Assembly: GCA_029717555.1 (NCBI GenBank) | Contig: JAMDHS010000004.1 | Location: forward strand, 310,001 to 374,000 | From: Peribolospora baueri | Taxonomy: Eukaryota; Basidiomycota; Peribolosporomycetes; Peribolosporales; Peribolosporaceae | Length of the DNA: 64,000 nt | Direction: 5' to 3' | In this document: in pieces, positions 1 through 64,000 of the stretch | Layout: the number at the start of each line of letters is the position of its first letter | How positions within the stretch are numbered: the stretch's first letter is position 1 | Position numbers and translations under genes: made by a program | The notes under the pieces: generated by a model | What the model was told of the DNA's origin: nothing | Database searches by the model: none | The model's input: only the letters and a program-made list of their open reading frames with translations

Positions 1-276
1 CCTGTCCCGGCTGCGCCTGCGCCTGCGCCCTCTGGCGCCCCGTCGCGTGGAGGACCAAAGCCGTTTACCGACTATGTACAGCACGGTCAGCAGCACCTTC
101 AAGTCGGCCCTTCCCATGGCGGCAGCGACGACGATGACGACGACCACCACCACGGCTCCCATCTCCTCATCACGCCCACGACGCCGACTAGCCTAAGTAT
201 GTGCAGCAACTTACCCACGCCCAAGCCCACGCCCACGCCCACGCCGCCCGGCCCGCTTGACGACCGAGCATGGTGA
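1..276 (+). CDS. C-terminal fragment of an unknown protein (left edge)
   Basis: Frame 1 is open from the first base to a TGA at 274-276 and gives 91 residues. The peptide is Pro/Ala-rich at first, then holds a stretch that looks like ordinary protein (KPFTDYVQHGQQHLQ), an Asp6-His3 run and a Thr-Pro/Lys-Pro-rich tail. No domain is recognisable. It may be the last exon of a gene that starts to the left. It could also be chance coding in GC-rich DNA, since the tail is simple repeat (cccacg)n. Confidence 0.35.
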   Translation, partial: PVPAAPAPAPSGAPSRGGPKPFTDYVQHGQQHLQVGPSHGGSDDDDDDHHHGSHLLITPTTPTSLSMCSNLPTPKPTPTPTPPGPLDDRAW

Positions 277-1753
277 CGACGACAACAAGAAACGACAACG
301 ACGGCTGTACATGCCACCGATCCCCTTACTCTTCTCCTTCTCCCCTTTCCTCTCCCCTCCTCTCCCCTCCTCTCCCCTCCTCTCCCCTCCGGTCGCCGAC
401 CAAAACCGCTCCTCATTCCTTGCCGCATGCGGTTAACCTCACCGATCGATCCGTCCCAATCGCGCCCCACCGACCGGATCGGCGCAGTCTTTCACCAAAT
501 CATCCCACTTCTACCGCCGCCGCAGCAACTCTCGACCGACCGACGCCGACGCTGACGCCGATGCCGCAGCGACGCAACGTCTTCCTTCCGTCTTGGCTGT
601 ACTTGCGCCTCCCTTCCCCTCGCCGCCGTCTTGGTCACCTTTCGCCCTTCGCAACTTTCTTTCCCTCCGCTCCCCTCGCATCTGTCTTTTTTTTTTCCCA
701 TACGCTCCAGCCGACCCTCTTCGGCCGACCCAAGGGGGGCCTGCGTTCGTTCGCCCCGCCCCACCCACCGCCGCCGCCCATCCCATCCGTCTAGCCTCTG
801 CGCCGTCCGTCGAGATGGATGGATGGAATCAGAAAGGGAGCGGAAGAAGACGCCGAGGAGCGCTCGCTGCCCGGCACCGTTGAACATGACATGACATGAC
901 GGCGGGTGCGAGGTGGTGAAGGGTCGGCTGGCGAGCTGGTTGGGTCAGTCACACGACGTTGTCCCGCCTGCCCGTCCATCCCATCTTCTCCGCCTCGACG
1001 TCCGACCGACGTAGGGGAAGCCTTGAGAGGGAAACCGACCTAGGGGAGCCTTGAGACGGAAAGCAGGCGCTACATTCGCCGATCGACTGGGAAAGGCCGA
1101 CCGATGACGGCATTGGTCGCCGCTAACTGAATTCTCGTGCGAACCGACGGTCGATCATGCCCTGCCGTGACCGAGGGAGCCGCGCCCCAACATGGCGTTC
1201 CGAGCGAGAGAGCGAGCGAACTGGAGAACGCCGGGACAGGTCGCGGCTTGCGGGCTCCATCCATCCATCCATCCATCCGTCCACGACTCGAAAGAGACTC
1301 ACAGGCAAGGGGGTAGGGAAGAGAGCAAAAAAAATACACGTGCATTCTGTTCGGAGAGTCGATGGGATACAACGGCCGTCTCGGCGAAGGCACACACACA
1401 GAGAGAGAGAGAGCCGCGCATATGCATGCGAGAGGACGTGGGCAGGAAAGAAGAGTTAACGAGGGCAAGGAAAGAGGCGAAATCAAAAGCCAAAACTGGG
1501 AAGCGAAGGGAAGCGAAGAGAAGCGAAGGGAAGGGATGGGATGGGATGGGATGGGATGGGGGAGATCCGAGTATGAATCGTGAATTGTGAATCGTGGATC
1601 GTGAATCGGGTCAGGTCAGACCAGCCAGGCGACAGAAAGAGGCGAGGTTCGATGAGGGACGACGCCGACGACGACAACGAAGACGGGGGAAGGGAGGGAG
1701 GGAGGGCTGGTCGGGCCCGCTACAGTGATGACCAAGACAGACAGGGACGGCGC
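277..1753. other. Intergenic, repeat-rich, no gene seen
   Basis: No convincing gene. Open frames on both strands translate to low-complexity Pro/Ser or Arg/Gly peptides. The stretch holds several simple repeats: a cctctccc-type pyrimidine array at about 344-392, (atcc)n at about 1256-1282, GA-rich sequence at 1399-1412, a (gggat)n array at about 1531-1560, and a degenerate gtgaatcgtg repeat at 1575-1607. It lies downstream of the LIM gene on the minus strand. Confidence 0.6.
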
Positions 1754-4700
1754 TCAGCGACTCCAGCCGCTCCTCTCCCCGCCCGCGCTGCCGGCGCTCG
1801 ACCCGGTATGATCGGGGTTCAGGTAGCCGCCAGTGGCTACGCGACGTCTATGAGCCTGCATCTCCTTATCCTGCGTCGTTTCGTTTCGTTCGTTCGCGAG
1901 AAAAGAGCGAAAACGGCGTCAGCGTTGTGGAAATCGCAATGGAAGCGAGATCGGAGGGACGGCGGAGACTCACGTAGCACTCCCTACACCGGATCCCTCC
2001 TTCGCCCTCCACGCCCTCCGGCAAAACCTTGGCTCCAGAGTCGAGTCTCCTCCCGCACCACCTTGTCGTCGCCCTTCCCCCCGTCGCCGACGACGACACG
2101 ACGCCCGCGCAAACCAAACAGCCCCGGCACCACCTGCTCCCCCTCGGGCCGCTCACCCCTTCAAGGACGGTAAGAGAAGCGCCGCAGGCGGGACAAGATG
2201 ACGACCCTCCAAAGGCGCCTTGGCGGAGGGGCGTGCGGCGAGTGGAGAAGATCGAGTTGGCTGCCGCGGCCGTTGCGGCGGTGGTGGACGTCGTGGATGG
2301 CAAGGTGGTCGCCATGCCGCGCAAGCCCAAGCCCGGGCCCGGCGCAGCAAAGGGGTGGCTGGGTGTGGCGGGGGACGAAGTGGCAGAATGGGGACCGGAC
2401 CGCGTCGGAGAAGAGGTGCGCAAGCTCAGGCTCGGCGCGGAGGGGATGCTGTACGTGCGCGTGCGGAAGGGGCGCGTTGAATCCGTGCTGACGCCGGCGG
2501 TCGCGGCTGCGGTGCGCCCTTTCGTCGTCGGGGTGCTTGGCTGACTCGTGCTCGCAGGGCGTCGGCCGCGGAAGAGAGCTGAAGCGGGGGAGGAGGAGGG
2601 AGACGTGGTGGTAGGCGGCGTCGCAGGACTCTTGCGCCCCACCGACGCGAGCGAGGGCTGGTAGGTCGCGTGTGGGTAGGAGGGTGGGGTGGCTGAGCCG
2701 GATCGCGTCCTGGCTCGGCGGGAGGGGGAGGAGGGGTTGGTGGTGGTGGTGGCCGAGTGAGGATGGGAGCGAGTGCTAGAGGAAGGGGTGTGGATGGGAG
2801 AACGAGTGGGAATGACGCGGGTGATGGGAGCGCACTGAGGGGCAACGCCGGGTAGAGCGATACAAAGGGTGCAATAGGGATGAGTATGAACGAACGTGAT
2901 GCACGATCGTCTCTTCCGCCAGGCCAGGTCAGGACAGCCAGCTCACCTCCTCGTGCCAAACGCCGCCGTCGGCCCTGACGAATCTAACCCCGCCGACGCC
3001 CCAGAAGCCCTGCTTGCAGCCTTTACAAGTGAAGCACCTCTCATGATACGTCTCCATCCCTTCCGTCTCCTTTCCTTCCTCCTCCACGCCTCGCTCGCGG
3101 GCAGCAGAGACGGAGACCACTCGCTCCTCCTCGTCCACCTTGCCCTCGAAAGCCGGTGACCCACAGCTGGCACAGACGGCGTCCTGCATTTGTTCCGAAG
3201 CCTGCCATGTCGCCGTCTTGTGAAGGACGGCGGGGGAGATAGCGTCGGCGGACGAGCGAGTGGGAGTGGGAGAAACGGGACGAGGCGGAGTGGTGAAAGA
3301 GAGCGGCCGGGTGAACCTTGAACGACCGTTGACGGCAGTCGTCGTCGGCGGCGGCGGCGGCGTGGGCGACCCCATGGTCGGACTCGGATTGGCCTCCATG
3401 CGCGCCGCCGCGTCGGCGCCGCCGCCGGACGGCGAAGAGGGCTGCTGTCCGCGCACGCTCAAAGGCATCGGAAAGCCGCTGGCCGTGAAGCCCCTGGCGC
3501 CGGGACTGGACTTGGTGGGCGTCGTAGGCTTGACGGTGACGGACGCCGTCGCTGCCGCCTTGCGGGCGGCGTCTTGGGCGAGAAGGGACTTGACCTGTCG
3601 GTCGGCCTTGTCCGCGTTCTCCTTGTCGCTCCAATTCATCATCTCCTCCTCCTCTTCCTCGTCGTCCGAATCAAACGTCGTCCTGGATTGCTTCAGCGGC
3701 GAGCCGGAGCGTCTAGGCGACTGATGAGGCAGAGCATGAGAGGTGGTCGTCGCCTGGCCGACCTTGTCGGCCCTGCCGGCCGGGGCGACGACGAAGGGGG
3801 ACGAAGAGGAGGAGCCGGCGGAGAAGGAGGAAGCCACCTCCGTGGACAGCTTGCCCATCCTTCCCGTCAACTCGCGCACGGCAGGGCCCATCTTCTCCTT
3901 CTTATCCTTGTGCCACTCCTCCGGAACCTTAGCGGCCTCCTTCCTCCTCTCCGCCGCAACGCTCTCGGGTGTGATGAGCTTGCGGAGCCCTGGAAGCGAC
4001 CTGTCGAAGCACGCCTCGCAACACGGTCGGCCGTCCATGCCTAGGACGATCTCGCCGGTCGTCCGAGCGGCGAAGGAACCGGGCTTGGCGGAGGAGGGAC
4101 AGGAGACGGTCTCGCAGCGCCAGCAGCGCCTGGGAGGGACGAGGGAAAATGCAATTCGGTGAAATCAGAGCCCGTTCGTATCGCGGAGAGATTGGGCACT
4201 TACCCATGCCAAATCAGCCCGTCTCCTGCCTTGACAAATTTTCCGTCCTCCTTGGTGCTGCCCAACACGGGTTTAGCGCACCCGGGCGCGGCGCAAAAGC
4301 CGAGGGAGTAGAGGGCGGCGTAGCACCTCGCGCAGAGGTACCTCTCCCCCTTCTCCGCCGTCCTCGTCGTCGTCGCCGGGGACGAGCGGGGACTGTGTTG
4401 GGGCTCGGGATAGATAGTGCCGTCCCTCTTGAACGGTTCGTCGCACTCTGCGCATCTCCAAGCATGCTCGCTCTGCGAAACGGGCTCGAGGACGGAACCG
4501 ACGACTTTGGAGAGGATGCCGGAGGAGGAGAAGAGGGTGGGAGACGAGGGCGAGTCGGGTGGGATGGAGACGGGGCGAGAGGTGTCGTGTAGAGGGGAGG
4601 AGGCGACGGCGGCGGCGGCGGCGGTGGGAGGCAAGGCGGTGGTGACGCCTGGAGTGCTCGGTGGGGTGAGCGGGATCGAGGTCGGGCGGGCACGTTGGTA

Positions 4701-5432
4701 ACGGGCGCGGGTGGGAGACGAGGGCAGCGAGCCCGATGGCGGGCGGTCGCGATCCAGGGAGAGACGCGACACACCCTCGTTCGCGCCGTCCTCCTCCCTC
4801 CGACTGGTCCTGCGCTGAGCATGAGAACGGGTCAGGTCTTGCGAGCACAACGGCCATCCAGAGTCTGACTTGATCCCCCCTAGGCCGGCCCGCTCGAGTG
4901 CGACAGACGGAGGAGCCGGGGCGGAGGATCTGTCAGGCGTCTTCTTCTCCTCTTCCTTCCTAGGGGATGGAAGCCGTTGATCTGCGTCAAGCGAGGAGAT
5001 GTTATCGGGGACAGGTCTGGGGGAGAGCGGCGATGGTTGGTCGAACCGATTCATCAACGCTTTGACCTTGGTGCTTTCCGGCCCTCCGGAGCAAGCGGTC
5101 GCCGTGGTCGTCGCCGTGGTCGTCGGTGAAGAAGCTTGGTTGGTGTCAAAAACGATGTAGTTTCCCTTGCCGCCACGGTCGCCGCCTCGCGCACCTGGGC
5201 CAGCGAGTCCCAAGCTCCGCAACACGTCCTGCCGTCCAGGCGAGCTCGCTAGCGCGCCTCGGGCTCCTTCCCTCGAGGGAGAAGAGGGTCGGGCACTGAA
5301 AGCGGACGCAGGGTTTGGACGAGGGGCGACGCCGACGCCACCACAGCTGGGACAACGATCGGAGGAAGAGATGGGGTCGCCGCAGGAGCGACAAAAGGCC
5401 ATTCGGCGGGTCACGGTCTCGGTGGCTGCCAT
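1754..5432 (-). CDS. Multi-LIM-domain protein (paxillin/zyxin-like adaptor)
   Basis: Four exons fit by phase: 5432-4204, 4129-2947, 2912-1974, 1870-1754, giving about 1155 residues. An N-terminal zinc ribbon (CRSCG ... CPSCGG, about residues 14-31) is followed by long Ser/Pro-rich disorder. LIM-type zinc motifs come at about 325-445 (WRCAEC, YLCARCY, then FCAAPGC, WHGRCWRC, CCEACF), about 700-820 (CASCG, YHERCFTCKGC, PYCTLC) and at the C-terminus (CPACGASL, WCRGC, CRECYDKE). LIM proteins of this layout are cytoskeletal or polarity scaffolds that bind partners rather than catalyse. The intron between 2946 and 2913 is only 34 nt and enlarges the spacing in the third LIM, so that boundary is the least sure. 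The start is the ATG at 5432, before the zinc ribbon. The cellular role is inferred from the domain type. Confidence 0.8.
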
Positions 5433-7146
5433 GGCGGAGATGCAGGTGCGAACTGGAGAAGGTTCGATCGGACGTGCTCAGGTACTAAGCTGGTGCTGGT
5501 GCTGGTTCGACGTGTCGTTCGGTTTCGTTTGGCCGGGCGCTCTGTCCCTGGTACGGCTGCTGCTGGAGAAAGGAGGGAGGTCAGCTTGCGTCTGGAGGGC
5601 TGCGAAAGCTAGAAAGGGCGACAGCGCTGAAGCTGGCGAGAATGGGAAGAGGCGGAGGAGTGAGCACGAAGAAGACGGGAAGAAGGGCCGGTGGAGGATG
5701 CTGATGTTGTTTACTCTCCATCCATCTCTCTCTCTATGCATCCATCGACCTACCACCCCCTCAGCCCGGCTTGTGCGAGCCCCTGGAGCGGGAAGGTGAT
5801 CGAACAGGTCGCGAGCAAATAGGAACGCGGTCACGTGCGCCGGCGATGGTGCTGCGGCCGGGCGGTGGTAGGAGGGGTTATGCGGGCGTGGCCGAGGGCT
5901 GGTAGATTGATAGATAGATTCTAGGCATGCTCCGTAGGAGGGGAGCCAAAGCAAGGCAGAGAGCGGGAGGGGGAGGGGGCGGCTATTTACCTCCTCTCCT
6001 CGTCCTTGTGAGCGCCGAGGGGGTGCTGCTGTACGGCGATCAGGCGAAGGAAACTACGTCTAAACACTGGCTCGCTCATGAAGAAGCGCGAGGCAACCCA
6101 ACCGGCTTGCTCGCTGCTCGGTGCTCTCCACTCCAGGTGATCGACCAGCGCGTTCTAGCTCGGCCTTGGGCCCCGGCGGATGGTAATCTGAGCGGCTTGG
6201 ACGGGGCGGGGAGGCCGACAGGCGACGCCTTGGGCGTGTAAGCGAACGTCTGTAAACCGTCCGGTCCGGCACGCCGTTTCCGCGGGTGACAAGGAAAGAC
6301 GGAGAGCGTTGCGGGAAAAGAAACAAGGTCGTGACGCGGAGTGGGCCGCGATGATCGATGTGTGCACGTAGGGAGAACGGCACACCGTGGAGCTGAAAGA
6401 GCGGGGACGCTGGCGGCGGACAACGGTGGGGAGGGAGGGAGAAAGCCGTCGGTCGAGTTATCTGTCTTTTTTTGTGTCTGGCTGTCTTCTGTCTGTCCTG
6501 CGCTCGTCGGGCAGCGTCAGCGTCGGACGGGACGTCGTCCGTCGTTCATCGCACCGTCCTCGACGGGGATTCCTGACGCGGACGAGGGACGGATGGACGA
6601 GGGATGGAAGAAGGAAGGGATGGAGGGCTTGAGCCGGTCCACGCCCGCCTCCGTCCGTCGTTCATCATTCTCTCCGTCCGCTCCAGCCAGGTTCAAGTCC
6701 AAGTTTAAGTCGGCTCACCGTCCACCGAAAGGAAAGCGCGCCGACACCACCACCATCACCACCACCACCGCTTTCACCGCTTTCACCACCGTCACCACTG
6801 TCACCACAACCACCGCAACCACACCCACCCACTCCCTCCGCTTCTTTCATCTTCCCCTTCTCCTTCCGTCCTAACCCTCCCCATTCCTACCTCCACTCGC
6901 CGCCCCCCGCCGCACTCGTCCTCTCCCCCCTGCTCGGCCCTGCCGTTTGGCCCCGCTTCCGTCCCCCGATCCTTTTCCACTCCACTGTCTCGCTCCTATC
7001 ACGAGCGCATCAGTCCCCACCGACCACCGACCCCAACGCCGTTCTCCCACCCACCCGTTAATAGCGCCCACACCGAACCGAGCCGAACCCCGACTCTCCG
7101 TCTCCCTCGCCGACACCACATCCTCCCCTCACTCCCGCCCCACGCC
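5433..7146. promoter_or_regulatory. Divergent intergenic region, LIM gene / PAL1
   Basis: This 1.7 kb stretch separates two genes transcribed away from each other and must hold both promoters. No coding region is convincing. A (cac/acc)n trinucleotide tract lies at about 6740-6830. From about 6850 to the PAL1 start the + strand is strongly pyrimidine-rich, as in many basidiomycete 5' leaders. No defined factor site was identified. Confidence 0.45.
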
Positions 7147-9197
7147 ATGCCCTCCTCCGCACGCCCTCCGCTGCCCCCCGTACCCGTCGAGGCCGATCTC
7201 CTTCAACGCACCCAGTCCGCCGGCCCGACGCCATCCGCCGCCGAGTCCACCTCCAGGGCCAGCAGGTTCTTCAAGCGCAAGGACAAGAAATCCAAAACCG
7301 ACGGAGACACCACCGGTAGCGGTCATAAGAGAAGGCCCACCGGGCTGGACGTGATCGATAGACTCGACCTGACGGGCCTCGGCGGGAGCACCCGTGAGTG
7401 ACCTCCCCCCTTCCTGGGCCTTGCCTTCCTCCCTTCTTCCCCCCTTTTATACCTTGCTTCAACGACGTCGAGCGGATTCTGTTTCTTCGCCGCACCATCC
7501 CTTTTCTGCGGCGCAGTCGCGGCACACGCCTATGGCCGTGTTGTGGCCGTGGCCCGTCCCCGTCACGTAGTCTTCGTCAATATATATTTATATATATATA
7601 GACATATACACTGTTGAAGTGGGGATGAGACGACACGAGGGTGACCGACAGAGAGACCTTGCTTGCTCACTCCATCTCCCCCCTTTCTCCTTCCCTCACC
7701 CCCCCCTTCCCCTTCCAGTCTTTCACCACGATGGACCCTACGACGCAGTCGCGCCTCACCGCAACCGCCACCAAAAAAAAGCGCCGATGCTCGCCTTCGA
7801 CCCCGCCACCGGCGCTTCCGGCGATCCCTTGCCCAACGCAGAACCCCGCCGACGAGCGCCGGGAGGCGTAAGCGCGCGAGCACAGGCGGCGATGGCCGCC
7901 ATGGATGACCACGCCCGAGGCCTCGAAAAGGCCCACCGTCCTTCCGCTTCTGTCGATCCCTCCTCCATGTTCAACGCAGCATACGAGCCCGCTCTCAGCT
8001 ACGGCGGAGGCGGTGGCGTCGCCGCTGTGGAGGGTCCGGACGACGTGAACGGCGGAGGGCCCTCCCGCCTCGGACACGTCGACGAGGAGACAGACGACGG
8101 CGGAGACGGCGACTATAGTCGATCAACGGACTACTACAATCACCCTTCCTCGATGCCCAACTCTCGAAAGGTCAAGACGAACCCCAACGCAGAGGTGTGG
8201 GGTCTCGTCGACGAACCCTGGGAGGATTTCGCTGCGCCTAGGGCGGCCAGGGGCCCGACGACCTCGAAGGGAGATTCCCATCTCCGACCCGGTTCGCAGG
8301 GTCAAGGATCAGGTCTGAACAGCGAGACGAGCTCGGTTGTCGATATGGAAGCCGTCTTCAACTCTGGAACGTACCGCGACCCGACCAGCGGCGAGTACAT
8401 GACCGGTGAGGAGCGCTGGAAGGCGCGCCAGGCCGAACGACTCAAAGCCGACGTCAGCCTGGGCGACGCGGACAAGAACGGCGCGGCCGGAGGAGGCGGG
8501 AGGGGGAGGAGTGAGAGCGATCCTTTTGGGGAGAAGAACGCGGTTGGCTTCGGCGACGCATCCCCCGACGGCGCTGGCGGATATGCCATGGGCATGTCGA
8601 GGAGCTCAAGCAGCTCGAAGCCCAAGAGAACCAAGAGCTTGATGAAGAGGTGAGTCGCCGATGGATGCTGCCCTCGTCATGGCGCTCCGGCTGGCTTGCG
8701 GCCGCTGACGTCCGACTTGGCACTTGGGAACTTCGTTCGTTCGCTCTGTCCTGTCCGTCTCCAGGATCCGTCAGTTCAAGGAGAACGGTCACATCCCAAT
8801 GGGCAACATCGACCTGGACGCCGAGCACGCCAACGTGGTCGCTTCCGTTCCTCGTGACGAGTACCTGCCGGGTGAGGGACCGGGGTGGGGAAACGATGGA
8901 CTGGTGAGGAACGCGTACGGCGGTGGCGGCGGCGGCGGTGGCGGCGGTAGGCCTGGCGAAGCAAGGCGCAAAGTCAGCTTCGGGGCAGACGTCGCCCAGG
9001 GTTCGAGCCCTACCAGCACGTCGCAACACACATACTCCCCGGGTGAAGGTGGCGTCAACTCTAAGGCCTTCGTCCCTTCTGCCGCCGTTGGAGACGGTGC
9101 CGATGGTGGATACGTGGCCGGCACAGTGGATGGCGGCGCAGGGATGGAGAGGAGCGGGAGCATGTTCAGGAAGATGGGCAGGTTTGGCAAGAAGTGA
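7147..9197 (+). CDS. PAL1: Pal1 family cell-morphology protein
   Basis: Exons 7147-7393, 7719-8649 and 8765-9197 join in phase (1, then 2) to about 536 residues. The hallmark is the block right after the first intron, FHHDGPYDAVAPHRN, the conserved core of Pal1 proteins. In Schizosaccharomyces pombe and other fungi these act at cortical growth sites and endocytic patches to keep cylindrical shape. The N-terminus has a basic cluster (FFKRKDKKSK). After the core the chain is disordered, with GTYRDPTSGEYM and, in exon 3, FKENGHIPMGNIDLD. The first intron is long (325 nt) for this window. Poly-Gly at about residues 445-455 comes from a ggc repeat. The family call is firm; the role is carried over from the family. 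Confidence 0.92.
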
Positions 9198-10704
9198 GGC
9201 GATTGGGGTGGAAGGGGCGGGACCACCAGTGCGCGCGCGAAAAAGTGGCCTTTGAGGTCCTGCAACCGAGCCCCCGTCAACATTCGGGTCGCTGGCCAGC
9301 CAATATCCATTTTCATCTCGACTCCCATCGCCCTTCGATCCGTCACGCAACGCAGGTCTGGTCGTCGCCCTCACCCGCACTAACCTTCTCTCTGCCAACT
9401 CGTCCCCCGGTCCGATTCGCCCAGTTTGGAACCGCTTCGGCTGTCTTTTTCTTATTCCTAATTTCATTCTTCCCGTTTTTCGACTCCGGTTCCGCCTTGG
9501 CTTGCTTCTACGACGACAAATGCATACGTATACGACCGGCGACGGTCACCCGCACCCTTTACTCCACTAACCTCATGCACGAGGGTCCGCTCCGCTCCTA
9601 AGTCGCCGCTACCGGTCGCCGTTACTTAGTCGACATCGCCTTCCTCCCCGTCTTTTCTTGGTGTCGTCTCGTCTCGCCATCGCCATCGCCTTATCGACTG
9701 GATGTTGCCCGCCTTTCCAATTGTTCTCCTCGCCTCGCCACCTCGGTGTCTCGACTTTTTACCACCGCCCGTTCCCGTCTCGATCTCGCCGCGCCGCCTC
9801 CATCCGTTGAGCCGCTTCTTTTGCCCTCGTGCCCTTCATCCTTCCGGCCGCCCTTCTAGCTCTTGCGACCTTGTGTCCGATTTTTTTTTCTTTTCGTTCG
9901 CCTGTTCTTGGCGCCGGCATGATCGGTTGCACTACTTTTCTACGGCGGATGCGTTCCCCCGTCCTCCTCTTCCGATCAACGTGCCTTTCCAAATGGGCCC
10001 CGCTTAGGCCGTGCCTCAGAACTGCGCCTTCTTCTTCTTCTTCGGCTCTTCTTCGCCCCCTCGTCCCCTATCCGTATTCCTGTTCCGTGTTCCGTGTTGC
10101 TCCTCGTCTTGTCTTGTTTTGAGCCCGCCTTTCCTATCTACTTACCTCCTCTCCGTCCGTCCATCCATTCCCACTCCACTCCCTTCATCCTTCCGATCCG
10201 ATCCGATTCGTCCTCTCCTTTCTCCTCACCCAGCCCGGCTTTCCGACCGCGTTAAGAGGAAAGGAGGAGGGACTTGCCTGGATGTGAATCTAATTTTGCC
10301 AATCTCTCTCTCGTTTTCTCACTCTCTCACTCTCTTTCTCTCTTTGTTTGAGCTGTCCTTTCTTCGTTCGGACTTGGGGCGGTGGAGGAATGGGTGAATT
10401 CGTCTATTTTTGTTCATAGCCCCAGCCCAAAGCCCATGTGGATCGATGTCCAAGTGTACGTAAAATGACTTTCCTTAAGCACTTTCCCCGATCGATATTT
10501 TTTTTTCCTTCCCACGACGTCGTCGTCGAAAGCGTCTATCTGAGGTGTCCAAGCGAATGGTGACACGATCGGTAGTCAGCGCAGCGTCGTCCTTCTGCTC
10601 GATACTGATCGCCTTCATGTAACCTCATCTCTCCTCTGCAAGGAGGAGTGAGTCTATCGGGGTCCGGTCGGGGGTCGGGGCCGTTTCATACGTGGTCTAC
10701 GTGT
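9198..10704. other. Convergent intergenic region, no gene seen
   Basis: This stretch lies between the 3' ends of PAL1 (+) and the HD phosphohydrolase (-). From about 9600 to 10350 it is T/C-rich with several short T runs and ct repeats (10303-10345). The open frames here are Ser/Pro/Phe-rich low-complexity peptides with no domain. It probably holds two 3' UTRs. Confidence 0.5.
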
Positions 10705-12158
10705 CTACGCGTCCGAGATCGAGGTCGAATAGACGTATTCGCGGTCGAGTTCGGCGAGGAAGTGGCGCATCTGTCGGTTCGGTCGCCGGTCGTCGGGTTT
10801 GGAAGGGGGGAGCGTCAGGGGGGCGCAGACGCAGGGATGGGGATGGGGATGGGGACGGGGACGGGGATGGACAAACGAAGACGTGCGGTCAGCTCTGGTG
10901 CGGCAACAAACAGTACGCCGGGCCTCCTGAGTCGCAAGGCGAGTGAGTGAGGCCACGCACCGTCGTCTGCCTCCTCTGCGCCTCTTTCCTCCCCTCCTCC
11001 GTCTTCAGCCGGTCGCCACCAATCCTGAGCAACTTGTCGTGGAAATGGCCGACAGACGAGCCCGTCGAAGCGCGCCCTCCAGCGCTTCCGTCTCGTTCCG
11101 TGGGTTCGATATTAGCGAGGGTGTCGACGGGGAGGTGAAGAGGGGTGGAGCGGGTAGAGGAGAAGGCTGCACAGCGGAAGATGCCTGGCGAACGAGAGCA
11201 AAAAAGACAAAGGAGGAAATCATTCGGCTCTTCCGCTCGCCTTCGCTCTCGATAGACCGCGCAGAGCGACCAAGACAATCACAAAAGCAAAGGCAGCCTG
11301 TCTGTCGTCCATGCTCACCGAAAGCGCCAATGGCATCCAACCTGTCTGCGTCGCTCACGCACCAAAGCTCCCTGCACCCTTCCCTCCACCTTTCCTCCGC
11401 CTCATCCTTCTCCGTCCACGTCCACTCGGCCAAACTGCCAGCCTCGCTCATGGCCTTCTCCCTTCTTCTCCTCCTCTTCTCCTCCTTGCTCCAACTCACG
11501 TTCTCCACGACCTTGCAGATCAATTCCCGTCGCTTGGCGAGAAGAACGCCTGAGGCTTCGTGGGAGGTGAAGAAGGGAGCGAGAACGTCGGCGATGGGCA
11601 TGGGAGTGTCGGAGGAAGCGTATTTGGCGTCAGTGAGGTCGTGGAAGAGAGCGCCGAGCTCGACGGCTAGGTGATCCAGCGGGGTCCCGGAGGCGGAGAG
11701 GGAGCGGGCGAGGCGGAGAGCGGTCAGGCGAACCCTGGAAACTGACATGCCGTGTGTGTGTGTTCCGAATCTCAAAGTCAGCGCCCAACAGTCGAGAGGC
11801 TGGAAGAAGAAAAGGCTCACCCTCCCCAGGCGGCGTTGGGGTGGACGGAAGACAAGCCAGAGACGCACCGTGCAGCCAGTCATGCGAGGGGTCATGGCCT
11901 TTCATGTGTTCCTTGACAAGCTCCTCAGCGTCTGCCACGACTTTGAGCTCGGCTGGGGTTACTGTAAAACCGTCATTCCGCGGAGATAGCGATACGAAGG
12001 AGGAGGATGATGACGAAGAGATCTTCCTTTGTGTGAGCTTGCTCGCTGGCGTTCCTTCCTTCGGCAAGCCATGCAGGAAAGCGCTTACGAGGAGCCGGAC
12101 GAAGGCGTTGCAGCGCATCAGCATGGCTGACGTCTAGAAGTGCACCGTTCGCTGCCAT
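10705..12158 (-). CDS. HD-domain metal-dependent phosphohydrolase
   Basis: Five exons, 12158-12089, 11961-11869, 11741-11319, 11184-10961 and 10770-10705, keep phase 1,1,1,0 and give 291 residues. The protein has the HD-superfamily pattern: HDPSHDWLHVSRV near residue 45, then ELGALFHDLTDAKY with the HD pair, then VSDADRLDAIGAFG with the late metal-ligand Asp. The tail (HDKLLRIGGDRLKTEEG ... MRHFLAELDREY) matches the small YedJ/YpgQ type, soluble enzymes acting on phosphorylated small molecules such as nucleotides. The substrate cannot be told from sequence. The ATG at 12158 faces the Cys-Pro protein gene across 200 bp, so the two may share control elements. Plus-strand frames over this gene are shadows. 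Confidence 0.85.
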
Positions 12159-12358
12159 TCTGGGACTCAGAGCGATCGAGATGATTGATTGAGAAGGGAG
12201 AGAGAGCGCTTGGTCTCGTGCCGAGGGTCGCACAAGACCCGTTTAATTTACGCGGCCCATGTGGCATTCCAGTGAAAGTCTCGTGCTGCGGCTCTCGTGC
12301 TGCGGCTCTCCGCTGAAAGAGCCGGCCATCCCCGTTCACTGTCCACCTTACGACGACG
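12159..12358. promoter_or_regulatory. Short divergent promoter, HD enzyme / Cys-Pro protein
   Basis: Only 200 bp lie between two start codons pointing away from each other, so both promoters must fit here or overlap the first exons. The stretch contains a near-perfect direct repeat of tctcgtgctgcggctc at about 12279-12310. Its function is unknown. Confidence 0.45.
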
Positions 12359-14089
12359 ATGACAACGACGACGACGAATATGGCTTCCCACACGCGCCGC
12401 CGCTCCGTACTTGCTCAAGCAAGGCTTTTCCTTGCCCTTGCTCTTCTTGCCGTTGTCCTCGGCAACTTTGTTACCGGCACACGCGCGTTTCCCGATTTCT
12501 TCAAGCGAGGTGGTGAGGGAGATGCCGCTAGCGCGATCGCCAAGGGCGGCGCTGAGTGCCCGCTCAAGGCCGCTGGATGTGAGCGACAACTGTGCCTTGG
12601 ACCTGAATATATGAGCTTGGGAAAGGGATATGAACCGTCTTGCATCTGTCCATTACCTTCTTTCCATTCCTCGCACACAGGCCCGTACTACTCCGCCGCC
12701 CTCTCCGCCTCCCCTCCGCTCTCCTCTCTCGACCTTTCCAAAGCCACCGACTGCCCTCTGGCCTCCAAGTGCCCCATCTTGCGCGCCAAGCAGTCCGAAG
12801 GCGGCAGCAAGGGGAAGGAAAACCTGAAGGAGTTTTTGAGCCACGTCGATCTCAAAGAGGCGTTGGAGAAGTGCCCTTATCTTACGGATGGCGGAGCGCT
12901 CCAGGGAGCGCACAAGGGGTGCCCGCTCAAGGAGGCGGGCTGTGAGTAGACTGGCTCGTATAATCCTTGTGTTTTAGGTGCATACCTGATCTTTTCGCTT
13001 TACACTCCCTGGCTCGTGTGCGTCATCGCTCGCAGGCCCGTACTACCAAGCCATCAAGTCCGGTGACCCTAGCAAGCTCAACTGGAGCCGAGCGACCGGT
13101 GAGGAAGGCCGCGCAGGTCACACCTTTTTTCATGATTCTCATCTATTATCATATATTAGCGAAGATGACCTGACGCCGCTTCATAATCACGTTTCCTGGA
13201 CAGAGTGCCCGCTTGCCTCGAAGTGCCCCGTTCTGCGCGCTAAGGCGGCCGAAGGAGGTGATGCCAAGGTTGCGGATTATATCTCTCACGAGGACGTCGC
13301 GCAACTCGCCGAGAAGTGCCCTTATCTCAGCTCGAAAGCGGCTGGAAAGGGTGGAGAGGAATGGCATGCGGGATGTGAGTGGGAGTCTGTTTTGTGGCAT
13401 GGAAGGCATTTCCGTCGTGAGAGCAGCAAGTTATAGCTCAAACATGTGTCCGTCTCTTTCAGGCCCCTATTACGATGCGATCGTCATGGGCGAGTCGCCT
13501 AGTAAGCTGGATTGGTCCCGCGCGGCCGAGTGCCCACTCGTTTCTGTGAGCATACGTTCCTGCTTTCCTTCATCGTTCAAGCCGCTAACGGCCCGCTCAA
13601 TCTCTTTCTCGTTCTCTGACTGACACTGTCCACTGTTCCTCTCCCATCTTCCTTCTCTTGCTCTGTCACGTCACGGGACAGAAATGTCCGGCGCTACAGA
13701 ACAAGGACTTCACCACCCTGACCCAATCTGACATCGAAGCTGCGGTGCGCAAGTGCCCTTACCTCGCGCACGCTCACCACCCAGGTCATTTCGCAGGTGG
13801 AAAGGATGTGCCACTGTTCAAGGACGAGCGCACGGCGGCGGCGGCCGCGAAGGCTGGCTGTCCTTTCTTCAAGGCCATGCGCGCTGACGAAGTGGACGGC
13901 AAGGTCGCCGAGAGCACTTCCTCCTGGGACCGGTTCCGCGCGCTCGTCCTGCCCTTCGAGCATGCCTCTCTCAACGCCGCCGGAGCTGGATTCTGGGTCC
14001 TCGTTGGCGCTTCGGCTGCTTTCATCTTGGCTCGGTTGACTGCTGGAGGCGGTAAGGCAGTGGAGAAGAAGAAGAAGAAGTCGGAGTGA
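12359..14089 (+). CDS. ER-type membrane protein with exon-encoded Cys-Pro repeats
   Basis: Exons 12359-12578, 12681-12941, 13036-13098, 13204-13374, 13463-13545 and 13682-14089 give 401 residues (a second ATG at 12380 is also possible). An N-terminal hydrophobic stretch (LFLALALLAVVLGNFV) looks like a signal peptide. Three repeats follow, each starting GCPYY, then SKL(D/N)W, (E/D)CPL(A/V)SKCP and KCPYL. All 15 cysteines, and no others, are followed by proline. Near the C-terminus is one membrane segment (FWVLVGASAAFILA) and a lysine tail ending KKSE, a KKxx ER-retrieval signal. Introns 1, 2 and 4 cut the same Gly-Cys codon in phase 1, so the repeats arose by exon duplication. Cys-Pro pairs are typical of heme regulatory motifs (ALAS, heme oxygenase 2), so heme binding is a possible but unproven role. 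No known family was recognised. Confidence 0.85.
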
Positions 14090-14655
14090 GGTGATTTGTT
14101 CAGCTGGAACTATGATCAGGCTGTCTCGGTCCTTTGCCGGCCGTCTTGATCTCTGGAGGGGAGGCAGGTGTCTCTTGGCGCTCGGCAACGGACTGACTGG
14201 CTATTTCTCGCTACCGAGCGCCGAGATATTGCCTGACGTTTCTATCCTCTCCCGCTAGTGTCCGTCCTGTCCCTTTTCCTCTGATCCACTCAATCGTTGC
14301 ACATCCCAATCCCTCTCTCGCTCTCTTCTGACCGCAACCGTACGCTCTCCGGGGTTCCCCACCGGTTTGCCCTTTCCTTCCCCTCGCCACTCTGTATCGT
14401 ACGTGATGGATGAGATTCGTACGTGTACTATAACAGGTGCAATAACAGCTCGCCCGTCTGTTCCTCGATCCGACAATCTCTTCCTTCTCTTGCCTACCTG
14501 GTGGCCCGAACGCAGAGTTAGGGTTACGAGATCCGGGACGGATTCGTAATCGGCTTGCTTTCGCTCTGTACCCTACAGATACGTGATATACCCTTAAATC
14601 CTAAGAAGAGAAGGCGCCTGCCCGCCTCGCCTGTCTCTCAGCTTCGTCCTCCGCC
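14090..14655. other. Intergenic, MMM1 upstream region
   Basis: This 566 bp stretch between two + strand genes has no supported coding region. It would hold the 3' UTR of the Cys-Pro gene and the promoter and leader of MMM1. No clear terminator or factor site was identified. Confidence 0.4.
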
Positions 14656-16778
14656 ATGGCAGGGTCCGCTGCCCTGTACTACCCACAGCCAGCCTCCGAG
14701 GGTCCCACCGTGTCCTTCCTGGTTCGACAGACCTCAGGGTGGACGTTTACCCAAGGCCTGCTCGTGGGCCAAGCCTCCATAGTGCTCGTAGCGGTGCTCT
14801 TCCTTCGGTATGTCGTCTTCGAGAATGCTGAGGCTGCGTTGGAGAAAGACAGGATCAGGGTGAGCACGATACGTGTAGCATGGGGCTGGCCCTTCCGTGG
14901 TATGGAGGGGTGGGAACTTGCTCACGCCTGGCTGTCCCGAGGAGCTGGAAGTGCAGACGTTCACGATCTTCCTGCTCAACCTTTTCCCTTCAGCGATTGA
15001 AAGGTGTACAACGTCTTCGTCGACGGCACGCGCGCTCCTCCTCCGCCTCCAAAGGCTCGGCTGGAGCCGCCTCCCCAACCTCCACCCCAGCCTCCTCCCC
15101 CTACCCGCATATCCTTCAGAAGACCGGCTACGACATATCCGTTCACGCACCGGAACCTACCGATTGGCTCAATGTGCTGCTCGCTCAGGCCATCGTGGGC
15201 TATCGGGAAGACGTCTTGGCAGGTGGCGCGGATTTTGTTGCTGGAGACGGGGGAGTGGGAGAAGGGCTTGAGGGAGGTGCAGACGACGGCGTTGGGGAGG
15301 AGAAACCGAGAGGTGCGAAAGAGCTTATGGAAGAGGTGCTCAACCGGAAGACGGAGAAAGGCATAGATTTCCTGGTGAGTTCCTTTCCATGATGGACCGG
15401 TCGCTTGTCAAGCTGATAGGAGTTCTGACTCCTCGGGCGCATTGCATGGATCACGGCGGTGCTTGTTTCCTGTGTGCGCCTCCAGGATCGCATCACTGTC
15501 ACGGACGCTGATTTTGGGGACGAGTACCCCATCTTCTCTAACGCTCGGATACGGCCCGCAGATGACACCGGTCGCATGGTGAGAAAATCTTTCTTGCTTT
15601 TTCAAACGACAAAATTGGCAATTGTCCTCGTACAATGCAGCTACGACCCTTACCGGTTACTTGGCCACGATCTTCTTTTTGTTCCACATTTTAGCGAGTC
15701 GAGGTGGACATCGACTATAACGACAAGATTACCTTGGCCGTCGAGACGAAGCTGCTGATCAATTACCCCCGACCGCGCTTCGCTACGTTGCCTATCTCCC
15801 TGAGTTTGACGCTAGTTCGATTCTCCGGGACGGTCAGTGCTTTACGCCGGAATAAGGCTACGGTCCTTTTCAGGCTTTGTCAGCGAACTTGGATCTGATC
15901 TCTTTTCCTTGCCGTGCTCATTCTCACAGGTTGCTATCGAGCTCTTCTCCGACACGGTCTCCCCTCACGTCGATCCTTCTACGTTCTCCTCCCGCTCACG
16001 CCACCACATGCACTTCTCCCTCCACCCGGACTTTGCCCTGGACATCCACGCGAGCTCGTTGATCGGCTCGCGGGCCAAACTGCAGGACATCCCCAAGATC
16101 GAGCAACTGGTCGTGTCTCGCATTCGTGGATGGGTGATGGACAGGCTGGTCTGGCCTCGGTATTGGACCTTGGGATTGCCCAAGCTCGTGCCGAGCATGG
16201 CGGACGGGGAGAGGAGGGCTAGGGCGGAGAGGGAGATGGAGATTGGAATGGGTCCGGAAGAGGGCGAGGAGGAGGAACGTAGCGGCGCGGCGGGGACGCA
16301 GAGGCGCGGGTTTGTGCCAGGGGGCGAAGAGGAGGAGGTCGTTCGCCAGCGCCTCGCTCGCGCCGCCGCGGGTCTGGAGTCAACGGGACGGTTCGGAGGT
16401 CCGCCAGATCGATTGGACGGGTCGTCGGACCTGTCTTCCTCTTCCTCTGCACCGCTAGATCGTTCCTCGCCGCGGGACGTGGGCGGCCGAGAAAAGGAAG
16501 GGCTAGAAGCCCACCGCGACGCCGCCAACGCCGCTGGCGGTGGTGAAGAGGAGGATGCAGGTCCGCAGCTCCCAGGAAGCCTGGCTGGTGGCATTGAAGC
16601 GTGGAGCAGAAGCGTTGGTCGGGCCACCACTTCTTCGCGGCCCTATTCCCCTCCCTCTCCCGGCTCGATGGGCGGCGGCGGCGGTGGGGGCCGCAGTTCT
16701 GCCCCTCCTCCTGCCGCTGGGTTAAGACAGCGCGCTCTGCATGCGGGGGTACCGAGGGCGGCTTCTGCCGTGCGGTGA
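14656..16778 (+). CDS. MMM1: Mmm1, ER anchor subunit of the ERMES tether
   Basis: Exons 14656-14859, 14994-15374, 15486-15578, 15695-15832 and 15930-16778, with every intron in phase 0, give 554 residues. A short lumenal N-terminus precedes one membrane segment (about residues 33-55, LLVGQASIVLVAVLFLRY), then a Ser-rich linker. The SMP domain runs from DWLNVLLAQAIVGYR through EYPIFSNARI, YNDKITLAVETKLLINYP and FSLHPDFALDIHASSLIGS to RIRGWVMDRLVWPRYW. Mmm1 binds Mdm12 and, with Mdm10 and Mdm34, tethers ER to mitochondria and moves phospholipids between them. Beyond the SMP domain is a tail of about 195 residues, acidic and Ser/Pro-rich, longer than in most yeast Mmm1. It is probably disordered. 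Confidence 0.95.
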
Positions 16779-17333
16779 GATGGCGAGATGAGATTGTCTC
16801 GCCGTTGACTTTAGAAAGAGAAGGAGCGGGGAGAGAGCGTATGTATTGGGAATCCTCGTGCGAAGCGACGGATACGCTGGTGATTGTCGGGGTCACGTCC
16901 ACCCGGGCGGAACGGGCTGTTCAATGCCGCTGGTGACAGGACGCTTGGACGAAATGAGGGTGGAGACGAGATGTCGCTCATGTACAGTAAGGGGATGGAG
17001 ATGGATGGAGGAGAAGGGGTACATAGAATGCACATCCTATGTCTGTCTGCGAGCAGTGATTACCGAAGGCGCCGTCGAGAGTCTCGTCCGGACGCGATGC
17101 GATCGGTCCTTGCCGATGTTCTCCGCGCCTCGATCACCATCATCATCATCGTCGTCGTCTCGCCGCCATCCGCGACGGCCTCGTCTCGTCGCTCCAGCTT
17201 CGACGGCTCTCCACTACCCTCCACCTACCCTCCTCTTTCGCCTTCTTGTCCATTGCGTTTTCTGCCCCCGTCTCTTCCTATTTTACCTTTTCCCTGTGCA
17301 GAAACCGGCACAAACGCGCCCGTCTCAGCCGTC
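16779..17333. other. Intergenic, upstream of UBP2-like gene
   Basis: The frame of the deubiquitinase stays open back to an ATG at 16884, but the encoded peptide is not protein-like (poly-Ile/Ser). A strong acceptor-like pyrimidine tract ends at 17301 (ttttccctgtgcag), so a 5' UTR intron or an extra 5' exon is possible. No other feature is seen. Confidence 0.4.
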
Positions 17334-20300
17334 ATGGGCGGCGGACAGGCGCTTGGCGACGACGACGGGGCGCCATCCGGCAAGGACGACTTTTCTCCCT
17401 CCACCGACTCAGAGCGAGGCTCGGCGCTGCCTCTCCACTCCAACGTCGATGTCCTTGTACCGTCGCCGTCTCTTCCGCCTACTCTCTCCCAGCACGAGTC
17501 GCCTTCATCGGCGGAGACCGTAGAGGCAGAAGAAAAGGGACGCAGCGATCGTTCTACTCAGCTGGCCAAGGTCCAAGACCCGGACAAGCTGGCCTACACA
17601 AAGTACCTCCAACGCCGTTTACCGGATGAGCGTCGGATAGTCCATCCAGACCCGCTCATCACTCCGCCTCCCCCCATCGACGATCCAGACCCTCCGCCCG
17701 TTGACATTCGCATCGACGACTCGTGGGTCACGCCTCCGGACGGACCTCCCCCACAGGCGTTTCCGCTGGATGACGACGTCATGACAGTGGACCCACCTGG
17801 ATGGGCCGACGGCCCTCCGATTGGTCCATCGTTTCCGGCGTCGCTCTCCGGTCCTGGCGACGCGGGCGAAGGGTACGTCCCGCCGGGCCTGCTTCCTTCC
17901 GCCTTGCTCCTCGCTTCCATGGTCCACGAAGTCGGGCACACGCTGTGGCAGGTCGACCTCGACGTAGAGCCAGCTTCCGTCCTCAACTCCTCACCGCCCT
18001 CCCAGCAGCCGGCGACCGCTTCAGAGGAGCAGACGACGGCAAGTTTGGCCGGCGGCGCCGAGGACTCTGACGGATATCACCCTCCCACCAAGGAGGAAAT
18101 TCTCGCCTCCAAACCTCATCCTCACGCCGCCTTCTGTACAGAATGCGTCGAATGGGTCGTCGTTCTCCCAGCCTGCGCCATGCTCCACGACGAGCCCCGC
18201 CCAGATCCGGAACAAGTCTGTGGGTCCCACACTGGGAACGAGGCACCGACAGGGGAGGGATCGCACGGGGTGGGCAGGTGGACGGGAAGAAAGGGTCCAA
18301 CACACCATTACCATACCCAACCTGTCGGCATTGAAGCCTCCAGGCTCAGGACACCTATCTCCCTTTCCGAGGAGTTCAACTTCGACATCGAGCAGCTCAC
18401 GACGCCAGCTCCTGAGGGGGACGCTCAGACTCCCCAAGGCGATCTCATCGATCTCAATACACCGCCTTCCCCTGTGGCTCCTGACCCCTCACAGCCTTCC
18501 CAAGCTGCCGTATCACAGCCGATGAACGCAGCCGCCGTATCCACCTCCGAGACCGAGTGCACCTCTTCCGCGACTTCGACGACTGTACAGCACCCCACTG
18601 CAACCACTACCGTGCCTTCCGAGGCCGCCGCAATCATAGCTGGAGCTGCGACCGCTCTTCCGCCTCCAGCTGCAGACGTCACCGACCAGAAGATAGAGTT
18701 CAACGGCCACCAGTGCTGCTGCTGTTCCTGGGCGCTGCTTAGCACCCCCGACGGGGCTCTTCCAGCCATTGTGCCTCGCAGACTGTGGCTTCTGTTCTCG
18801 AACGATCGGGAGAAGGATCCGGCGCCTGGACTTGAGCCTGCTCACGCTTGCCTCATGGCTTGGGGGATGATCCTCAAGTACGTGCATACCTTCCAACGGC
18901 CTCCCTCGCGCTCTCTTCTGTCCACCTCGCTGATCATCACAATCGCTTGTCTTGTCTCCTTGCTCAGGATCATCTCCAACTGCCTCTTCGCGGGCGAAGC
19001 TCGCACCATCCCTGTCTCCGGCAAGACTTTCTCGACCAAGGTCGGTTGGGACGATTTGAGGTGAGCGCCGCAGGAAGCCTTTCTTATATCCTTTCCTGTG
19101 TGCATGGTCCACTTGCGAGTGGTCATACTCGTCAGGCATGTCTTCTCATCATAAGTTTTTTTTTTTTTTTTTTTTTTTTTTTCCCTCGTCCGGCGTTGTG
19201 TCCCGTTTCATCACACCAACCCACTCCATTCCCATCAGCCGTCACATCTTCCGTCACCTCGGCTTCGCGACCACAATCGCCCCCGATGGAAGAGAAGTCC
19301 TCGTTCCTCCCGACGTCAAGACGCCTTGGCCTCCGGCGCAGCAAAATCGCAAAATGCTCTGTCGAGCTTGGCTGGAGATTGCCGCTTGGTACTCTGAGTA
19401 CAGATCGAAAGTTTGTGAGTGCCCTTGGATTCGATCTGAATTCGATATCCCCTTTTCCTTATGAAACCATTCTAGTGGTGACTTGATTTGAGCGACTGAC
19501 AACCCGCACGCAACGTCGGTTTTGCTTATCTTCAACAAGTCGCCGGAAAGGATATCTCACCGAATAAGAGACCTGAGGACTACCTCCAGCTTTACCCCGC
19601 GACGGACAGCTTACGAGACATGGCGGGCATTACCAGCTCACAGCGTGCGTAGTCTAAGGATACAATTCGTCACAATATGTTTTCGGGACGATACACCAAA
19701 TATGGCCTCTTCTCCTTCCTCTTGCCGTTTCTCTCAGTCACTCAGCGAGTCGGTGGCTCTCTAGACCGAGACTGGGCGCACACCGAAGCGTGCGAACATC
19801 TGGGTGCGACTTGGGACGTGTCTGATGAGCTGATATATTTTGCATATGTGAAACGGATGGAGGAGACCCGCTCGCGCCAGGAGGAGTGGGAGCTGTTTGG
19901 AGACCTCGAGGACGTCGTCACGTATAGAGGCGGTTCGGACCTTCGTGAGTCGCATCCGTTTCCAAGGAAGGCCGCTTGCCTAGTCCATTTTCTCATTTTC
20001 AGACTTGCTATTGGTGGGATGTCGGCTTACTGAATAGGGCGTGACTCTTCTTCAGAAATGTTCCTCGCATCTGAGCGCTCCCGGGGGCGGCTCTCCATCC
20101 ACGAGATCCGCTCCGCCTATGGCGCCCTCGGCTTTAATAACACACTGGGTATCGACTCTGACGACCACAGGGGGCGATTGCCCAACGACATCGTCCTCGA
20201 CTTTTACTGCAATGGCGCTCGCCAAGCGGCTAATCAAGGAAGGACGGAGGAGGTGCACAGGCTGCGGCGTGCCCTTGAACAGATCTCCCTCGCTCGCGGT

Positions 20301-22994
20301 CGGCCACCGGAGCTGGAGAAAGCCAAAGAAGCTCGGGTGCAGATGGAGCCTGAGAGGGCGTACCAGGCTCTCAGCGTGACGAGGGAGACGGACGACGCGA
20401 TGGTGGTGATGGTTTACCAAATTCATGTGGAGGACCAGCCCACTCAGGAGTCGATGATGAGGGAGGCACTGAGGGTGATTGCAGAAGAGAGGGACAGCGC
20501 CGTGCTCAGGCGATATCTCGACACTGGGCGCACTGGTAAGCATGCTTCTAGGGTTACTCGATGATATCCTCGATGCTCCCTCATCCTCCCAGTCTAATTC
20601 ATCCTCTTCGTCACCTCACCTCCTGATCGCAGAAGAGGACACCTGGCAGACCGGCCCCTCAGCCAGTCGTCCAGCTGGTCTGAATAACATCGGCAACACG
20701 TGCTACCTCAACTCGGTGCTGCAGTACTTCTTTACCATCCGCGAACTGCGCGAAGTCATCCTTCGCGCTGAGGAGGTGCTCGAGGACGAGCCGATGGAGG
20801 GCAAGGAGATCACCAAGAAGGTTGGCGGTCGTCTCGTCACGGCGCGAGAGGTCAGACGCTCTCGGAATTGTAAGTGTTTTGCGTTTCGAACGCTCTCTCA
20901 TTCCGATCACTGAAGTTCTTTTTTGTTCCAACCTTACTAGTCGTAAAGCTACTGGCCGAACTTTTCCTGCAACTCATTCACATGCCCGCTCCGGCCGTGA
21001 CGCCCGCGCGGGAGCTCGCCTATCTCGCGCTCGTCTCGTCCAAGACTGAAGAGGACGATGAGCTGGCGCAGAAAAAGGAAGGTGGTTCTCCCAAGATCAG
21101 AACCGCTCCGTCCACCAACAGCATCGGCACCAGCACTACGCTAGTGGAAGACCCGGGCACTTTGATGACTGTCGCATCCCCTGCATCTGAGACAGGGCGC
21201 GAAGCGCGTCCGCGGACGCTGTCCACCTCCAGCGTCACCGTCTTGGGCAAGCGATCAGCCAGCAAGTTCAGTGAGAGCGAAAAGTTGGACTTCTCGGGTA
21301 TTAAAATCGACTCGCCTACCCAGTCGTCCGAGCCGGTGGACAACGACTCTCCCAAGGAGAAGAAGGCAGCCGATGGACGGTCGCAGACAGGACCGGAGCT
21401 GAGCACCGGGACGCTGCCTACAATGGATGCCGGGCACGGTCAACATGCTGCCACCATGGACGTCCTTCCTTCCGCCGCTGCCGGCCCCAGCTCGTCTGCT
21501 TCGAAAGAGCCTGCCGTTGACACTCCATCCTACGAACCTTTCTCCAATCCCCGAGCGCCGCCATTACCACCTCGACCGCCGCATGGTGCCCCCATCAGCG
21601 CAGGCGTGAACGACGCCAAGAGTCGATCAGATTCTCTCATGAGCCTGGGTGCACAGCAAGACGTGAGCGAATGCCTGGACAATGTCGTCTTCCAGATCGA
21701 GGCTGCGCTTGACATTGAAAAGGTCAAGATGCACCTGGGGGAGGCGAATGCGAACGTCGTCCAGAGGTGAGCGAGGGGCCCTGCCTTCTTTTTGTTTTCC
21801 GCATCGGCGGGGATCACTGATGATGCGCGCATTCCTTCTGCCGACAGACTCTTCCACGGCCGCGTTTGCCAGCGATTAGAGGTCGACGCTTCGGAAGGGG
21901 CCAGGGCGGGAAAGAGCGTGCACCGGAAGGAGGAGATCTTCACCTCGCTCGTCGTCGTCGTCAACGACGGGTCGGGCCGAGATCTGCACGACGGCCTCGA
22001 CAGCTTCTTCGACGACTCGTACATCGAGACTACGGAGAAGGGCAAACACGTGCGGAGAGCGGTCACCCTCCTCAAGGCTCCGCCCGTGTTGCAGATCCAG
22101 CTGCAACGCGTTCAGTTCGATCGCTCGACTTCGCGGGCGTTCAAAAGCCAAGCGCACGTCACGTATCCGGAACAGCTCGCTCTCGACCGCTACTTCGATG
22201 TCGACCCAACTGATCCCGCAAATCAGCATCGGCTGTCGAAGAAGCGGGAGACGAAGAAGCTCATGGCGGAGATCGAGCAGTGTCGAGCACGGCTCGTCGA
22301 GCTCTCTCATGGCAAGGTCGGTATTATCTTTGTTATGCAGGCTGGCGCCAGCGGCCTCGGCGGACCTGAAGCTGATCAGAGCTGCATTTTTGGGCCCCTG
22401 ATAGACGTCCATATCTCAGCCGATCGAAGACGCGGTCACGCACCTTTCTGGCCTGCTTGCCGACTCGTCGGTTCCGGAGATCGGCCTCGATCCCGCTTTT
22501 CTCGCATCCGTGTCCGAGGAGGTCAAAGCGATTCGTGAAGATACGAAAGCGCTCGAAAAACGGATCGAGGATCTGAAGGCGGTGATCGAGGAGCTGTGGA
22601 AAGAAGACGAGCGAGACGTGTACGAGTTGGCCAGCGTGTTCATGCACCGAGGTGGGTCGCTTTCTGCACGTCCGAAAATGTCGTCAAGAACCGGTCCATG
22701 AGGGCTCATTCTTGCATTCCTCTTTCAGGCGAAGCCACCTTTGGTCACTACTATCTTATGCAGCGCAACCTGCCCGTTCCAGCATCCCCCTCCGACCCGA
22801 CCTGGTTCAAGTACAACGACTCGACTGTCGCCCCAGTCTCGCTCGGCGAGGTCCTACACGACTCCACCGGGGCGAATCCTTACCTGCTCGTCTACGTCCG
22901 ACGAGAGAACCAAATGGCGGCCCCGGGCAAGCCCATCGTCGAGACAGTTAAGCGAGACCTGTTAGAGGGCATGACGATTGAGCCGTTGGTATAG
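17334..22994 (+). CDS. UBP2: Ubp2/USP25-like ubiquitin-specific protease
   Basis: Eleven exons fit in phase: 17334-18877, 18968-19060, 19239-19414, 19540-19644, 19738-19944, 20056-20535, 20633-20869, 20941-21766, 21848-22316, 22420-22651, 22729-22994 (1544 residues). The Cys box is GLNNIGNTCYLNSVLQYFF. The His box is HRGEATFGHYYLMQRN, followed by FKYNDSTV. Between them a coiled stretch (EEVKAIREDTKALEKRI) is inserted into the catalytic fold, as in Ubp2 and USP25/28. About 500 Pro/Ser-rich residues precede a cysteine-bearing region (FCTECVEW, HQCCCCSW). Yeast Ubp2 trims K63-linked chains and opposes Rsp5; that role is inferred. The 22316 donor (GTCGGT) is weak. The start is uncertain, since the frame runs open upstream. 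Confidence 0.9.
19156..19182 (+). repeat. T27 homopolymer in a UBP2 intron
   Basis: Twenty-seven consecutive T lie inside intron 2 of the deubiquitinase gene (19061-19238), about 55 bp before the acceptor. Much longer than the ordinary pyrimidine tracts of this window. Confidence 0.95.
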
Positions 22995-23326
22995 GCCGTC
23001 CACGCGTCGAGGGCTTCGTATGCATCAACAGACTAGAATCGTGATTGCCCCTCGCTCCCAGCCTTTATTCCAGTCCGCTGATTATTCGACGGGGGCAGCC
23101 ACCGCCTCCGTCCGTTGATGTACGAAGCCCAGTTCGATCAATGAAATGCAGGGATGAGATACAAGAAAAGAGCAGCAATACAGGCTTCGAAGCAAGTAGG
23201 GTATGCGACAGTCACGGACGGGTACTGAAGCGAAACGAGGCAGCGATCAGGGTAAGGAAAGAGCCCAGAAAGCAACTCGAAAGGTTTTGCATGAGCGAGC
23301 AACTGGAATGGCTCGGTGGACTGGGC
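22995..23326. terminator. Convergent 3' region, UBP2 / ROM2
   Basis: This 332 bp stretch lies between the stop codons of two genes that converge. It must hold both 3' ends. No distinct poly(A) signal could be assigned and no coding region is supported. Confidence 0.35.
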
Positions 23327-26300
23327 TCAAAAGAACTGGCGTGATGGTGTCGAGACGTGGCCGGGGGAGACGGCTGGTCGAGCGGTGGGGGCCACGGTGG
23401 GGACGAGCTCAAAGACCTGTTGAAAGTCTTCGCTCACGTGGGCGCCGGTCGCGGTGGTCGTTTGAGTCCGCTGCCTCTTGACCGCGATGATGGCCGGTTC
23501 GTCGCCCGAGTCGCCAGTAAAATGGCCCTCGGAAAGGAACCGAATGTCGTTCCCGCGCACGACCTGGACGAGCACGCCGGTGCTGGCATGTCGAATCTCC
23601 ACAAAGTGAGCGTCGAAGGCGAACACGTACGGATGGGAGTACGCCACCGATTGCGGGGAGCCCTCCCATTCGATAACCTGATCGAGCTTGATAAACTCGC
23701 CGAGACGGTCGACATAGCACGCGAAAGCTGCGACAGAGTGTAAAATGGAGGGATGAGTCAGCCGAAAAAAAAAGCCTCCTGTGAACGACAAACACATTAC
23801 TCCTTTCACTTACAGTCGTAACACAATATGAAGTCGTTGTCGGCGCTCTTGAATTGGCCCAGGGGTTTGGCGGTCTCGATACGCTTGGCGATAGCGATGA
23901 CGCGTGGGTCGTCCTTCGCCGAGTGGACAAAGTCGGGGATGGTGCCGGGAATGAGCGTGTCCAGATTCATGATCTCGAAGCCACGCCCGCAGATTATGCA
24001 GAGCTTCGACTTCATGAACTGGATCGAGTACGTCTCGGACGGGATGAAGAAGTCCTTGATGACGAACGAAACGAGGCATAGACGCAAAGTCAGAGCGGCG
24101 TCAACTACAGACGAAATGGAAAGCGCTCGAAAGGGACGAGCGACGAGCAGCTCACCTTATACTTTCGGAACCATTCCGTCTTGTTCGACCCGCCAAACCT
24201 CAACCATCCATGGCCACCTCGCTCCGTGCTATCCCCCGTCCGGGCGACCGGCTCGAGCGCTCTGAAGACGCTCTCATTCGCCTTTCTCTTCATGTACACG
24301 AGCAGCGTTCGGTCCTTGACGGTACCGACGCGGAAGAGAAGGACATCTTTCTGGCCGCTCAGACGTTGTGGCGTCCTCGCTGACGGATCCATCTCAGCCG
24401 CTCCGGCGGAGGGCACGAGCGCCTCGAGGGCGTAGGCGAGGAGCACCCGGCCGCCAAGGACGACGAACATGCCGAAACGCTCCAAAACGGCGAGTTGAGT
24501 GACGAGCTTGACATGGAGGACTTTGCGGAAGGTGCGAGGGTCGTGACGCAAACCGATCCACACGCCATCCTCGCAGCCGATCGCAATCAGTCGTCGCCCG
24601 TCCGCAATAGCTGTAAACGAAGCCGATGGCCCACTCAGCACCTAAAGGTATTTCCATGAGCACCAACTCCATCCTATCAAACTCACTGAAAGGAACAGCA
24701 CAAGTCACTCGGCCGTGAAAGTCGCCACCGTGCGACATGGCCATGCCGTCGGCCCCATACGCCACGCTACGGAAGTGGGTCTCACTGACGGTCGCAAAGT
24801 CGAAAGACTGCATTGGGATAAGGAAGGCCAGCGCCGTCAGGGCAAAACATAGCTCTTGAGAAAGCGCGACGACGAATGGGGAAACCTGCGCCTACCTTGT
24901 TCGCCTCCTGTACCGTCGCCCGTAACTGTCGCGCCTCGCCCAACTTGGCCTTCCACCGATCGCGAGCCTTCTGTGACGGCGCGAACATGGTCAACGGTTC
25001 GTTCGGCCGACCGACGTGCGTGACAGTGAACGGGAAGACCGCGCGATCCTGTCCGCTACGGAAGTGGAGTCCGATCGATTTCGTCATGGGGGGAAGGCTG
25101 AAACCGCTGCATTCGAGGAGCTCGATGGGAACAGGCCGCTTGACGATATGATACCGCGTCGGACTTCCTGAACCTTCTCCCTTCTTGGGCTTGGTGAGAA
25201 CGACTGGGATAGAGAGGAGGCTGGCTATAAGCAAATGCCCGCCTTGGAGGTGAATGAAGGCGGCGAACTCACGGAAATTGTCGAACAAGATGGCGTAGAG
25301 GTCTGTCCAATCGAGTTCGAGCGTATCCGGTCTTCGACTCACATAATCCTCGTGGACGAGCTGGCGAGCGGGATTAAGGAGATCGAAATCCTACCAGCAG
25401 CACGCGTCGACACGCCAGATCAAAATGAGTTTGGGCCCAAGACGAAAAAATAAAATCGGAGGGACGGATAACAAGCATAACCACTCACCACTTTCGGTTT
25501 GCCCGGCCGCTGTATGATGGTCCGATGGAGGTCCATGAGCCGGACCTTATGCTCAGCCTCCTCCACGCCCACCTGCGCGAGCTTGCACTGGTCGTTGATG
25601 ATCTCAAGCGCTTGCTTGCATGATTCCACGTCCGCATTGGCATCGGCGGTCTTTTTGAGGATGGACTCGAGGTGGAGCCGGTACCTTGGCAGGCGGGCTG
25701 AGGGTCGGAACAGGAAGTCTGCCGCGGAATGACGGTGCGCCGCGGGATCTTTGCGACAAGCCTGAAAGAGAAATGAAGAAGGCGACCGACCGACGGGAAA
25801 TGGTCAGACATTCGCAGTGACGTATCCTCAGGCAAGCGAGCGACCAGGGCGATGACGACGGCTCACCTCGACAAACTCTCTGAACTTGGGGTTGTCCGCC
25901 ATCTCCTGCTTGATCTTGGCAACAGCGATTGGATAATGGCCCATGTTGTCCGTATACGCGTCCCCCCACTGGAGCGCGGCGTCGAGGATCAAATCGCCAA
26001 AGGTCTGGACGACCGGATTCTCCTCGCGCTGACGGACGTGCATGCGTTCGACAAGCCGACGGATGTGAAAAGTGAGGTCCTTGTAGTTGTAAAACACTTC
26101 CTCAATGAATTGGGGCAGTCTTGAGTGCGGGATTGGAGGCGGTTGTTGCGTTTGCAGGCCGCCGATGAACAGCTATTAAAGAGAAAACGACGCGACATTA
26201 AGAGCATCAGCTTAACTTGGTCGGCGTGCACGTGCACGAACGGGGAAAAGGAAGCTCACCGTCTCATACAGCTCCAAGTCTGCCAGCAGCTGCTCCTCCT

Positions 26301-29033
26301 TCTGGACCGTCTCGTGGATGGCTGCGAAAAATGAACGAGGACGCCATGAAAGTCAGACGCGACTGGCGGAAAAGAACGCCGCGGCGTTGACCTTCGACGA
26401 GCACCCACCATTTTGTCGCTCGACCTCCTTCGGAGGCAACGATTTTATCACCTCGGGTGGTACGAGCTCTGCCCACGCCTTCTGAACCTGAAAAGAAAGA
26501 ACGGGAGGGAGGACGATCAGTCGTGCGAACTAAAAAGCGCGATGGAGAAGGGGCGAGACGGCTGTGCGAGCTCGAGATAAAAGAATACTCACAGTACTGT
26601 CCTGGCCGGACAGGCCGGACAGTCCCGACGAGACAGAGCCGACGCTCCTATGTCGACGAAGGGGAGTCTAGAATCGTCAGGGGAAAGGAGAAGTAGAGAG
26701 GGGAGAGGGAAGACGCGGCGGAACCGATCGGAACCAAGAAAAGCAAAGCGTCAGTGCCCGACGCAGCGCCACGGCATCACAGGAAGCTTGACGATACCAC
26801 GCACCTTGTGAGGACACTGATGAGAATAACAAGCGCCCACTTGCTCATCCTTGCCGCACGTGGGGGAGTAGCACTCGGTGAGGGCGACAAACACGCCAGT
26901 GGGCAGTTCCTCCTGCTCGAGAATGAGCGTCTTCCTCTTGGCACTCCGTCCCTTTCTCCGCTGGGCTTCCTCGACGCCGCCCTCGGACTCGTACACGTCG
27001 GAAAAGGGGTCCTGCTGACTCGCCGCGCCGACCAAGCTGCGCACCGAGTCCTCGAGGAACTGATACACCTCCTCCACGCCGTCCTTGAGCGTTCCATGGC
27101 CCCAGTCGACCTCATGGAAGAAAAGCTGGGACTGCAAGCTCCGAGCGACCTGCAGAGCCGTCCTTCTGTCCCTGTGGAACAAGGGCGGAAGGAGCGCCTG
27201 CACAGTCGACACGACATCCTTGCCCGTGAACGAATCGGGGTAAGAAATGCTGCCCTTGATCTGCGCCCCTCGCGGGACGTGATCTTTGAGCAGCATGGCG
27301 ACGTTGGAGAGGAGTGCAAAATGGACAAACTCGAGGTTCTCGCTCAGCGAGACTCCCAAGCTCGCCCTGTTGCCGTGTCTGGTCGCAAGAGGTGTGAGGC
27401 GGTACGAAGTCGAGCGCATCGGTCCGAGTCCGTCTTCAGCCCGTACACCGCCGACGCCGTTGTCGCGCGGGAAAGACTCTTGTTGCTGAGCGATGAGAGA
27501 GGTGGTGATGACGGGCGGGGGCGAAGCGGGCGTGGAAGAAGCCCCGCTCCCGTGAGACGACTGGCCGGCCGAGCTGTTTCCTCGCTTGAAATTGCCAGGG
27601 CCGCCGAACTGGAGCCGGCGTAGGGTCTCATCCCTCTCATCCTTCGACGGCAACGGCGGTACGACGAACGAAGCCGATACGGAGTGAGACGCAGACCGTA
27701 CGTCGCTAGACGCTCGCTGCCGGTGGTGATCGCCCAACTCCGAGGCGAACCCGCTGGCAGTGGCTCCCGGACGAGCGTAAGCGTCCGCGCTCGACCTCGC
27801 TTGCAAGTTACTCATGCTTGGATAGAAGGACAAAGCGGACGACGTCGAAGCGGCCGATACATGCGCCGGTCGCACCTCGGTTCGGAACCCGCGACGGTCC
27901 ATATCGAGACCGTTGGCGGCCGAAGCGGCTCGGTGGATGCCTGGCTTCGCATAAGGGTCGGTGGCGCCAGCGGAGTTGGAAGGGCTGTCATTCGGGGCAC
28001 TAGAAATGCCCGTTCGTCCGTTCATGGCAGAACCGTGGTAGGGACGACGTGGTTCTTGAGATGCTGGCGCCGGAATGCCGCCATACGTATCTGGGGCGGA
28101 TGATACGGACAGCGGAGGCGACCAGGGCGGACCTGGGTAGGCCAACGGAGTGGTGGCTTGAGATAGCGACGTGACATGTTGTGCGACCGTCGGCGTCGCA
28201 GGTGCCGATTGGAAATAGTCGTCGCCACCACCACCGCCGCCGCCGCCTTCTTGGTACGAGGACTCGCGGTATCTCCCAGACAATTCGTAAGGCGGGGAAG
28301 GATAGGTGGACGAGGAATGGGAAGGGTCAGGCGGAGACTGGATGAACTCGACATCGTCGGTCGGTCTGTACGGCCGCGGCTCAGGCATCTTCATCGGAGC
28401 GTCGTCGGCCACGGCGGAGGAGAAGGCGGGGGTGAGGAGAAGAGCTTGGGCATCAAAAACGGAAGACCGATGGTCGGGAGAGGGGACGTTGGGCAGAGAT
28501 GGGAGGGGGCGTGAGGCTCTCCGCATGGGTCGGGCCGAATGGTCTGAGGAAGGGCCAGAGGCGAGGAGGTCAGGCTGGGAGGATGAAGAGTCAGAGGAGC
28601 GTGGCCACGAGGGGTCGTCGACGAGGCGAGGGGCGCCACGATGGAGATTGGACAAGCGCCTGAGGCCTCCGGCGTCGTCAACCGCAGAGGTGGAGCGACT
28701 GTGTATCCCTTTTTCCGCGTAGAGGGAGATGATGCCGCTGGAGATGGAACTCCTGGCGGAGTCGTTTGGATCGAGGGTGGAGACGGACAAGCTGGAGGGC
28801 AGGTTAGGGACAAGGAAGGAGGAGGAGGGCGTATCGCTCCGAGGCTGTTCCACTGGGGAAGAGGAGGAGGAGAAATCCAACGACTCCATCGTTCTATCGA
28901 GCTCGGAGAAGAGATCGTCCATGCGAGTGTGTGGTGGGAGGCGGGGAGCGCGGTCCATGGGCGTGTCGTCCTGGGAGTGCGCCGGCCGGTGGTCGTACGC
29001 GGCGGGCTTGGGAGGCACTCTCGGGGCGGCCAT
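23327..29033 (-). CDS. ROM2: Rom1/Rom2-type Rho1 guanine-nucleotide exchange factor
   Basis: Twelve exons keep frame: 29033-26805, 26667-26593, 26487-26409, 26321-26260, 26172-25867, 25761-25489, 25390-25273, 25224-24896, 24807-24687, 24610-24156, 24054-23814, 23727-23327 (1562 residues). A disordered, Ser-rich N-terminal half is followed by a DEP domain (about 575-685, KGSISYPDSFTGKDVVSTVQ). Next are the RhoGEF (DH) domain (WAELVPPEVIKSLPPKEVERQ to LPRYRLHLESILKKT), a PH domain (about 1075-1190) and a C-terminal CNH domain (GCEDGVWIGLR ... DFILCYD ... FAFDAHFVEIR). In yeasts such proteins load GTP on Rho1 and feed the cell-wall integrity pathway and actin polarity. The long plus-strand frame over the first exon is a shadow. 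The symbol is given by domain order. Confidence 0.93.
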
Positions 29034-29342
29034 GGCGAGAGAGCGAAGGAGAAAGCCAAGACTGGGGATCTCGCGCTGCGCTGGTCCGGCCCCGAGTGAT
29101 GGTTAGGGGTCGGGGGGTTTGGTCGTCGTCGACGATCACATATATATCGTTCACTCGCTTACGACTCGACGATGGCACCGGCCCCGGCAGAGGCGTAACC
29201 CTAACTCGGCCTCGCTTGTGCCACCCTCGCACCGAGGTCCGCGGCAGAGACGCCGGAGAGGCGGAGCTCGCCCAGGAACTCGGGAGAGACAGAGCAAGAC
29301 AGAGACAGAGCGAGACAGACAAACAGATAAACGAAGACCATC
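29034..29342. promoter_or_regulatory. Divergent promoter, ROM2 / short-chain dehydrogenase
   Basis: This 309 bp stretch separates two outward-pointing start codons. It contains an AT-rich tatatatat stretch at about 29141-29149, unusual for this GC-rich window and a possible TATA-like element for the dehydrogenase. It also has a ga/ca-rich purine stretch just upstream of the + strand ATG (29287-29340). Confidence 0.45.
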
Positions 29343-31119
29343 ATGGACTTTGGTCTCAGCGACGTACACGTCCTCGTCACCGGCGCCAGCGGCGGTATCG
29401 GCGCCGAGACGGCCAAGCTCTTCACTGGTGAGCCTGTCTTGCAAGTCAACCGCCCAGACGCGTTACGGGATTCCGGACCGACGAGAGAGCTTGCATAGGC
29501 ACGTCGTGCGATGACGACGACGACGACGATGAACGGAGAAGTGATCTGGCTGACCAGGCCCGGTCAATCAGGTGGCTCCGCGTCCGGTGGGTGGCTCTCG
29601 TGCTGAACCCAGACTCTCTCTCCTCCAACATCCACTCCCCAGACCTTGGTTCCCTGGTGACGGCGCACTACAATTCCAAGCGTCCTCCGGCGCCCAACTC
29701 CTCGTCGTCCGAATCGGCCGCCGCCGGCGCTCCTGCCGCAAACAAAACCTTTACCGTCCAAGCTGACGTGAGGTCGGAGGATGCGGTGGAGCGCATGTTC
29801 GAAGACGCGGAGGCTCATTTCGGAGGCAAGGCAGTGCAAGTGCTCGTGGTAAAGTGAGTGAGCGGAGAGCGGGTTTGTGGCGGGCTTCGGCAGGTCGTCT
29901 CGGCGCTCATCGTGCGGCCCGCTCGTTTGCTTGTCGTCCTCCCGCGCACAGCCACGGCATCTCCGGCATGGACTATGTCCCGCTCCATGAGATGACCACC
30001 GAGCAATGGGAACGCACGCTCAGCGTAAACCTCACCGGTCAGTCTCCCCGATGCTCACCGTCCACGGCAAAGATCGACGGTGTTGAATAACCCATCTCGT
30101 CACTACCCTCCCCCCAATTTTTCACGTTGCGCTTTCAACCCTGACGACGATGACCCGCAATAGGCGTCTTCTTCGTCATCCGCGCTTTCCTTCGGCGGAT
30201 CGAGGTGGCGAAACAGGATGGCAAATGGACGGACGATGAGCTGGACAAGGTCGCCATCGTCCTCGTCGGCAGCACGGCTGGAAAGTTCGGAGAGGCCGGG
30301 AATGCCGGTGAGTTAGGGGGGGGGGGATGGACGTACGCATGTTCCGACAAGTCTGTCTGCACTCTCGTTCGGTGACCGCTAAATTCGACTCCATGCCTTT
30401 GGCGCGCCGATTCGCTTCGTCACCTTCTCAGACTACTCTTCCTCCAAGGTGCGTGTCGAGCTGCTTCGTCCGTCTTGCCCTTCTTGCCACGCAACGACTC
30501 CCCCTGACGCCGTCGATCGCTTTCCCCTCGACAGGCCGCGATGATGTACGGCCTGCTTCCCTCGCTCAAAAACGAGATCGTGTCCGTCGCGCCAAAAGGC
30601 AGGGTCAACTGCGTCGCTCCCAGCTGGGTGAGCCCTTCCAATCGACCTTGGAATGGGACGTAGCTGGGCGCCTCGGCTGACGTTTGTGTCGTTCCCCCTG
30701 CTTTACAGGTCCTCACGCCGATGGCGGCCAAGGTGGTCGAAGATCCGGAGGTGTTCTCCCGGGCCATCGCGACGTGAGTGATGACCCCCATCCGACCGAC
30801 TGACCGACCAACCAATCAACCAAACAAACATATTTTCTCTTTCTGACATCGACACGTCGATTTCCCTTTTCTTTCTGTCACACGCTTGGTGGTGGTCCGT
30901 CTTGCTCGCAGCCGACCTCTAAAATCGCTAGCAACGCCCCGCGACGTAGCAAACCAAATCGCCGTGCTCGCCTCATCGAGCCTGAGCGGGCACGTGACGG
31001 GCGAAAAGGTCTTTGTCTCCGGAGGCATGGAGGGGAGGCTCCTGTGCCCTCCGGACACGCTCGCGCCGCCTGGCAAGGGAGCGGCTGCTGCCGAGTCGTA
31101 CAGCAATTTGTATTTGTAG
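29343..31119 (+). CDS. Short-chain dehydrogenase/reductase
   Basis: Eight exons, 29343-29427, 29643-29853, 29952-30037, 30164-30307, 30432-30448, 30535-30627, 30709-30773 and 30912-31119, give 302 residues. The classical SDR signature is complete: TGASGGIG cofactor loop (residues 13-20), NHG, VGSTAGKFG with the catalytic Ser, and YSSSK with the Tyr/Lys pair, followed by VNCVAPSWVLTPMA. It is therefore an NAD(P)-dependent oxidoreductase of a hydroxyl or keto group; the substrate is unknown. Exon 5 is only 17 nt and encodes DYSSSK, the active-site Tyr and Lys. The gene points toward the FucP-type transporter, 3' end to 3' end. Confidence 0.9.
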
Positions 31120-31366
31120 GGCGGGCGGGCGAGGGTTGGTTGGTTGGTCTATCTGGTTGGAAGGGGGAAAATCATGATGACGGACGGACGCGGACAGACA
31201 CAGAGACACACAGACAGAGAGGATGACGGGACGAGGGGTTCGTGTTCGGAGATGACATTCGATTTCATTCAGAGTACGAACGAACATTGGAGCATCGAAA
31301 AAAACTCGATTGGACGGGAGGGAGGCGGGTTTAAGTCTCAGGGGAGCGAAGACGAGCGAGCACGAC
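31120..31366. other. Convergent 3' region, dehydrogenase / transporter
   Basis: This 247 bp stretch lies between two converging stop codons. It has a ggttggttggtctatctggttgg motif just after the + gene and acagacacag/gagac repeats at 31190-31220. No coding region is supported. Confidence 0.35.
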
Positions 31367-34300
31367 TCAAGCATGCTCCCGCTGGTCGATTTCGTAGCCG
31401 AGCTTGTCGTCCCCCTTGGCCGGTCCCGCTCCATCGCCCTCGCCCTCGACATCGACATCGACATTGTGCCGACGACGAGCGACGTCGGTGAGCGTTGGCG
31501 CGACGACTTCCTCGATGATCTCCTCGTTCTCTGGGTTGCGCCATTGCCAGCGGCCGAGGTTGATGGACTGGTTGACGTGCATGCCCAGGCCATCTTGCGT
31601 CGGGGAGGCAGGCAGGCCGTCGGAGGAGCGTGAGAGACGGTCGGGACAGCACTTGGGTGGGAGACAAGCCGAGGATATACGAAACAATCCCACTCACAAA
31701 GGGCGACGAAAATATATCCGGCCATGGCCACTGACGCCGAGAAGGCACGCGCGGCGATAGGTCAGCCTGAGTCGAACGCGCAGAGGAGGGAGAGTGCGAT
31801 CGATGATGGAGCTCACCGAGGTAAGAGATCTGCGTCGTTTTAGCGTCCGCCAGCGTCGCTTGGATGGACGGATAGGCGGCTCCGCCGCTGACCCCCATGG
31901 CGAGGAGGGCCGAGCCCAGTTTCCTAAACACGGCCGAATCGAATCGAGTCGCGACGCGACGCGACGCAATATCGTTCAGCTGGAGCCGACGACGCGAAGA
32001 AAAGCGGCGCAAACGACGACTCACTGGTAGGAACCGAGGTTTGCCGTCGCGAGCGAGAAGATGACGGGATAGCTATAGTCGAGCCAATCCAGGCGCGAAA
32101 GACCGTCAGTCAACCTCGACACCGACCAAGCCAACTCATCTTGAACACCCGAGACGACCTGCCAGACTCACCAGATCGACTCAAAGAAGAAAACGATGAA
32201 CAAGCACACGATACCGCCGACACCGTGGATGAGGGCTGTGCAGATGCAAAAGATGGCGCACATCTGCGAGGACGGACGGCGAGCGGAGTGCACGAAGCCG
32301 GGAGGTGGGGTGTGGGGGGAGTAGAAGCGGCGAGTGAGAACGAGCGGTATGGGAAGAACGGCGTCCCGTCTCGAGTGCTGGTCTGGCCGACTCACCGTGC
32401 CATAGATGAACAGCATCAAGGCGGGGTCGATCTTGCCAAGCACGGGAGTGCTCAGGAACCTGTGCCAGACAAGAATCGACCGAACGAGCGAAGTCAATAT
32501 CACCTAGCACACGGGACGCGGCGGCTTTCTTTTTCGTACGAAAGGAAGGGACCGCGTCTGGCTACCGGAGAGGGCTCTACCCACCTTCCAATGGTAAAGG
32601 CAGCCTGGCAAGCCGAATAAAGATTAGCGGCGGCCTGAGAGGAGATGGGATCGCCGGGTTGCTCGGTGACTGTCGGGTGGGAGGAGTCACAAAAAAATAG
32701 AAAAAAAAAAAGAAAAAAAAAAGTCAGTCAAGTCAAGACGATCCTTCGCCCGCTCTACCGGTGAGAAAGCGGGATGCGACAGCCAGACGGTCCCTCTCAC
32801 AATAGTTGATGGCCAAGCTGGCGACGGCGACCTGGGCGCCGACGTCTAAGGAACGAGTGTAACGCGACGGGCCGGCGAAGCAAGCAAACAAGGCGGAGTC
32901 AGCGGGACCCGCGACAAGGGCAGCCACAAAACCAACCACAACCACACGCTCGGCGCGGCGCGGGCTCTCGCTCACACAACCACTCGGCACCGAAGCCAAG
33001 GATGGTGTGCCACCTAAGCGGGTGCGACGGAAAGAAGAAGGGCAGGAGAGACAACGAAGACGGATGTCAGCGATGAGACGGCACATGCGGTCCTCGACGC
33101 CACGAGGGCCGGCCCAGACTCACTGCTTGAAAAAGCTACCCTTGATGTGCGCTTCTAGCTCTTCCGTGACCTGTTGCCTGACCTCGGGAAGAGGACATAA
33201 CCTGGAGGCGAGACCCACGTCGGCCGGCGCCGAACACCTCGGTCAGTTTAAGGCCGCCGACGCCGCGAGAGAGCACTTGCTTGGATAGCGCTTAAGACAG
33301 CAGCGCGTGTCGTCTGGAAGGAGGGACTCACGCGAAGAGGACATTGACGAGCACGCCGAGGCAGGCGACGGCAAGGTAGACGTACTGCACGGTATGCAGC
33401 GAGTACTGGTTCGCGCCGCTGTTACCATGGGCGGACAACAGGGCTTGAGCGGGTGTCCCTGTCCTATCCGACAGACTTAAGAAGGCAACACGACTGACTC
33501 ACTTGAAGAAGGCGTGCGAGGCGATGAGCGGGCCAATCACAGTGGCGACACCGTTGAAGGACTGGGAGAAGGTTAGGCGGAAGGAGGCGTAACGAGGGGT
33601 ACCGATGACGATGATATAGCCTGCGGCGTCAGAGAAGACGGTCCGGTTCAGTCGTCGACGTGAGCGTCATAGCTATGCATGCGCGTTGCCTCGGCGCCCG
33701 ACGTTAGTTGGGAAAGACATGTCTGGACGATACGCACTGTTGGCTGCGACCTCGAGGGCGCTGAGCCCGCATGCGGTGACGAACGCTGTGGACGAGTCGA
33801 GCCAGTAAGCATCATCCTACTTCTCGGGTGGAGGGGTGTCCATTACGAAACCTGTAGAGCCGTGCACTGACTGCAAACCAGGAAGCCAGGGTAACTCGCA
33901 TACTTGGCGCAGGGCCAGAAGAGGATGGCGCCGAGGGAGTAGAGGGTCAAGCTGGATGACCGGAGCGAGGGTCGCAAAGTCAGAGGGGGCGACCGAGGAC
34001 GGGTGGAAGGAACGCATTGCGGTGGGAGAGCGCGCTCACCCCATGTGAATGCCCTTTTTGTAGCCGAACCGGCGCATGATCATACCGGCGAACGGAGAGA
34101 AGACCTACAGGAAGGAGCGGGCGCAGGCGCCGTCAGTGACGAGGAGCAGACGGAGTGGGCGGGTGGGAGGGATGATGAGCTCACGAAGTACGATCCGAAG
34201 TAGGCTGAAGGAGAGGTGATGCGAACGCGGGGAAGCAAGTCAGCTCTGTCGCGCGGCCGAACCTCTTCACTGGCGGCCGAAGGGGGGCATGACCGGAAAG

Positions 34301-34800
34301 CGGCTCACCCGCCTGAAGGCCGGTGGATTGAGCTTTGGAGATATGGAAAACCGTCTGGAAGTGCTTGTTCAAGCTGTCGAGCAGACCCTGTAGAGAGGCG
34401 AAAGAGGGTACGTTCAGGCCGTGAGACAGGACGGGTAGCGGGGTCAAGAAATGGATGGACACGAAGAGTCGCTCACGTAGGCGAAGCTGTTTGAAGGGAA
34501 TCGGGAAAAGGCGATGAGGGCGTATGGCGGCGTGAGCTCGAGCTCACTCCTCCTTCTGCGGCGGCCACTGAGAGGGTGAATGTGTCTGCGCCACTTACCC
34601 CCAGATCTGGAGTTACCGATGCAGCAGCGCGATGCGATGCGATTCGAATTAGCGTTCCTCTCTAGGGCGCGGGCGCAAGACGGCGATAATGGAGAGCTCA
34701 CAAAGAACAGGGAAGTGACGAGCGAATAGGCGAAGAGGAAGTGCCTCCTGGAGAGCTGAGCGCCGGTGACGGAATTGAGATTGCCCTTGCCGTCGCTCAT
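31367..34800 (-). CDS. FucP-type major facilitator sugar transporter
   Basis: The start is ATG 34800 (MSDGKGNLNSVTGAQLSRRH). The first exons are 34800-34702, 34606-34599 (8 nt), 34486-34477 (10 nt), 34387-34309, 34204-34185 (20 nt) and 34104-34040. About ten more follow, the last being 31593-31367. Splicing the two tiny exons yields LFFIWGFAYGLLDSLNKHF, the hallmark first helix of the L-fucose/proton symporter branch. Then come STGLQAAYFGSYF, FAGMIMRRFGYKKGIHMG and, late, LGSALLAMGVSGGAAYPSI. The end is a hydrophilic cytosolic tail (GRWQWRNPENEEIIEE). FucP proteins are 12-helix proton-coupled importers of fucose, glucose or related sugars in the plasma membrane; the substrate is not predictable here. 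The middle exons were only checked by protein continuity, so their exact edges are less sure. Confidence 0.88.
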
Positions 34801-35792
34801 GATGGATGGCGGTACGTGAGCTGTGGTGACGTTCGTTCAGAGTCGTGCGGCGAAGGTGTCCGTGGTCTGCCGTTCGTTTCGTCTCGCGTGCAAGCGGGAG
34901 ACAGAAGGGCGAACGTGAGCAGAGGGGAGAGAGTGGCGGGGGCGGGCGAGAAAGAGAGCGAGGAAGGGGGAAGGCGTAGAGGGGAGGAGGAGGATGTTGG
35001 GGCGCGGAGGAGGAGAGAAGGGAAGCGAGGGCGTGGCGAAGAAGAAGCAGAAGTAGGCGAGTATATGCGGTCCATCCATCGTCTATCCATCTCTTCTTGT
35101 CTGTCCGTCTCGTCGTCGTCCCACCCTCGCACGAAAGGCCGGTCGATCGACTAGGCACGATGACGCGTCATACGGGGCGCCCTCGCGGCGTCGAACGAAT
35201 AAAGACGCTCAGCGATGCTCGGTCTCTCTCTCTGTGTGTGTGTGTGTGTGCCTGCGTGTCTGGACTCAGCATGGTCCAGCGGAACATCGGACCGGACCGA
35301 GGGAGTCGTTCGTCGTGCCAGCTGAGCCGTCGCCGTCGCACGTGTCGGGAAACCTGGAGAGGAGAGAAGAGGATGAGGGACGAACAGAGAGGGAGGGGGC
35401 AACGGGCGAGGCGACAGCGACAGCGCCAATGCGACGGAGAGATTGCCGACGGACGCGAAAGAGGAAAAGGGGAAAAAACAAAGGCAAGACGATACGATAC
35501 GATACGACACATGACAAAACAAGGAAAGCGGAAAGGAGCCGCCGGCGAACGCGGGGAAACGCGCGGGCCAATGCGGGGCACCACACTCAGTCCAGCTCAC
35601 TCGGCCAAGCCAACGCCGGCGCTCATTTCACCGGACCGAGTCGATGGGACCCGCAGCGAACGTCATCTCGACCAGCCAACGTCCGTTCGCGCAGCACGTC
35701 ACGACGACGCCCGCAGCGTCCCCGTAGGTGGCCATGATATGATGTACTTTACACGCATCACAATCGCAATCACGACCCGGAGCCAACCTCGC
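34801..35792. other. Intergenic, transporter promoter side
   Basis: This 992 bp stretch lies between the transporter start and the 3' end of the KARI-like gene, both on the minus strand. It is purine-rich (aggagg/gagag) near 34900-35050 and has a (tg)9 microsatellite at 35233-35250 and a (gatac)n run near 35490-35505. No coding region is supported. Confidence 0.5.
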
Positions 35793-37605
35793 CTAGCGCC
35801 CGGCCGCTCCTACACCTAGGTGCGCCTTGAGCCGCTCCCTGACGCCCTTCTCAGCGACGGCCAGCTCCGTCTTGTTCGTCTCTGCGTACAGCTTCTCCAA
35901 CGGGTTCTCCTCGCCCGTCTTCTCCAGTTCCGCTTCGATCGCCTGGAACTCTTTGGCGAACGCACCGTTGAGAACGCGCTCGTGGAGCACGGTCCGGATG
36001 AACTGGCGGATCGGCGCGGCTGGATAGAGCAAAGAGAAGACGAGCAGCAGAAAGAAAAAAAAAGAAAGGACAGCGTCAGCGACCATCGAAAGCAGGACAG
36101 AAAAGCGGGCGGTCCAAAGGCCGACACAAGACGAGACGAGACACGCTAAACTCACCATCCACGTTCAGCGCGCCTCGCAGCTGTCCGAACTGGGACACGC
36201 TCGAGTGGTACCTAAGCTGCTCGATGAACCCCACTTCGGCGGCGCGCTCAAAGATCTCCGCTGGCTCCTACGAGTCGGCGGAGGGACGACGACGATGCAA
36301 GGCGAATCAAACAGAAGGTACACGTGTCAGCTCCCATTTCATCCGGGCAAGGTGGAAAGGTGGAACGGCAGGAGACAAACCGACCTTGCTCATCCACATT
36401 TCGTAACAAAGTGCCTCATCGCTGCATCCGGCCTCCTTGAGGACGGAAAAGGCCTCTCGGAAGCAGGAGATGATCATCGGCCACAAGGCCTGCTCGGCCA
36501 AAAGGTCCATCGCCGTTTCCTCGCGCACGGACGACTGGATGGCGCCGGCACGCGTCGCTCCGATGCCCTTGGCGAGAGCCAGCGACAGCGCGTGGCCGTT
36601 TCCGGTGCCGTCCTGATCGGGGAGAAGAGACAAGACTTGAGCGAGAGAGAGAGAGGGCGAGCGCGAGGACGCCGGGTGTGAAGTGAAACATCCTCGAACA
36701 CGATGGCCCACTCACCTGCTCCACCTGTCAAGTCGCATCGACGAACAGAGAGCGGTGCGAAACGGCAAAGTGAGCTTTTCTTCTCCTTTAAGGAAGAAGA
36801 AAAAAATTCATTCGACCCGTTCGCCAACTCACGGAAACAAAACAAGGAAACCCTTGGCCGCTCGTGAACGTCGACCGGACGCTGATGCCGATCATGCGAG
36901 GCGCGACCATGACGACGTCCAACGACTTTGCGAGCTCGAGCAAGCCGTAAAAGACGTTGTAGCCGCTCGCCACGACGACGCACGCGTGCGGCTGGAGGTG
37001 CGGGCCGATGGTCTCGTTGAAGACGCGCGGCTGGACTTGATCGGGGATGAGGAGGAAGAGGACTGTCGAAGTGGGGTGCATGGGGAGGAGGGGCGAAGGC
37101 GCGGGGAATAAAGGAAATCGGGCGGAAGGGAGCAAGGCCAGTCAGTGAGTGGCCGTCCGTCCATCACCGCCGCGCCCCAGCCCCATCTCCGCCGTCCACG
37201 CACCATCAGCGACCTTGGCCGCTTCCTCAAAGGAATGGATAACCTCAAAGCCGTCCTTCTTGGCCTCGTCAGCGAACGAGTCCTCACGGTTCGCCACGAG
37301 AATGTCCGTGATCCCACTGTCCCGTAGGTTCTGTGCTTGGGCCGAGCCCTGGTTGCCGTACCTTACCGGGAGCGCCGACGGTAGAGGTGCAGGTCAGAGA
37401 GTGTGTGATCCACCACGTCATGAGCTCGAGGAACACAGTCAGGACAAAGGACCCGCCGAATCACTCCTACGCGGTCACCGCACTCTCTATAACCAACCGC
37501 AAGCCGGCTCGCCGGCATGCCTACTCACCCGACAAAGACAACCTTCTTGCCCTTGAGCAAGCCCAGGTCGGCGTCCGCGTCGTAGTAGATCTTGGCGGTG
37601 GGCAT
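35793..37605 (-). CDS. Ketol-acid reductoisomerase-like protein, altered active site
   Basis: Seven exons, 37605-37529, 37361-37204, 37062-36833, 36724-36716 (9 nt, encoding VEQ), 36612-36385, 36267-36156 and 36019-35793, give 346 residues. The Rossmann loop is VGYGNQGSAQAQNLRDSG, with an NADPH-type ANREDS turn. Then come FLLIPDQVQ, GIGATRAGA, MDLLAEQALW and a KARI-type helical C-terminus (HSSVSQFGQLRG). No mitochondrial presequence is present, unlike fungal Ilv5. Key family positions differ: the usual HGFNIHF is SGYNVFY and the usual APKGPG is APRMIG, so the catalytic His and Lys are missing. The Asp and Glu metal ligands in MDLLAEQ remain. It may act on another substrate or be a non-enzymatic paralogue, so branched-chain amino acid synthesis should not be assumed. 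Confidence 0.87.
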
Positions 37606-37915
37606 TGTGAAAAAGGTGGTCTGGTCTGAGTTTCGGTTTGGGATTGGATCGCCGTGGAGAGAGAGGCGGTGAGCAGTGGCTACTGATGGGCGATGGGGTC
37701 AGGGACAGAGTCGAGGTCGAGCAGCTAGGCAGGTTGCTTGTGAGGCAAAAGACGATAAAAAGGGAAGGACAAGGTTGATGATGATCCTCGACCACCTCGT
37801 CCCTCCCCGCGGGCTATATGGGTTTTCTCGCCTTGCCTTTCATGAGCAAGAGAACGTGCGAGTCGTGTCCTTCTTGACTCACTCAAGACGAGCCGGTCCG
37901 AGTCCCGGACATGCG

Positions 37916-37949
<34 letters not shown>

Positions 37950-38469
37950 TGTACCTCGTCATTCCCTCTGCCCTCCACCTCCTTCTCGCTCGTGGCTGGA
38001 GCCTGCTCGGCGATCTTTGTCGAGACCGATACGATAATCTATCGTTTGACTTCTTCTCCTCCCTCCGCCATCTGCGGGGAAAACTGCACCCGCACCACCC
38101 CGCGCGTCGGACCGGTGCCGCAGCGCTCCGCCGGCAAGCCTGGGGGGGGACATGTGACAAATGCAGATGGTGTCCGCACCCGCCCCTCTCGAGCGAAGGG
38201 TGACACGCGAACATGAAATACAAATGCCCTTCAGCTGTCCACGATGGATTGCGGGAATAAGAGGGGGGCATTTAGATGTTACAGGCTGCTGTTTCGGTAC
38301 AGATGGGAGGTGCAGGAACTGGGACCTCCGGCGGCCATCGCTCGAGTCGAGCGCCAGAAGCGGAGCGAGAGTAAGATGGAGACGGGGAACGTACTCTATT
38401 TGGGACGGTAACCGGGGAAGGGACAGATGGCGCGAGGGCCCGACCCTACCCGTCCATAACGGCGGGTGC
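37606..38469. other. Intergenic with poly-G tract
   Basis: This 864 bp stretch lies upstream of the KARI-like gene and downstream of the second dehydrogenase. Apart from the G32 tract described separately it has no supported feature. Confidence 0.5.
37917..37948 (+). repeat. G32 homopolymer
   Basis: Thirty-two uninterrupted G on the + strand. Long G runs can fold into quadruplexes and are prone to slippage. The exact length in the living strain may differ, because such tracts are hard to sequence. Confidence 0.95.
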
Positions 38470-39678
38470 TCAGTGCGCGACATCGTCGTGGTCCGTGCTC
38501 TCCGCCACGTCTCGGCGAGCGACGACCTGCCTCAGCTTCTCCTCCAAGGCCGCCTGGCCGCCGGCAAGACAGTCGCGGCCCACCGCGATCCTCAACTCCG
38601 GCTCCCTCCCGTCGGCGTACATCCCCGTCCCCGTTACTGCTTCAATGACCCTCGTGACCGCCTTGTTCGGGTCTCCTGCCTGCTTACCCGAGAGGTCGGA
38701 GAAGAAGGTGCGGGTGTCTTTGTTCAGTTTGTCATAGACTTCGATCCTGTTGGTCGAATAAGTGATCGACTCCTTGGAAAGGAAGCGCGTGCGGAAGACG
38801 CCCGGTTCGAGGATGAAGACGCGGATGCCGAAGGGGGCCACCTCCTCGGAGAGACCTTCGGACATGCCTGGGAGAGGGAAGATGAGAGGCGCACAAGTGT
38901 CAGCGCCAGCTTTGGCCGATGGAACGGAGAGGAAGAACGATCGGAGGCGAAGGTCGGGAACACAAAGGCGGAACGAACCTATACCCACTTTCGACGGCAC
39001 ATTTGGTCATGCTATACAGCGAGCTTCCTGGTAAGGTCCTCAAGGCGGCGATAGAGCTCACGTTGACGATCGTCCCAGATCTACGTTTGCGCATGTATGG
39101 CAGAAAGGCGCGGGTGACATTGATCAGGCCGACTGAGGCGAGAGGAGGGTGAGAAAGGAGGAGCGGATGGGAAGGGGGAATGGGACGTTCGCAAAGGTGA
39201 CCTGGGACGACGAATCGACAGAGGCACACAGTGAGTCAGACGGGGACTCACAGACGTTCGTGTCCATGATCTTCTGCGTCTCTTCTGGCCTGAACGTGAG
39301 AAAGAGGGAAGTGTCTCAACGTGGACTGCAAAGGACGTGCGACAGGCGACTCTACCGCACCGCGCTCTACCGCACCGCGTCCCCTCGTACTCACGTAGCC
39401 TCCTCGACGGTCGAGAACAGCACGTATCCGGCGTTGTTGACGAGCACGTCCACCCTCCCGTGAATTGCGACGGCCTCCTCGGCCGTCTTGTGCAGGCTCT
39501 CCAGCGGACTGGTAACGTCCAGCGGGACTACGTCCGCGCCCCGCGCCTTGACGCGTTCGAGCTTGGCCACGTCCCGCGCCGTCGCGATCACCTTATCGCC
39601 CCGAGCTAGGGCTTGCAGCACAAAGGCTTCGCCAAAGCCGGCCGAAGAGCCAGTAACAAGCCAGACGAGGGGTGTCAT
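38470..39678 (-). CDS. Classical short-chain dehydrogenase (second SDR)
   Basis: Four exons, 39678-39395, 39289-39252 (38 nt), 39132-38989 and 38867-38470, give 287 residues. The SDR signature is complete: WLVTGSSAGFGEAFV at the N-terminus, VDVLVNNAGY, IVNVSSIAALR with the catalytic Ser, YSMTK with Tyr/Lys, then LEPGVFRTRF. The LVTGSSAGFG loop and the ATARD second strand suggest NADP preference. Proteins of this branch are often annotated as oxidoreductases of unknown substrate. The gene has the same orientation as the KARI-like gene and ends upstream of its start. The donor of exon 3 (GTGGGT) is non-consensus but keeps CAVESMSEGL in frame. Confidence 0.9.
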
Positions 39679-39866
39679 TAAGCTTGTCGAGTTGGTGGGG
39701 GGAAGAAGTGGAAGCCTTGGTCGTGCGTGTGGACCGAAGAGGCCAGAGTCGCGTGGCCGCTTGCTGTGGTGAAGAAGAAGAGGAAATGAGCAGACAAGTT
39801 TCTGGACGGGTTTACGAATGCATAGTCCGGAGCCGTATTTATGTCTCGGACGCCAAGGACGGCTGT

Positions 39867-40133
39867 CTGGACTCGAGGTGGAGGTGGACTGTATTTGGAT
39901 TCGGTGGAATGGCTCGTGTGGAGGTGGAGGGCCCGTCAGCCTCCTTTCAACACCATTTACGCTCCATCACGCACCACGACAACCGCTGTGGAGCCGAGGA
40001 CTCGCTGTCGTTCAAGTCACATTCCTGGACTCGAGGTGGAGGTGGACTGTATTTGGATTTGGTGGAATGGCTCGTGTGGAGGTGGAGGGCCCGCCAGCCT
40101 TCTTCCTTCCAACACCATTTACGCTCCATCACG
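39867..40133 (+). repeat. Pair of approximately 105-bp direct repeats
   Basis: Copy 1 spans about 39867-39971 and copy 2 about 40025-40133. Both start ctggactcgaggtggaggtg and end at gctccatcacg. They differ by a few substitutions and a 4-bp insertion (tcttcctt region). The spacer is about 53 bp. No terminal inverted repeats, target duplication or coding frame were recognised. Confidence 0.9.
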
Positions 40134-40382
40134 TGGAGGCGAGGATTCCGCTATCGTGAGGCGAGAGCACACGTGATAGCCACCGCGGATTGTGACCGGC
40201 TGCTTATCACAACAGACGGCGCGGCCACACTACACTGGCTGGCTAAGCTGGCCAAGCGACAGCTCGCTTTAGCCTTGTGTGAACGGCGGAGGCGGGCGAA
40301 GCAAAGGCGTTCGGGGTCGAAGACGACAGATGTCGGCCTGCTCGGAGGCTCGTTCTCCCGCTCCCACACTCCAATCAAACGA

Positions 40383-40419
40383 TGGCAAGCCTGGCAAGCC
40401 TGGCAAGCCTGGCAAGCCT
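40383..40419 (+). repeat. 9-bp minisatellite, four copies
   Basis: Four head-to-tail copies of tggcaagcc, followed by unique sequence. On the minus strand the same unit reads ggcttgcca. Confidence 0.9.
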
Positions 40420-41233
40420 CGACTTGAGCGGCATAGAGTTGTCCCACAGAAGCCCATGCCAAGTCGAGCGTCCTATGTCGAACCCCATCCAGCTCGACGC
40501 TTGACCCTTCCCTTCTCCGCGCCGACCCTCGCCCAGAGTCGGGCATAAGGGGGGAAGTGCTGGGAACAAAGAAGGGAGGGAGGGAAAGGAGGGGACAGGG
40601 GATGGTTTTCGGCAAAGCGAAGGAATCCCGAATGGTACAGAGGAGGGAAAGGACGTCCACAGATGCTCCAGACGGGTAGAGAGGGTGGAAAGGAGAAAAC
40701 GGAGGCGTTCGGAACGTCGACTCTCATTGGGGGGCGAAAAATAGAACACGCGGTAGGCCGCGGCCAAAGAAGGACAATGACTAGGACGCCGGCCGAGCTG
40801 AGAGGAGACGAGTGACGGGGGGAAGCGGCGTTCGTATGCCGCGCCAAGGGCAGGGTACCCGGAAAAGGAGTGCGTCGGGACATGGATAGAGTAACAGGGG
40901 GGAACGAGTGGAGGATCGGCAAGGACAAAAAGGCCTGACCGGGTCAGAGAAAACGCGTAGAAAGATTCACCGTCCATGAGTGAGATCGTTTGAAACCTCG
41001 AAGGCGGGGCGGGCGAGGGGGACGAGACGAAGAAGAAAAGGGAGAGGAAAGTAAGTCCGTACGGGGAACGGTGAGGAACTATCGTCCTCAGAAAAAAAAC
41101 AACGACAACGACCGGGGGAAAAAGGAGAGTGGGAACGGCCAATGCTATGAAAAAGTCCACAGGGATGGCCGCAAACCCGTCTCCTTTCCGCCGACGGCCA
41201 AATGAGAACCGATCGACTGCCTCTCCTCGCGCC

Positions 41234-42446
41234 TCAGCCATCGTGATACGGCGGCCCACTGACGCCATGGCCCGCGTGCGGGTCATCGTAGTATGCCCCG
41301 CCGTAGCCCTGGCCATAGCCTGGCATCGCCGGCTGGTCGTAATAGCCGCCGCCCGCGGCGGCATGACCGTAGTGAGCGCCGGGGTCGCCGTATGCCGCGC
41401 TGGGGTCGTCGTAATACCCCGCTGGCGCCGCCGCCGCTCCTGGCGCATTGTAATGGCTCGCACTGGGCGCGGTGAATGACTCGCGAGAGGCACCCATGCC
41501 GCCTGCCTCGGAGATCGAAGCGTCATCACCCATGTCGAAGCCGGCACCGCCGGTCCGGCGAGCGGGAAGTGGGTGCAGAGCGGAGCTGTCACCGTCGGCG
41601 GCGAGCTCGGGCCACTTGATCTCGCCTGTGGGGATGCGACAAGGGGTCCGTAAAGAGGGTCAATTATGCTCAGAGTCAAAGAGGCTCAAACCTCGCCAAA
41701 ACGACGGCGGCTCGTCCCTATCGCCACTCACCATCGTCATCGTCGAACCCAGAGAATCGCTTCTGGCCAAACTTGACGTACAAGAAGATGGCCGTGGCGA
41801 GGAGTGCGACTCCGCCGACAACGCTGACACCGATGATGAGACCCGTACGGTTCGAGCTGCTGCTGCCCGAGCCGGAGGAATCACTCGAGGGAGTCGAGGA
41901 AGGGGCGTCGGGAGTACTAGAAGAGGTGATTACGACCGAGTTGCTGAGGGTGGTCGTCACCACGACCGGAGTCGTGTCAGACGAGCTGGAGGAAGACGAG
42001 CTCGCGCTCGATGAGGCGGAGCTGCGTGTGGACGAGGCCGAAGACGCAGAAGAAGAGGAGGCCGAGCTGCTGGATGTAGGGGTGGGCTTGTTGGTAGACA
42101 CGGGGATGGTGAGCAAGGGGGTGGTAGCAGGGGGAGTCGAGTGATCTGTACTGCTGGCCGCGGCGGTCGGTGGCGGGGAGTTATCGGTTGAGCCGCCGAT
42201 AAGAGGGATGTCACGGCGAACGAGCTCTGGCGCGAGAGTAGGGAAGACGTCTTGTCGGCGTTCGGCGCCGTCCTCAACAGGGTTGCCGGCGAGTGCGCGT
42301 CGTTGGAGACGGTGATGTTGGACAGGGGCGCCGTGGCGCCTTTGCATGACGGCGAGGTCGCCTGGCTCTACGGCATCGTCGAGGGCGGTGACCACCTGGG
42401 AGCACGCGGCGGCGGCGAGCAAGGAGACGAGGAGCCGTATTCTCAT
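41234..42446 (-). CDS. Ser/Thr-rich single-pass membrane protein, sensor-like
   Basis: Two exons, 42446-41732 and 41625-41234, joined in phase 1, give about 368 residues. A signal peptide (MRIRLLVSLLAAAACSQVV) precedes an ectodomain with KR/RR sites and a dense Ser/Thr mucin-like stretch (about 90-190), likely O-mannosylated. One membrane helix follows (LIIGVSVVGGVALLATAIFLY, about 206-226). The cytosolic part starts KFGQKRFSGFDDDDGEIKWPE and ends in a Gly/Tyr/Pro-rich tail with repeated YYD and YGD motifs. This layout resembles fungal cell-wall sensors (Mid2/Wsc and SKG6-type proteins), but no cysteine-rich WSC domain is present. A sensor role is an inference. It lies in a window that also holds a RhoGEF of the same pathway. 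Confidence 0.82.
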
Positions 42447-43541
42447 GGGCGGGAGGAAGGCGGAGAGGAGAGGCGAAAGGATCGGGGGGGGGATAAGGGA
42501 ACAGGGTGGAAGTACGGACGGAGGTAGGTGCTGGTTGGCGGTCAGGAATAGACTACTTAGACGCGCTATCAGGAGTAAAAAGCTGGCGGCGGCGACGGTG
42601 CTCTAGGTGCGTAGCGACGGGGCTGCTTTGGTGGTTGGAGAGTCAACCGCAGATCCTTCTTCGCTAACGGACGTGTTGAGCTGTGCGGCTCGGAGAGGCC
42701 ACTTGACTTGCGTCTGACGGTGGGGCGAGCAGTCGAAGCGGGCGCAGCGAAAAGGAGGCGGTGGTGCGCCGGTGGAAAGCTGCGGGAGGTGACCAATTGA
42801 AGAGATTGGGGAGAGGTGACGTCGGTCAACGACGTATCGCTGGAGACGGCGGAGGCGAGAGTGAGGAGGGAGTTGAGAGTGGCGGTGAACGAGGAATGAC
42901 GAAGATGTGCGTCGAAGAGAGGTAGTCAGAGGTAGAGAAGAAAGGGACCAACGATGGCGACGACCGCCGGCGGGAGGAATTGAAGGGGTCTCCGTCCGGC
43001 ACGGGGTGTAAGCACCGGCGTCTAATAACCATTAGAACCGTCTAGGGGCCCTCTTCATTTCTGGGCGGGGCAGTGTTACCAGCTAACGCTTGCTGCGGCA
43101 GCTCCACGTCTGGGCAAACGCCTCGGGCGGTGCGAGCGAGCGTCGGCCGACTCTTGTCCCTCATCTCTCTGTGTTCTGCCCGCCATGGCAGTCGGTCAAT
43201 GAACAAAGGCCGAGGTCACTCAGGTGCTGTCCACTATGCACACGTTCTGTAATGCCCTCGACTGCTGTCCTGGCGACGTCCGGCGAGCGCTCGTCGCGTA
43301 GCTCGAGGTGACATTTGCGCACTGTCCCACCGAGCAACGACTCAGTCGAAGCAGAGAGAGGAGAGGATGTGTGACGGAAGGCGGTTTGTCATCCCTTTCG
43401 ATTGCATCCCTTTCGATGACCAGTGCCATCGTTCTTCGTTCATGAACGAGCTCGAACAAGACGAACCCTGGCGGGCAACCTCCCACGATCTGGCAGGCGA
43501 TCTCCCAAGGCCTGGCCTCATTCGCCCCTGCACCGAACCGG
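42447..43541. other. Intergenic, no gene seen
   Basis: This 1.1 kb stretch lies between two minus-strand genes. Frames up to about 110 residues exist on both strands but show no domain, signal peptide or plausible splice partner. It holds the promoter of the membrane protein gene. Confidence 0.45.
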
Positions 43542-44333
43542 TCAGTCTTCACCCTCCACATCGTACCACTCCTCCTCCAAAACTTTCTTCCCCTTCCTTG
43601 TTTCCTTGGTCTTCTTGACCTCCCTTCTGCCCGGAACCCTCTCCACCTCCACCATCTGCCCTTTAATATAGACCTTGGCTGGCCTCACCGCCTCGGTCAA
43701 CCTGCCGCCCTTGCCACGCACGGGCTCCGCCTCGGCTGTCTCGTGTCCCCGGCCGAGGAGGCGAGCGCGGGCGCGCTTCCTTTCCGCGCGCGCTTCCTTC
43801 TTGGCCAGCATCCGCTCATCTTCCTCGGCCAAGGACACGTCGATGGCGTCGCCCCGAAAGCGGGGGGTGAGACTGTTGACGAGGGCTGAAGATGATGGAA
43901 GGAGCCGAACAGAGTTCGTAAGAGTGTGGGTTCGAGGGGAGAGGGGGGAGTGCGGGGGAAAGCAAAGCGCGTCAGTCCTGATGGAATGCACGGGAAGGAG
44001 CGCCGGCAAAGAGAGAGGGCGAGGATGCGTGTGAAACACAAAGAGAGAAAGCGAGCGTCTTTCGACCTGACCCACCGTCATGCATGGGCGTTTCTCTGGT
44101 GTAGTACTTGGTCCAGTCCTTGTTTTTGCGCGCCATCACCGTATCAGGCACCTTGGGGGCATTGCGCTGGTGGTCCGAGTCGAGGTGGATGATGGCCTCT
44201 GTTGAGGCGAGGATAGGAAGAAGGCGGCGGCTGAAGATGAGAGAAATGCGCTCGAGAAGACTTTCTCCAAGTGTGCGAGGTGCTCACTGCTGATGGACTT
44301 GAAATCCCTCCATGACGTCTCGTGTCCGGGCAT
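43542..44333 (-). CDS. Small basic protein of unknown function
   Basis: Three exons, 44333-44288, 44198-44076 and 43885-43542, keep phase 1 and 1 and give 170 residues. The N-terminal half holds MARKNKDWTKYYTRETPMHD. A helical, highly charged segment (EEDERMLAKKEARAERKRAR) follows, then a basic C-terminal region (RREVKKTKETRKGKKVLEEE) ending WYDVEGED. No signal peptide, membrane segment or known domain is seen. The Arg/Lys clusters would suit nucleic-acid binding or nuclear localisation, which is only an inference. The good splice sites and open frames support a real gene. Confidence 0.65.
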
Positions 44334-45013
44334 CCTGGCCGTTTCTGGCTGTCGTTTCTATACGCTCTCAGCGGCCCTGGGGCACAGTTATAGGAGCGCA
44401 ATCTAGAGGGGGCTCTGAAAAATTTCGGTCCGCCAGCGGTATCCCCAGGTATGTATGTGCGTTTGCCAGCTGGCTCGTCATGGGCGCAAAGCTGAACAAG
44501 CAAGACGGTCGTTGCTCCTCGCGCGAGTCGGAGGGATGGATGGCCAGTGCGCGTGAGGCGGACGGCGAGTTAGGGTTAGATCGAAGTGACATCACTCGGT
44601 GGTGGCTTTGGATTTTGACCGTCTCTTCCTAACTACTCGTCGACTAACTTGGCTTACCTGATCACGGAGGGAAAGGAGTGGTAGTGGCGATGGAGAGTTG
44701 CAGAAGTCCGACGAAGATGTCATAGTGATCGCTGCGAGGCTGGGCCGGCGGGAGGAAGAGAGGAAAAGGCTGGCCAAGTCGGGTCGGGTCGTCCGACCCC
44801 TCTTCCTCCTACCAGCTCACACATCCTTCTACGTCCAACTCACGCACTCATCTGTAAGGGACGGCACCCATCGGTTTTGCTCACACGCCGGCTGACTAGC
44901 TTGCTTGCCGCCTATATTATTTGCGCTTCCTTTTTCAGCCGCCCGCGTGGAGCGCTTTCTTCCCAAGATAGCAATCATCTCGCGCCCCCTTCGCATCAGG
45001 ATCATCCGCCGTC
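44334..45013. promoter_or_regulatory. Divergent intergenic region upstream of the small tandem pair
   Basis: This 680 bp stretch lies between outward-pointing genes. A single ttagggttag motif at about 44572-44581 resembles a telomere unit but is not repeated. No coding region is supported. Confidence 0.4.
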
Positions 45014-45491
45014 ATGTCCGGCGTCACTACCGACGACCAGTTCAAGAAGACCACCCAGACGGTCGGGCCGACGACGCACGACATGCACGAGGACATTTTG
45101 AAAAGCCCGCCGCGGAACGGCCCGGACGGTTACCACGACGCCAAGACGGCCGTCAGCATGACATGGAGAACAAGGGGTACGCGACGCAGGCGACCAAGGA
45201 GCAAGTGGACGAGATGGCCGAGGTGCGTATGTCGTAGGTACGGTGATTTGATATCCTAATTTTTTCCTTTTCCGGAGCGACGCTTGGAACTCCAATCCTC
45301 ACCTGGTTTTCTCTCCCTTGCGTAAATTCTGTGACTCTTTGTGACAGATGAAGGAGAAGCTAGATAAGCGCGGGAAGGTTGCCCCAGTAAATCTTGCGTC
45401 CATCCATCCGTCTCGCGCGCTCGCGCCAAACCGAACCGGCCCGGCAACCTTGCGGTCACCGTCGAAACGATTGTGTACAAATAGCGGATGA
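45014..45491 (+). pseudogene. Small paralogue A, apparently frameshifted copy
   Basis: Exon 1 (45014-45222) opens MSGVTTDDQFKKTTQTVG and runs THDMHEDILKSPPR, matching its neighbour at 45911. The match continues as HDMENKGYATQATKEQVDEM, but in another frame. One base appears to be missing near 45150-45157, where the read-through frame turns into MTWRTRG. After a normal GTGCGT donor at 45223, exon 2 (45348-45491) reads MKEKLDKRGKVAPV and then diverges to a short tail. Either this copy is broken, or the base is a sequence error and the gene makes about 115 residues. The function of the family is unknown; it is small, hydrophilic and charged. Confidence 0.55.
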
Positions 45492-45910
45492 AATGCGACG
45501 AAGCCTTGTCCAGCCTTTTCGAGCATTCATCAGCGACGGTCGATCGATCGGATCGGTCGACAGGAAACTAGTGAAACGGGTCGAAGAGACCCGTGTGGTC
45601 CGATCGCGGTGTTCGCTTTCTGGCAGAGGTCTTGTTCGACACGCTTCATGTCCAGCACTCGCATCAGTCAGCTGACCACGGCAGTGTTATGCTCGGTCGA
45701 CAAGCTGGACGGAGGAGGAGGGACGCTTGGAACGGACGTCCTAAAACCCTTGACCTCTCGCTGACTAGCTCCCCTTCATCGACAAGACCTGAGCTTCCGT
45801 CCCGTCCGACCTCGTCCGGGACAAGACGAGCCGAAACCACCGACACGAGCCCCATCCCCCCCTTCCCCCCACAGTCGACCTTCCGGCCCTACGTCCGTCC
45901 GTCAACAACG
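45492..45910. other. Spacer between the tandem paralogues
   Basis: This 419 bp stretch holds the 3' end of copy A and the promoter of copy B. It has a (gatc/gatcg) cluster at 45540-45560 and a pyrimidine-rich leader before the ATG at 45911. No other feature is seen. Confidence 0.4.
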
Positions 45911-47004
45911 ATGCCAGACATGAACGGCTCCTCGCGGGACCGGGTGCGCAAGCACACCGGCATACCGCTCTACTTCAAGGAGTTCTCGAGCAATAATACG
46001 ACGGACGACAAGTTCAAGAAGGCGTACCAGGTGCGTTTTTTGATTTGGCTTCGCTTGGTTCGGTCGTGGGCCCGAGAGCAGGTAAGGTTGAGGGGCGCCG
46101 TTCGTCGTTGGAGGGGCCCCGGTGTGGTTGTTGGAGACTTGTTCGATCGGAGGGCGTGGCGAATGCAAAACGGTCGACGAGAGGGCTAGAACGGCGAGGG
46201 AGGAAGAAGAAGAAGAAAAGCTTGGAGGAGATTGACGTCCGCTTCCTGTCCTCCTTTCCGCCCGCCCGCGTCGTTGTCGCCTCGCCTGGCGCCGCTTCCT
46301 AGGTCGTGGGCCGCCCCGCGACGACGGACCACGACATTAATGAGGATTTCCTGCGTGACCCGCCGCAGGTGAGTGAGAGCAGGGGAGTTTGCCTCCTTCA
46401 TCGAGCGTCGTCGGCGCACGTATCGAGTGACTGAGCGCGAGGGCTCGTCGTCGTCGTCGTCGTCGTCCTACGCATCCGAACGGTCGTCGTCGCTTTCCGA
46501 TCAGAACGAACCCGGTCGGGTGAGCTAGCGCTCTCTATGCTCCTCGTTCTCTTCAGGTGAAGGGAAGGACGTCTCACTGGAGCCGGACGGACTGTCTCCT
46601 TGCCCGCGTCACCGTCCATGCACACACACACACACACACACACGCACAGTACTGGGCAATAAAAGACGGTCGCGAACACGACTTGAAGAACAAGTACTAC
46701 ACCAAGAAGCAGAGCGAGGACGAGGTGGACGCCATTGTCGATGCGCGTGTCATCCGGCCCTGTCATTTGCATCCTCGCCGTGGGCCTCGCAACACCGTCT
46801 CGTCCGACTGACTGATTTGACTGACCCCTCGCCGATCCACTCCCCCATGGCGCTTGGCCCAATTGTCCACTGAAACCGAACGAACGAAATGAACAGGAGA
46901 AAGAGCGGCTGGAAAAGCGGAGGAACCCTGCGCAGATCTCAAAGAAGAAGATCTTGGACCTTCACAAAAGGTTCAAAGGGGGGGACATTGGCGGGCCATA
47001 TTGA
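45911..47004 (+). CDS. Small paralogue B, hydrophilic protein of unknown function
   Basis: Four exons, 45911-46030, 46303-46368, 46650-46742 and 46897-47004, all in phase 0, give 128 residues. The shared family core is TTDDKFKKAYQ, then TTDHDINEDFLRDPPQ, then HDLKNKYYTKKQSEDEVD. A basic end follows (EKERLEKRRNPAQISKKK ... KRFKGGDIGGPY). No signal peptide, membrane helix or known domain is seen, and it was not recognised. The third intron has a GC donor (GCGCGT at 46743) where copy A has GTGCGT at the same codon. The second intron ends in a (ca)n repeat (46621-46643) just before its acceptor. Confidence 0.72.
46621..46643 (+). repeat. (CA)n microsatellite next to a splice acceptor
   Basis: About eleven ca units directly followed by gcacag|TAC, the acceptor of exon 3 of paralogue B. 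Length changes here could alter branch-to-acceptor distance. Confidence 0.9.
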
Positions 47005-49077
47005 CCTGCCGTCGAGCGCGGCTCTCCTTCCATCTCCACTCGTCCTCCGTTCTCTGTCGTGGAAAAAGAAGAGGAAGAGGGGAAGAGGGACGGACGGAAG
47101 GGCGGTGATGGTCGGTGATAGACGGTTACGCGCTGATAAGGGGATGGATTGACGGATGGAGAAGGAGTTGAACGAGCATCGCCAGAGGGACGAGGAGCGA
47201 CGCAAGAACGGCAGAGAAGCAGCGGGGGCATGCAAAGAAGTACGTGGTGTATATGGAGCAATCACTTGGGGAGTTGACTGGGCGACGTCGGAAGGCGACA
47301 GCATCTTTGCGATGCTTCGTCAGGGTGACCGTCGTGCACCGCGTACGATGGCGAGAGACGACGTTTCCCTATGTTATGTCCACCTCATCACCATTGCTGT
47401 CGAACGGCCTTTTCTCTTGTACTTTTATCTTGAGATCGATCTCCATTCATCTCTTCTTCCATTCATTCTTGCGCCGCGTTGATTGAAGCGGGTCCAACGT
47501 GTTGTTGTATCGAGCATGGCGGACTCTCGTGACGCACATGGATGCGAGGCCGGTCCGCAGCTACGCCGGCCTGCGGGCGGGCCTGTTGGCTGGCTGGTGG
47601 CTAGCTGGCTACGATGGGATTCTGTGTTGGAGGAATTTCGAAAATGCCAAAGGAACGCTTGCTTGTACATGACAAGCTACTATGACGGCCGACCGCACTG
47701 TCCCGTTGGCGAGCGACTCCACCACGAAAAAACAAGCGAGCGGCGGAGACGACGTGGAGAGGGCGGATACAAGGCCGGGTGGGAGCTGGAGGGGGTAAGG
47801 GATGGAGTTATGGAGTTTACTGCGTTCTGTAATCGTTCGACTTCTTCCGTCACGCAGCGTCAACGACGGCGTCCACCGGGTCGATCCAGCCTACGGCCGT
47901 GCCTGAGCCGAGTGGGCAACTGCGGCCGGGGCGCGGTCCGTAGTGGCGCGGGCTGACGATGTGGAGCGGGCGGAGGAAAGAAGAAAGAACGGCGGAGGAG
48001 AAGAAGAGGGAGAAAGAAAAAGAGGAGAAGAAGAAGAAGAAGAAGGAGGAGGAGGAGGAGGAGGAGGACGATGACGACGACAACGAGACGACGACGATGA
48101 ACAAAGGCTAGGAAACGAGAAAGAAAGGCGGCGTCGTTCACGCGCTCACGTGCGCCCGCCAGCCAAGGCGTCGTCCACGGGCGAGATGGGAGTGAGAGAG
48201 AAGGATGAAAGGGAAGGCTTGGTGAGGAAGAGGGAAGGAAGTGTCGAGGGCCGAGTGTGCCGGCGGGAGCTGAGTGGAGGATGGAGAGTAGACGAACGAG
48301 TGAGAGAGTGGCGAGCGAGCGTGGCTGAGCGACGACGACTTAAAACCCGAGCGTGGCTGGCGCTCTTCCTCCTTCGCCCTCATCCACCACATCCACCACA
48401 CATCTCCTTTCCACTTCGTCGTCGTAGCGCTGGTCGCACGCTCCCACTTTGATCCTTAATCTTTCTCCCCCCCGTCCTCCTTTATCTCCCCAAGATCACA
48501 ACCAAGCACAAGCAGCAGCAGCAGGAGCCATACAGACAGACGCCTACGCACTGCCACCCCATCGCCTCGCCATCGTTGTACACCATCCTCGCCTCGCCCA
48601 ACACCAGCGCCGCTGCGGAAGACTCGTGAGTGCTCTTTCATCTATCTAGCCTGCCCATCGCATCCCCTCGCACTGCCTCTCTTGGCGCCACCCTCGCACT
48701 TAGTCGTGGTGTCTGTCGCTGACGTCGCGTCATGGTCCCCTCCTCCTCGTCTTGGCCCTGCCGCGCCCGTCGTCATGGTACCCGTACCTGACACCCGCCT
48801 TGCTCGACAGGTTGAGCTCGTCACTACTGCACAGATCACCTCCTCAGCTCGACTCATCTCGTCCCATCTAATCTCACCACCCGCTTCTCTTATTCACAGA
48901 GTCGTCGCTCGACCCATCGCAGTCCGCGCTGCTCTTATCTGCCCGCCTCCATCCCCGCACGAGAACCCCTTCTTGCCTCCCATCTTTTCCCCCTTCCGCT
49001 CCTTCATTATCACGCTCCTTGCATCTTTCTCGGACTCTTATCCAGCCCCTCCTCTACCCTTCCCATCCGCTTTCCAC
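47005..49077. other. Intergenic, purine-rich patch, no gene seen
   Basis: This 2.07 kb stretch lies between + strand genes. A strong purine block (agaaga/gaggag) spans about 47970-48070 and a cagcagcag run lies near 48510-48523. A frame continuous with the next gene reaches back to an ATG at 48682, but its peptide (SSARLISSHLISPP) is not convincing and includes an acceptor-like tract. Most of this is probably promoter, leader or a 5' intron of the 49078 gene. Confidence 0.45.
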
Positions 49078-50982
49078 ATGCTCGCCGTTTCCTCCACCCT
49101 CCCCTTCGTCCTCGACGGCGATCGTCGCGTGGAGCCGCTGGTCGGCTCTCCGTCTCGCGTCGCCTCCCTCCCCGTCCCGCGTTCGCCGGGCATGTTCCCC
49201 TCGTCGCCCTCCTCCGTCGAGTCCGCGTCCGTGACCGCCAACGGCGACGCCCCTCCATCCCGGCCCGAGCTGCTCCAGGTCCAGGTAAAGGCGCGAGGGA
49301 ACCCCCAGTTGCGCCGCATCCTCCCTTCCCCGCCTGCCTCTCCCCGTCGCATCTCCGCCCCCAGCCCTCTCCATCGCAGCTTCGACGCCGCCGCCCTGGG
49401 GGAGGCTGCCAACCACCGCGCCGCTGACGCTGGCGCCCTTTCGCCCATCTCCTCCTGGGACGACGGCGACGACGACGCGTTCGACTTGGACCCTCCCCTG
49501 TCGCCCCCCACTCCCAGGCCCTCGGCCACGTTCTCTTTCATGCTCGCCGCCCGTACCGACGCCCGCTGCGGTGCCACCACTCCCGCTCAGGACGCTGACA
49601 AATTCCACGAGAGGGCCCTACCCTCCTTGCCGCCTCTCAGTGTCTCTGATGGGCCCAGGAGGCCCTCCTCCGCCGCTCGCTTGGAAACGGAGCGCGGCTC
49701 GGAAGTCGCCCCTCAACGCTGTCCATCTCGCGAGCGCGACCAAGCCGAGATCGCGCGTCTGATGAGCTTTAAGCTGCGAGGCGCGATAAGGGGCGGCGGA
49801 AGGGGAACCGGTGGCCGTACGGAAAAGGACATGCGCCACGTTGCCGCCTTTGGCGCTCACCGCGTCAGCAAGGGCAAAAAAGTGATCTCGGATGAACGGC
49901 GCGTGGACAAGCCTGAGCCCAAGCTCAAGTCCATCCTTCGGTCCACGCCGTCGTCCGCCGAAGACCCCAACCTCATCCCGGCCACCCCACCCGCTACGCC
50001 CCCCACGCTTCACTTCCTCCTTCCCTCCCCGGGCCTCTGCTCTCCTATAGAGCACGCGCAGCGCATGGCCAAGGCCAGAGATGAGGGGCTGAAGAAATTG
50101 AAGGACGCTGCTGCTCAGGCCGGTACTCTCGCCTCTTCCGCCCCCAACTCGTCCGGTGACGCCCCTGCGCCCGGTAAGCCCAGGCTCAATCGCGCCGCTT
50201 TGCGAACGTGCGCGGCCCTCGCCGCGTCTGCCGCCCAACAGCAGCAGCAGCCGACCGTGTCGCACTCCAACGCTCCACTATCTCCCGTCACTAAGCCCAG
50301 GGTCAGGGCCGCGTCAGGGGCCACCCCCGTAGCGGGCGCTCGGGACAGGTCGATGCCGAGCTTGGACGAGATCACGGCGCGGATCACGGCGCGCGCTGGT
50401 GGAGAGAAGAAGATCGACGTCCTTGCAGGCGCCGGAGCCGAGGAGGAGAGCGTGCCCAACTCGCCGGCGACACCGACGCCCGACGTCAGTGTACACATCT
50501 TGCCTCCGTCGCCACCTGCGCACCCGCCGATGAGCCCTAGCATCGACGCCGTCCTCGGCGTCGCTGGTGGCCTGTCAGGAACCATCGTCGTCGCCGACGC
50601 CGGTCATCTCGCCCCTCCGCCCCGCCTCGCCGCCCCCGGCGCTGCGAGCCGGTGGGCCAAGATGGCCGGCCTGGCCGACGGCTCGCTCGTGCCCGGCTCG
50701 CCCACGCTCTCGTCGATCCGCCGCGCCAGGGGCAATTCGGCGCCGCCGAGTCTCGAGGCGATGCGCTTCCCCCCTAAGGCTCCCATCCCCGGCGTCGTCG
50801 TCGCCGCGGCGGGAGAGACGGAGGAGAGGGAGCGAAGGAAAGTCGGTTCGGAAGAGCGAGCGACGGCTGCGGCTGCGGCTGCGGGTGATGACGGGGTCGA
50901 CGGCAGGAGGGAGGAGGCAGGTAGGGCCATGATGCTCCGGCTGGGCAAGAGGAGGAGCGCTCCCGTGCCTCCCAGAGCCTGA
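49078..50982 (+). CDS. Large disordered protein of unknown function
   Basis: One exon from ATG 49078 to TGA 50982 gives 634 residues. The frame has clean coding character throughout. The chain is Ser/Pro/Ala-rich and mostly disordered. It has many SP/TP sites (LPSPPASPRRISAPSP, SPPTPRPS), a basic central block (EIARLMSFKLRGAIRGGGRG), KPEPKLKSILRS, a Q5 run, a short motif SMPSLDEITARITARAGG and a basic end MLRLGKRRSAPVPPRA. No catalytic domain, signal or membrane segment is seen. The SP sites suggest control by proline-directed kinases. An upstream in-frame ATG at 48682 was not chosen because the added peptide looks like leader or intron sequence. Confidence 0.7.
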   Translation: MLAVSSTLPFVLDGDRRVEPLVGSPSRVASLPVPRSPGMFPSSPSSVESASVTANGDAPPSRPELLQVQVKARGNPQLRRILPSPPASPRRISAPSPLHRSFDAAALGEAANHRAADAGALSPISSWDDGDDDAFDLDPPLSPPTPRPSATFSFMLAARTDARCGATTPAQDADKFHERALPSLPPLSVSDGPRRPSSAARLETERGSEVAPQRCPSRERDQAEIARLMSFKLRGAIRGGGRGTGGRTEKDMRHVAAFGAHRVSKGKKVISDERRVDKPEPKLKSILRSTPSSAEDPNLIPATPPATPPTLHFLLPSPGLCSPIEHAQRMAKARDEGLKKLKDAAAQAGTLASSAPNSSGDAPAPGKPRLNRAALRTCAALAASAAQQQQQPTVSHSNAPLSPVTKPRVRAASGATPVAGARDRSMPSLDEITARITARAGGEKKIDVLAGAGAEEESVPNSPATPTPDVSVHILPPSPPAHPPMSPSIDAVLGVAGGLSGTIVVADAGHLAPPPRLAAPGAASRWAKMAGLADGSLVPGSPTLSSIRRARGNSAPPSLEAMRFPPKAPIPGVVVAAAGETEERERRKVGSEERATAAAAAAGDDGVDGRREEAGRAMMLRLGKRRSAPVPPRA

Positions 50983-52177
50983 GGCAGCAGACCCTTGTTT
51001 TCTTTGCGCGCACAATCAACCGCTCCCATGTCGCTGAGGCTACGCTATGGCTCGGAGGGGAACCAGAAGAGCGGATAGAATTGATAGGATAGGATAGGAT
51101 AGGATAGGATAGGATAGGATAGGATAGGATAGGATAGGATAGGATAGGATAGGATAGGATAGGATAGAATAGGATAGGATAAGGTCGGATAAGATAGGAT
51201 AAGATAGGATAGGGTAGTGTAGGGTAAGGTGACCTAGTCATCGCTCGTCGCGTTCGCTCATCGTCGCGGCCGATGCCGAATGTCCATCCGTCCTTTGTTG
51301 GGACATCGTTTCCCGTCCCGTCCCGTCATGGATGGATTCAAATTCGAATGCAATGCATCGAGCTAGCCCACCATCCATCCATCCATCGAACCTTCGTTTT
51401 GTGTTTTGTTTGCTTCTTTGCCGTCGTCGACGCCCGCCTGATGACGGCGATGGATGACCAACCGGTACGACACATCGAAAAGCGATGCCGACGTTTACGG
51501 ACATGCAGGGATGGGAAGGGTGATATTTGCGAGCATCCAAAGAGAGAACGAAGATACAGGAACGTCTTTGAGAGATGCATAGAGATACGACGCGGAGAGG
51601 ACGAGCGGCTAAGCCGTACGTATCGTCTCGGTGGGAGGCAAGTCTCTTGCCCAGGTGAGGACGAGGACTAGACGTGCCCTGTTGATCGCGCTCAATCGTC
51701 TGCCATCGCTTTCCCCGGGCCGCTCGTCGTCCCTCGCACGACTGTCATCTGCAAGACGACGACGACAACCTGCCTCCGAGCACCAACCAGAATCGCGTGA
51801 CAAGTCGGGAGGGGACGACGGACCCGAGAGGAAAAGGCTGCACGGAACACTGGCTGGAGAGCACGCGCGCGATTCGCATCCTTGGACGTCGGCGACGCCC
51901 TCCCTCCGTGCCGTGCTGCTCTGCGACAAACGTATATGGAAGGCGTGTATGTGCTTGCGATCCATATCGCACGGCATTCCCATAAAGCCGTCATAAAATC
52001 CTCCGAAAATGTTCGATGCGATCTCAAAGTTCCCGTGTCCGTCCCTCTTCGATTGTTCAATCGGCACACAAAGTAAACGGGTCGGGGTGGTGGGCGAAAG
52101 TTGCACGAGTTCGCGCGCTCGAGCCACAAATTGGGCCAGCGGCCAACAGGACGCCTAGACGGGGTTTCACAGACTCG
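50983..52177. other. Convergent intergenic region
   Basis: This 1.2 kb stretch lies between the 3' ends of the disordered protein gene and UreD. Apart from the gatag array it contains (atcc)n at 51368-51387 and no supported coding region. Confidence 0.5.
51083..51236 (+). repeat. Pentanucleotide GATAG array
   Basis: About thirty units of gatag (aggat), near-perfect to about 51175, then with interruptions (agaat, aaggt, agggt) to 51236. It begins about 100 bp after the stop of the disordered protein gene. Confidence 0.93.
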
Positions 52178-53419
52178 TTAGGCGAAAGCCCGAGCAAACA
52201 AGTCATTACCAACCACGTCTCTCAAACCGCTCAGTCGCTCAGCAAGCCAGTCCCGCACCATCTCCGTCTCCCTCGCGGCCACCCTTACGATTGCCGCCTG
52301 AGTCTTGTCCTCTGCCGCATCAGCCCCGGTCAAGCCAGCGCTTCGACCTTGACTGCCCTCGGGAGCGCTTTTCCCCACCGCTTCAGTCCTCCTCCATGCC
52401 TTCTCGTCCTCCTGGCCAAGGAGGTCACTGAAGCTCCAGACGAGGTCATCCGGCTCGGGCCGTGCGCGCTGGACGATGGAATCGGACTCCTCCCGCAAAG
52501 AGGTCACGAGCGAGGCGCAAAGTGGACCGACAAGGATCAGGGTGGCGTAGCAAGCGTACGGCTGAAGGCGGGCGGCGTAGGAGCCTTGACGCGGAGGGAG
52601 CGGGGATGCGGAGGTGGACGAGGAAGGAGGGCGAGCGAGATCGCTCAAGTTGTCGTCGTCCTCGAGCACCGTCACGTCCCGCACGATCGGCCTCCCCTGC
52701 ACGCGGACCACGTTCCGGCTGGCGTACCGCCGGAACATCCATTCCTCCCCCCTCCTCATCCGTCCGCTCGTGAACCAGTCCAGGAGGACGAGGGAACAAG
52801 TTAGCCGGCATTCGAGGTCGAACGTCTGCGTCTGTACGTACGACGACGAGGCGAAGCACGTGACGGGCGATGGGAGGAGGACCAGCGAGCCGCCCTCTCG
52901 GACGAGAGTGTGGAAAGTTTGAGTGGTCGAGCCAACAACAGCTGAACAGTCCTCTCCTACGACACTCGTGGCAGCCCTCCCTCTTCCGTTCTGCAAAGCT
53001 GATGGTTCGGTCTGCCTCGGCCACAGCCGAGCCTTGAACACCTTAGTGCTCCCCTGGGTAAGGAGCAGTAGCACGCAGCCTGGTCCGACGTCCACATCGA
53101 GTCGAACTCTGTCTCCGCTCACGAGACCGCCGCCATAGCTCACGAGGTAGACGACTCCGAGACGTCTGCGAGCGGCGACGGGATCGGAAACCCGAGGGGC
53201 GAGCAGTTTGAGAGGAAAGGTCGCAGAGATCTCCGGGAAGCTGCTGTATGCCCCGCGGCCTCGCTGGGTCAGCCGGGCGTGCGTGGTCTCCGGTCGAGAG
53301 CGTGGTGGCGGGGGATAAGGCGGCGCCCGATGAGCCCCGCTGTAGAGGACTTCATGAGTGGCCGAGCCATGTCGAGACACTGGCGCAACTGACGCTATCG
53401 CATCTGATGGAGTTGCCAT
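52178..53419 (-). CDS. URE4: Urease accessory protein UreD
   Basis: One uninterrupted exon of 413 residues starts at ATG 53419. The UreD pattern is clear: LLAPRVSDP, then LVSYGGGLVSGDRVRLDVDV, LLLLTQGSTKVFKA, FLECRLT-type strands (TFDLECRLTCSLVLLDW), SGRMRRGEEWMFRRY and a C-terminal ETEMVRDWLAERLSGLRD. UreD binds apo-urease and, with UreF and UreG, brings nickel to the active site. In basidiomycete yeasts urease is needed for growth on urea. Lack of introns is unusual beside its neighbours. The start lies only 96 bp after the stop of TRS85 on the same strand. The Cryptococcus name is used as symbol. Confidence 0.92.
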   Translation of the reverse strand: MATPSDAIASVAPVSRHGSATHEVLYSGAHRAPPYPPPPRSRPETTHARLTQRGRGAYSSFPEISATFPLKLLAPRVSDPVAARRRLGVVYLVSYGGGLVSGDRVRLDVDVGPGCVLLLLTQGSTKVFKARLWPRQTEPSALQNGRGRAATSVVGEDCSAVVGSTTQTFHTLVREGGSLVLLPSPVTCFASSSYVQTQTFDLECRLTCSLVLLDWFTSGRMRRGEEWMFRRYASRNVVRVQGRPIVRDVTVLEDDDNLSDLARPPSSSTSASPLPPRQGSYAARLQPYACYATLILVGPLCASLVTSLREESDSIVQRARPEPDDLVWSFSDLLGQEDEKAWRRTEAVGKSAPEGSQGRSAGLTGADAAEDKTQAAIVRVAARETEMVRDWLAERLSGLRDVVGNDLFARAFA

Positions 53420-53515
53420 GGGCCGCCCGACCGCGAAGATAAATGGACGCGGACAGATAAAGACGGACGGACGGGACGGAAGCGTAACCCTACTGCCAGC
53501 GTTCCATCCAGTGGC

Positions 53516-56500
53516 TCACGACTGCAAAACTCTAAGGACATGGACACCGCCGCCTCTCCGGACGAACTCGATCTTCTTCCCCAGCAACACTTCCCGGCCC
53601 CCATCGTTCTCCTTCAACCCTTCTCCGTCCGTCATGACCGTGGTCCATAGCGTCCATGCTCCGATGCTGACCGTCGCTGGACGCTCGACCAAAGCGCGAG
53701 CTCGCACTTCGACGACAGCTCCCGGAGCTACCGCGCCACGGTGGGTCAACCGGCCTTGCCACAAAGCCGGCGGCGGAAGGGACGAGCTGAAGAATGCAAC
53801 GAGGAAAGCGATTCGATTCAGAGCGGGGCCTCGAGACAAAGGGTGACCGCGGGGACTCACTCGAGCTCGGACGGCCCGCCTTCCAGAGCGAGCACGAATC
53901 GGGCATGACGAATCGCCGACGTGTTCCGTATAGTGAACGTGACCGGTACTGGGCATGGCCTATGTGAAATAGATCAGGCGAGAAGACAAGGTTCAGTAAA
54001 AGGGACAAGGCGGCGTTCATGCTAACACCCGCTCACCCTTCGCCTTGGAAGTCATGCCGAACCTCATCGACGAGGTCGACGTCAATGGCCAAGCAATCCT
54101 CATCGTTGCCTAGTCCGCTATCGACCAAGCTCTTCAGCAGAGCCGCCTTCTCCCTCACCGTTTGCTCGTACATGCTCCTAACTCCCTTCCCCGCACCCTC
54201 TTGCTGCGCCAGCACCCGATCAAGTACACCCCACGCTGGACCGAGGGTCAGACCGAAGATGTGAATGTGACCCCGGCGATCGGTACCCGCGATCGAGAAG
54301 TACACGACAACGTCCACGTCGCGTGGCTCGTAAAGGGTGAACAAGTATGGGTGGTCCGCAGCGGGAATCAATGGGTATTGCTGTCCGAGGACATACTGTC
54401 GCCAATCGCGACGCGACAAAAGGAAATAGTTGCGAAGCCACGGAGCGGTCGTCGAGATCGGATCTGATAACTGCAAATCGGAACGCGGAGGGACGATCGA
54501 CGAATCAGCGGCGGTTTGACAGCTTTCGCAAGAAACGAGATCTGATCCACGTACTGTCGAGACACTGCTGATCCAGACGCCTGCTTCGGCGGGCAGGCTT
54601 TTCCGGAACTCGTTTCCTCCTTGGAGCATAGACCGTAGTCTTTCCACAGTAAAACCTAGGTCTGTCATGGGCCTGGCGGAGGCATCTTGCTGCTCTTGAG
54701 GGGCATCTACTGCTTCGAGCACAAATGACGTGCGTGAAGACTGGGACGGCGGAACCGAGGAGAGATTATGTCTAGAATATGCGGGGAAATTTCAGTACCG
54801 ACCTTGCCAATGCTCGCTCTTCCCTGCCGACCTACTCACAACATGGTGACCCGAGAGGATATTTCCCAAGACGGGCTCAAACAAGACACCTGATCGATCC
54901 TGACGTCCGCTGTGGGATGGAGGTTGTCGACCTGCGAGAACGCTCAGCTCCGTCAGCAAACGCACGTTCATAGACCTTGAAGCAGAGAGCTCAGCCCATC
55001 CAGCACCCACCTCGAGTGCCAGACTGTAGGCGTTCGACCTGGACTTGCTGAGTTGCGGAGTGACTGACACCTCCACGAGCGTCTCCACGTCCAGCTCATG
55101 GGCGAACCTCGTCGAGAGGTATTCCCCTTCTCTCTCCTAATACGAACGTAAGGGAACATGACGACGGATGAGGTCGGATCCGATCGCGAGCCGCTGGGCG
55201 AGACCGAGAAAAGACTCACGCTAGACTCGAACACGAACAGCCAACGCAGCTCGTGTCTCCCAGGGGCATCGCCGCGGAGCAGCACTACGACGTCGACGGT
55301 CTCATCGGGCTGAAGCGCCTCACCGGGGAGGGCTATCTCGCTCGGAGGCAGCTTGCCGAGATCGTTTGGGCATGATACGAGGCTCCGCGACGGGTACGCG
55401 TCATGGGAACCGGTCGATCCGTCTGCCAGCGGTGATGTGTAGATGTCTGCCGAGGATGGGTAGTGCGGAAGAACGCCGTCGATGAGCGCAGAATCTCACC
55501 GCACAAGACCATTAACGCCCCACTCACCCGCAGAGCTCGAGGCCAGAGAGTCGGTCATTTGTACGAACGTCGGTAGAGAGGCGAGCGTGCGTAGATCTCG
55601 CAACGGGACTTTGCCCTTGTTGCGCACTCTCATGACCGCCTTGACCGTCTCGCCAACGGCGATGAGCTCGGGTGCATCGGTGAAGGTAATGGCGATGGAC
55701 GGCTTGGGCGGCATGACGGAGACTTGGAGAGATGTGTCGGGTGCGTAGGTGGGCTCGAGCCTGTGAGCCTTGGTCGCGTTCAGCCGTCTGCCCTTACGTG
55801 TCAGTGTCTCAGTGAAGACCAACAGGTCGTGGAAACGGAACCTGATCGAGGCGAACCTGATCTTGCGTTGTGAGCTGCAGCGAACGCCGAAAGATATCTG
55901 CGAAGACAGGAAAAGCCAAGATGAAGGGTCAAATCGCTGAATCGACGCGTCGAATCCCTAGACACGACGCTTACCGGCAATTCCTCCGCCGGTGCAAGCT
56001 GAACCTCAGGCATGGCGTCCAGCTCGACGCCCTCGATCTCGCTCGCGTCCACGGTAGGGCCCGGCTTTCCTGTTTCGTCCAACTCGAAGGCCAGGAGGGT
56101 CAAATCGCTGAGCGTCACCGACGCATGAACGGGATTGCGTGCGACGAGGTCGAGGTAGAACGTTTCTGTCCAAGCGGGGGTAGGGGCGCGGAGGAACGGA
56201 GAAACTGAGTCGCGATCAACGAGACCATCATGCGATGACTCCGCTCGACCACTCACCTCCAACGCCGACTATATTCTCCGACGTTGCCGGAGTCAAGGAC
56301 AACGGTCGCTTCCGCTTGCGCTCTGAGCCATCCGCGCGGTCCTTGAAGCCCCGCTCGAGGAATGCGGTTTCCAGGTCAGCCCAGCCGGAGTCATCAGCTG
56401 ATCGGGTGGTGGAGTAGAGGTCGTCGTAATCGTCGGATAACCGGATGGACGCCCGTTTTGCGTCGAAGATCGGCGCTGGAAGAGCGAGGGAAGAGGAAGA

Positions 56501-59034
56501 GGCGAGTGATGCGGAGACTTCGGCGTCATACTGATGTTCAGAAAGCCGAAGCCGAAACGAACACGCACAGTCAGCGGGCGGTGCGCACCGTACGACGGCA
56601 AACACGTCGAAACGTCACCACATCCGCGCATCCAGCTAGACGCGTCGCTGCTCACCTTGAGCGCCGATTCGAACTCGTTCAAATATTCCTTCTGCCTCAC
56701 GCGCTCCGCCTCGCCCCTCTCCTCGCGGAGCAACATGATCATATGTTCCACCGCCTCGGAGATGCGGCCGTCCGCGTACGCCTGTCTGCCCAACGAGTGG
56801 TGCACGTGATCCCTGACGAGCTTCCAGGGCCTATCCCAGTAGAGAGCGGCGGCGGCTGTGAAGCAACGGCGGGAAAGCTCCTTCTGGCCGCAGACGTCGT
56901 ATCGGTTCGCGGCCATGACAAGGTGGAGGGCGTATCGACGGACGCTCGGACGGGGTTTCTGGCGGAGGTCGGCCAGTGCAGCTTGTTCCAGGAGCAGAGC
57001 GCTCGTCACCTCATCCGCCGCGCTCGCCGCTCTTAAAAGGGCGGCGGGGGCGGAGCGATAGTGTTCGAGGGCATGGTAGGCTTCGTAATAGAGGAGGGTA
57101 GCGCGGACGGAGTGAAGGGCGAGCTGCAGCGGGTTGTTTCCCACGACCGAAGGGATGGAGCGCGACTGTGCGTACAGCTGCAGGGCTGAGGAGAGATATG
57201 AGTCGACGTCTATTGGAGAAGTACGTGCGGTAAGCATGATGAGGAGGTGAGAGAGGCCGAACATTTCCTGCGACGACGGGCGAGCGGGAAGGGACGGGGA
57301 TCGGGAGCGAACATTGAGCGGAGACTTCAGAAGGGAATGAGATTCGGGAGAGAAGACGAAAGTGCTCCATGTCCATCTCACCGTCGCACCCGCGGCGTAC
57401 TTCCAAGCCTTGTCGTTTGTAAAGTCCCTCCTTCCGACGTCGTACGTGGCAGCCGCGAGCTTGTAGTCGCGTATCATGAACGCAAAATCGGCCAGACGCC
57501 GAGTGAGCGCCTCGTTGGCCGCAAAGGGGTAGAAACCTTGGACGGGGTTGTAGCCGGGAGCGGCCTGGGCGGGCGAGTTGGATCGGGAGGATCCGAAGTA
57601 TTTGCGTCCAGCGCTGAAAAGGCGGCCCGTCAGTCCCTTGCGTACGGACGCGAGCTGGTCATTCCATTGCTGTACGCTCCTCTCCATGAACGGGATGATG
57701 CTCTGCGCGGTCATCTCCCTCAGGAAGGCCTTGACGGACCTGACGTCTTCGCCAGTCAGGTACCGGCCGTACATCTTATCCTCTTTTACGAAAGCGTGTC
57801 CCGACTCTGAATCCGTTTCCGGGGCGCTAACGAGCTCGCGGGTCTTGGAAAGTAAGTCACCCCATAGCGCGCTGAACTGTGGAGGTGGGACATCGGTCGG
57901 CTCGGCCGAATTGAGGGGAAGAAGACCGCAATGGACGCCGTAGACTTTTTTAATCGACTCGAACAGCTGGATAGAACTGGGGACGAGGAAAGAACAAAAA
58001 AAAGGAGGGATGAGCGATGGCCTGACGTGGTCAGCTGGCGCAGCCGACGGGCTCGCTCACTCTTTTGCGTCGCTCGTCCGCTTGTCGTGGACGAGGACAT
58101 AGTACCGAAACACGTTGGGGTCCATGAATGGCCTGGAGGAGTGTAATCGGGGCATCGTGGTGGCATCGTAGAGCTGAGCCAGAGCATTCATGGGATCGGG
58201 GTTGTTGGATGAGATGGCGAGGAGGTCTGTTCGCCCACGTGCGGTCGTCCTATGTCAGTGACGACTCCCGAAGCAAGCCAGAGTCCGAGGGCCGCACTCA
58301 CAAGCGACGGGATGTCCGAATGTCTCGTGCTCGGAAATGCTCCCACAGCGCAGGGTGAGGTCACGAAAGTCGGCGAACCAAGGCGTGAGCTCGTCCAAGG
58401 ACGCTGTCACCGGCAGGCGGCCACCACCCCCCCAAAAAGACGCATGGCGCCGGGTGAGCATGGAGCGGTTCGGGAGCAGCGGCTCGTCAACGTGGCCCGG
58501 GCCAGCCCAAGGGCACGGGTCAGGAAGAGTGTCTTGACAAGCGACCAGACTCACCCTGTCTGAGCGCGTCATCAACATCGTCCACAGAAGCGATGTCGAG
58601 CACGGGCGTGGACCGATCCCACTCCTTCACTCGCGCCCTCAACCGGGCGTTGACGGCATCGAAGACGAGCTCAGGTCGGCCTCCGCCGGCGGGGCCGCGC
58701 TCATCGGCGGCGTCGAGCGAGCGAAGGTCATCGATGCGGAGAGGGAAGGACGGCAGCTGGCGAGATTCGAGCTGGGTGGTTCGGACGATGACTGCGAAAG
58801 AAGGGAGGGCCGAGTGGATGAGCGCGTTTCCCGACGGAGGGAGCGCCGAACGAGAACCAGACCTGACCGGACCAGACCATCCGTCTCACCTCGCTCGACG
58901 CTGGTCTCCCAAGGCTTGAGCAGGTCGGCAAAGTTGGCCAGCTCGTTGGCCCGGCAGAGTTCGTCGACGTCCGGACTGGCGATCACGGCCACGCGCGGCG
59001 CGAGCGCCTCGTGCACCCTTGATTCGGCCGCCAT
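53516..59034 (-). CDS. TRS85: TRAPP subunit Trs85 / TRAPPC8
   Basis: A multi-exon gene. The N-terminus, from ATG 59034 (an in-frame ATG at 59061 is possible), reads SRVHEALAPRVAVIASPDVDEL, the typical TRAPPC8 opening. Next come VIVRTTQLESRQLPSFPL and DPNVFRYYVLVHDKR. The core is KVYGVHCGLLPLNS, GRYLTGEDVRSVKAFLREM, IPFMERSVQQWNDQ and FMIRDYKLAAATYDVGRRDF, then EMFGLSHLLIML. Helical repeats follow, then a beta-rich C-terminal half (PVTFTIRNTSAIRHARFVLALE) ending VLRVLQS at 53516. Trs85 defines TRAPPIII, a GEF for Ypt1/Rab1 in secretion and autophagy. About a dozen short introns were seen with GTGAGT donors. Inner exon edges in 54000-56300 were not all resolved. Confidence 0.9.
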
Positions 59035-59639
59035 GGGCTCGTTGGAGCGAGGGACAAGCAAACCAAGCGCGCTTCAGAGGCCGCCTGTAGATTTGGATTC
59101 GTAGTCCGGCAAGGCGAAAGAGAAGGGGAACGGAAAGGAGAGGTCGAAGGAGGAGGACGAGAGGGCATCCAAGGTACCACCACCCAGGCGTGATCGAGAC
59201 CTAGAGAACAGGAACCTCCGCATGCGCCTGCGGCGATAAGCGGCGAGGGCTTCGTCAATCACGTGCAGCGCACGTGGCGTGTGCGCGGCTAGGGGACGAG
59301 ATGTGATGTCATCACCTGCCTGTGCATCGGCTTCGACGGTCTGACGGACGACCGATGCGATGAGGCGATATGAGCGAGGAAACAGGACGGACAGAGGTGG
59401 TGTGAATGAAGGATGGAGACGGATGAGCTACATATGTACGTCGACAGGCGAAGGCCATTTGTGGCGTGCGTCGTAGCGTCGCCAACCTTTACGTAAGCAC
59501 ACATGAATGAACCGGCGTCGACAGGAGAAAACTCACCGACGGGGCGGTTCGATCCGATCTGAGAGATGGACGAGACGAATGCGTAGCGAATCGACGACGA
59601 CGACGACCACCACCACCACCTCGCCTCTATCCTCGAGAC

Positions 59640-60430
59640 CAGGCCAAGAGCGACCCAACTGCGCTCCCAGAGCTCGTGCTTGAGCAGGGGGGTACTTTCA
59701 TGAACCGCCAGGACATCCTCCAGCAACTGCAGAACCCAGAAATCGACGCCAGTTTTTCAAACCCTTTAGGAAGCGACCAGGAACGCCCAGGACCCGCCGT
59801 AATCTCTCCAGGATAGTCTCTTGGTGTACAACAGCGTAATATACATCCCAGACTATTGACCACTCAAGACCAAGCTCCTGCAACCAACCAACAAGCGCAT
59901 GACTGCCCAACAACGGCGACACATTGGTCAGACCCCCAAGACCCTGGAGATCGCTCTCAAGAAAACGACTACTATCTCGTCCGTGAAGGGCCTTTGTCAA
60001 CAACTATCCTGCCAAACACACAAACCATACCAAGCGACCATGCCAAATATGGCCTCGTGCAACCTGCCCATCTCTCATCCAGGCCCCGGGACTTGGTCAC
60101 TGTCGTGGGGATGAAGTGACTCACTCGTCTTGGTGAGCCCTATCCGCAAGGATCAAAGGCAGGTCCACAATGGAATCCATGGAGAGGGATAGCCGGGGTC
60201 TTGTCTTGAGGGTGTGTGGGAGCGGTCGCAAGAGGTGTATACCAGGCTGTTGTACAGCAAGAGTTATCCATCCTGACGGGAGTATGGAGAGATGCTCGAG
60301 GTTCCTGGTCATCCCTTGACGGCCTTGAAGCACTGGGGCCGGTTTCTGTACAACCGGCCAGCGAAATCGACGGACGAACGAGGAAGGGAGGAAGAACGAA
60401 AGAACGAAAGAAACGGATGAGCAACCGGCC
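59640..60430 (-). other. Unexplained lower-GC patch with possible split coding
   Basis: From about 59700 to 60360 base use is clearly less GC-rich than the flanks. On the minus strand two stretches read like ordinary protein: LEHLSILPSGWITLAVQQPG (near 60310) and WLQELGLEWSIVWDVYYAVV (near 59870). A GTGAGT donor-like site at about 60121 and AG sites near 60009 lie between them, but the frames do not join cleanly without a stop. No start codon with good context and no family was recognised. It could be a decayed gene, foreign DNA or chance. Confidence 0.3.
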
Positions 60431-60568
60431 AACCGAGGAAATAAAATAAATGCCCTAGATGGAAGAAGACGCTGGACGGGTGCGCAACGGACGGACGCAC
60501 GGAAGGACGAAAGAGAGGTGGGAAGCGAGAGGTGACGAGTAAACAAAATTTAAACGACGTGGGCGTCG

Positions 60569-60607
60569 CACGGCACGGCACGGCATGGCACGGCACGGCA
60601 TGGCACG
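60569..60607 (+). repeat. ggcac/ggcat pentamer array
   Basis: About seven to eight units of cggca/tggca (cacggcacggcatggcac) in tandem. Simple repeat without coding meaning. Confidence 0.85.
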
Positions 60608-61638
60608 ACTGACGTGCGAGCGTTCGTTCGTTTAAAACGAACAAACATCTCTCCGTCGATCTCATTGCGTGTCTGGCAGTCGGAGTCAGTGCCACGGCAT
60701 GAGCTCGCACTCGTACTCATCTGTCTCTCTATCTGTCTGGCAGGGCCGGAGCGTCGTCAAAGCTGAGATCAGACGCTCCGCCGCTGTCAAAGCTGAGATC
60801 GCCAAGTATGCAAGACAATCATCGGCCGTGACGCCGAAAGGAACATAGCGGATATCAAGGACATGGTATCCTACCCTATCGTATCTTATAGACAACAAAA
60901 AAACCGAAAAACCGCGAAACGCACACCAGAAGCGCTACTGTTACATACATACCGTACGCGGATGGAACCGATCCAACGACACGCGAACAACACAGCGAGC
61001 AGGAAGGCTCGACTGACAAGCGGCGGGGAGGAGAAGTGACGTTAGGCGAGGCGGCCTAAGGAACCCTGACGGACGAATGGATATCAGCGAGGCTGGGGGA
61101 GCGGCGACCGGGGGAGGGATGGAAGAGGGCAGACAGAGCAACGAGCGCCCGGACCGATGAACGTGTACGTGGTATGGAGGTTAAGCTAGCAGGGGCCGGT
61201 GGGTGAGGGGATGGGATATACGAACGACGGACGGTAAACGAGAAAAAAAGACGAACAAGGACAACGACAAGGGAAAGCATGCTCGAGCGATGAGGGAGAA
61301 CGAACATGGACAGCATGTACATACGCACGCACGCATGCAGGGAAGCGCGGGCAGCGGCGAATAAGGCGCGGAAGGAGAGCGTGTTGGACGACTTGCAACA
61401 GAGAGAAGCGTCCATGCGGAAGAACAACTAAGAGAAGACGAGACAAGATAGCTAACTGCGAAGAGTCTGTTGCGAGGCAGACGGTTGGGCGGGTGTGGTC
61501 GGGCGAGAGGCCGAGTCCGCCTGCGTCCGTCGTCGTCACACCAGGGTGGACGCGTCCGTCAGGTCGAAAGCTCGCCTCCACCCGCTGGTCACGCCGACAT
61601 TACCCAGATACCGGTCAAGGAAAGAAAGAGGATGGCCG

Positions 61639-64000
61639 CTAGAAGTCTGTGATACGCTGACGCTTGGAATCCAAAAAGGCGGATGTGGCCGAGGCTTTGC
61701 GATAGGAATGACACTGGGATAAGGGAGTCGCGTCGCAAGCCAGCAGAAAAGTCAGTCAGTCAGCAGCCGCGTGGGATCGGTGAAACGACAGCGCGAGGTG
61801 GCTCACCTGGTGGGCGTGCCTATACCATGCCACAAAGCTTCTCCTGCGCTTCATATTGGCCATGGCGATCCAGTGGTCACACTGATGACACCTTCCCTCG
61901 AGCATGTCCCCCGCCTCGCTCACCCGCGTCTCCAGGGGTGGCGCGAAGGGTCGACCAGAGATGGCCGAGATGCCGTGCGTGTTCTGTTTGTGATACCTGC
62001 GCGGCGTGCACCCGCGAGCGCGTTAGAACAGGAAGAAACAAAAAAAGGGCAGGAAGAGTAAGCTTCGGCAAGGAGAGAGGAAACGATGTGCCGTTCCGCT
62101 CACCAGAACTGTGAATTCTTCAACTGGAACCACCCTCCGTTCTCGCAAAGGTCGCACCACCCCTCGCGAGCATTGCTCGTATACCTCACCCACAGCGGGG
62201 TATAGAGATCTCCGTCGAAGCGCACCTTGTCCGTCTGCTGGCGGGGAACGGCATCGGGATCGGTCGTCTCAAAATCACTCGCCGGAGGCGTGCTGGCGTT
62301 GTGCGAACGGTGTACCTCGGCGGTGTACCGAAAGGCAGGGTTGATCTCGTAGCGCTTCCCACCGCCCGCGGTCGCGGCCAAGCCGGCACCCTTGCCGCCC
62401 ATTTCTCCGGAGGGCAAGCTCGAGTACCCTCCGTACTGATGCATCCCCTGCGTGCCCGGCGTGTAGTGAGAGGCGTAAGCGCTGGAGGAGGGGAAAGACG
62501 ACGACGGCTGAGAGATGGCAGGACTGGCGGAGAACACGGCCGTCGAAGACGAACCCTGCGGGCTGGTGCTCCAGCTCTGGCCGGGACCGGGTGAGGGAGT
62601 GTGTGTGCTCGGACCGGCGGCCAGATACGCGCCGCCAGAGTGGAACGTGGACGAGCCTGGCTGCGAGGGGAAATAGCTGGCCTGCGAGGTCGAATATCCT
62701 GATCCGGAAGTCCACGACGGCTGAGAGCGTTGAGAGGGGTATGAAGAGTAGCTAGCGCTGGCGAAGGAAGACGGCTGGGTGGGCGACGCATACGATGTGG
62801 ACGCCAAGTCGACTCCACCACCTCCGCTGCTCGTAGAGGCGTAGCTCGACTGGGCGGAGGATGTCATCGCCGGCGGAGTGGGCAAGTGCCCTCCGCTGTA
62901 CCAGTTGGAATAAGAGGTCAGGCTCGCCCCTCCGGTTGGAGCGCTCATCTCGTGAACGCCTGCGCCGGGGCCTAGATCTTGCGACGAGCCGTCGTCGGGC
63001 CCGTAGGGGTCCGTATAGGAGCGTTTGCGAGCCGACGGCATTGTCATGAGCGGACCTGGTGGACCGTAGGTGGTGGAGGGCGACGCGGGATGGACGGTGG
63101 GCACAGAGGACGACGATGTGGGCGACTGACTCACGGCGGCGCGGAACGAAGGCGGCGGGAAGACGGACGGCTTGGTCAGGCGTGCTTGGACGGGCGACAG
63201 GGAAGAAGTGTATACCGCAGAACGGGTCTGATCGGCGACGGTGACGGGCACGGCGCGAGTCGGCGCCCTCCGCGTCTCGTTATAGATCGTGTCGAGCGCA
63301 CGATGGTAGCCTGTGGGACTGGAATAAGAAGAGGGCGAGGCAGGTGGTGGTCGTCGCAGATTCGTGTCGCCCCAGCTGCCCTGATATGGATCCGATCCGG
63401 CCGAGGCATGTGGGGCGGCGGCGGTGGCCTGGGGTGGGCTCTGGACCGCGGAGGAGGGCAAAGCGGCAGTCGGGTCGCTAGCGGGGCGCGACGGAGCTGA
63501 AAGTCCGAGGCTGGCGTAGCTGTCTTGTTTGAGCTGCGCAGGGCCTTGTCGCACGTCGGGAAGGGGATAGTTTATGCCGGACGAGGAGACGCCCGGCAGC
63601 GGGTTGGCATGACTGGACGAGCAGACATCGGCATAGTGAGCGCTCAGGTGCTGCCCTACGGCGCTGAAAGGATTGGTGTAAGAGGGAGCAGCGCACCCGC
63701 TTGGGTTCTGCCACGACGCCGCTGGCGCGGCGTCGACGGAAAACCTGGAGGACGACGAAGGCGAGTCCGCGGCGATCGTCCAGGCCGGTTGGCTTGTGTC
63801 GGTTGAAAGGGGCAGACCGCTATTTGTGCTCATCGTGACCGAAGGGTCGACGTGCGGGCCAAGCGATGACTCGATGCCGGCCAAGGACGTGTTCGAGCCG
63901 GTGTGATGGGAGCGTCCGAGGACGGATACGCCTTCGACCGGCGGTGGGTCTTGGTAAGTAGAGGACGACTTGTCGAACGACGGGGCTCTCGTCGTCCTGG
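61639..64000 (-). CDS. Rua1-type zinc transcription regulator (5' end off the window)
   Basis: Exons 64000(partial)-62104, 61996-61807 and 61713-61639 join in phase 2 and 0. The N-terminal 600 residues are Ser/Pro/Tyr-rich disorder with a likely nuclear signal (ARKRSYTDPYG). The conserved C-terminal domain reads LWVRYTSNAREGWCDLCENG, WYHKQNTHGISAISGRPF, EGRCHQCDHWI, RRSFVAWYRHAHQCHSY, with paired Cys and His that can bind zinc. This matches the C-terminal domain of Ustilago Rua1, the activator of the ustilagic acid glycolipid cluster. The target genes here are unknown. The frame is open to the right edge; an in-frame ATG at 63833 is possible, but the open upstream frame favours an earlier start outside the window. 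Confidence 0.85.

Follow-up and report, generated by a model that had tools for sequence, protein, structure and literature searches.

An all-Cys-Pro repeat protein of Peribolospora baueri as a candidate for heme holding in the secretory pathway

The gene at positions 12359–14089 (+) encodes a repeat protein in which every cysteine is followed by proline. Its predicted model joins six exons across GT...AG introns into 401 residues and a stop codon, and the spliced translation contains 15 cysteines, all of them in Cys-Pro (CP) pairs (15/15). This all-CP repeat protein is real and unusual, and its sequence makes it a good candidate for heme holding in the secretory pathway. A heme reading of the CP repeats is plausible, with about an even chance of being right. 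More specifically, we propose a predicted type I membrane protein of the endoplasmic reticulum (ER) that would act as a heme buffer or relay in the ER lumen through tandem heme regulatory motifs (HRMs), and give this slightly less than an even chance. The window, that is, the whole 64,000-nucleotide stretch of DNA analysed, has a G+C content of 0.605, and same-genome searches used an assembly of 22.1 Mb in 178 contigs. Intron-bearing genes in the window and its matches to the fungal families MMM1 and Pal1 indicate a fungus, possibly a basidiomycete yeast. The gene and its product are composed of the following features.

12359–12578, + strand: exon 1, with ECPL (Cys67) and the first base of the Cys74 codon
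Residues 1–43, N terminus in exon 1: predicted signal peptide or anchor, hydrophobic core at about residues 23–38 by hydropathy
12579–12680, + strand: intron 1, 102 bp, phase 1, frame open if retained
12681–12941, + strand: exon 2, remainder of repeat 1 (GCPYY, DCPL, SKCPIL, EKCPYL) and the GCPLKEAG linker
12942–13035, + strand: intron 2, phase 1, stop in frame if retained
13036–13098, + strand: exon 3, start of repeat 2 (GCPYY...SRAT), with the N-glycosylation sequon NWS at residue 176
13099–13203, + strand: intron 3, 105 bp, phase 1, frame open if retained
13204–13374, + strand: exon 4, remainder of repeat 2 (ECPLASKCPVL, EKCPYL)
13375–13462, + strand: intron 4, phase 1, stop in frame if retained
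13463–13545, + strand: exon 5, start of repeat 3 (GCPYY, ECPLVS)
13546–13681, + strand: intron 5, phase 0, stop in frame if retained
13682–14089, + strand: exon 6, SKCPAL, RKCPYL and a partial fourth repeat with GCPFF (Cys326)
13976–14038, C terminus in exon 6: hydrophobic segment, residues about 365–385, then the KKKKKSE end and stop
Residues 72–141: repeat 1
Residues 159–223: repeat 2
Residues 237–294: repeat 3
Residues 325–335: partial fourth repeat (stub)

All five predicted introns run from GT to AG, have GTGAG donors and measure 88–136 bp. Introns 1, 2 and 4 cut one shared motif codon, G(T|GC)PYY, in phase 1 and with similar flanks. Since the three introns lie at an equivalent codon, intron 1 is taken to be real and its splicing very likely. 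Their shared position further suggests an exon block of phase 1-1 as the unit in which the repeat multiplied. Introns 1 and 3 have lengths that are multiples of three and would introduce no stop if kept in the transcript. Retention of intron 3 would add no cysteine. Retention of intron 1 would add 34 residues with three non-CP cysteines, giving 18 cysteines of which 15 are in CP pairs; the statement that every cysteine precedes proline thus depends on intron 1 being spliced out, as predicted. Regulated retention of intron 1 is conceivable. A YTNAY branch-point motif is absent from introns 1 and 4, which weakly counts against both introns or indicates that the motif is too strict. Upstream of the gene, a scan for iron-responsive GATA sites over bases 11601–12420 yielded one AGATAG at 11984; lying 375 bases upstream of the start codon, it says little.

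The CP content is far from chance. In 20,000 residue shuffles the highest CP count was 6, reached once. The repeats are not independent, so a stricter count considers five motif types only, for which the chance is (23/401)^5 = 6e-7. Four window frames with Pfam matches, untrimmed to exons and including one match (DEP) slightly below its cut-off, have proline after 1 of 17 cysteines. Among all six-frame open stretches of at least 400 amino acids in the window, coding or not, the count is 11 of 77.

Twelve of the cysteines belong to three repeats, each with the motif order GCPYY, [DE]CPL, SKCP and KCPYL (3/3). The other three are Cys67 (ECPL), Cys154 (GCPL) and Cys326 (GCPFF). Within the repeats, the gap from GCP to [DE]CP is 22–24, that from [DE]CP to SKCP is 6 in all three (6, 6, 6), and that from SKCP to KCPYL is 23–34. 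The first-pass annotation had assigned the splicing, placed all 15 cysteines before proline and described three repeats of fixed motif order; the GT...AG introns, with introns 1, 2 and 4 in an equivalent codon, the spliced translation and the repeat sequences bear it out on each point.

The repeats are old. Pairwise amino acid identity is 38/65, 30/58 and 32/57, and third codon positions match at 35/65, 22/58 and 19/57. The corresponding dS values (NG86) are 0.91, 2.47 and not computable, with dN at 0.43–0.51. This high synonymous divergence points to old duplications, yet the CP pairs are unchanged. The Cys and Pro columns are invariant in 8 of 8 cases, versus 26 of the 57 gapless columns overall (31/57 changed); the associated P of ~0.001 is post hoc, from an alignment anchored on those very motifs. 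Exon 2 folded alone (86 residues, five-row alignment) gave an unusable model, with a mean pLDDT of 52 and no residue at or above 70.

Both ends of the protein, by sequence and hydropathy, fit a predicted type I ER membrane protein. Hydropathy peaks at 2.58 in a 15-residue window starting at residue 24. With 19-residue windows, it reaches up to 2.24 at residues 17–41 and 1.88 from residue 365, and stays below 0.5 for all windows starting at residues 61–330. Three arginines precede the first hydrophobic segment, which fits N-in insertion. The C-terminal sequence is KKKKKSE, and we take its KKSE end to be of the dilysine ER-retrieval form. The predicted cytosolic tail has only ~16 residues, and the single sequon, at Asn176, lies within repeat 2. 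An N-terminal signal-like segment, a C-terminal hydrophobic segment and the KKSE end had all been noted before, and are present in the sequence and hydropathy profile.

The sole Pfam signal is Preseq_ALAS (PF09029) at residues 94–116, the DCPLASKCPIL stretch, with an E-value of 0.016 and 16 bits, below the curated cut-off of 21 bits. In the same Pfam scan (limit E 10, HMMER filters on), the heme oxygenase domain PF01126 and the cytochrome c heme lyase domain PF01265 are absent from the protein, and Pfam reveals no ALAS catalytic domain, nor any effector domain such as a kinase or DNA-binding one. NCBIfam returns one weak match alone, CrpP-related (E 0.069, 13.1 bits vs a cut-off of 35), and PDB sequences return none at E up to 10. 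The earlier statement that the protein matches no known family therefore holds across Pfam, NCBIfam and PDB sequences. Searches of prokaryotic genomes, viral contigs and plasmids detected no relative; those of them that were pattern-based reach mainly close relatives. The search for a paralogue in the genome found none, its seven matches being five of the gene's own exons and two weak ones (E 0.14 and 0.5). The exact pattern ECPL[x]SKCP, which by design misses repeat 1, where Asp replaces Glu, and repeat 3, which an intron interrupts, occurs at one place in the genome, repeat 2 of this gene. Literature searches on heme regulatory motifs, Cys-Pro, fungi and the ER, on Cys-Pro heme repeats of fungal membrane proteins and on heme chaperones of the secretory lumen (2018 onwards) showed no such protein in the titles and opening lines of abstracts among the matches listed.

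The repeat motifs resemble those of heme-metabolism proteins in the same genome. ALAS is located on contig C44, and the N-terminal exon that we assign to it, a frame lying upstream, contains LCPYL, ATECPVM and ACPHA, with CP at 3 of 4 cysteines. The six-frame genome search with PF09029 returned nothing although ALAS is present, and therefore lacks the sensitivity to find so short a family. CP motifs also occur at both loci for cytochrome c heme lyase (PF01265), on contigs C90 and C77. One stretch of 292 residues contains QCPMH and KCPIAH (2/2 cysteines); the other contains SKCPVDH, with 2 CP pairs among 11 cysteines when the sequence before the matched part is counted. SKCPVDH fits the Hap1 motif, given as (K/R)CP(V/L)DH in the available text of PMC11580460. 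The heme oxygenase gene on contig C134 has no CP pair in its matched frame. The repeat motifs KCPYL, ATECPL and SKCPV are thus close to the ALAS and heme lyase forms, indicating a motif vocabulary shared with the heme-metabolism proteins of the genome. DNA able to encode KCP[YF][LF] is found at 25 places genome-wide versus 12 for the reversed control; three of the 25 lie within 900 bp in the CP-repeat gene, and no other two are close together. The heme link made in the first-pass annotation gains from these ALAS and heme lyase motifs and from the sub-threshold Preseq_ALAS match; heme binding, the ER location and the role as sensor, buffer or carrier are inferred.

In the proposed mechanism, signal insertion would place the repeats in the lumen, where the chain would present a tandem array of CP heme regulatory motifs, three repeats and part of a fourth, and the dilysine end would return the protein to the ER. 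The CP thiolates, made accessible by the proline, may bind ferric heme weakly and exchangeably, with Tyr, Phe or Lys residues nearby assisting. A single tethered chain with numerous weak sites could then buffer the heme entering the ER and deliver it to hemoproteins, secreted or membrane-bound, as these fold. Heme binding may be gated by the luminal redox state through disulfides, as has been reported of heme oxygenase 2 (HO-2). A stronger version, in which a dedicated ER-lumen heme reservoir or chaperone arose from an exon-duplicated four-motif HRM unit, carries numerous hemes on each chain and supplies them to secretory hemoproteins, we consider unlikely.

Published work bears on the binding step from both directions. 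The consulted portion of PMC6356037 states that CP motifs bind heme transiently and that a positive net charge and hydrophobic residues favour binding. Net charge is positive in 7 of the 15 nine-residue windows around the cysteines, with the highest values at Cys104, 189, 291 and 326. In the remaining eight windows the net charge is zero or negative, and no His or Tyr occurs within four residues of the four [DE]CPL sites; both observations speak against the heme reading. In HO-2, mutation of one or both C-terminal CP motifs left heme buffering unaffected, according to the accessible part of PMC8808069. One CP motif of Hhy1 proved dispensable, although mutation of the CPC motif weakened binding 7.4-fold (PMC13135908, in excerpt). 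Because of these mutant results, a CP pair alone is not proof of binding. An oxidising lumen could also lock the thiols into disulfides, a further objection to the heme reading. Titles in the reference list of PMC8808069 describe the HO-2 CP motifs as a thiol/disulfide switch, and by analogy a switch of this kind could serve as a model of luminal gating.

The cysteines might instead pair within the repeats, with the prolines capping helices, to form a disulfide-stabilised luminal protein of structural or scaffold function that holds no heme. The predicted luminal location and the four cysteines per repeat, two of whose three gaps are near constant (22–24; 6, 6, 6), would suit such pairing. However, 15 is an odd number, the third gap varies from 23 to 34, and the motif forms resemble those of the genome's own ALAS and heme lyases. 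Disulfide proteins need no proline after each cysteine, and we regard this explanation as rather unlikely. The prolines are equally without evident need in an ER metal or redox thiol buffer (Zn, Cu or peroxide), in which the cysteines would act with nearby His or Tyr and not with heme. The 15 cysteines and 8 histidines within a 303-residue region would favour such a buffer, but the CxxC and CxC typical of many metal sites are missing, the nearest cysteines being 6 and 7 apart, and we judge it improbable.

An ER-tethered heme sensor would retain heme as the ligand, with heme occupancy leading to cleavage, degradation or partner binding, like the HRMs of ALAS, Bach1 and Hap1. This would accord with the function of the multi-HRM proteins Hap1 (seven; PMC11580460, in part) and Bach1 (six; PMC10203417, in part), which are transcription regulators. 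The absence of effector domains from the Pfam scan and the short predicted cytosolic tail of ~16 residues argue against a sensor, which we consider improbable.

Several known systems come close to the CP-repeat protein, and each differs from it. The ALAS presequence (PF09029) is alike in its CP-hydrophobic motifs, is the sole Pfam signal, and in this genome belongs to an ALAS with CPYL and TECPV; the CP-repeat protein differs by having no catalytic domain, a predicted location in the ER and not in mitochondria, and 15 motifs versus 3. The mitochondrial cytochrome c heme lyases (PF01265) of this genome share CP motifs including SKCPV, and differ in domain, compartment and motif number. HO-2 faces the cytosol, whereas the repeats of the CP-repeat protein, which has an N-terminal signal-like segment, are predicted to be luminal; the latter also lacks a heme oxygenase domain, and the genome carries a separate heme oxygenase gene. 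The two are alike in that HO-2 has CP motifs right before a C-terminal ER membrane segment, as described in the consulted section of PMC8808069. The fungal heme-homeostasis protein Hhy1 of S. pombe carries CP and CPC motifs, but is cytoplasmic with an amidohydrolase-like domain, and one CP and one CPC are reported in its C-terminal half (PMC13135908, as excerpted). The C. elegans heme chaperone HRG-3 undergoes maturation in the secretory pathway; in the available text of PMC4045156 it is a 45-residue secreted protein that binds one heme per two chains. It is not a membrane-anchored CP repeat. Finally, Hap1 and Bach1 have several CP motifs per chain and are transcription factors with, in the partial texts of PMC11580460 and PMC10203417, seven and six motifs, counts that the 15 of the CP-repeat protein exceed. 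A further difference is that Hap1 and Bach1 are not known to carry a membrane anchor.

If the proposal is true, the gene for this ER-retained chain with 15 heme-type motifs would make heme supply to the secretory pathway concretely testable. A 2014 review, in the part available, states that 'almost nothing is known' of heme supply to secretory hemoproteins and that chaperones may exist (PMC4045156). A 2020 review, likewise available in part, says that it is not yet known how heme is distributed in the ER or Golgi (PMC7140478). Candidate clients in the genome include two matches to peroxidase PF00141 and one to a CDH-cytochrome-like domain at C134:438922-439335 (−). This CDH-cytochrome-like protein is possibly a secreted heme b protein. 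A search of the genome for DyP found none, with 3 of 14 controls positive, and one for Peroxidase_2 found none, with the controls silent too. Few luminal hemoprotein candidates were thus found, and the thin client set counts against a heme relay.

Downstream of the gene, a frame at 15816–16775 (+) matches MMM1 (PF10296, E 9e-19); the frame at 14656–15000, probably the MMM1 start, has no Pfam match. We take MMM1 to be the ER subunit of ERMES, an ER-mitochondria contact protein. ERMES is named as a possible heme route for which direct evidence is lacking, in the consulted text of PMC7140478. We give the MMM1 adjacency little weight because neighbouring genes in fungi are often functionally unlinked. 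The divergent upstream gene, at 11008–11901 (−), contains an HD domain (PF01966, E 4e-6). The window also holds a Pfam match to Pal1 and intron-bearing genes.
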